A DNA stretch of 34,991 bases from a virus, in IMG/VR virus record IMGVR_UViG_3300029953_000099, positions 1 through 34,991 of that record. One strand, given 5' to 3'. This document shows, in pieces, positions 1 to 34,991 of this stretch. Each line of letters opens with the position of its first letter. The stretch's first letter is position 1. The notes below the pieces were generated by a model that saw only the letters and a program-made list of their open reading frames with translations, made no database searches and was not told where the DNA came from. The position numbers and the translations under genes are program-made.

Positions 1-1545
1 TTTTCTACCTATAACAGCAATTGATTCTTGCATTTGTGCTTCGGGAGGAACCATTGGACCAAAAGTTTTAAGATCTTCTTGGATTTCCATCATCATTTCT
101 TCTATTTTTTCATCGGTCATTTGCCATACATTTCTAAACACAAAACGTCTACTAATAAATTGATCAATAAATGGAACTAATTGTGTGGTTGTTGCTGCTC
201 TATCTCTAAGAATTTCAGAATTTTTAAGTTCTTCAAAATAATTATCATCAGTAAAAATAAATTTTATATCTTGTTTAATTTCGTCCCATTCTTCAGGAGC
301 AATAACTTGACGAAGAACTAATTGCTTTTCTAATGCCGCGTAAAATAAATGACTAAATTGATGACGAAGTCTATGTACAAATTTGGTAAATTTTAATTCA
401 TCTCTTGTAATTTCCGTTGGACGTCCCATATTAAATGTTCCGCCTGGATCAGTTCTTGTAATTGGAACTTTAAGAGCTTTATACAATTTATTAAGAAAAT
501 ATGACATATGTTCAGTAAGTTCATTTAATTGAGTACCTTCAGGAAGTGTTTCAATTTTTGTTCCGGCCCCATCTCGTGTTGGAAGCCAATAATTTTCTTG
601 CATTGTCATAAATTTACGTTGATCGGAAAGAGTACCATCCGATTGATTATAATTTACTTTATTTTTATACATATTCATTTGATTAGCAACAAACTGTTGT
701 GCTTTACCTACAGGTAAACCACCTGTTTCAACATAAAATGCCAATCTAGAAGGTGCTCTTACGAGAGAATAAACAACACTAGAGTCTTCTAACATTCTTA
801 ATTGATTAAGGGGCCGAATTGCGGGATGAAGAAAACTTAGTACCATTGTACTATTTTCATTCATTAAACCAGAAGTAACACCAAGAATTGCATCGGGGGA
901 AATTCTCGTTGCATTCATCCCGGCTGTTGTGTTAAAAAACGAAGTTGTAGCAACATTTGTAAATGAATTTGAATTATATAGATAATATTCATTTACAACA
1001 TTTTGTAGAGTCCCACCTTCAGGTGATGGAACTTGACTTATTTCTCTAATTTTTCTAAGTTTTAAAGCATCAATTTCAATAAGTTTTTGTATACCATTTT
1101 GTGGATTTGCATCATCAATAATTACATGATAATATTTTCTACCATCAATATACCAACCTCTGAAAATTTCATAAGCAACATTGTTAAAATCGAATAATTT
1201 GAGAATATGTTGGAATTCTTCTTCAATAACAGCTTTGATATTATCAGGAAGAGGAAGATTGGAAACATCAATTTGAACAGGATCATTATCTGGATCATCG
1301 ACAATAATTGCATCATTAACAATGTCATCTATTGCGGAATCAACTTCAGGATGAAAAGCTAAATCTCTATAACGAGCAATTAATTCGGCTTCGGTTTTTA
1401 TAGTTCCATCTAAATCAAGAGTAAACCCAAGTGTTCCTCCATTAGCTGGAACATTAGTTGTGGTTTCTCTATCAGTAGGAACGACGAAAGAATTCCCATA
1501 ATTGGGTTTATTTCTTTCGATATTAAATCCGAATAAATTAACTAT
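1..1545 (-). CDS. 20: Portal vertex protein gp20 (3' end outside window)
   Basis: Portal protein of a T4-type head: a dodecamer at one capsid vertex through which DNA is packaged and to which the neck attaches. The reading frame is open from about 1557 to the left edge, giving about 515 residues of a roughly 520-570 residue family. It has T4 gp20-type blocks: RAPSRLAFYVETGGLP near residue 265, NYWLPTRDGAG, and PITRTDPGGTFNMGR near residue 365. The C-terminus is cut off by the window. The start is unusual. The frame is closed by TAA at 1558-1560, and no ATG, GTG or TTG occurs before the conserved N-terminus. A GGAG at 1553-1556 lies 7 nt before ATA at 1545, which would give (M)VNLFGFNIERNKPNYG. 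ATT at 1548 or 1551 are alternatives. Identity is very secure; the start codon is inferred. Confidence 0.93.
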   Translation of the reverse strand, partial: MVNLFGFNIERNKPNYGNSFVVPTDRETTTNVPANGGTLGFTLDLDGTIKTEAELIARYRDLAFHPEVDSAIDDIVNDAIIVDDPDNDPVQIDVSNLPLPDNIKAVIEEEFQHILKLFDFNNVAYEIFRGWYIDGRKYYHVIIDDANPQNGIQKLIEIDALKLRKIREISQVPSPEGGTLQNVVNEYYLYNSNSFTNVATTSFFNTTAGMNATRISPDAILGVTSGLMNENSTMVLSFLHPAIRPLNQLRMLEDSSVVYSLVRAPSRLAFYVETGGLPVGKAQQFVANQMNMYKNKVNYNQSDGTLSDQRKFMTMQENYWLPTRDGAGTKIETLPEGTQLNELTEHMSYFLNKLYKALKVPITRTDPGGTFNMGRPTEITRDELKFTKFVHRLRHQFSHLFYAALEKQLVLRQVIAPEEWDEIKQDIKFIFTDDNYFEELKNSEILRDRAATTTQLVPFIDQFISRRFVFRNVWQMTDEKIEEMMMEIQEDLKTFGPMVPPEAQMQESIAVIGRK

Positions 1546-1552
1546 AATAATT

Positions 1553-1556
1553 CTCC
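1553..1556 (-). promoter_or_regulatory. Shine-Dalgarno deciding the non-AUG start of gp20
   Basis: GGAG on the minus strand, 7 nt before ATA (1543-1545) and 4 nt before ATT (1546-1548). An out-of-frame ATG overlaps it (1556-1558). That ATG opens only a six-codon frame, has no Shine-Dalgarno of its own and stops inside the gp20 start region, so it is probably not the gp20 start. Confidence 0.6.
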
Positions 1557-1570
1557 ATTATATTGATAAT

Positions 1571-1588
1571 GGATCAAATAAGTGATCC
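1571..1588. other. Hairpin between gp19 and gp20
   Basis: Perfect 6-bp inverted repeat GGATCA / TGATCC with a 6-nt loop, in the short gp19-gp20 spacer. On the minus-strand transcript it lies about 15 nt upstream of the gp20 Shine-Dalgarno. No U-tract follows on that strand, so it looks more like an mRNA structure or processing site than a strong terminator. Confidence 0.4.
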
Positions 1589-1594
1589 TTCACA

Positions 1595-1601
1595 TATTTA
1601 G
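1595..1601 (-). promoter_or_regulatory. Possible late-promoter-like box (CTAAATA) before gp20
   Basis: Minus-strand CTAAATA, a one-base-shorter relative of the T4 late box TATAAATA, in the gp19-gp20 spacer about 50 nt before the gp20 start. The same heptamer precedes gp18 and the 1197-residue protein. It is a short AT-rich word, so support is weak. Confidence 0.3.
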
Positions 1602-1609
1602 GTTAAAAT

Positions 1610-2179
1610 TTAGCTTGCGTTTTGTCCGCTTACTGTTGGACCAACTGCATCCCACCAAGCATAACTAAATGCAACTTGATAAGTTTCGATTTGGTCGACA
1701 GATGCCCAATTTAAATCTATTTGAGAAATTTGACTTGGCCACATATAATTAAATTGATATTGTCTAATTGGATTGACTTGATCAGTTCTTCCATATTGAA
1801 ATACTTGAGCAGTAGCCATTACTAGATTTGGATCTGAAGAAGCTGCTTCTCTAATATTTCCTTCACGAGCATTAATAAGCGTATGCCAAGTTTCAAGAAC
1901 ATCTCTAACAAGAAAATCTTCATCGTTGATAATTGTAACTTGCCAAGGAGCAAATGGAGGTCTATCGCCAGGATATGGAATCATTCTACCAAAATAAGGA
2001 ACATTTATAGTTCCCACGGTTGATGGTGGAATTTCTGCGCCTTGACAAGTAAATGTCAATTTTTGTAGCGCGGCGTTATTTGTTATACCTGAAGGTAAAG
2101 ACATTTGTACATTAAATAGAGTAGGTCTTGCGCCCCCTCCAGTTAAAGCAGTTCTTAAACTTTGAACATCAAATCCCAT
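1610..2179 (-). CDS. 19: Tail tube protein gp19
   Basis: 189-residue tail tube subunit; stacked hexamers form the inner tube through which DNA leaves. The N-terminus MGFDVQSLRTALTGGGARPT and the segment CQGAEIPPSTVGTINVPYFG are characteristic of T4-type gp19. The length is close to the family norm (163 residues in T4, longer in marine relatives). ATG at 2179 follows AAGGATT with good spacing, and an exact T4 late box lies at 2202-2209. It is transcribed between sheath (gp18) and portal (gp20), the usual T4-like order. Confidence 0.95.
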   Translation of the reverse strand: MGFDVQSLRTALTGGGARPTLFNVQMSLPSGITNNAALQKLTFTCQGAEIPPSTVGTINVPYFGRMIPYPGDRPPFAPWQVTIINDEDFLVRDVLETWHTLINAREGNIREAASSDPNLVMATAQVFQYGRTDQVNPIRQYQFNYMWPSQISQIDLNWASVDQIETYQVAFSYAWWDAVGPTVSGQNAS

Positions 2180-2201
2180 ATATTTTAATCCTTTTTTCTT
2201 T

Positions 2202-2209
2202 TATTTATA
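2202..2209 (-). promoter_or_regulatory. T4-type late promoter for gp19
   Basis: Exact TATAAATA on the minus strand, 22 nt upstream of the gp19 ATG, in the 37-nt gap after gp18. This matches the T4 late promoter consensus recognised by gp55-type sigma factors and lies in a non-coding gap. Confidence 0.65.
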
Positions 2210-2216
2210 CTAGAAA

Positions 2217-4301
2217 TTATATTTGACCTTCAACTTCTGCGAAAGTTACACCATTGTTTACAGCTTGGAAGTAAAGATTAATATATCTTATTGCTCTTGC
2301 TGGTATAACTTGAACAACACCAACAAAACCATCAGAATTAATAACATCGGGAGTGTTTACATCTGGTCCCGAATCAATATTATAAGCAGTAATACCACGT
2401 CCACCTTGAATATTTCTTAGAAATGGATCAACTACGTTTACAAATTGTGCTTGTGTAAATGCATCATTAAATTCAAACAAGAATGCTCTAGCAGCAATAG
2501 ATATTGATTTTCTTAATAGAATAAACAATCTACGAACGTTAATAGCATTAAATGCTGAAGTTGTACCAATAAGTGTTTTATCACCTAATAATACAGTTCC
2601 TACACCATTTTGTGTTACAACAGGATTAATATCATTATTGAATAATGTATCTCTGTCAGTAGCACTTGGGTTATAAGCAAGTTTTACAACGTTGTTTATA
2701 ATTCCTCTATTATAACCTGCTGGTGACCACCAAGAAGCATTTGTAAGATCGGTACGAGCAATAAGACCACCAATATCTCCATTTAAAGGAATCCAACGAT
2801 AAACATTGTTATATTGGTCATATTGATATTTGTAACCTGAATCTAGAATACCATAAGATGAAGATGTCATAGCATTTCTGAAATTAATTATATTTTGTGC
2901 TTGTTGACCACTTGCATTAACAACCGCCGCCTGTGAAGGTGAAGCTACCATTACACAATCTTGTCTTGCTAATACTATATTACCTATAACATAATTATAT
3001 AAACCTTCGCCATATGTACCACCAAGAGCATGTCCTTGAAGTATAATAGAAACATCAACTACAGTTGGATCAGCAAATAAGTTATATGCATTTGCAATTG
3101 TACCCAAATCTATTGTAGTTTCTGAATTACCATCTTGACCACCAATAAATGATGAAGTTAGTGGATCGGCATTTGTTGAACTTACAAGATTAACTGCAGT
3201 ATTTGATGCCGCACCACTTCTATCATTACCCCACCAAACATAATTTGATTGTTGATTTATAATATTTTCATAATAAGTTGTGGCACCAGTGCTATCAACT
3301 GCATCTGTTGCTCTTGACATTGCTGGGAATATTTCAAGAACATTACCAGGAACCCCAGTAAACAAACCATTTTTATCAAATACAACAACATGTAATTGAT
3401 CGATAACATTGTTATTTGCCCCAACTGTTTTTGCTTGATATGATGAAGTTGTTGGAGCTTTTGGAACCGAATTAATAAATTGCCAAGATCTAGTAATTGT
3501 ATTACTTGAAAAATTAGCTGCTAGATTAAATTTTGCTGATAAACCAATTGTAACAGAGGCGTTCGCCCCATTTTGTACAACAGGTCCAATACTTGTTGTT
3601 TTTAGAAGTTGTGTACCAACACTTGAATTACCTGCTGTTAGTAAATCTCCCGCAATAAGACCATTAACAACATTATTTGCTACTATTCCGGTATCTGTTC
3701 CTGTACCATTTGCACTTGGAAATACCGAAACTGTTGCTGTATTTGAACCAACAACAAATGATATTGCTGTAGAAACGGCATTAATATTACCATTTGCGAT
3801 TAAATTTATTGTACTTGAATATGCATTTGCTGAATCACAAATAGAAACGGCTAATGAATTACCAAGCGCTCCAGGGCAACGTGCAACATATAATACTGAT
3901 GGATCAAAATTAGTTCTATTAGTAGCATATGTATCACTATTTTCAACAATTGCACCAAGAAGTACTGTATTTGATACAGTATTTGAACCAGTTACTACTG
4001 CTGATAAGGTTGTATTTGCAATATTATTTGCTAAACCTGAAGTATTTGCTGCACGAACTACCCATAGACTTTGGCTGTAAGATAGAAAGTTAAAACCAGT
4101 AAAAAATGTTTCTGCGTTTAAATTTGTAGGTTGTCCAAAAATAGAAACCAATTGTTTTGATTGACTAACTTGAGTCAATTGTCCAACAGGTCCCCAAGTA
4201 AATATACCAGCAAGAGCACCATCTGATGTTGCTACTGATGGAACTATAGTTGTGCTATCTATTTCGAAACTTTGGATTTTTGGTGCGCCACTAAAAGCCA
4301 T
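2217..4301 (-). CDS. 18: Contractile tail sheath protein gp18
   Basis: 694-residue sheath subunit that polymerises around the tail tube and contracts on infection. The N-terminal block MAFSGAPKIQSFEIDSTTIV plus GIFTWGPVGQ, and the C-terminal domain with FVNVVDPFLRNIQGGRGI and VIPARAIRYINLYFQ, are typical of T4-like sheaths. The length matches (659 in T4). The middle third is rich in Asn, Thr and Ser and is probably the variable surface domain. ATG at 4301 follows AAGGAG. The neighbours are terminase upstream and tail tube downstream, as expected. Confidence 0.96.
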   Translation of the reverse strand: MAFSGAPKIQSFEIDSTTIVPSVATSDGALAGIFTWGPVGQLTQVSQSKQLVSIFGQPTNLNAETFFTGFNFLSYSQSLWVVRAANTSGLANNIANTTLSAVVTGSNTVSNTVLLGAIVENSDTYATNRTNFDPSVLYVARCPGALGNSLAVSICDSANAYSSTINLIANGNINAVSTAISFVVGSNTATVSVFPSANGTGTDTGIVANNVVNGLIAGDLLTAGNSSVGTQLLKTTSIGPVVQNGANASVTIGLSAKFNLAANFSSNTITRSWQFINSVPKAPTTSSYQAKTVGANNNVIDQLHVVVFDKNGLFTGVPGNVLEIFPAMSRATDAVDSTGATTYYENIINQQSNYVWWGNDRSGAASNTAVNLVSSTNADPLTSSFIGGQDGNSETTIDLGTIANAYNLFADPTVVDVSIILQGHALGGTYGEGLYNYVIGNIVLARQDCVMVASPSQAAVVNASGQQAQNIINFRNAMTSSSYGILDSGYKYQYDQYNNVYRWIPLNGDIGGLIARTDLTNASWWSPAGYNRGIINNVVKLAYNPSATDRDTLFNNDINPVVTQNGVGTVLLGDKTLIGTTSAFNAINVRRLFILLRKSISIAARAFLFEFNDAFTQAQFVNVVDPFLRNIQGGRGITAYNIDSGPDVNTPDVINSDGFVGVVQVIPARAIRYINLYFQAVNNGVTFAEVEGQI

Positions 4302-4342
4302 TTTATTTAACTCCTTATAGAATTTTAATTCTTTTTCTTGAC

Positions 4343-4349
4343 TATTTAG
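4343..4349 (-). promoter_or_regulatory. Possible late-promoter-like box (CTAAATA) before gp18
   Basis: CTAAATA on the minus strand in the 72-nt gap between the terminase stop and the gp18 ATG, about 42 nt upstream of the ATG. It resembles TATAAATA minus the leading TA. A promoter for the very abundant sheath protein is expected here, but the motif is short. Confidence 0.35.
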
Positions 4350-4373
4350 GTTTTTTAAGTTTTAGGAGAGTTT

Positions 4374-6107
4374 TTACTCAAGAAACCATCGATCAAAATC
4401 ACTTATATTATTCATATCTAATAATAAAGAAATATCGGCACCACTATCTCTCATTATTCCCATAGGAAGACTTTCTTGTTGATTAATAAATCTTTGATTT
4501 ATATTATGATTTATATCAGTATTTGTGATTTGTTTGAATGAATCTTGTGTTGTAAGCCAAGCAAATGTAATAAGACCCATAACTAAATCATCATGTTCTC
4601 CTTGTTCTGCTTGCCAAGATGAACCTTTTCTAATAAATCTAGTTAATTCATAGAAAATACGATAATCAGTAACAAGAAGTTGTTCATTCTCAACTAACAT
4701 TTTTAAATTTGAACATCCAATATGTTTTGTTTTCTTGGTTTGTTTTACACCGAGATAACTTCTTGACATTGTTTCTGAGACTTCATCTTTTTTAGATTTT
4801 GGATTTGTTGATAAAATGTTTTCATATTCCAAATCATAATAAAGAATTTGTACAACTTGTGATCCCGCCGCATTTGTTTCAATAACAACAAATGCTTTAT
4901 TATAATAAGTTGCGGTATCATAAATTACATTTGGATAAAGAAGAGGAACTATATTATTACATGCATATGTACAAACTACTTTGTATGGTATTTGTGTCAC
5001 ATCAATAACAGAAAAGGCTGATGAATCACCTTCCACTCCTTCAGAAACATCCGCAGATAGAACATATTGATGACCTAAAATAGGATGTTCAAATATTTGA
5101 TGTTGTCCCAAATCGTCTTGTATTAAGGATTTAGAAAATGCAATGGATTTTAATTTTTCTGGATCTATAAGAGTATTTGATGATCCAATAAAATCAGTAA
5201 CATATTCAGATCTAAATCTTGCTTCCCCAATTCTTGCGGTTTCTTTACGAGCCCATTCTTCATTTCTTCCAGGAACATCCCAATAATTAATTGTAAATCT
5301 TTTAAAGTCATTTAAACCTTGTTCAGACTCAGACCATAATTTATAAAAATATTTAAAACCTCTTGGTGTGGTTGTTATAATAAATTTAGTTGTTTGGCCC
5401 GATGAAATAGTTGGAAAAGAGGTTGTAAAAAATAATTCTTGAAGATTTGGTTCAATTAAGTCAAATTCATCCGAATATACAATGTTTACAGATTTACCAA
5501 CAATCGAACCACTCGAAGTGGCCGCCGCGAATATTTTCGAATGATTTTCTAATTCAATAGATTTTGTATTCCATGTATATAATCCTTGTTGTAACCAAGG
5601 CGGCATGTTACGAAAATATACTTTAATTCTTTCTAGAATATCAATAGATTGTTCCTGTTTGTGTGCTAATACTGCAATATTATAATCTGAATTAAATAAT
5701 GCATACCAAAGTAAAATGGCAGCAACTGTTGCAGTATTATGTGATAAAATATTATTAGTATAAAATCTATGATTTTCCGAATCTATAGTAATATCATACA
5801 TATTTTCATATATATCAGTAATCGTTAATTCTATTACTAATTCTAAACCATCTTTTGTTTGTATACTTGTTATATTAGGAATACAGTTTTTTACAAATAT
5901 TTCATTATAATTTTCGTCGAATATTATATGATTATCCGCACACTCTAATATTTTTCCTGTTTCTGTTTTTAATATATATTTTTGATATTCAATAGTTTTA
6001 TGAATTTGTGTAGCATCTACCCAACCGTCATCAGTTTCTATTTCCCAATCTGAAATATTAATTGAATTTATAAATTTACGATTTATATTGTCAGAAAGTT
6101 GATGCAT
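4374..6107 (-). CDS. 17: Terminase large subunit gp17, C-terminal piece, preceded by split-intein C-fragment
   Basis: 577 residues: an intein C-fragment (1-124) fused to most of the packaging motor. The intein part has block B (TGKILECADNHIIF, His60), block F (YDITIDSENHRFY) and the terminal LSHN, followed by Thr125 as first C-extein residue. The extein has Walker B IVYSDE (Asp213, Glu214), coupling motif ITTTPRG (244-250), and RNase-H-like nuclease acidic residues Asp353 (SADVSEG), Glu410 (VVIE) and Asp506/507 (GEHDDLVM). Splicing with the upstream N-piece would rebuild Walker A as SRQSGK-TAT and give a 539-residue TerL, normal for marine T4-like phages. ATG at 6107 overlaps the endonuclease stop by 25 nt in another frame, suggesting translational coupling. 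Splicing itself is inferred. Confidence 0.93.
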   Translation of the reverse strand: MHQLSDNINRKFINSINISDWEIETDDGWVDATQIHKTIEYQKYILKTETGKILECADNHIIFDENYNEIFVKNCIPNITSIQTKDGLELVIELTITDIYENMYDITIDSENHRFYTNNILSHNTATVAAILLWYALFNSDYNIAVLAHKQEQSIDILERIKVYFRNMPPWLQQGLYTWNTKSIELENHSKIFAAATSSGSIVGKSVNIVYSDEFDLIEPNLQELFFTTSFPTISSGQTTKFIITTTPRGFKYFYKLWSESEQGLNDFKRFTINYWDVPGRNEEWARKETARIGEARFRSEYVTDFIGSSNTLIDPEKLKSIAFSKSLIQDDLGQHQIFEHPILGHQYVLSADVSEGVEGDSSAFSVIDVTQIPYKVVCTYACNNIVPLLYPNVIYDTATYYNKAFVVIETNAAGSQVVQILYYDLEYENILSTNPKSKKDEVSETMSRSYLGVKQTKKTKHIGCSNLKMLVENEQLLVTDYRIFYELTRFIRKGSSWQAEQGEHDDLVMGLITFAWLTTQDSFKQITNTDINHNINQRFINQQESLPMGIMRDSGADISLLLDMNNISDFDRWFLE

Positions 6108-7111
6108 TTTTTTATTGTTTCTTCTTTATTCTTTTTATAATCATTTTCCCAAATCACTAACACCTCGTACCCTTGTGATTCAGCAAGTTCTATTTTCTTT
6201 TTATCTTTTTCCCATATTCTTTTGGCTTTAATTGATTTTCTGGGAAAATTTAATATATCATTTCTTTTATATTTTATTGGATTGGCGTGCCAATAATCTC
6301 CATTATATTCTATAATTTTATTATTAAATTTTAAATCATAAATAAAATATCTTTTATTTTCATAATATAAAGTAAATTGTTTTTCTATTTTTATTTTATT
6401 ATTTAAAATTTCAAATATTTCTTTTTCAGCTTTAGAAATACTAATTCCATTTGTAACTTTTAATCTATTTATTCTTGCCTTTTCTTCATCTGATTTGTTG
6501 TTTAGAGTTTCTTGCCATTTTATTTGCCTTTCATTCCAAATTTTTAAGCCTTTTTCAATTCCATGTTTTGTTATACAAATCTCTTTTGAAAATGTTTTTT
6601 GTCTTTCTGATTGTAATAACTTTGCTTCTTCTAATGAAAATCCTTTATTTAACCAATATTCTAAAGTAGTTGTTTGATTTTCTGGGTGATTTTTTACAGA
6701 TTGTTCTTTTTTTAGTTTAGCTTGTAATCTCTTTTCTTCATTATGATATAAAGATTTTTTAGAAAATGGGGATAAAGTACCACCATGTTGATAACCAGGA
6801 TTTTTTTCACCTTGCATACTTTTACTATATAAATTCAATGTATTATTTGATATATAATTACTATTTGGAAATTGATTTTTATATTCATTTAAAGTTATTT
6901 GATGTATATTAATTATATGTTTTCGTAAATTTTTGTTTTTATATTCACATAACTCACATTTTATTAAATCAATATTACTTTCATTTTGTTTAGTTTTATA
7001 TTCGATATAACATCTATAAGAACATTTATTATTCTTTTCACCCTTTGTTCCTGTTACATAAGCTTTAGAATAAGTATTATTACATATTTCACAAATTTTT
7101 GTTTTCTTCAT
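6083..7111 (-). CDS. Zinc-finger Vsr-like homing endonuclease between the split terminase halves
   Basis: 342-residue free-standing endonuclease. Two putative zinc-binding segments come first: Cys7/Cys10/Cys30/Cys34, then Cys52/Cys55/His65/His70. A Lys-rich linker follows, with WNERQIKWQ-type repeats. The C-terminal 120 residues look like the Vsr-like 'EDxHD' nuclease family: SKAEKEIFEIL (Glu229), FIYDLKF (Asp259), IIEYNGDYWHANP (Glu268, His275), IWEKDKKKIE (Asp303) and YEVLVIWENDY. It overlaps the N-terminal terminase piece by 23 nt and the C-terminal piece by 25 nt, in a different frame. This matches the 'fractured gene' arrangement known from phage metagenomes, where such enzymes spread split inteins. 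It probably cleaves intein-free terminase genes near Walker A. The cleavage target is inferred. Confidence 0.85.
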   Translation of the reverse strand: MKKTKICEICNNTYSKAYVTGTKGEKNNKCSYRCYIEYKTKQNESNIDLIKCELCEYKNKNLRKHIINIHQITLNEYKNQFPNSNYISNNTLNLYSKSMQGEKNPGYQHGGTLSPFSKKSLYHNEEKRLQAKLKKEQSVKNHPENQTTTLEYWLNKGFSLEEAKLLQSERQKTFSKEICITKHGIEKGLKIWNERQIKWQETLNNKSDEEKARINRLKVTNGISISKAEKEIFEILNNKIKIEKQFTLYYENKRYFIYDLKFNNKIIEYNGDYWHANPIKYKRNDILNFPRKSIKAKRIWEKDKKKIELAESQGYEVLVIWENDYKKNKEETIKKCINFLTI

Positions 7112-7508
7112 TTGGTTCTTTTTTATTCAACAACATATTTTCTTGTTTGCCTTGGTTATTTAGTGTTGAATAAAAATTTTCTATTGTCGTTTCTATAATT
7201 TCTCCTGTTTTTTTATTACGAATTTTAATAAGTGTTGTATTTTTAACACATTTTCCACTTTGGCGTGACATTTTGCATAATAAAAATCTTTCATCTCTAA
7301 TTAAATTGATAAAATTTTCTTGATATTCTCTTGGTTCAAATAATTGTAAACCATCATCAAGAGTTATAATTTGTAAATAATTTTTACAAAAATATATTGG
7401 ATCATTGCCACATTTTATCAATTCTGCTACTTGTTCAGCAGTATATTCAAATTTAATACCGGCGGGGCGTATTCCATTGACACCTCTATATGAATATTCA
7501 ATCATCAT
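7089..7508 (-). CDS. 17: Terminase large subunit gp17, N-terminal piece plus split-intein N-fragment
   Basis: 139 residues. Residues 1-86 are the TerL N-terminus, with a large-terminase adenine-binding region (LQLFEPREYQENF) and the first half of Walker A, SRQSGK. Residue 87 is the catalytic Cys of an intein (block A: CVKNTTLIKIRNKKTGEI, then TIENFYSTLN). The intein fragment is only 53 residues, of which about the first 31 look conserved. The reading frame ends at 7089 without an extein. The partner fragment begins about 1 kb downstream after an endonuclease gene. ATG at 7508 (or 7505) overlaps the gp16 stop by 11 nt. Trans-splicing would restore Walker A. Confidence 0.92.
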   Translation of the reverse strand: MMIEYSYRGVNGIRPAGIKFEYTAEQVAELIKCGNDPIYFCKNYLQIITLDDGLQLFEPREYQENFINLIRDERFLLCKMSRQSGKCVKNTTLIKIRNKKTGEIIETTIENFYSTLNNQGKQENMLLNKKEPNEENKNL

Positions 7509-7965
7509 TATTCAATTTCTTTGAACTTATTGCACCCATATCTTTTAATCTCCCAAATAATTCATCAGCGCTTCCTGTAAAAATTATGTTATTAATAGTA
7601 TCAGCTTGTTGTGTTTTTGGTTCTTCTATGATAGAAGGTTTTATACCAAACATATCTTTATGAATGCCAATTAATTCTTTATTAGCTTTAACCATTGAAT
7701 CCAACATTTTCGAAAAAGAATCAAATGCTTTATTGTCTTGAGTTACGATTGCCACATCTTTTACATTTTCAAAAACTTCTTGACTAACACTAATTAGATT
7801 TTTTAGATTTTCTCTAACTTGAATATAATCTTCATGTGCTTCTTCGGCAGCTTGATCCACAACTTCTTCATAATGAACTAATTCTGTATTACTAACTTCG
7901 ACCAATTCCGATTTAGTTTCATTTAAAGGAACCATATTAAGAGCATTTGCAATTTTATCTTCCAT
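7498..7965 (-). CDS. 16: Terminase small subunit gp16
   Basis: 155 residues, matching T4 gp16 (164 residues) in size and layout: an acidic N-terminus, a long central helical/coiled-coil region (VRENLKNLISVSQEVFEN, ANKELIGIHKDMFGIKP), and a C-terminal segment with NIIFTGSADELFGRLKDMG. That last segment corresponds to the conserved 'FxGSxxEL' end of T4-like small terminases. It recognises phage DNA and stimulates the gp17 motor. ATG at 7965 overlaps the gp15 stop (TAATG) behind an AGGAAAT Shine-Dalgarno, so translation is probably coupled to gp15 and then to gp17. Confidence 0.92.
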   Translation of the reverse strand: MEDKIANALNMVPLNETKSELVEVSNTELVHYEEVVDQAAEEAHEDYIQVRENLKNLISVSQEVFENVKDVAIVTQDNKAFDSFSKMLDSMVKANKELIGIHKDMFGIKPSIIEEPKTQQADTINNIIFTGSADELFGRLKDMGAISSKKLNNDD

Positions 7966-8741
7966 TAATCTATTTCCTGTATAACATCGGTTATTATTGT
8001 ATATGGATCAGTTGGTTGAATATCATAAAAATTAACATTTGCTTCATGAATAAAGGTATTTGTTTCATTAACAATATCGGCATTGGCTAATGGATTTTGA
8101 TCAGGAACAGTAAGAGTTGTATTGACCCATCTGATAACAGGTAAATTATTAGCCGCGCCAAGATTAGGTCCAAAAAACCAACCATTAACAGTAAAAGATA
8201 CAACATATTGAAGATCTCTTTTATCTGCTATATGACCTTCAAATCTATCAGATTTTACTACCGAATTTAAAGTTATTATAATGTTAAAAGGATCAAAACC
8301 ATCCAAAATTGCAGCATTAATACAAAGATAAGGCTGAAAATATGGAATAATTTGCTCAATAACCTTAAATGCATCTTCAGTGTTACGAGCTTTTAAATAA
8401 AGTTCAAAATATATGTCATAAGCTGTTGGAACAAATCTTACATTTTGATTATTTTGTCTTATTTTATTGAGAGGATTGACTTGTCTATTTGAATCACGTT
8501 GTACATTGATTAAATCAAATCCCATTCTTGGAAGATTTATAGCAACAGTTTTAGTAAGCTGTGGATCAGATTCGGTTTGATCAATATAGTGTTCTCCTGC
8601 TGAAAATAATATAGGCACAGTTTGGGTTTGTGTTATTGAACCATTCGCATTTGATCTTTCAATCGTAATATCTCGAAATACGAATTCAAACAATTCTATA
8701 TATCTTTTTAAGGTCTGATTATAATAGTAATTTTCAAAAAT
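7965..8741 (-). CDS. 15: Tail terminator/neck protein gp15, probably initiated at ATT
   Basis: 258 residues from the proposed start. gp15 caps the tail and joins it to the neck. The conserved N-terminus FENYYYNQTLKRYIELFE continues without a break into FVFRDITIER; later blocks are EQIIPYFQPYL and VNGWFFGP. The first in-frame TTG (8693) would delete 16 conserved residues. Upstream, the frame is open to a TGA at 8799-8801 and holds no ATG, GTG or TTG. An AGGAG at 8750-8754 sits 8 nt before ATT at 8741. An adjacent dead copy of the gene start has ATG at exactly the corresponding codon (8846), so ATT occupies the ancestral start position. ATT at 8747 is a less well spaced alternative. Confidence 0.88.
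   Translation of the reverse strand: MFENYYYNQTLKRYIELFEFVFRDITIERSNANGSITQTQTVPILFSAGEHYIDQTESDPQLTKTVAINLPRMGFDLINVQRDSNRQVNPLNKIRQNNQNVRFVPTAYDIYFELYLKARNTEDAFKVIEQIIPYFQPYLCINAAILDGFDPFNIIITLNSVVKSDRFEGHIADKRDLQYVVSFTVNGWFFGPNLGAANNLPVIRWVNTTLTVPDQNPLANADIVNETNTFIHEANVNFYDIQPTDPYTIITDVIQEID
8704..8738. repeat. 35-bp direct repeat, copy 1 (inside gp15 5' end)
   Basis: Perfect 35-bp direct repeat of 8809-8843, offset by exactly 105 bp. On the minus strand this copy encodes gp15 residues FENYYYNQTLK and is part of the live gene. Confidence 0.97.
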
Positions 8742-8749
8742 TGAAATTT

Positions 8750-8754
8750 CTCCT
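8750..8754 (-). promoter_or_regulatory. Shine-Dalgarno deciding the ATT start of gp15
   Basis: AGGAG in the minus-strand leader TATATTTAGGAGA (8749-8761), 8 nt upstream of ATT 8741-8739. The same 13-bp leader occurs inverted before gp14 on the plus strand (8870-8882), where an ATT again follows at 8 nt. Confidence 0.6.
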
Positions 8755-8757
8755 AAA

Positions 8758-8765
8758 TATAAATA
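8758..8765 (+). promoter_or_regulatory. Second TATAAATA box upstream of gp14
   Basis: Exact TATAAATA on the plus strand, about 130 nt before the gp14 start. It overlaps the complement of the gp15 leader. It may be an additional late promoter for the gp14 unit or chance in this very AT-rich spacer. Confidence 0.35.
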
Positions 8766-8777
8766 ATTGTGGTTAGA

Positions 8778-8799
8778 ATTAATAGTTCGAATTATTAAT
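8778..8799. other. 22-bp near-perfect palindrome between divergent gp15 and gp14
   Basis: Sequence centred on TTCGAA (8786-8791) with arms ATTAATA/TATTAAT and one mismatched pair. It lies in the 70-bp segment between the two 35-bp repeats, in the divergent gp15/gp14 spacer. It could bind a dimeric protein, extrude as a cruciform, or be a recombination scar; nothing in the sequence decides. Confidence 0.5.
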
Positions 8800-8846
8800 C
8801 AACTTGACCTTTTTAAGGTCTGATTATAATAGTAATTTTCAAACAT
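8799..8846 (-). pseudogene. 15: Dead 5' fragment of gp15
   Basis: ATG at 8846 followed by codons for MFENYYYNQTLKR, identical over 11 residues to the live gp15 start 105 bp downstream, then SS and TGA. It is a duplicated gene start cut off by the rearrangement that turned gp14 around. It preserves the original ATG and so identifies the true N-terminus of gp15. No clear Shine-Dalgarno precedes it. Confidence 0.85.
8809..8843. repeat. 35-bp direct repeat, copy 2 (gp15 remnant)
   Basis: Perfect copy of 8704-8738. On the minus strand it follows an ATG and encodes the same FENYYYNQTLK peptide, ending in a short dead frame. The two copies enclose 70 bp that contain the gp15 leader and a palindrome. 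Confidence 0.97.
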
Positions 8847-8858
8847 ATTATTGCTTTC

Positions 8859-8866
8859 TATAAATA
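8859..8866 (+). promoter_or_regulatory. T4-type late promoter for gp14
   Basis: Exact TATAAATA on the plus strand, 23 nt before the proposed gp14 start at 8890 and just upstream of its AGGAG. It gives the inverted gp14-endonuclease unit its own late promoter, which it would need because the surrounding transcription runs the other way. Confidence 0.65.
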
Positions 8867-8876
8867 TTATATATTT

Positions 8877-8881
8877 AGGAG
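8877..8881 (+). promoter_or_regulatory. Shine-Dalgarno deciding the ATT start of gp14
   Basis: AGGAG followed after 8 nt by ATT at 8890-8892 and after 2 nt by ATT at 8884-8886. The only conventional in-frame start upstream (TTG 8851) lies upstream of both this site and the promoter box, so it would not be on a transcript made from that box. Confidence 0.6.
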
Positions 8882-8889
8882 AGATTAAA

Positions 8890-9615
8890 ATTCCAACAAA
8901 CCCATACATAGATAATTTTACATTTTCGACCGAACAAGAATTACTTTCCAATTTAATTGTAGAGAGTATTCAAATAAAAGGTTATAATTTTTATTATCTA
9001 CCACGTAGACATGGAAATTTAAACGAACTTCTTTCACAAGATGATCTTTCATATTTCGATACAGCATATATTGTTGAAATGTATATTAAATCTGTTGAAG
9101 GATTTGCTGGTGAAGGTCAATATTTGTCTAAATTTGGTCTTGATATTAGAGATCGAATGACATTTACTGTTGCTAGAGCAACTTTTAATACAATTGTTGG
9201 AGCATATGAAGGAACTTTAAGACCATATGAAGGTGATCTTATATTCTTTCCAATGACAAATAAAATTTGGGAAGTTAAACAAGCAGATCCATGGGCAGAT
9301 TTTTATCCAATGGGTTCTCTACCAATGTTTGATCTTATATGTGATGTATTTGAATATGATAATGAACATTTTGATACAGGAATTCCAGCTATTGATAATA
9401 TTGAACAACAATATTCGACAAATGTTGAAGAGTTCTATGAAAAATACTCAAATGGTGTTATAATAGTAGATGGTAATAACAATCCAATTATAGAACCGGG
9501 CTGGAGTCCAGCAAATCAAGATCCCGAATTTGATAATTACGATGCTAATACTACAGTGACACCAATGATTAATTACACAATTAAAAATCCATTTAGTCCA
9601 ACAGGAAATGTTTAA
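8890..9615 (+). CDS. 14: Neck protein gp14, inverted, probably initiated at ATT
   Basis: 241 residues; T4 gp14 has 256. gp14 and gp13 form the neck that closes the filled head. Conserved blocks follow the T4 order: NLIVESIQIKGYNFYYLPR, KSVEGFAGEGQYLSKFGLDI, PYEGDLIFFPM and ADPWADFYPMGS. The gene lies on the plus strand, opposite to gp13 and gp15 on either side, although T4-like phages normally keep 13-14-15 collinear. Initiation at ATT 8890, 8 nt after AGGAG, would give (M)PTNPYIDNFTFSTEQ, a natural-looking gp14 N-terminus. No ATG is available in frame there. The stop overlaps the next gene's ATG (TAATG). Confidence 0.9.
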   Translation: MPTNPYIDNFTFSTEQELLSNLIVESIQIKGYNFYYLPRRHGNLNELLSQDDLSYFDTAYIVEMYIKSVEGFAGEGQYLSKFGLDIRDRMTFTVARATFNTIVGAYEGTLRPYEGDLIFFPMTNKIWEVKQADPWADFYPMGSLPMFDLICDVFEYDNEHFDTGIPAIDNIEQQYSTNVEEFYEKYSNGVIIVDGNNNPIIEPGWSPANQDPEFDNYDANTTVTPMINYTIKNPFSPTGNV

Positions 9616-11159
9616 TGAGACTCAATCTCACTGAAGAAAACAAAGAAGATATTATTTTATTATATTTAATGAACAATAGCATGGAAAATATATCAAATAT
9701 TTACAATTGTTCATCATGGACTATAAAAAATATATTAAATAAGAATAAAGTAAATATTAAACGCCCAGGATTTTTTGGCCATACATTTAAAATTGATGAA
9801 AATATAAGAAATGAAATTGTTTTTCAATATAAAAATGGTATGTGTATAAAAGATCTTGAAAAAAAATATAATTTAACACATGAATATATTTGGAGACTGT
9901 TAAAAAACAATTCCATTATTTTTGAAACAAAAACAAAAAAAGGTGAAAATAATTATAATAAAATTATTAATGATTTGGTTAATTTATATATTAATGAAAC
10001 AAAATCTATAGTAGATCTTTCTAAAATCTTTAATGTATCGGTAGGAACTATTCATCGTTATCTTAAAAAGGCTAATATTGAATTGCGTTCTATTGGTTAT
10101 TCTAAAACACCACATAATAAAATAAGCTTAAAAAATCTTTTAGATTATGATTGGATGTATAATAAAATAATAATTGAAAAATTGACATGTAATGAAATTG
10201 CTTCATTATTTAATGTGGCTGATTCTATGATATCAAAATACGCGAAATTATTAAAAATTAATATACCTCACAAATGGCAATCTAAAACTGAAAGAAAAAT
10301 TATTGATTGGATAAAAACAATTTATGATGGTGAGATTATATCTAGTTATCGTAAATTAAAAAATAAAGAGTTGGATGTTTATATTCCAGAATTTAAATTA
10401 GCAATTGAATATAATGGAATTTATTGGCATTCGGAAAAATATTTAGGTAATAAAAAAGCCAAATATCGTCACATAAACAAAACAGAATTATGTGATAAAA
10501 ATGATGTTTTATTGTTACAAATAAATTCTAATGAATGGGAAAATGAAATTAAACGAAATATTTGGAAATCTATAATAAAAAATAAAATAGGATTTACAAA
10601 AAATAAATATTATGCCCGCAAATTAATCATAAAAGAAGTATTATCTATTGAATCGAAAGAATTTTTAGAACATAATCATCTTCAAGGTAATGTGCCAGCA
10701 TCTATTCGTTATGGTTTATATAACAATAATGAATTAATTATGTTAGCTACTTTTGGTAAAAGTAGATTTATTAAAGGAAAATATGAATTATATAGATTGA
10801 GTACTAAACTTGAAACACAAGTTTGTGGTGGGGCGAGTAAATTGATTAAACATTTTTTAAAAAATTATAATGATAAACCATTAATTAGTTATTGTGATCG
10901 TAGATATAGTAATGGTAAAATTTATGAAACATTAAATTTTAAAAAATTACGTGAAACAACACCAAATTACAAGTATGTTAAAAAAAATAAATTATATTCA
11001 AGAAATCAATTTCAAAAACATCTGCTCAAAGATAAATTAGAAATATTTAATGAAACCTTAAGTGAATCACAAAATATGATTAATAATGGTTATTATCGAA
11101 TTTGGGATTCGGGTAATTTTGTATATGAATTATCCGATTTGCATTCCAAGAGGTTCTGA
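9615..11159 (+). CDS. Vsr-like (EDxHD-type) homing endonuclease with four HTH segments
   Basis: 514 residues. Four helix-turn-helix-like segments come first (about 22-45, 76-99, 131-155, 189-213), for example FNVSVGTIHRYLKKANI and FNVADSMISKYAKLLKI. Next is a Vsr-like nuclease core: SKTERKII (Glu226), ELDVYIP (Asp254), IEYNGIYWHSE (Glu265, His272). The C-terminal domain (330-505) is common in phage mobile endonucleases: ARKLIIKEV, HNHLQGNVPASI, GGASKLIKHFL, YCDRRYSNGKIYETL, YYRIWDSG. Its ATG overlaps the gp14 stop. The last nine codons and the stop are read from the antisense strand of the gp13 3' end. It is very Lys/Asn-rich compared with the structural genes. The host-gene target is not known; gp14 or its neighbourhood is the obvious guess. 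Confidence 0.87.
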   Translation: MRLNLTEENKEDIILLYLMNNSMENISNIYNCSSWTIKNILNKNKVNIKRPGFFGHTFKIDENIRNEIVFQYKNGMCIKDLEKKYNLTHEYIWRLLKNNSIIFETKTKKGENNYNKIINDLVNLYINETKSIVDLSKIFNVSVGTIHRYLKKANIELRSIGYSKTPHNKISLKNLLDYDWMYNKIIIEKLTCNEIASLFNVADSMISKYAKLLKINIPHKWQSKTERKIIDWIKTIYDGEIISSYRKLKNKELDVYIPEFKLAIEYNGIYWHSEKYLGNKKAKYRHINKTELCDKNDVLLLQINSNEWENEIKRNIWKSIIKNKIGFTKNKYYARKLIIKEVLSIESKEFLEHNHLQGNVPASIRYGLYNNNELIMLATFGKSRFIKGKYELYRLSTKLETQVCGGASKLIKHFLKNYNDKPLISYCDRRYSNGKIYETLNFKKLRETTPNYKYVKKNKLYSRNQFQKHLLKDKLEIFNETLSESQNMINNGYYRIWDSGNFVYELSDLHSKRF

Positions 11160-11876
11160 ATAATCATGAATCATTTTTTCTTCTAATTCATTAATTTTTT
11201 CTTCAGCTTCGTTCCAGATTTGTTGACCATTAATATAAGTACCTCCAGGAAGTTGCATTTGACCATATTTTTTAAGAACTTCTCCATAATCTCTTTTCAT
11301 AAGTTGTGTACCATATTGTAATAACCAACGATCTTTCCAAACTGTTGGATAATATTCAGGATCAACAATTTTAAATGCTTCAACCAGAATATAATTTCCA
11401 ATAGTGACTGCACTCCAATCCATATCAACCCATAAAATATTACTTTTACGATTATATCTGATTGGTTTTTGACCAACTAATATTTGTTCGAGAAATTCTA
11501 AATGTTGCATTGCCATGTAATATGGAACCATGCTTTGCGACGTTAATGTATAAATGTCATTAAGAGCAATTTGATAACGAAGATCGAATATATTAGCTAT
11601 ATTGGAAATACCATTAAAATCAAATATTCTAACGGCTCCTATAATATTATCAGGAAGTTTAAATCCCTGACGATTCATGTCATCTTGTGTAATTTGATGT
11701 TTATAATAAATTTTTTCCGTACCATCAAAATGATAATCCCAAAAATATCTTAGAGCAGCATCTGTACAATCATCAATCATATCTTGAGTTAAATTTATTT
11801 GAAGAATTCCTGCGCCCAGGCGTCTTAAACAGTACTGTTGGTATTGATCTCTAGATTCTGGAGCACTAGTTGACAT
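11130..11876 (-). CDS. 13: Neck protein gp13
   Basis: 248 residues (309 in T4). The N-terminal block RDQYQQYCLRRLGAGILQIN, then TQDMIDDCTDAALRYFWDYH, and the later IVDPEYYPTVWKDRWLLQYG are typical of T4-like gp13, which binds the portal after packaging. ATG at 11876 follows AAGGAATAATTA, and an exact late box lies at 11894-11901. Its 3' end overlaps the convergent endonuclease by 30 bp. Its usual downstream neighbour gp14 is present but inverted. Confidence 0.93.
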   Translation of the reverse strand: MSTSAPESRDQYQQYCLRRLGAGILQINLTQDMIDDCTDAALRYFWDYHFDGTEKIYYKHQITQDDMNRQGFKLPDNIIGAVRIFDFNGISNIANIFDLRYQIALNDIYTLTSQSMVPYYMAMQHLEFLEQILVGQKPIRYNRKSNILWVDMDWSAVTIGNYILVEAFKIVDPEYYPTVWKDRWLLQYGTQLMKRDYGEVLKKYGQMQLPGGTYINGQQIWNEAEEKINELEEKMIHDYSEPLGMQIG

Positions 11877-11893
11877 TAATTATTCCTTTTGTT

Positions 11894-11901
11894 TATTTAT
11901 A
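11894..11901 (-). promoter_or_regulatory. T4-type late promoter for gp13
   Basis: Exact TATAAATA on the minus strand, 17 nt before the gp13 ATG, in the short gap after the spanin genes, followed by an AAGGAAT Shine-Dalgarno. Confidence 0.65.
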
Positions 11902-11935
11902 TGAGTTGACAACATTCATATAATTTGGATAATTT

Positions 11936-12280
11936 TTAATGTTTTGGAGCAACTTTAGGATTGTTTAATTTATCCAATGCATCACAAGAAGATTGTATCT
12001 TTTTAAAACATTCGAAATATAATTTATTCCAATGGAGTTGTTTATCACATTTTTCTCCCCACATCCAATAAGTCATTGCCATATTAGATATATCAGCAGC
12101 TTCCCAAGTTTTTAGAACTGCATCAGATGGGATATTACTTGGTCTTGGCCCACATTGGAATTGTGAATCATTTAATACTAATGATGTTTGATCGGATATT
12201 GTAGCAATAGGTTTTGGACAAGATGTTGTTCCACATCCAACCAATAACATACACATAATTCCAATTAATATATTTTTCAT
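11936..12280 (-). CDS. Rz1-like outer-membrane lipoprotein (o-spanin candidate)
   Basis: 114 residues with a lipoprotein signal peptide: MKN, a hydrophobic stretch, and lipobox LLVGC with Cys16 as the lipidated residue. The mature part has four further Cys (21, 43, 78, 91; a fifth at 99) and the motif QCGPRPSNIP. Its ATG overlaps the stop of the upstream membrane protein (ATGA), the usual arrangement of i-spanin/o-spanin pairs, whose products span the periplasm and fuse the membranes at lysis. It is longer and less proline-rich than lambda Rz1, so the call rests mainly on lipobox and context. Confidence 0.65.
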   Translation of the reverse strand: MKNILIGIMCMLLVGCGTTSCPKPIATISDQTSLVLNDSQFQCGPRPSNIPSDAVLKTWEAADISNMAMTYWMWGEKCDKQLHWNKLYFECFKKIQSSCDALDKLNNPKVAPKH

Positions 12281-12723
12281 GGGGTAGCTCCATATTCTGA
12301 ATTTTGAAAAGCTCTAAACAAATCAAATCTTGTAGTTAATCCTTTATCATCGAATGGATGACACGTTTCAGGAGCTATAGGGACATTTTTTATAATATCT
12401 GTTATATTTGATTGTTTTTGCGCCAAATTGTTCGCTGCACTTTCAAGCTCTGTAAGTTTATTTTGATTTTGTATTATTAGAATATTTTGTTTTTGTAAAT
12501 CTATTAATGCTTGATTTTGAGTAGCAATAAGCTGTTCTTGTGCTTGGAGTAATGTTTGTGTTTTTAAATAATCTATTTTAAGATCTTTGATATAAATTAC
12601 AAATATTACAGCGCCAACAATTAAAAACAACCAAAATATATTTTTCCAAATAAATGAAATTATACCATAAAGTGGTACCAACAAGCCTAATATAAAATTT
12701 AAAATTTGTTTAAACATTATCAT
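12277..12723 (-). CDS. Rz-like membrane/coiled-coil protein (i-spanin candidate)
   Basis: 148 residues. The N-terminal 46 residues contain two hydrophobic stretches (about 7-24 and 29-46). A long Gln/Asn/Leu-rich coiled coil follows (50-112; TLLQAQEQLIATQNQALIDL), then a small C-terminal region ending QNSEYGATP. A membrane anchor plus periplasmic coiled coil, followed by an overlapping lipoprotein gene, fits an inner-membrane spanin. Classical i-spanins have one membrane segment, so the second hydrophobic stretch is unusual. Its start overlaps the end of the cupin gene by 14 nt. Confidence 0.65.
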   Translation of the reverse strand: MIMFKQILNFILGLLVPLYGIISFIWKNIFWLFLIVGAVIFVIYIKDLKIDYLKTQTLLQAQEQLIATQNQALIDLQKQNILIIQNQNKLTELESAANNLAQKQSNITDIIKNVPIAPETCHPFDDKGLTTRFDLFRAFQNSEYGATP

Positions 12724-13078
12724 CCAATCTATAAATTGTATTTCTTTCGATTATACCTTGACGATCTTCATCGGTTATAAATTCATAATTCCAAGGTTTG
12801 TCATATTTATTTATTGTCATAATAATTGTATTATCTTCTAAAGCAATTATTTCATGTTTTTGTTTATCATTTGGAAAATCATATATATCACCTTGTTTTA
12901 ATATTATTTCCCAATTTTTATTTTCACCATAACAAATACATGAACCTTGTTGAACAATTGTTAGATGTTGTTCTTTTATTTCTTTGTGTTCATGAAGAGG
13001 AATTCCATCTCCTCTTTTTGGAAATGTATATTTTTGACAAAACAAGTTTCCAAATTCGATAATTTCATTTTTAAACAT
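12710..13078 (-). CDS. Small single-domain cupin protein
   Basis: 122 residues with both cupin motifs: GIPLHEHKEIKEQ (His29, His31, Glu36) leading to Gly45, and GDIYDFPNDKQKHEII (Gly63, Pro69, His75). The three His and Glu would bind one metal ion in a beta-barrel. The substrate cannot be read from the sequence. It lies between the tail-tip protein and the spanins on the same transcript, so it may be a metabolic gene, a sugar-modifying or sensing protein, or a minor virion protein. ATG at 13078 follows AAGGAAATAT. Confidence 0.75.
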   Translation of the reverse strand: MFKNEIIEFGNLFCQKYTFPKRGDGIPLHEHKEIKEQHLTIVQQGSCICYGENKNWEIILKQGDIYDFPNDKQKHEIIALEDNTIIMTINKYDKPWNYEFITDEDRQGIIERNTIYRLDDNV

Positions 13079-13086
13079 ATATTTCC

Positions 13087-13686
13087 TTATGTATAATAGA
13101 AAAGGGCTTCTCCAACTCCACCATTTCCTCCAGCATTTCCTACACCATCGGCCCCACCAAAGCCACCTACGCCAGCAGCAATCGAATCAAAACCAACAAT
13201 AGCCGCTCCACCGGAATTTCCTATGCCCGTTCCATTATTACCAGTATCATTTATATCACCACCAGAGGCTGCTTGTCCCGATCCACTTACAAGATTTAAT
13301 CCTCTCAAACCCGCAAGTGCACTTAAATTGAGGGTAATTGATGAATATGTTCCATTAGTAATTGAAGAATTTCCACCAGATGTAGAAGACGTCGGTGAAG
13401 AACCACCAAGTCCAGCAGCACCTACAACATAATCTATTGTTTTACCCCAATCAGAAGGTGTGAGTGTAATAGTTTTTTGACAATATGCGCCGCTCGCGGC
13501 TGCGCCACCGGGGTGAGCTGCACATCCGGTTCCTCCACCGCCTGCACCTCCACCACCACCTCCCCATAATCCCATTACAAGTTTGGTTGCTCCTACTGGA
13601 ATAGTTTCCGTTCCCGAAGCAGTATATGTATGTAATATTGGAGAAAATGTGGTTGATCCTAATAGGCATATTGCAATACCTGACAT
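13087..13686 (-). CDS. Glycine-rich tail-fibre tip/adhesin candidate
   Basis: 199 residues. A short N-terminal segment (HTYTASGTETIPVGATKLVM) resembles phage fibre tip domains. After it come runs of glycine (WGGGGGGAGGGGTG near residue 40; later GVGGFGGADGVGNAGGNGG), typical of distal-tip proteins that pack as polyglycine-II sheets, such as the gp38 adhesins of some T-even phages. It ends in GVGEALFYYT. Lying directly after the long fibre gene supports a receptor-binding role. Codon use is more GC-rich than nearby genes because of the glycine and alanine runs. Confidence 0.65.
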   Translation of the reverse strand: MSGIAICLLGSTTFSPILHTYTASGTETIPVGATKLVMGLWGGGGGGAGGGGTGCAAHPGGAAASGAYCQKTITLTPSDWGKTIDYVVGAAGLGGSSPTSSTSGGNSSITNGTYSSITLNLSALAGLRGLNLVSGSGQAASGGDINDTGNNGTGIGNSGGAAIVGFDSIAAGVGGFGGADGVGNAGGNGGVGEALFYYT

Positions 13687-16089
13687 TTATGTTATACCAA
13701 CTCCCGTAATCCACCATTCAGTAGCAGTAATTTTTTGTGCTACTGCAAAAGCTCTATTTGTTAGAGTTCTTGAACCACTTGTTTGTGAAGGAAGCCAATA
13801 CATAGTATCCCCACAAGTTATTGTTATTGTTTGATTGCTTGCCAGATAAGATGATATTTTTATAACAGTTCCTATCGGAAATGCTATTGAAGCATTAGAA
13901 GGAATTGCTGCAGTTGTAGCATTTGTATCAAATAAAAATTCTTGACCTTGATCGGCCAAACCAAATGTATAATTTGCTGTTTTTATTGTTTGGGGAGTTC
14001 CCAAAAAACCAATTTGATTAACATTTGTATAACCACCGGCGGTTAAAGTTCCTCCAGCATTTAAATTAATCGAACCGTCAACTGTTACACCACCAACAAA
14101 AGTTGATCCAGCAGCCGTGTTATCAAACACTAATGTTCCTGCTGCTAAATTATATGTAAATGGTCTAAATGAATTATAAGTTCCATATTGATTGCCACTT
14201 GCTGTTGATAATAAATAAACATTTGTTCCATCATTTCTCCACATAGCTCCATAATTACCATCAATCATTCTAAATTGGCCTTGACCAGAACCAAGTGTAG
14301 AAATTATCTCTCCACCGCTTCTTATAGTTCCAATAACATCTAAATTATAAGATGGTGATACTCCAATACCAACATTTGCATTAAGTGTTGTAATACCACT
14401 TACAGTTAAAGTTGAATCCATAAGAACTGTACTAATAAAAGTTGTGGGATTATTAAAATAAGCATTTGCATAAAAACTTAGAAGATGTGCTTGATTATCA
14501 AAATTAAATACTGTTCCAGCACCTGTACCAAATCCACCGCTTGAATTTGCATAATACATTACAAACGTATTTCCAGAAGTTCCTTCTACTTGAAATGCAT
14601 TTCTACTAACTCCACCTGTATTCCAATACATCGTTATAGTCGAATTTGCATTTGTAGTATTATTAAAATATATACCACCATTTGGATCTTGTATATTTAA
14701 TGTATTAACTAAAACAACACCATTTGCAATTATTTGGCCTTGAGTGGAAATGGATGTTCCTGAACCATAAACAAAGGTTGTTGGATTCATTGTTGCTGGT
14801 AATAATCCAGCTGCTATTGTACCAGCATTAAAATTTGAAGCATTTAAGAAATATGAAGAAGGAGAACCATTCAAATTAGTTGAATTATTTGCGCTCCCCG
14901 AAACATTAATATTATAAGTCCCACTTAATTGACCAACAGGAAGAGTTCCTGTTGTAATATTTGATGCATTTGTATAATAACTTCCATATTGACCATCAAG
15001 TTTATCGGAATCCATTCCTGAACCCGAACCTTGATTTCCAGCATGCCAAATTTGATAAGAATTATTACCAAAACTCCATCCACCAACACTAAATTTACTG
15101 TTACTATCTAAACCAAATTGAGCTCCAAATCTACCATTATTAACAAATGATATAAATGAACCACCAAGAGTAGTATTACCTTGAAAAATATATACAGCAC
15201 CATTTGCTGCAACGCTATTAGCAATTGGTGATACCGAATTCATGTTAAATGTTGCAGAAGAATACCCAGAACCACCATTAAATGTTGGTGCAATTATATT
15301 TGCAGGAGTATAACCTAATAATGATACTATATTAGTATAATAAGAAGCGGGTTGTCCATTTAGATTTGTTGAATTATTTGCTAATAAGGCTGTATTTGCT
15401 AATGTAGCCAAGGTTGCTAGATTTGTTGTATTAGCATTTCCTGAAATACTGATAGCATATGTACCAGTTAATCTTAATGCTGGTATTGTACCTGTACTTA
15501 AATTACCAGCATTTGCATAATAAGAAGCTGGTTGACCTCCAAAATTAGTTGAATTATTTGATGTTAATGCTGTGGTTGCTGTATTAGCATTTCCTGAAAT
15601 ACTGATAGCATATGTATTACCATCATTAATTACTAATTGGATTACATTTCCCGAAATACCAGCTTCCCACCAAGTATTAGTTTCACTCCATCTGAAAATA
15701 GCATTTGACGATGAACCACGATTTATTATAATACCCGCATTTCCTCCCGGAGCAGCTAATCCATAATTTAAAACTAAAAGTTGACCATTACTGTTTACAT
15801 TAGAATTAACTAATAATGTATCGGTAATTATACCACCTTTTATTGTAGCTCCATTTGCTACAGATATTTGGTTTGCTGATAAAAACCAAGGAAGAGAAGT
15901 ATTTCCAAGAGAATAATTAGTTCCACTTGGTATAATATTTCCATAACTTGTGGCAGTAAATGTTAAATTTCCTGAAACATTTAGATTGCCATTAATAACT
16001 GCTGAACCTGTAACAAGTAAAGTTGCTAAAGATGTATTACCATTAACTGTAATACCATTGTCAAATTGATTTGGAAGTGATGCGGCCAA
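13687..16089 (-). CDS. Long tail fibre protein with tandem repeats and C-terminal tip domain
   Basis: 800 residues. The N-terminal part begins MAASLPNQFDNGITVNGNTS. The central part has repeats built on ISGNANT...NNSTNLNGQPASYYTN...LTGTY, about 51 residues per unit, also visible at DNA level. The C-terminal domain (about 690-800; YTFGLADQGQEFLFDTN, FPIGTVIKISSY, EWWITGVGIT) matches the tip domain common in phage fibres. The likely start is TTG at 16089, 6-8 nt after AGGAAC. The product is probably a trimeric beta-structured fibre that binds the host surface; the receptor is unknown. Confidence 0.8.
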   Translation of the reverse strand: MAASLPNQFDNGITVNGNTSLATLLVTGSAVINGNLNVSGNLTFTATSYGNIIPSGTNYSLGNTSLPWFLSANQISVANGATIKGGIITDTLLVNSNVNSNGQLLVLNYGLAAPGGNAGIIINRGSSSNAIFRWSETNTWWEAGISGNVIQLVINDGNTYAISISGNANTATTALTSNNSTNFGGQPASYYANAGNLSTGTIPALRLTGTYAISISGNANTTNLATLATLANTALLANNSTNLNGQPASYYTNIVSLLGYTPANIIAPTFNGGSGYSSATFNMNSVSPIANSVAANGAVYIFQGNTTLGGSFISFVNNGRFGAQFGLDSNSKFSVGGWSFGNNSYQIWHAGNQGSGSGMDSDKLDGQYGSYYTNASNITTGTLPVGQLSGTYNINVSGSANNSTNLNGSPSSYFLNASNFNAGTIAAGLLPATMNPTTFVYGSGTSISTQGQIIANGVVLVNTLNIQDPNGGIYFNNTTNANSTITMYWNTGGVSRNAFQVEGTSGNTFVMYYANSSGGFGTGAGTVFNFDNQAHLLSFYANAYFNNPTTFISTVLMDSTLTVSGITTLNANVGIGVSPSYNLDVIGTIRSGGEIISTLGSGQGQFRMIDGNYGAMWRNDGTNVYLLSTASGNQYGTYNSFRPFTYNLAAGTLVFDNTAAGSTFVGGVTVDGSINLNAGGTLTAGGYTNVNQIGFLGTPQTIKTANYTFGLADQGQEFLFDTNATTAAIPSNASIAFPIGTVIKISSYLASNQTITITCGDTMYWLPSQTSGSRTLTNRAFAVAQKITATEWWITGVGIT
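15428..15463. repeat. 36-bp direct repeat, copy 1, in the tail fibre gene
   Basis: Identical to 15581-15616, offset 153 bp (51 codons). It encodes the TYAISISGNANT segment of the fibre repeat. Near-identity at DNA level suggests recent unit duplication or gene conversion. Confidence 0.95.
15581..15616. repeat. 36-bp direct repeat, copy 2, in the tail fibre gene
   Basis: Identical to 15428-15463. The intervening sequence is diverged at DNA level but similar at protein level (the QPASYYxN motif is shared), so the 36-bp core is unusually conserved. Confidence 0.95.
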
Positions 16090-16090
16090 T

Positions 16091-17221
16091 TTATGTTCCT
16101 ATTAATTGTGCTAATATTTTAACGGATAAATTAGCAACATTTTGTGTTATATTAATATTTACATTCGCACCATTAATTGTTGCGGTTGTAGTATAAAGTT
16201 GTGTGTTTGAAAATATAATACCCGATGTTGTATAATAAACATTTGAAGAATTTTGAACAAATAATATAGTTTCGAGTTGTGAATCTCCAGCAGGAGACAA
16301 TGATTGTATATTTAAAGACCCACTTCTATATGTAGCAGTAGGAAATGTTATTAATGTTTGTGGACTTGAAATGTTTGCTCCAACATTCGTATTTGCTATT
16401 GTTACGAATGTTGCTATTCCATTTATCGAAAAATTATTTGAAGAAACAGAATTTGCAGCAATTGTGTTAGAAGTTATTGTAGTTATATCACTTGTTAGTT
16501 GGAATGTATTCCATCTATTTCCCGAAGAACCAAGAGTATTTGCTGTTCCTGGCAAAACTGTTCCGTTAAATACTGTATTACTAAGTGTTGTGTTGCCTGT
16601 TGTAGTTAATACATTTGTTAAATTAACAATTGAAGAAATATTAATATTTAAACCCACAAAAGTAACATTTGCAGTATGATTTGTGTTTGAATTTAAATTT
16701 AAAGCAAGACCATTAATCGTAACATTAGCCGCATTTAAATAAGTATTAGAAGTAGAATTAAATTGACCATTTCCAAAAGAAACATTTGCATTTGATGTTA
16801 ATGTTCCTGTATGTGTAGTATTTCCACTAATTAATACAGTATTTGAAATTAAAGTATTGGAATAAATAGTTAAATTTCCGCCCATAATATTTACTAATCC
16901 AACATTAGCAATTAAATTGGCGGCTTGTATTGTTACATTTGAATTAAATAAAGCTAATGAACCATTAGATGTTAAATTCGAAGAAATATTTAAAGTTGAA
17001 GGAGTGGTAATTGAACCACCTGTAAGATTATTTCCTACTGCTATTGTATTCGCATTAAATATACCAATAATAGAAGCATTACCAGTTGTAGAACCACCAA
17101 TTGTATTTGCTGCAGTTGTAACAATAATTGTTCCAAGAGCATTTAATACAATATCTAATTGTCCCACAAGAGATGTAAAGGTATCAAAATTAATACTTAC
17201 GTTTGAAGTTGAAATACTCAT
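16091..17221 (-). CDS. Asn/Thr-rich fibre or baseplate-fibre protein
   Basis: 376 residues of low-complexity beta-type sequence: repeated short strands such as NTLISNTVLISGNTTHTG and LNLNSNTNHTANVTFVG suggest a beta-helix or beta-roll. A more complex segment follows (FNGTVLPGTANTLGSSGNRW, typical of fibre head-neck junctions), then a C-terminal domain (about 300-376). No catalytic motif is seen. ATG at 17221 overlaps the end of the coiled-coil gene, and the fibre gene follows directly, so it probably belongs to the same distal fibre assembly. The precise role is not recognised. Confidence 0.7.
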   Translation of the reverse strand: MSISTSNVSINFDTFTSLVGQLDIVLNALGTIIVTTAANTIGGSTTGNASIIGIFNANTIAVGNNLTGGSITTPSTLNISSNLTSNGSLALFNSNVTIQAANLIANVGLVNIMGGNLTIYSNTLISNTVLISGNTTHTGTLTSNANVSFGNGQFNSTSNTYLNAANVTINGLALNLNSNTNHTANVTFVGLNINISSIVNLTNVLTTTGNTTLSNTVFNGTVLPGTANTLGSSGNRWNTFQLTSDITTITSNTIAANSVSSNNFSINGIATFVTIANTNVGANISSPQTLITFPTATYRSGSLNIQSLSPAGDSQLETILFVQNSSNVYYTTSGIIFSNTQLYTTTATINGANVNINITQNVANLSVKILAQLIGT

Positions 17222-17416
17222 TTATTCTTTTTCTTTCAAAATATTCTTAATAATTCCTTTGAGATTTTCTATTTCATCTTCTAGCTTTTTAAAACGATCT
17301 TCTAATTCTTGTTTTTGTTTCAAAATTATAGCTCGTCTTTGTTTATATTCTTCAAACCCTTTTGTATCTGTATTTAGTAATGCTTTTGAATTTTTATCTC
17401 TTATAAGTTTATCCAT
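17222..17416 (-). CDS. Small coiled-coil protein of the fibre cluster
   Basis: 64 residues. The N-terminus MDKLIRDKNSKALLNTDTKG resembles short proteins found among structural genes in marine T4-like phages. The rest is a heptad-rich charged coiled coil (LEDRFKKLEDEIENLKGIIK). Its ATG overlaps the upstream stop (TAATG). It may be a fibre-assembly helper or a minor virion part; no function is established from the sequence. Confidence 0.7.
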   Translation of the reverse strand: MDKLIRDKNSKALLNTDTKGFEEYKQRRAIILKQKQELEDRFKKLEDEIENLKGIIKNILKEKE

Positions 17417-19404
17417 TATGTCGATATGGCAATGGCTCTTACATCTTCAATTCTTGGAACAAGATAAGAAGCGTTTGCAAGAAGATTAATTTTAATCTGA
17501 AATGTCAAATATGTACTAAACAAACTTGTTGAATTAAAATAACTTACAGTATTTGAATTTTGTGGATCAAGATAAGCAGCTAATGGATCATTAAATACAT
17601 ACATAGTTCCTGATGATAAACTAAATGGTATTGGTCCACTTAATGTAACAAATGCATCATTTGCAACTGTTGTTGCTTGAAATACAGCATTTGATGTTCC
17701 ATTACTTATTACTACAACGGAACCATTTGAAATATATTGAGTAAATGATGTATTTACTCCTGTAACATTTGATTGACCATTTGTACCATTTATAGTTCCT
17801 GTAACAATTGTTACAGGAGGATAATTCGCGACTTGATAAACATATTCTTCAATATCATTTCTATTTGAAGGATCACCCTTTGTAACTGGTTGTTGACGAG
17901 CTAATTGGGTCCAAGATTTTGCCGTAAACGAATCAGGATCATAATTATTTTGAATTTTCATCCAAACTTCAACATCTGTTCCAACTGGTTCATATGAATT
18001 TAAATATACAAGAAGATTTTCGGCGTTTTGACCATTTTCGAGAGTTACAATTAAACTTTCATATTTACTTTTTGTATTACCACTTATTGTATTTTCATTA
18101 GTTAAATCGTTGTTTATTAAATTATGATATCTAAGAATACTTGTTGATTGCAAATCTAATGTTGGACTTAGTACAGGATAATTGCTCGTCATTGTAACGG
18201 GCATTACAAATGATTTACCTGTATTATTTTGTATTTCTAAACTTTTTGAAGCAATAACAGCATCAAAAGTATCAAGATAATTTGAATTATTAAATGTTAC
18301 CGATGTAGTTTCATTTAATGAATAACTTGTATCTATCAAATTAGCATTTGCTGATATACTTGTTCCTGTCACGCTAGTTCTATAAAATAATGGTTGAAAA
18401 TAACTTATTATTTTATTTTTAACTGCTGATATTGTAGCTCTTGTTGCTGTGGTATCAGAAATTATTATACTTCCATTAGTAAAACAAAATGTGTTGTTTG
18501 AACTGGTAGAAGCGCCGAGTGTAATATCACCAGTACTTTGGTTATAATATATTAATTTTCCAACAGGAGCATTTAGAGCACACACATTATTTGCGGTGAA
18601 TGATGGAAGTCTATCTAATGTAATATTGGTATTAGAATTTACTGTTGCTACTTTACAAACACTAAAATAACCAGCGGGCGTTGGAGCATAATAATTATGA
18701 AGAATTATATAAGAATTTGGAGTAAAAACTGTTTGAAATAATGTACCATTTCCGGTTACGGTTAGAGAATTATTAGAAAATGAAACAGTTCCAGTTATAG
18801 GAGTGTTTGTAAATTGAAATACGTGTTCACCAACAAGATAATTTCCTTGAACATTTTGAATTCCAAGAAATTCATCATCAGCATTTGTTAAATTAATTGT
18901 TCCACTATTTGATGTAAAATTAGCATTATATAATGTAAATTTTAAATTTTGTGCAGAAATTGGTTGCCATGCTGTATCATTTGTAGAAGAAAATAAAGAT
19001 CCATCTCCCCAATTTTGGGTTACACTATATGAAGAATTAAGAACATCTACTTCTCCTGTTTGGGCTGTCCAGATTAAATAATCTGGTGAATTACCATCAG
19101 GAATTATTGCAAATGCATATACATTATTTGATTGTAAAAATATAGGTGCAGAAAAAACAAAAGATGTAGCAACCGATGCATTTGTACTTACATTTATTTG
19201 TGATGGAGTTAAATGTACTCTTGAAAATGGTATTATTGTGCTCGCAGGATAACCATTCGAATCAGTATTTCTTAATTCGACCACAACCCCAAAATTTGGA
19301 TCTATTTGTTGAAAATATAAATCAATTTGTGTTAAAAATATACCATCTTGATTTGTGGCATATTGGGGAAAAATTGTAAATGTTTGTGCTAAGGGATTCC
19401 CCAT
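17416..19404 (-). CDS. Virion structural protein of the baseplate-fibre region
   Basis: 662 residues. The N-terminal domain (1-170) contains GNPLAQTFTIFPQ, FLTQIDLYFQQIDPNFGV and WQPISAQNLKFTLYNANF. This is a jelly-roll-like module typical of marine T4-like proteins that accompany the DUF4815-type protein. The middle is variable, and the C-terminus (SYLVPRIEDVRAIAIST) is compact. ATG at 19404 follows AGGAACATAAA. It lies between two other fibre-base genes with 1-2 nt or overlapping junctions, so it is probably one polycistronic set. Confidence 0.75.
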   Translation of the reverse strand: MGNPLAQTFTIFPQYATNQDGIFLTQIDLYFQQIDPNFGVVVELRNTDSNGYPASTIIPFSRVHLTPSQINVSTNASVATSFVFSAPIFLQSNNVYAFAIIPDGNSPDYLIWTAQTGEVDVLNSSYSVTQNWGDGSLFSSTNDTAWQPISAQNLKFTLYNANFTSNSGTINLTNADDEFLGIQNVQGNYLVGEHVFQFTNTPITGTVSFSNNSLTVTGNGTLFQTVFTPNSYIILHNYYAPTPAGYFSVCKVATVNSNTNITLDRLPSFTANNVCALNAPVGKLIYYNQSTGDITLGASTSSNNTFCFTNGSIIISDTTATRATISAVKNKIISYFQPLFYRTSVTGTSISANANLIDTSYSLNETTSVTFNNSNYLDTFDAVIASKSLEIQNNTGKSFVMPVTMTSNYPVLSPTLDLQSTSILRYHNLINNDLTNENTISGNTKSKYESLIVTLENGQNAENLLVYLNSYEPVGTDVEVWMKIQNNYDPDSFTAKSWTQLARQQPVTKGDPSNRNDIEEYVYQVANYPPVTIVTGTINGTNGQSNVTGVNTSFTQYISNGSVVVISNGTSNAVFQATTVANDAFVTLSGPIPFSLSSGTMYVFNDPLAAYLDPQNSNTVSYFNSTSLFSTYLTFQIKINLLANASYLVPRIEDVRAIAIST

Positions 19405-19405
19405 T

Positions 19406-20644
19406 TTATGTTCCTGTATATGTATTTGATTGTGCTATAACATTTGCAGAAAAAGAAGCTACGTTATTACTACCTTGTGTTATATTTAGTATGTTTACTG
19501 TTAATTGTACTTTTGCAATGTTATTACCACTTTTTATTCCGCCATATACATTTCCTGTATTGGAAACTGATGCTCCCAAACCAGCAGTTAATACGGAAAA
19601 TGTTATAACACTTCCATTTGCAACATCAATTAATACATTTTGATTAGCTATTGTGCCATTTGCTAAATTATAATTTCCACCAACACCCCATGCTGCATCA
19701 GTATAATAATTTGATCTTTGACTAGACGGAGAAGTTGTGAAACAATAAGCAGCTTGAACAACGTTTGCTGGATTTGTCCATTGTACTTCAACAATAGCAT
19801 ATCTATTTTGAGCATTATTATAAACATTAGCTGTTGTAAAAGAAAATCCTAATTGGATTGGTTGACTAACATTTGAAACCGTTACAGAATTTCCAGTAAC
19901 CACATATGCAAAAGTATTATTGGGTGTTTCCATTCCAGCTATATTTGCAAATGCTGGAGTAAAAGTTGGGTTTAAACTAGGTGTTGCAATGTATGTTGAA
20001 TTTGGTGAAGGTAATGTTGGCCCGCTTGGTGTTGAACCACCAGTACCAATTGAATTATTTGTATCACTATCACCAGGACGTGTTGTTGTAGTTGCTGTAA
20101 AATTATAAGCATTAAATGTTGCTGAAGATTGAGTTGTCGCCGCATCAATTGAAAGAATATTATTAACATCCATCAAAAATAATACATTACTTCCAACATA
20201 AAATGTGTTTGCGGGAACATAGAATATTCCCGATAGACTTCCGGCTGAATTAACTATTAAAGGTGAACCAACAGTTCCCGTTGGAGTCCAAACAGTTCCG
20301 TTTGAAGTTGCTGGCGCAACAAATGCATTTACTGGTATATTACTAAAATATGCATAGATATTACTTCCGGGTTTCATCCCATTTGCCGTAAAATTTATAG
20401 ATTGTGGCGCAATAAATGATGAAAAAGAAATATCTGTTATATAATCGCCAACATTTGCAGTTGTTGCTGCTGATATTGTTGGTGATGAAACATTTAACGA
20501 TGTATTTGACAGTGTTGTTGTAGCAACACTATTTGCAACTGTAGATTGACTATTTGCCACAGAAGTTGGTATGTTTAATTTAAATATATTATGAATACTA
20601 TCAGCTAAATTTAATTGTGACGGTATTAAAATTCCTTGAGGCAT
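19406..20644 (-). CDS. Tail/baseplate fibre-associated structural protein
   Basis: 412 residues. After a Ser/Thr/Asn-rich N-terminal part, a recognisable module SINFTANGMKPGSNIYAYF, FVAPATSN and GIFYVPANTFYVGSNV (about 80-170) occurs, which is common in large phage baseplate proteins. A proline-rich linker (GGSTPSGPTLPSPNS) then leads to a C-terminal beta-sandwich-like domain (250-412). There is a clear ATG with an AGGAT Shine-Dalgarno. It sits 3 nt after the 1197-residue protein, suggesting a joint role in attaching fibres to the baseplate. Confidence 0.7.
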   Translation of the reverse strand: MPQGILIPSQLNLADSIHNIFKLNIPTSVANSQSTVANSVATTTLSNTSLNVSSPTISAATTANVGDYITDISFSSFIAPQSINFTANGMKPGSNIYAYFSNIPVNAFVAPATSNGTVWTPTGTVGSPLIVNSAGSLSGIFYVPANTFYVGSNVLFLMDVNNILSIDAATTQSSATFNAYNFTATTTTRPGDSDTNNSIGTGGSTPSGPTLPSPNSTYIATPSLNPTFTPAFANIAGMETPNNTFAYVVTGNSVTVSNVSQPIQLGFSFTTANVYNNAQNRYAIVEVQWTNPANVVQAAYCFTTSPSSQRSNYYTDAAWGVGGNYNLANGTIANQNVLIDVANGSVITFSVLTAGLGASVSNTGNVYGGIKSGNNIAKVQLTVNILNITQGSNNVASFSANVIAQSNTYTGT

Positions 20645-20647
20645 TTT

Positions 20648-23600
20648 TTATCCTGTTATTGTAATGTTTGGATTTACAGTTGTATCAAAGAAATTATCAT
20701 AACTTGGATACAAATTTAAAGTACCTGTAAAATTATAATAATCGTCGGTACAATTTCTTACTAATGTAGCATATGGTTGAGTTATCATTGGTGATGAAGT
20801 ATAAGTCAAAGTTGCTAAATTATTACTCAATGTAATACCTGTACTATTTGCTATTTTTAAATTATGTTTTTGTTGTTCAAATCTAGGTATAAGTTCACCT
20901 GTTACTGTATCAATAGCTGCAGTAAACTCTGGATTATTTACATCTGCACAAGAAAAATCATTAAATGAATCGACAAAAATACCATTTTTAAACACATTGA
21001 GGCCAGTTGATGCATTTATAATATTTAAAGCAGTAGTTTGTTGCTCTAAAAGATTTAATGAAGTATAATACTCTAAATTTGTAATACGATTATCTAATGA
21101 ATTAATATCCTTCATTGTATAACCACTATTTTGATCAAGAGTTATGGTAATTGTTTCATCAGGACGTCCATAAAGTACACCATCGGATGTACTTAATGTT
21201 GGATAAGGAGGAACATTTATGGTAGCTAAAGTCATTGTTCCATTTAATCCACTTGGAGGTACTGGATTATTTGATGGAATTCCTGGGACAATACTAAATT
21301 GTCCCTGAGAATTTAAAGCTAATAGATCATATCTTCCTTGATAATATTGAAGACTACAGCTAAACAATTCGTTCGGAGCAGGAAAATATTTTTCGGTAGA
21401 AACAAATGTTTCAGTATTTGCTGGATTAACAGTAATATTATTGGCAGTGTTATTTGCACTGGTATTCGCCGTATTTTGTATTACTGGTCTAAAATCTAAT
21501 GTGTTTCTGAGATCAAATGCTTGTCCACTCGAAGTAGAAGTATATACTGGTATTTGTTGTGTTTTAATATAAACTTGAGTATTAGCACCGCTTGTATCAT
21601 TAATTGGATAACTATCTATATCAAAGAAACCCAAACCACCACCAGTATTTGTATAACTAAATGAGCTAAAGTTTACTTGAATATACATTCCGGGAGTAAT
21701 AGTAATTGGGTTTGCTGGATTAACTCTAAGATAAGCTAAACCATAATAATCATCTTTCTGACCTGTATCCAATATAAAATTTGATGTTGCATTTATAGCA
21801 CCAGAAGTATAATTTGGATTTAAACTATATGTTACAGAAATTAATTTAAATGCGTCGACAATACCCAAACACCAAGAAGTTTGACCTTGAGTAGAATTGG
21901 CCAGATTTACATAATTTGATGGTATAAGATTTTTAGTTAATTGAAGAGCGCTATTAACTTGTACATTATATACCGCGTTAACCGCTAATGTATTTGAAAG
22001 TGTTTCTCCAAGATTTAGAGTTAATTGATTTCCTGAAACAGAAATACTTCTAAGAGGATAATTATAAAAAGCAATTGGTGTATTTTGGGGATAAGTTCTT
22101 GTATGTGTTGTTGATGCATTTGTACTTGGAACAGCATTCATTGTCAAATATGTATTATTTGCAATAGATGTAATTTGTCTTACATCTCCAGTTCCTAATA
22201 CTATATAGTCATTAATTGTATAAGAAGATAAAAATGTTGTAGCACCATTAGCAATTAATGCATTAGATGAAGTATTAGAAACAACATTACCAGAGAATGT
22301 TGTGTTTACATTTGCCGAACCTCTTGTAGTAACAATAAAATTTATAGTTTCGGCATTATCAAGAGTGCCAGAATATGGAAAAGTATAAGAACCTGTAAGT
22401 GTTTTTTGAAGAGTTCCATTAGCTGCAAAGCTTACAGTTTGATCAACCGTAGAATAAATGTATTCAATAGTATTATTACCAGATAAATTACGAATAGTTT
22501 TTATAGCATTTTGGTTGAATGGAAATAGAAGTGTATCAAATGCAGTTTCTAATATAGATGCATTTCCATTTACGTCTAATTTAATATTCGCCGCGCCATT
22601 GTTTGGAATACCACCACCATTATAAAATATACTTCTTACGTTATTAAAATTTTGACCAGAATTCATGACAACATCAAATATATATAAATTATATACTGTT
22701 AATGGATCATCGGGATTACCAGAATTATATACTAATGATCTAACTTTTGCAGTTCCTATTTCATTACCAGCTCCCGAAGTGGGGGTAGAACCAGCAGTAT
22801 CTCTTAATGAAATAGATGGCGCTAAATTAAAAGGTATAACACCTTGTAAATTTTTAATAGGAACATAATTTGCATATGATGTTGAAATATTAACATTTTG
22901 TTTTTGAACAATATCGGTTCCTTTTCTAAGAGGAATACTTTGTGTTCCATAAGATTGTATTCTATAACCATTAACATATCCAACCCCAGCTCCTATTTGT
23001 GCTTGAAGATATGTATTATTACCGGATATATTACTTGCACTAACACCAAATGGACTTACTACATAATTACCAGATTGATCATTGACAGTTTGTGCTAAAG
23101 CAGTTCCAAGTTGAGAATATGAACTTGTTTGATTTTGTTTAACTGGTACTCCATTTTCAAAAGAAACAATTGAAAAGAAGTTATTAGAACCAACTGCATT
23201 TGCACTTGGTAATACTTGTAGTGCAGGAGTTAATTGAAGTCTAAATGCTCCAGGAGCATTAAAATTGGTTGAACCTTGAGCATTATCATTTAATGAAGTA
23301 TCAACACTATTATTAACAATTGCTTCATTAGTAACAAATCCAACAGTTAATTGGTCGGGAATTGTTGTATATGGCGAAACAACAATGGTTTGTGCATCAT
23401 TTTCAAGAAAGAAACCTTTTTGATAAATAATTCCATCAGAAACTCTAAATGCATATCCAATTCCAACTGGATTATATTGACTATTGCTTGTATTCGCAAA
23501 GCTATTAGCAGCCACTGTTAATTGTGCAATAGTATTATAAGCGGATAAAGAACCACTTATACCATTTGAAGTTCCAAGAGTTGAATTTGCAATTGATACC

Positions 23601-24241
23601 GTTGGATTTATAAGGTAATTGTTACCTGTTGCAACTTGTATTACATCTATAATAGTTCCGCTTGGATTGGTAACAATTTGACCAATTGCTCCCGAACCAC
23701 CAGTATTAGATGTATATATTACAGTATCATTATTACTATAACCCGAACCACCATTATTAATTAATGTGCTTTGTATTCCATAATTGCGAGCATATACATT
23801 AAGAATATCACTTGGTAAAAAATATTGTTGTGAATTAGCGCCTGCAGAAATATATTTGACAAACAGAGTATTTAAATTTGGATTTTGAGTTTGTAAACCA
23901 TTTTGAGTATTTAAAACAATAGCAGATACATTTGCGGCATTTTGTATAATGCAATTCGCAAATTCACTAATATTTACAGGTTCACCATTAACCTGAAGAT
24001 CCATCACTTTAACATAGAAATATGAACTATCAAATGTAAAGGCACAACCTTTAATGATTGTACCATCAACATATATAGAATCACCAAATTCTGCAATTTG
24101 ATTTTGAAGAATTGATTGAAGTTCTTTTAATTCGCGGGCTTGAATAGCTGTACTTGCTCTAAAAAGAACATCGTAATACTTATTATTTGAATTATAGCTG
24201 TTCCAAAATGGAAAAGTGTCTAAATTAGTTTCTAAAGCCAA
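20648..24241 (-). CDS. Large DUF4815-like baseplate/fibre-base protein
   Basis: 1197 residues. The N-terminus ALETNLDTFPFWNSYNSNNK, followed by RASTAIQARELKELQSILQN and IAEFGDSIYVDG, is characteristic of the DUF4815 family of marine T4-like virion proteins. It contains an internal NGGSGYSNNDTVIY / GGSGAIGQIV module (about 160-210) shared with the gp7-like protein. The C-terminal third has LDNRITNLEYYTSLNLLEQQ, a helical trimerisation-like segment. TTG at 24241 is the likely start and no ATG is available nearby. It probably occupies the gp9/gp10 position, connecting wedge and fibres. Confidence 0.85.
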   Translation of the reverse strand: MALETNLDTFPFWNSYNSNNKYYDVLFRASTAIQARELKELQSILQNQIAEFGDSIYVDGTIIKGCAFTFDSSYFYVKVMDLQVNGEPVNISEFANCIIQNAANVSAIVLNTQNGLQTQNPNLNTLFVKYISAGANSQQYFLPSDILNVYARNYGIQSTLINNGGSGYSNNDTVIYTSNTGGSGAIGQIVTNPSGTIIDVIQVATGNNYLINPTVSIANSTLGTSNGISGSLSAYNTIAQLTVAANSFANTSNSQYNPVGIGYAFRVSDGIIYQKGFFLENDAQTIVVSPYTTIPDQLTVGFVTNEAIVNNSVDTSLNDNAQGSTNFNAPGAFRLQLTPALQVLPSANAVGSNNFFSIVSFENGVPVKQNQTSSYSQLGTALAQTVNDQSGNYVVSPFGVSASNISGNNTYLQAQIGAGVGYVNGYRIQSYGTQSIPLRKGTDIVQKQNVNISTSYANYVPIKNLQGVIPFNLAPSISLRDTAGSTPTSGAGNEIGTAKVRSLVYNSGNPDDPLTVYNLYIFDVVMNSGQNFNNVRSIFYNGGGIPNNGAANIKLDVNGNASILETAFDTLLFPFNQNAIKTIRNLSGNNTIEYIYSTVDQTVSFAANGTLQKTLTGSYTFPYSGTLDNAETINFIVTTRGSANVNTTFSGNVVSNTSSNALIANGATTFLSSYTINDYIVLGTGDVRQITSIANNTYLTMNAVPSTNASTTHTRTYPQNTPIAFYNYPLRSISVSGNQLTLNLGETLSNTLAVNAVYNVQVNSALQLTKNLIPSNYVNLANSTQGQTSWCLGIVDAFKLISVTYSLNPNYTSGAINATSNFILDTGQKDDYYGLAYLRVNPANPITITPGMYIQVNFSSFSYTNTGGGLGFFDIDSYPINDTSGANTQVYIKTQQIPVYTSTSSGQAFDLRNTLDFRPVIQNTANTSANNTANNITVNPANTETFVSTEKYFPAPNELFSCSLQYYQGRYDLLALNSQGQFSIVPGIPSNNPVPPSGLNGTMTLATINVPPYPTLSTSDGVLYGRPDETITITLDQNSGYTMKDINSLDNRITNLEYYTSLNLLEQQTTALNIINASTGLNVFKNGIFVDSFNDFSCADVNNPEFTAAIDTVTGELIPRFEQQKHNLKIANSTGITLSNNLATLTYTSSPMITQPYATLVRNCTDDYYNFTGTLNLYPSYDNFFDTTVNPNITITG

Positions 24242-24269
24242 TGTTAATTCTTTCTATCAATATTTCAAT

Positions 24270-24276
24270 TATTTAG
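24270..24276 (-). promoter_or_regulatory. Possible late-promoter-like box (CTAAATA)
   Basis: Minus-strand CTAAATA in the 46-nt gap between gp8 and the 1197-residue protein, about 29 nt before its TTG start. Same short word as before gp18 and gp20; weak on its own. Confidence 0.3.
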
Positions 24277-24287
24277 TTAAAAACCAA

Positions 24288-26060
24288 TTAAAACCCAATT
24301 ACAAGTTTAATTAATTCGGATGTATTTGCAGTTCTTTGAATAGGAACCATATTTTCAATATATAATATTTCTCCAGAATTTTTTATAATATCTCCCGAAA
24401 GTATTGCATTAATATTAGCCGAAGTAAAAGAGTTTGAACCAATTATAGAATCTGCTGTGTTACCCGAAGTTACATCAAATACTCCCCGTACATTTGTAAT
24501 TGCCATAAATGAAGAATTAGATTCATCCACAACTCCATTTGCAAATGTATCCAATTGTGTAACAATTTCATTGTTGACAAAAGATCCCCCTCCATTTAAC
24601 GTAATATTAAAACGAGTTCTTTGATCAAAAGTATTAAATTGTTTAACTACGCCATTATTAGTAATAGCTGTTACAATTGCGCTTGCATTACTTGATTCAC
24701 CTGTAATAATCTGACCTTCGACAAAATTATCTGTAGCATTTGTAATATTTATTATTGAAGATACCATATTAATAACAGTTGAGTATCCCGTAGCATTTGT
24801 ATTAGTTTGTTTTATAATTTCATCTGCTTGAAATATACCAACAGTATTTGCAAAAGTTAATTGAACATTAGCAAATAAAGGATTACTTAATAGACCAAAA
24901 GTTCTAAATGTTGTATTAACAGGTATAGTTTGACTTTCTGTATTTGCAAAAGTTAAAGATATTCCAACATTATTAATACCCAATTCTTTTGGAATATTTC
25001 CACCATGTCCTTCAGATGGTCCAATTATAACTCTTAGTATAGCATTATTTGGTTGTAATAAACTTATAAAACCAGTATTTGATACAACAGTAGCATTTGC
25101 CCAACTATAGTTTTGTCCTTTGTTTGCTATTTCTATTGAAGCTAATGTATTTGAAGAAGCATTAACTATACCTCTACCTTGAAATCCTGTTCCATCCCCA
25201 ACAATCATTACCATAGGCGATATTTCATATTGAGACGTTAAATCTGGAGTCACGGAAAATGGTTGATCGACTATTACATTTTTAAAGCCGCCCGAAACTA
25301 TATAATCATCAATCATTCTTTGTTGACCCGAACCTGTACCACCAACAATTTTAATGGCACTTCCATTAAAGAAACCTGTGTTTGTTGATGATGTTGGATC
25401 AATAGTAAATATTAGAGAATTTGAACCAACTGCAATAAATTGGAAAAATCCATTGGCATAAGCATTAAAATTCGAACCACCATTTTCTACAATAATAGTA
25501 TCTATAGCTCCCGGAACTGCATTTCCCGATGTATTTGAATTTGGAAGATAGGGAATGTAATCTACTGTAGCAAAATTTGAATATGTGGTATTATCAACAC
25601 TATAAAGATATTTCCATTGATAACCATCTGCTGTAAAATAAAATAAATCATTTTCAGATGTTGAAGCTTTTGTTGGGGGATATGTTGATGGAATACCACC
25701 ATTATTATTTAAACATTCAAAAACATCATAAGAAGTATTTGAATCTACTGTAACTATAAAATTTGTATCCAATAAATTAGAATTTTGATCATCATAAAAA
25801 GCATAAACCGTATTGCTTACCCACAAATTAAGATTCGTCATTAACAATACATTATTTGATGTAAGTTGTTTAGCAAACAACATATTATCCCATATTGTAA
25901 ATACTGTTTCATTTAAAGAAGTATTTGGAGCAGGAGGATTATTATCATTTTGCCAAGGAATATTTTGACCAGCAAATATATAATAAGAATTTGCATCAAC
26001 AGTATTAATAAAACTGTTGGCAATAATTGTTCCGAAATTTGATGTTATTAAATTTGGCAT
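24288..26060 (-). CDS. 8: Baseplate wedge protein gp8
   Basis: 590 residues, longer than T4 gp8 (334). The N-terminus NLITSNFGTIIANSFINTVD, then YYIFAGQNIPWQNDNNPPAP and DNMLFAKQL, and the C-terminus SGEILYIENMVPIQRTANTS align with the start and end of T4 gp8 (SGEMIYMENRPPI). The extra length comes from inserted beta-repeats in the middle and C-terminal half, such as DNFVEGQIITGESSNASAIV and GSFVNNEIVTQLDTFANGVV, also present in the gp7-like neighbour. ATG at 26060 follows AGGAATTAT. It lies between gp7-like and the fibre-base protein, in order with gp25 and gp6. Confidence 0.88.
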   Translation of the reverse strand: MPNLITSNFGTIIANSFINTVDANSYYIFAGQNIPWQNDNNPPAPNTSLNETVFTIWDNMLFAKQLTSNNVLLMTNLNLWVSNTVYAFYDDQNSNLLDTNFIVTVDSNTSYDVFECLNNNGGIPSTYPPTKASTSENDLFYFTADGYQWKYLYSVDNTTYSNFATVDYIPYLPNSNTSGNAVPGAIDTIIVENGGSNFNAYANGFFQFIAVGSNSLIFTIDPTSSTNTGFFNGSAIKIVGGTGSGQQRMIDDYIVSGGFKNVIVDQPFSVTPDLTSQYEISPMVMIVGDGTGFQGRGIVNASSNTLASIEIANKGQNYSWANATVVSNTGFISLLQPNNAILRVIIGPSEGHGGNIPKELGINNVGISLTFANTESQTIPVNTTFRTFGLLSNPLFANVQLTFANTVGIFQADEIIKQTNTNATGYSTVINMVSSIINITNATDNFVEGQIITGESSNASAIVTAITNNGVVKQFNTFDQRTRFNITLNGGGSFVNNEIVTQLDTFANGVVDESNSSFMAITNVRGVFDVTSGNTADSIIGSNSFTSANINAILSGDIIKNSGEILYIENMVPIQRTANTSELIKLVIGF

Positions 26061-26062
26061 TT

Positions 26063-29000
26063 TTATAATTCCTGATTGATTGAACTATTTACAAGAGAGA
26101 CTGGTGCATTTTGAATATTGGATTGTATAATAGTTTTTCCAAATACTTCTGTTCCCGAAATGTGTAATATTTTTTTGACTATGTCTGCATAACGATCAAA
26201 AGATATCGAAGTTTGTATTTCATAAGAAAATACTTGATAATAATAATCATCTTGTATATATTTATCGGAATCCAAAAATCCTTTAGTTGTTGTCCAATTA
26301 CCTGTGCCAGTTCCTTGATTTGTCACGGATGCAATTCCAGTAATTTCAAAAATATTAGTATTATTGGTAAGAGTTAAAACTTCTTGATTTTTATAACTAT
26401 AACCGCTATCAATAATTTCTGCACTTGTTGCAATACCATTGGCAGTTACAACATTGGCGGTAATTATAGCATTATTACCCATCGCCAAAGAATTTTGATC
26501 AATTTCTACTGCAACTATATTAGCAGTAGCTCCTGAAGTTACTCCAATTAGTTCACCACCTGAACTAAAAGATTCAAATAATGAAGTTCTTTTTAATAAG
26601 TATAATACATTATTTGAATAATCTTTAACAAATCCTTTGGCAGTTGTTATAAGATCGAAAGACGATACGTTAGTAACATTTGCTGTGGCATTTGTTACAT
26701 TACCAATAATTTTTGTAGCCGTATTTGTAGTATTTATGTAAATTCCAGAAACATTACTTAGTCTAATTGTTGTGGAATCTGTATAAAATACTGTACCAAC
26801 AGTATTTCCTTGTGTTACTAATTCTCCTACTTGGAAAGAAGTATTTCCAGAAATGCCAGAATATATTAATTGAGGAGTAATCGCAGAAAAGCTTTGTGTT
26901 ATAACTTCACCAATTTGAAAAACTCCTGTAGTATTGCCAAGTTCAAGAATAAAATCTTGAGCATTTAACCCCGCAACTAAAGGTTCTATCACAAGTACAA
27001 ATGATGCTTCGTTATAATTTTGACCGGGTGAAATTCCTGTCAAAGAATTTATAGTTCCAATTGTTATAGGTTCTGAGGTGAATAATGAATTTAAAATAGT
27101 ATTTTGATTGCCATACGGATCTTTTGGAAATCCATAACCAAATAATTGATTGATTTGATAATTAGCACCACTTCCATGAGGAATAGTTATGGATGTAACA
27201 TTTCCAAAATAATTACTACCCAAATTTGTAAGATTTATTGCTGCTAATCCACCCGAACTATTAGTAGAAACATTTCCTATTGCAGCATTTGAAGAATTTA
27301 AAATTGCAATTAAATTCGCTCCTGAACCTGCAGAAGTATTGGCTGTAATAATAGGAGGACTTGAATAATATTGACCATTACTTCCCATTACAAAAGATAC
27401 TATATTTCCCGTTGAATTTGTAATTACTGTCGCGGTCGCACCATAACCAGTATTAGAAGTAAAAATTAATCTTTCACCATTCGCGTAATGTTGACCTGTT
27501 GCTACAATAAGTATTGTAGCAACACTTTCCCCACCTCCATTAAATGTTACTATATCATTATTAACATATCCTGTACCACCATCATAATTTATGGCTGTTA
27601 TAGTAGCATTGACTGTAGAATTTGCTTGAACAGTATTAGCAGTTGTAAATGTACCAGAATTAGCATATATTGAAATTATTGTACTATTAACAGCATAAAC
27701 AGTTCCTGTAGCAATTATTGCTGTTGAATTTGTTTGGTAGATGTAACTATTAACAGCAAATGTTCCATTATTTGTTCCAATTGTTAGTTTTTGACCAATT
27801 GTAACATTAGCAACCAAACCAACACCACTACCTTGCCCGTTTAACTTTATATATTTGTAAGGAACATTAGCAACATTTACTCCATTAAGAAAATCGGTAT
27901 TTAAATATACAGTTTCTGTGTCAGAAATAGAACCAATCTCAAAAGTTGCACCAAAACCTGTCGAATTTGAACTTATATTAGCAGTAGTATTTGTACTTAA
28001 ACCATATATATAAGCATTATTACCAGGATAGAAAGAATTAATTTGATTTATTATACCAATGCTATTACTTGTAAAACCAATAACATTACCACTTGCAGAA
28101 ACATTTGCTTCTAAAGATATAAGAGCAGTTATAGTATTTCCTGTTGTTCTTAGAGTATCGGCAAAATAAAAATTATCATAATTTGAATTGGTTTGTATAA
28201 TTAAAGAACCATTTGCACCATTTTGTATAACATTAACAATTGTCCCGGTTGCTTGAGGAATCCATGTACCCGAAGTCCAACCAATAACATTTTGTCCAAC
28301 TGTAAAATTACCATTAGATGAAAGAAACGCAACATTAGATAATCTTTGCTCAATTGTTTCAAATATTTCAAAAGAAAGAGAAGTATTTGAATTTTGAACA
28401 TTTGACATCAATAAAATAGTATTGGAAACTAAAGCTTCGGCGTTTAAAGAATATCCCGAACCACCATCTTCAAGATCAAAATTAACTCGACCTGTTGCGT
28501 TTGTTATTCCGGTAATTCTAGCTAAACCTTGTTTACCATATTCAGATGTTACATTAAAAATTTCACCGATAATATTATTGGCTCCCCCATTTTCAATAGT
28601 TATATTATTAAGAGAACCAATAATGGTGGGACAATTTAAAAGAGAACCATTTGCAGTAATAAGTTCGCCCGTTACAAAATTTCCTTCTAAATTCGAAAGA
28701 TAAAGGACATCAAAATAAGCGCCTTGGGTACTTTTTCTTGCGAAAGATTCAACAAATGCCGTTGCTCCCGAAGAACTTCCTGTAATTTGTTGACCGATGA
28801 ATGATGGTGTAATATCTGATATTGATACTTCCAAATATATTGGTACTACCCAAGTTCCATCGGAAAGTTTTAATATATCATCACCGGGAATATAAACCGA
28901 AGCTTCCACTCCATATAAAAGTTGGAAGAATAATTTAATACCAGCTTCAGTTCCTCTTACATTGTAAAAATCCGAAGAATGTTTTATAAAATTTCGAACA

Positions 29001-29242
29001 TTACCAATAGTTAAAGATGGAAGATCAACAAGATATGTATTTTTAAAATGTACAACAAATTCATCAACTGTTGCATCTATATCTCTAAGATTAATTAAAT
29101 TAGATGCTTGACCGTAGGGAGATGTTTCAAACCATTCATAATAAGCCTCAACAAACGCAATTAAGTTTTCACCATCTTCTTGATAGATTTGAGGAAATTG
29201 TTGTTTAATTACATTTGTGATAGGTATTGGATTATATGTCAT
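26063..29242 (-). CDS. Baseplate wedge protein, gp7-like
   Basis: 1059 residues, close to T4 gp7 (1032), and located between gp6 and gp8 as gp7 is in T4-like genomes. The N-terminus (PIPITNVIKQQFPQIYQEDG, LIAFVEAYYEWFETS, FIKHSSDFYNVRGTEAGIKL) is a conserved module of marine T4-like wedge proteins. The centre is a long chain of repeated beta-modules (ITGSSSGATAFVES, VIGFTSNSIGIINQI, GGTGYVNNDIVTF, LIGVTSGATANIVAV). The C-terminus has FLDSDKYIQDDYYYQVFSYE. The gp7 name rests mostly on size and position. Confidence 0.75.
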   Translation of the reverse strand: MTYNPIPITNVIKQQFPQIYQEDGENLIAFVEAYYEWFETSPYGQASNLINLRDIDATVDEFVVHFKNTYLVDLPSLTIGNVRNFIKHSSDFYNVRGTEAGIKLFFQLLYGVEASVYIPGDDILKLSDGTWVVPIYLEVSISDITPSFIGQQITGSSSGATAFVESFARKSTQGAYFDVLYLSNLEGNFVTGELITANGSLLNCPTIIGSLNNITIENGGANNIIGEIFNVTSEYGKQGLARITGITNATGRVNFDLEDGGSGYSLNAEALVSNTILLMSNVQNSNTSLSFEIFETIEQRLSNVAFLSSNGNFTVGQNVIGWTSGTWIPQATGTIVNVIQNGANGSLIIQTNSNYDNFYFADTLRTTGNTITALISLEANVSASGNVIGFTSNSIGIINQINSFYPGNNAYIYGLSTNTTANISSNSTGFGATFEIGSISDTETVYLNTDFLNGVNVANVPYKYIKLNGQGSGVGLVANVTIGQKLTIGTNNGTFAVNSYIYQTNSTAIIATGTVYAVNSTIISIYANSGTFTTANTVQANSTVNATITAINYDGGTGYVNNDIVTFNGGGESVATILIVATGQHYANGERLIFTSNTGYGATATVITNSTGNIVSFVMGSNGQYYSSPPIITANTSAGSGANLIAILNSSNAAIGNVSTNSSGGLAAINLTNLGSNYFGNVTSITIPHGSGANYQINQLFGYGFPKDPYGNQNTILNSLFTSEPITIGTINSLTGISPGQNYNEASFVLVIEPLVAGLNAQDFILELGNTTGVFQIGEVITQSFSAITPQLIYSGISGNTSFQVGELVTQGNTVGTVFYTDSTTIRLSNVSGIYINTTNTATKIIGNVTNATANVTNVSSFDLITTAKGFVKDYSNNVLYLLKRTSLFESFSSGGELIGVTSGATANIVAVEIDQNSLAMGNNAIITANVVTANGIATSAEIIDSGYSYKNQEVLTLTNNTNIFEITGIASVTNQGTGTGNWTTTKGFLDSDKYIQDDYYYQVFSYEIQTSISFDRYADIVKKILHISGTEVFGKTIIQSNIQNAPVSLVNSSINQEL

Positions 29243-31002
29243 TATCGTTTTTGGGGAACCACATTAATAATTATGTTACTTTGATCCACAGCTAATATTG
29301 TATTCATTGTTGCTGTTATATCTTTACTAAGTGTTTTTGCAAATAATTTAATAGTAGAACCAAATATTTGTTGAAATGTTATTGGAAATATAGTAATAGT
29401 TCCTGTAAGATAATTAATAGTTCCCGCAACTTCTACTTTTGAAGTAACTCCTGTAGTAGATGTTGTATTAATTAGTAAATTACCCAATCCATCATCTGCA
29501 AATTGACATACAGTATTATTAAATTTAAAATTAGTAGAGGATATACAATCATCCGTAGATAATTGATTAGCAAAATTTATAGTCCATGATGTATTAGCTA
29601 ATGCTGAAGTATTTAAAGGTATACTTAAAAGTACAGTTGTATCATCACTATTAATAGAATTATCAGACGCATCAATTAATGTCGTTAGATTGCTGAACCT
29701 AAAAGTAATATCAAAATCTTCTAATTCTGCAGAATTATAATCTAATATTGTTTGTAAAACTTCTGCTTCAATATCTGTTTGTGAAAGAGATGTTAAAGTA
29801 TAATCGTAATATACTGTTGTATTAACATTAAGATAAAAATATTGTGGTTCTATAAAAACGGGATTTATAAGAGTTGGATTAATAGTTTTTATAAAATTGA
29901 AGTATTTTTGTTGATTTATTTGTGGAACACCTGTTGAATTTGCTAAACTAATACTAATTAATACTGTTCCATATTGAGGTGGATTTACTAATTGTCCTCC
30001 AAAAGAATTAATTGCTTTTATTTCTGGGAAAGTATTCTTTAATATTACTTTATAATCATCATCAGTAAAAGCTCTTCCTCTTGTTTGATTAAGTCTTGGT
30101 GCATAATATCTAACAGATTCAATATCTTCTTCAATATCCCCTCCAGATGCAGAAGAAGAAGTTGTAATAATTACGTTTGAATATCCCCCAATTGTCGAAG
30201 CATTAACAAAAGTATTCGCTCCATTTGGTGCGATCCCCGAAGAAACTATATAAAGAACTCTAACAAGAGCATTAATTCCTGGACTATAACCTGTAACTCC
30301 ATCACCAAAACTTATTTGATATAAACCATTGAAATCTTGTTGTATAAAATATACATTAGATGTGGCAGTTAATCCTACTATACTATTAGTATATGTATAC
30401 TCAACTTCTGGTCCATTTTCTGTTATGAATACTGATATACTTGTAGTATCTACATTGGCGTTTGATAAATCATAAAATTGATTTTGAGCATTGGATGTAA
30501 TAGTAAATACATCTTGAATTGAAAAACCTTCATATAAAGGAACATTATTTATTATATATTGATTATTTGATGAATTTATTACATAAGCTTCATCAGTAGA
30601 AAATGAAAAAGATTGATTCCCAATTGAAGATGTAAATAATGTTCCCGCAGGAACTATAATAGAACCAGGATTATCATTTGGATATATTTGAATATTAATA
30701 TAAGAAATTGCTGATCTAGATGATCTAGGAGTATATCCAAGTTCTTTTGCTCGTGATATAATAGAAGATTGAAGTTGAGCCGTGTCAATGAACATCTCTG
30801 AAGCAACCATATTAGTAAGGAATGCATTTTGATATGTATTATAACTAAGAAGATCTAATACTACCGATAAACTCGATCCTTCAAAATTATAATCTTGAAA
30901 TTGATCTTGGTTTTGTAGATAGTTTTTAAGTGATCCCCTTATTGAAAAGAAATCTGGCGCAGTTAACAATAAGGCATTATTAGAAGGTATATTATTAGCC
31001 AT
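29242..31002 (-). CDS. 6: Baseplate wedge protein gp6
   Basis: 586 residues. gp6 forms the central ring of the wedges and drives the baseplate change during sheath contraction. Diagnostic blocks: FFSIRGSLKNYLQNQDQFQD, DYNFEGSSLSVVLDLLSYNT, ASEMFIDTAQLQSSIISRAK and GYTPRSSRSAISYINI, then SVRYYAPRLNQTRGRAFTDD. The C-terminal half is beta-rich. Its last base overlaps the next gene's ATG, and gp25 lies 4 nt upstream, a conserved 25-6 pairing. Confidence 0.95.
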   Translation of the reverse strand: MANNIPSNNALLLTAPDFFSIRGSLKNYLQNQDQFQDYNFEGSSLSVVLDLLSYNTYQNAFLTNMVASEMFIDTAQLQSSIISRAKELGYTPRSSRSAISYINIQIYPNDNPGSIIVPAGTLFTSSIGNQSFSFSTDEAYVINSSNNQYIINNVPLYEGFSIQDVFTITSNAQNQFYDLSNANVDTTSISVFITENGPEVEYTYTNSIVGLTATSNVYFIQQDFNGLYQISFGDGVTGYSPGINALVRVLYIVSSGIAPNGANTFVNASTIGGYSNVIITTSSSASGGDIEEDIESVRYYAPRLNQTRGRAFTDDDYKVILKNTFPEIKAINSFGGQLVNPPQYGTVLISISLANSTGVPQINQQKYFNFIKTINPTLINPVFIEPQYFYLNVNTTVYYDYTLTSLSQTDIEAEVLQTILDYNSAELEDFDITFRFSNLTTLIDASDNSINSDDTTVLLSIPLNTSALANTSWTINFANQLSTDDCISSTNFKFNNTVCQFADDGLGNLLINTTSTTGVTSKVEVAGTINYLTGTITIFPITFQQIFGSTIKLFAKTLSKDITATMNTILAVDQSNIIINVVPQKR

Positions 31003-31006
31003 TAAT

Positions 31007-31399
31007 TTATCTCAATCTAGAAAGGGTTATATTAAGTAGAACAGGATTTGGAATATTTAATATTGTAAAAATTACACTTATATTATAAGCATCATTTGAA
31101 TAATCTGGACTTACTGTTACTGTTAAATTATCGACTCTTGGTTCATAATTAGTAATTGTTTCTATTATTGCATTTTGTATATTATTTTGTGTAACAAGAG
31201 TCATAGGTTCAAAAAGAAAATGCTGTATAGAACCGCCAACAAGAGGCTGAAAAAAACGTTCTCCTCTGTTTGTCATAATCAAATTATAAATTGCTCTTTT
31301 AATAGATCCTTCATCTATAAGACGAATTAAATTACCTGTTACTGGATGAACATCGAAATTATTACTAAAATCTGAATATGTGGGTGAGCTTTGTATCAT
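31007..31399 (-). CDS. 25: Baseplate wedge protein gp25
   Basis: 130 residues (132 in T4). The gp25/lysozyme-like baseplate fold is shown by SIKRAIYNLIMTNRGERFFQP, IQHFLFEPMTLVTQNNIQNA and ITNYEPRVDNLTVTV. gp25 bridges the sheath initiator and wedge and is conserved in all contractile injection systems. ATG at 31399 has no evident Shine-Dalgarno. An exact TATAAATA ends 4 nt before the ATG, so either the mRNA is nearly leaderless or the box is incidental. Confidence 0.94.
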   Translation of the reverse strand: MIQSSPTYSDFSNNFDVHPVTGNLIRLIDEGSIKRAIYNLIMTNRGERFFQPLVGGSIQHFLFEPMTLVTQNNIQNAIIETITNYEPRVDNLTVTVSPDYSNDAYNISVIFTILNIPNPVLLNITLSRLR

Positions 31400-31403
31400 T
31401 TGA

Positions 31404-31411
31404 TATTTATA
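31404..31411 (-). promoter_or_regulatory. TATAAATA box abutting the gp25 start
   Basis: Exact T4 late box on the minus strand, centred in a 14-bp palindrome (31401-31414, arms TGATAT/ATATCA). T4 late transcripts start about 6 nt past the box, which would fall within the gp25 ATG. Confidence 0.4.
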
Positions 31412-31418
31412 TCAAAAA

Positions 31419-32162
31419 TTAAATATTGTTTGCATTTACATCACCATCGACATTAACGTCTCCAACAACATTGATATCATTATTAATAGTCATTGTTCCA
31501 TCACAAGTAACATTTACATCATCCGCAAAGTGAACTGTAGTTGTTCCAGCAATAGTTAAAATAGAATCTGAACCATTTATAGAATAGTTTTTACCAGCAA
31601 CTTTTGTAATAAGATCACCGTCGGGACCAATATTTACATACGTTCCCGATTTATGAAATACTTCAATGAATTCATGACCGGGAGTGTCATTCACTTGTAT
31701 TGCATGGCCCGAAGATGTTGTTAATACTTTATTATTTGGATATGTTACTGAATAATTATCTGCAGGTTCTTGAGCGCCTCCTCCTTTTTTGAGTATTTGT
31801 GTTCCGATAGCAAGAGGAGAAATATCAGATTTACCATTTGGAGTTCCAGGAAACGATGATAATATTTTTGGTTGTTGATAGTGATTTCCATCGAGAAAAA
31901 ACCCAAAACATAAAGCTCCATTAGAAATTCCCGTTGGACTTTGACCAATTCCATTTGTTGAACTGTTTGATGGATCTTGACCAACCGAAGCCCATGGAAG
32001 TGTACTTGGAGGAACTTGTGAATGATCCTGTGAATGAATATTAAAAATTCTTACTTGAACACGTCCAAGTTGAAGAGGATCACCTAAATTATTTTCGACA
32101 AGCCCGCACCACCATACAAAATTACCATCCGCCCCAAATTGATCGTGTATTTCTGACTTCAT
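31419..32162 (-). CDS. 5: Baseplate hub/spike protein gp5-like, without lysozyme domain
   Basis: 247 residues from ATG at 32162. The N-terminal OB-fold (about 12-110) matches T4 gp5: NFVWWCGLVENNLGDPLQLG, RVQVRIFNIHSQDHSQVP, LPWASVGQDP, GALCFGFFLDGN. The lysozyme domain of T4 gp5 is absent. The C-terminus goes straight into short repeated strands ending VVGDVNVDGDVNANN, a minimal trimeric beta-helix needle. An in-frame TTG 15 nt upstream (32177) would start inside the endonuclease gene; the ATG overlapping its stop (TAATG) is preferred. It works with the adjacent gp27-like hub. Confidence 0.88.
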   Translation of the reverse strand: MKSEIHDQFGADGNFVWWCGLVENNLGDPLQLGRVQVRIFNIHSQDHSQVPPSTLPWASVGQDPSNSSTNGIGQSPTGISNGALCFGFFLDGNHYQQPKILSSFPGTPNGKSDISPLAIGTQILKKGGGAQEPADNYSVTYPNNKVLTTSSGHAIQVNDTPGHEFIEVFHKSGTYVNIGPDGDLITKVAGKNYSINGSDSILTIAGTTTVHFADDVNVTCDGTMTINNDINVVGDVNVDGDVNANNI

Positions 32163-32173
32163 TATATAACTTT
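32162..32173. repeat. 12-bp direct repeat at left edge of the GIY-YIG gene
   Basis: TTATATAACTTT (minus strand AAAGTTATATAA), identical to 33018-33029. On the minus strand it encodes the final KVI-stop of the endonuclease and supplies the first base of the gp5 ATG. Confidence 0.85.
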
Positions 32174-33016
32174 CCAACCACGATGATTATTTTGTTTTTG
32201 TTGTATAACATATAATAAAGCATCAGTTCTTAAATTTTGATTTTTGTATTTTTGACATAATTCATATCTAGTACAAGTTTCTTCATCAAAATTGTTATGA
32301 AAAAATTTATGTACTATTTTATTGTGATTATTTTTAAATGTTTTAGGTCTTTTATATATTATATCTTTAGACCAACCTTTATGTGAACCTTCATTTTTTT
32401 TAATTATATCACATAATCTAGATAATGATAATTTTTTATTTGAATATATTTCTATTAATTCTTTCGCGTTACAAAATATACTACCATGTTTATTATGTAT
32501 CCAATTAATTTTTTTATAATAATTATTATAATCACGTTTTGTATATTTTTTATTTTTATTTGAATATAGTACCCAACCTTTATGATTAGATATAAAACCA
32601 TTTATAACTTTTAATAGTTGTTTTATATCTAATTTTTGTTCTTTATACTTTTTTCTTAATTCAAATCTTTTACATTCTTCTATACCATAAATTTCATGCC
32701 AAAATTTATGTATTTTATCTTCTTTTAAAATATTTTTTGGTGGAAAATTACCTCCTATTTGAATGTTATAAGTATCTTCTCTTATAATAAATTCTTTATT
32801 AACAATTATAGATTCAACACAATATGCGTCTTCTTCATTAAATCCATAAAATAAAATTTCTTTCTTAAAATTTTCTTTGCCATATATTTTAATATCATTT
32901 AACAAATAATTACTAGAACCAAAATACTTATCCATTGGATCTTTAGTTGTATGAACTCCAACATATATTTTATTATTGATTAAATTTGTGGTTTGATATA
33001 CAGTATTATAAATCAT
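32162..33016 (-). CDS. GIY-YIG homing endonuclease
   Basis: 284 residues from ATG at 33016. The N-terminal GIY-YIG nuclease (1-90) has NTVYQTTNLINNKIYVGVHT, KYFGSSNYLLNDIKIYGKEN, a catalytic-type Glu68 (YCVESIIV) and DTYNIQIGGN. The C-terminal 190 residues contain three similar DNA-binding-like repeats, each ending in HKGW or HRGW (145-148, 212-215, 278-281) and with KFWHEIYGIEECKRFELRKK / KFFHNNFDEETCTRYELCQK pairs. It is inserted exactly between the gp27-like gene and gp5, flanked by a 12-bp repeat, so both reading frames remain intact. It is more Lys/Asn-rich than its neighbours. Mobility and target are inferred from the family. Confidence 0.9.
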   Translation of the reverse strand: MIYNTVYQTTNLINNKIYVGVHTTKDPMDKYFGSSNYLLNDIKIYGKENFKKEILFYGFNEEDAYCVESIIVNKEFIIREDTYNIQIGGNFPPKNILKEDKIHKFWHEIYGIEECKRFELRKKYKEQKLDIKQLLKVINGFISNHKGWVLYSNKNKKYTKRDYNNYYKKINWIHNKHGSIFCNAKELIEIYSNKKLSLSRLCDIIKKNEGSHKGWSKDIIYKRPKTFKNNHNKIVHKFFHNNFDEETCTRYELCQKYKNQNLRTDALLYVIQQKQNNHRGWKVI

Positions 33017-33017
33017 T

Positions 33018-33029
33018 TTATATAACTTT
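33018..33029. repeat. 12-bp direct repeat at right edge of the GIY-YIG gene
   Basis: Identical to 32162-32173. On the minus strand it encodes the final KVI-stop of the gp27-like hub gene. Confidence 0.85.
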
Positions 33030-34274
33030 TGTTGGAAAACCAAAACGAAATGCTTCTATGGTATTTATAGCTTGTCCTCCACTAATACCTAATCTAATAT
33101 TTCCTATAATATACAATCCCGTTGCTTGATTATCTACATTTGGACTATTGACACGAACAGGAAAAATAAAATTTATTATATCCCCTGCTTGTATTTGTGT
33201 ATCCCCCGGAGTGTTGAAACTAATTTTATTTTCGTTTAACATTGATGCATACAATTTATGTTGACCATATTGTTTAGGAAGAGCACTTGCATTACTGGTA
33301 TCTAAAGGTAACATATAAGTAATCGGAGGAACTGATCCGGTATTTGCAAATGCTGTACTATGTGATGGATTAAAACTAGAAGCAAATGGCTGTTTAATTA
33401 ACGTTGCAGCATCATTATAATTGGTATCTACATTACTAATACTTTTATTTAAAAAGTCAAATACAACAGTTCTTGAATTAATACCACCCGAATTTATAAG
33501 ATGGGTTGTACTAGCTTTTGAATCAATAGTTAGATTTGAAGCATTTCTAAGTTGACTTCCAAGAACTGTTACTGATCCACTATTATCACCTGCTTTTGGA
33601 AGATAGGAATCTGCAGTAAATATTAAGTTATTAGAATTAGCTTTTCTTTTATTTATTAGATATTCATAAGTAACAAAATGATAACCAGCCATATCTTCAA
33701 AGAATACATAAGGTGAATTATAAGTTGGACTCACTGCTCTTTTACGAAGAAGTTCTATTCCTTCCCAACAATTTAAAGAAGGTATTATTAAAGTTTCAAT
33801 ACCTTTTGACATTTCAACTTCAATAATTTGTTTAGTTTGTACTTTTGAAGTTAATATACCTTGGACAATGCTTGATATATTTTGATTAAAACCCTGAGCT
33901 ACTATTGTTGTAATTGCATTATATTGATCGGCTGAAGCAAAGTTTAATCTAAAATTAATATGAGAACCATTTTCATCATAATCTAAATTATCTATTCCAT
34001 ATACATAAAATGTTTTGGAAATTTTATTTCTATTGGGTGTTTGTACATCAATTGTTAAACTTTCTTCCCCCAGCATAGGAAGGTTTTGTAAAAGGCCGGA
34101 ACTATCAGAAATTGTTATACTTCCTAGCATAGTAGGAGCAAATAAAGTTTGATATATTTCTAATTGACCATAAATTCCTGTAATATCAATAGTTTTTTTA
34201 GAAACAAGACTGTTTAAACTGATAGTATTAATTTGTATGGCATTAACACCACCAAAAGCATTAGGACTGTCCAT
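33018..34274 (-). CDS. 27: Baseplate hub protein, gp27-like
   Basis: 418 residues (391 in T4). Order of features as in gp27: an N-terminal barrel (IDITGIYGQLEIYQTLFAPT, MLGSITISDSSGLLQNLPML, ESLTIDVQTPNRNKISKTFY), then a central region (LIIPSLNCWEGIELLRKRAV) followed by YVFFEDMAGYHFVTYEYLIN, which parallels the '[20 protein letters not shown]' segment of T4 gp27. The trimeric hub sits on gp5, encoded just beyond the inserted endonuclease. ATG at 34274 overlaps the gp53 3' end by 14 nt. Confidence 0.85.
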   Translation of the reverse strand: MDSPNAFGGVNAIQINTISLNSLVSKKTIDITGIYGQLEIYQTLFAPTMLGSITISDSSGLLQNLPMLGEESLTIDVQTPNRNKISKTFYVYGIDNLDYDENGSHINFRLNFASADQYNAITTIVAQGFNQNISSIVQGILTSKVQTKQIIEVEMSKGIETLIIPSLNCWEGIELLRKRAVSPTYNSPYVFFEDMAGYHFVTYEYLINKRKANSNNLIFTADSYLPKAGDNSGSVTVLGSQLRNASNLTIDSKASTTHLINSGGINSRTVVFDFLNKSISNVDTNYNDAATLIKQPFASSFNPSHSTAFANTGSVPPITYMLPLDTSNASALPKQYGQHKLYASMLNENKISFNTPGDTQIQAGDIINFIFPVRVNSPNVDNQATGLYIIGNIRLGISGGQAINTIEAFRFGFPTKVI

Positions 34275-34887
34275 TAGTAAACAATTCTCTTAATACTGAA
34301 TTTAATTGTGTTGAATATGTTTTATCAATTAACATAATATTTCTTTTGGCTTCATTTATGTTAAATTCATTATCATATTGCATTACTGGTTGCCAATATA
34401 TTTGTTCGTTTGAATTTAATAAAGTAAATGCATCAGGAGTTATAACATAATTTCCGTTAGTAAAAGCATAATTTTGAAATTGAGAGTTATATAGCCAATA
34501 ACGAAGTTGATTGGGAGCTAATTCTGAATATTGACCAGAACTAATATTATTCACATTTGTTTTTAATATATAATGATCAATAGTAGAATATGTTGTGTAT
34601 ATACTTCCATATTTATTATTAATATAAGATTCTAATTGATCTTGTGTTAACGGCCATTGAGTTGTTTCATCATTTATATTATTAGCTAATCTTACTAACC
34701 AATCTAAAGTAGGATCACCATAATAATATCCAGCAATAGTATCAGGTCTGTCACCATCTTCTATAGTATAAGGATGATAAACTGTTCTATTATTTACAAA
34801 ACTAGAATCAAGTTTTACTCTTGTTAATATATTAGGAGCAGATTTTCCAAAATATTGTATAATTGGAATATATTGGAAATATGACAA
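34261..34887 (-). CDS. 53: Baseplate wedge protein gp53
   Basis: 208 residues (196 in T4). The LysM-like core YHPYTIEDGDRPDTIAGYYY, followed by GDPTLDWLVRLANNI and PLTQDQLESYI, is diagnostic of gp53, which links wedges in the assembled baseplate. The start is TTG at 34887, directly after the upstream stop and 7 nt after GGAGG; no ATG is available at the conserved N-terminus (SYFQYIPIIQYFG). Confidence 0.93.
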   Translation of the reverse strand: MSYFQYIPIIQYFGKSAPNILTRVKLDSSFVNNRTVYHPYTIEDGDRPDTIAGYYYGDPTLDWLVRLANNINDETTQWPLTQDQLESYINNKYGSIYTTYSTIDHYILKTNVNNISSGQYSELAPNQLRYWLYNSQFQNYAFTNGNYVITPDAFTLLNSNEQIYWQPVMQYDNEFNINEAKRNIMLIDKTYSTQLNSVLRELFTNGQS

Positions 34888-34991
34888 TTAAAATCCTCCA
34901 GTAGATTGTGAAGGTATTGGAACAGAATTTGCAGAAGATGCTGCGGAAGCTTGATTTCCAAAACCATCTACACTTCCGTTTGTCAAAGACG
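34888..34991 (-). CDS. C-terminal end of an upstream tail gene (partial)
   Basis: The last 34 codons of a frame that enters from the right edge, ending SANSVPIPSQSTGGF and TAA directly before the gp53 start. The Ser/Ala/Gln-rich low-complexity tail is not diagnostic. In related phages the gene before gp53 is often gp48 (tail-tube initiator), which would fit, but this is inference from position only. Confidence 0.55.
   Translation of the reverse strand, partial: SLTNGSVDGFGNQASAASSANSVPIPSQSTGGF

What the first reader, a model, noticed from the sequence alone, without database searches (positions are those of the whole stretch)
4374..7508. Fractured terminase: atypically split intein in the gp17 Walker A motif with an endonuclease gene between the halves
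Seen: one frame ends its TerL part at SRQSGK and continues as an intein starting with Cys; another, about 1 kb downstream, ends an intein with SHN and continues with TATVAAILL of TerL. The break falls between intein blocks A and B: 53 residues on the N side, 124 on the C side. Most natural split inteins break much later, before block F. Known: the 'fractured gene' arrangement with split inteins and Vsr-like endonucleases, and a TerL split intein from metagenomes (AceL-TerL) with a very short N-fragment. Inference: an active trans-splicing intein of this atypical class, whose loss of splicing would abolish packaging because it interrupts the ATPase P-loop. The roughly 22 residues after TIENFYSTLN on the N-fragment look like a non-intein tail.
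Basis: partly seen in the sequence, partly recalled or inferred. Interest (0 to 1): 0.82.

Follow-up and report, generated by a model that had tools for sequence, protein, structure and literature searches.

The report
Split-intein packaging motor with nested endonuclease
This phage's DNA-packaging motor gene is cut in two by a mobile element and must be rejoined as protein; some of its relatives instead hide the mobile element's DNA-cutting enzyme in a second reading frame of one unbroken gene, which may show how such broken genes arise.

Summary
On the minus strand a T4-like gp17 (TerL) gene is broken in its Walker A motif: TerL-N/IntN (7089-7508), a Vsr-like endonuclease gene (6083-7111) and IntC/TerL-C (4374-6107). 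The ORFs overlap by 23 and 25 nt; splicing would give a 539-residue TerL.

Dozens of divergent contigs share the arrangement, and cultured phages have variants of it. In Vibrio phage vB_VmeM-32 the two TerL halves lie about 79 kb apart, so trans-splicing in this intein family is very likely. AceL/GOS-TerL belongs to another TerL site (SHN|CEFLG); some phages carry both.

The unexpected result is in the relatives. Twelve contigs, in about six sequence groups, have one uninterrupted TerL-intein ORF with the same endonuclease gene out of frame inside it: zero stops where 14-23 are expected. Two near-identical pairs show in-frame deletions that made mini-inteins from this form. I found no described splicing intein with an overprinted endonuclease; the nearest, the ShiLan element, has no splicing domain. 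An unread 2025 preprint on non-canonical phage inteins could be prior art.

Endonuclease phylogeny follows the target gene (TerL or gp46), whereas intein phylogeny mixes them, as expected of homing. The direction of change between overprinted and fractured states is unresolved.

The parts
7251..7508 (-). TerL (gp17) N-extein, 86 aa, ending SRQSGK of Walker A
7158..7250 (-). IntN: 31 residues, Cys1 to FYSTLN (intein block A)
   Evidence: sequence; homologous to IntN of contiguous Ackermannviridae and IMG/VR inteins
7089..7157 (-). 22-residue non-intein tail of the N-ORF and its stop; the last 23 nt overlap the endonuclease start
6083..7111 (-). Endonuclease gene, 342 aa: zinc-finger-like N part, Vsr/I-Bth0305I-like C-terminal nuclease (invariant D259, E268, G271, W274, H275, E322)
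5736..6107 (-). IntC: 124 residues, own ATG 24 nt upstream of the endonuclease stop; block B (ADNH), block F (MYDITIDSENH), block G (ILSHN)
4374..5735 (-). TerL C-extein, 453 aa, starting T(+1)ATVAAILL; rest of ATPase plus RNase H-like nuclease
5736..7250 (-). Whole mobile cassette IntN-endonuclease-IntC; about 22% G+C against 28-30% in the TerL exteins
7498..7965 (-). Neighbour: terminase small subunit gp16 (context)

Best explanation
A T4-like phage gp17 gene carries a mobile split intein in its ATPase P-loop. Two TerL precursors are translated from overlapping ORFs; IntN (31 aa) and IntC (124 aa) associate, rebuild one HINT fold, and join SRQSGK to TATVAAILL by class 1 chemistry (Cys1, block B His, block F Asp, penultimate His, terminal Asn, Thr+1), giving a 539-residue TerL. 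The gene between the halves encodes a Vsr/I-Bth0305I-type endonuclease that probably cuts intein-free TerL at the P-loop and drives homing of the whole cassette. Shown: anatomy, homology, family-wide conservation of the break and overlaps, lack of an alternative contiguous frame, endonuclease phylogeny that follows the target gene. Inferred: splicing activity, the cleavage site, homing.
For: Catalytic residues present; T38, A57, H60, M103, D105 and S122-H123-N124 invariant in 20 IntC relatives. PDB profile hits VidaL 9e-13, gp41-1 2e-12, CatC 3e-11. Model of a contiguous relative: splicing parts at pLDDT about 70-84 with VidaL as top structural match. Split geometry conserved: endonuclease stop exactly 24 nt into the IntC ORF and IntC ATG at position 1 in most of 55 split loci, in both TerL and gp46. 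55 stops in the connecting frame. Cultured phages have TerL in two pieces: Campylobacter phage F379 with an endonuclease gene between, Delftia phage PhiW-14 without one, Vibrio phage vB_VmeM-32 with halves at 1.1-3.2 kb and 79.9-80.6 kb of the record. Endonuclease tree: gp46 enzymes one clade (99), TerL enzymes apart, while the intein tree mixes hosts with 6 host switches. Intein-free TerL with the intact P-loop is common in related contigs. Low-G+C cassette.
Against: No experiment; no proteomics. The endonuclease fold matches are on a small domain with modest E-values (0.05-0.2, probabilities 0.97-0.99). Window IntN and IntC could not be modelled together with these tools. The free-standing Cr30 endonuclease beside an intact TerL shows the enzyme does not need the intein.
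Confidence: 0.9

Rival explanations
1. The window, too, makes a contiguous precursor by two programmed frameshifts (or read-through) and splices in cis.
For: An in-phase slippery heptamer A AAA AAA lies at -6 of the IntC ATG in the window; N and C ORFs are in the same frame; close relatives do have an unbroken frame.
Against: In-phase heptamers near this junction occur in only 12 of 55 split loci. The first junction would need a +1 shift with no recognised signal. Read-through would have to pass dozens of stops. In vB_VmeM-32 the halves are ~79 kb apart, so cis-splicing is impossible there.
Confidence: 0.04
2. The interruption is removed as RNA (group I or II intron with an endonuclease ORF), as GenBank annotates the F379 endonuclease ('intron-associated').
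For: Phage introns often carry endonuclease ORFs.
Against: No Rfam family matches in the window, even at E up to 1 over 5700-7600. Intact intein motifs flank both breaks. Contiguous relatives translate straight through.
Confidence: 0.02
3. Assembly artefact or a dead, decaying TerL gene.
For: Metagenomic contig; a single sequence type.
Against: Intact exteins and intein in an intact tail/packaging operon; the same break in dozens of divergent contigs and in isolates.
Confidence: 0.02
4. The halves act as a two-subunit TerL without splicing.
For: A phage nucleotide reductase split by an endonuclease gene works as two peptides (cited in PMC10448857).
Against: The break lies between K and T of the P-loop and both ends keep full splicing chemistry over wide divergence.
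Confidence: 0.02

Closest known systems
AceL-TerL / GOS-TerL / Cat atypically split inteins
   Same: Same host protein, same atypical split between blocks A and B, short IntN (25-37 aa according to PMC11766414)
   Different: Different insertion site: Cat/AceL type at SHN|CEFLG (CatC matches the second intein of L102 at 2e-20), window at Walker A GK|T with Thr+1; window IntC only 3e-11 by profile to CatC. L102, L152 and L167 carry both alleles.
Fractured genes with split inteins and Vsr-like homing endonucleases (Dassa et al. 2009; MIJ3 PolB, PMC6892783)
   Same: Host gene split by an endonuclease ORF between the intein halves; nuclease domain like I-Bth0305I/Vsr
   Different: The classic members as I recall them break late (before block F); here the break is early, the ORFs overlap on both sides with a conserved 24-nt geometry, and sister loci are not broken at all but overprinted. 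The Dassa paper itself could not be read.
VidaL / gp41-1 inteins
   Same: Closest solved structures by sequence and by fold
   Different: Different host proteins or sites
TerL mini-inteins of Ackermannviridae (Magnus, Kuja, VAP7)
   Same: Same P-loop insertion site, homologous intein (38-44% IntC identity)
   Different: Contiguous and without endonuclease
ShiLan out-of-frame HNH element (PMC11855218)
   Same: Endonuclease gene out of frame inside an uninterrupted host ORF
   Different: No splicing domain, unrelated nuclease and host gene; the authors predict the insert stays in the protein. The overprinted relatives found here are true inteins. The window itself is not overprinted.

Membership tests
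Class 1 split intein | Nucleophile at 1, block B His, block F Asp, C-terminal His-Asn, nucleophile at +1 | tested here: met
   Cys1; ADNH (H60), D105, H123-N124, Thr+1; invariant in 20 relatives. The usual block B Thr is Ala57 throughout this family.
Class 1 split intein | Two fragments form one HINT fold | tested here: inconclusive
   Met for contiguous relatives (model matches VidaL and other inteins); the window pair could not be co-folded with these tools.
Class 1 split intein | Trans-splicing activity | not testable with these tools
   Indirect: cultured phages with separated TerL halves.
Atypically split intein | Break between blocks A and B, short IntN | tested here: met
   31-aa IntN, 124-aa IntC holding blocks B, F and G
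AceL/GOS-TerL allele | Insertion at the CEFLG site with Cys+1 | tested here: not met
   Window site is GK|T with Thr+1; CatC maps to the other site
Fractured gene (Dassa type) | Endonuclease ORF between the two intein-bearing gene halves | tested here: met
   ORFs 7089-7508, 6083-7111, 4374-6107
Vsr/I-Bth0305I-like homing endonuclease | Nuclease fold and conserved acidic/His residues | tested here: met
   Foldseek 3r3p probability 0.99, Vsr 1cw0 0.97; D259, E268, H275 invariant in 28
Vsr/I-Bth0305I-like homing endonuclease | Cuts the intein-free target | not testable with these tools
   Only phylogenetic association with the target gene
Overprinted-endonuclease intein (relatives) | Unbroken host-intein ORF across an out-of-frame endonuclease gene | tested here: not met
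   Window has 55 stops in that frame; L010, L116, L122, L135, L273, L306 and others have none
Group I/II intron | Catalytic RNA around the endonuclease ORF | tested here: not met
   No Rfam match

The most novel reading that the evidence does not exclude
The P-loop inteins of T4-like phages include a state not described before for a splicing intein: the homing endonuclease is overprinted in another reading frame of one uninterrupted intein ORF (cis-splicing precursor plus separately started endonuclease). The fractured state seen in the window is the same locus with the frame closed by stops, so overprinting and atypically split inteins are two sides of one evolutionary switch, and loss of the endonuclease from either side gives mini-inteins or permanently split inteins.
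Probability: 0.55. Interest if true: 0.8.

Novelty: new variant of a known kind. Interest (0 to 1): 0.66.

Why it matters
How atypically split inteins come to be is an open question; so far they look like isolated curiosities used as protein-engineering tools. This family offers a graded series at one codon boundary: empty site, contiguous mini-intein, contiguous intein with overprinted endonuclease, fractured gene with endonuclease, split gene with endonuclease remnant, split gene without one, and halves tens of kilobases apart. Both directions of change become testable. The overprinted members are also natural examples of about 280-310 codons read in two frames, where one frame is kept only free of stops. 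Practically, the set supplies many new cis/trans pairs with very short IntN fragments for protein labelling.

Tried and rejected
(1) Programmed frameshifting from the A AAA AAA heptamer at the endonuclease-IntC junction: present in phase in 12 of 55 split loci only. (2) Intron: no Rfam match. (3) Sequence-only PDB search of the endonuclease with the single protein: no hit; only the 28-sequence profile and the fold search gave Vsr/I-Bth0305I. (4) Trace of recent stop depletion in fractured loci, which would have shown overprinted ancestry: none (mean z -0.3), so the two states have no intermediates in this sample. (5) Rooting the change: the intein tree needs 3 overprinted/fractured changes, the endonuclease tree 2, and one clade of overprinted endonucleases is not rejected (AU p 0.42); direction remains open. 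(6) A cultured phage with the overprinted state: none found; Vibrio phage Va1 has the endonuclease fused in frame to IntC instead. (7) Relatives of the window's TerL C-extein in IMG/VR: only the identical contig and one at 30%, so mobility could not be timed in the window's own lineage. (8) Papers by Dassa 2009 and Bachmann & Mootz 2015 were not held; Thiel 2014, Burton 2020 and the Gosselin 2025 preprint were not looked up by id and were not returned by the searches made.

Full report
OBSERVATION. The minus strand carries, in order, gp15 (7965-8693), TerS (7498-7965), TerL-N/IntN (7089-7508), an endonuclease gene (6083-7111), IntC/TerL-C (4374-6107) and the tail sheath gene (2217-4301). The N-ORF ends its TerL part at SRQSGK and goes on with Cys; the C-ORF ends its intein at SHN and goes on with TATVAAILL. 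The exteins sum to 539 residues. The intein part of the N-ORF is 31 residues, the rest a 22-residue tail. The ORFs overlap by 23 and 25 nt.

WHAT IT IS. IntC aligns with 19 relatives at 32-62% identity and all catalytic positions are kept. By profile the nearest solved proteins are VidaL (9e-13), gp41-1 (2e-12) and the C part of the Cat intein (3e-11). A model of a contiguous relative (L122) gives the splicing parts at pLDDT about 70-84 with the inserted spacer below 50, and Foldseek returns VidaL first and other inteins after it. The middle gene has a Ros/MucR-like or C2H2-like zinc-finger part and a C-terminal nuclease; the AlphaFold model (mean pLDDT 83, above 92 in the nuclease) matches I-Bth0305I (probability 0.99) and Vsr (0.97). 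D259, E268, G271, W274, H275 and E322 are invariant in 28 members. No Rfam intron is present.

FAMILY. Scans of IMG/VR gave many loci with the same intein in the P-loop. Two main host genes are used: TerL (RQxGK|T/S) and a gp46/SbcC-like ATPase (NGxGK|S/T); the genome scan added a clamp-loader-like and a helicase-like P-loop by eye (L351, L352). In the 55 deduplicated fractured loci the geometry is strikingly fixed: the endonuclease stop lies 24 nt into the IntC ORF in most of them and IntC starts with ATG at its first position in 48. The halves are in the same frame in 18 of 29 TerL and 22 of 26 gp46 loci; since overlaps on both sides lock the frames and the loci are related, this is suggestive only.

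AN UNBROKEN SISTER STATE. L010 (IMGVR 3300003375_000180), the first closer relative examined, has one uninterrupted 996-codon TerL-intein ORF, and its endonuclease gene (296 codons) lies inside it in another frame with no stop in the TerL frame. The same holds for L116/L117, L122, L126, L128, L140, L135, L273/L275 and L306/L310: twelve contigs, about six sequence groups. With codons shuffled among synonymous positions, 14-23 stops are expected and at least 5-13 appear in the loci tested with 2000 shuffles; none is observed (z -6 to -8). The fractured loci show no depletion (mean z -0.3). Between divergent overprinted loci the endonuclease frame keeps 41-60% amino-acid identity and the TerL-frame translation of the same bases 22-33%: the endonuclease is constrained as protein, the spacer mainly by having no stops. 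Five of seven representatives have an AGGAG-type ribosome site before the endonuclease start. L121 (against L122/L126) and L307 (against L306) are nearly identical inteins from which the endonuclease was deleted in frame, leaving both ends of the spacer: direct evidence that the long frame is translated and selected.

OTHER STATES AT THE SAME SITE. Split with endonuclease remnant (L097, L102, L104, L106, L164), split without endonuclease (L096, L145, Delftia phage PhiW-14), contiguous mini-inteins of Ackermannviridae (Magnus, Kuja, VAP7), intein-free TerL (dozens), and in Caulobacter phage Cr30 an intact TerL with a free-standing relative of the endonuclease 46 nt upstream. Vibrio phage vB_VmeM-32 encodes TerL-N/IntN at 79,947-80,624 (minus) and IntC/TerL-C at 1,102-3,216 (plus). 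Campylobacter phage F379 has the fractured order with a T5orf172-like (GIY-YIG-type) nuclease, annotated intron-associated, at a site three codons upstream. These are isolates that propagate, so their TerL must be functional; protein trans-splicing is the only evident way.

HOMING. In the endonuclease tree all gp46 enzymes form one clade (SH-aLRT 99) apart from TerL enzymes, and Cr30's falls among the TerL enzymes; in the intein tree the hosts are mixed (six switches) and the window's intein is nearest to gp46 inteins, with weak support. An enzyme that follows its target and an intein that does not is what site-specific homing predicts. The cassette's 22% G+C against 28-30% in the exteins fits a mobile element.

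DIRECTION. Parsimony needs 3 (intein tree) or 2 (endonuclease tree) changes between overprinted and fractured, and a single clade of overprinted endonucleases is not rejected. The trees are unrooted, so gain and loss cannot be told apart. Mechanistically, closing an overprinted frame takes one stop, while opening a fractured one takes tens of changes with no obvious benefit until the last, so I favour overprinted to fractured; but overprinted loci lie inside fractured ones when the trees are midpoint-rooted, and no intermediates were found. This is left open.

RELATION TO KNOWN THINGS. AceL-TerL and GOS-TerL (IntN 25 and 37 residues, PMC11766414) are the same kind of atypical split in the same protein but another allele: CatC matches the second intein of L102 at SHN|CEFLG with 2e-20, and L102, L152 and L167 carry both. 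Fractured genes with an endonuclease between the halves are known (Dassa 2009, unread here; a PolB example in PMC6892783). An out-of-frame endonuclease inside an uninterrupted host ORF is known for the ShiLan element (PMC11855218), which has no splicing domain. A preprint cited there on non-canonical actinobacteriophage inteins (10.1101/2025.01.02.630785) could not be read and may bear on novelty.

VERDICT. Its family contains what appears to be an undescribed architecture, a splicing intein with an overprinted homing endonuclease, and a graded series of states that makes the origin of atypically split inteins testable.

Noticed in passing
L010, L116, L117, L122, L126, L128, L135, L140, L273, L275, L306, L310: Uninterrupted TerL-intein ORFs with the endonuclease gene overprinted out of frame. 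Not in the window itself.
   Followed up: yes
L004:4668-5345 and L360:1102-3216 (Vibrio phage vB_VmeM-32): TerL halves encoded about 79 kb apart in a cultured phage; the C half also carries a second, contiguous intein near the Walker B region. In L361 the same phage has a UvsX gene annotated with HintC beside a relative of the endonuclease.
   Followed up: partly
L359:3281-5566 (Vibrio phage Va1): Endonuclease fused in frame to IntC and TerL-C at the CEFLG site: a further arrangement of the same parts.
   Followed up: partly
L362:732-4078 (Campylobacter phage F379): Fractured TerL in an isolate, annotated as 'intron-associated endonuclease'; nuclease is T5orf172-like, insertion three codons upstream of the window's site.
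   Followed up: partly
L011, L013, L014, L027, L033, L092, L102, L152, L167: TerL genes with two or more inteins (Walker A, Walker B region, CEFLG site), several apparently split twice so that TerL would be assembled from three pieces.
   Followed up: partly
L001:4935-7653 (Caulobacter phage Cr30): Free-standing relative of the endonuclease directly upstream of an intact, intein-free TerL.
   Followed up: partly
L351, L352: Related inteins in P-loops of what look by eye like a clamp-loader ATPase (split, with endonuclease) and a replicative helicase (contiguous).
   Followed up: no
L024/L154: Contig 3300047547_000041 seems to read TAG as a residue (TAG=Q fits the conserved IntC alignment); same fractured TerL arrangement.
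   Followed up: no
window 9615-11159 (+): 514-aa HNH-type homing endonuclease gene (phrog_3339, 6e-96) abutting the gp14-like gene 8851-9615 on the opposite strand to the rest of the operon.
   Followed up: no
window 32162-33043 (-): Second free-standing homing endonuclease gene (phrog_314, 4e-31) overlapping the gp5-like baseplate hub/lysozyme ORF 31419-32177.
   Followed up: no
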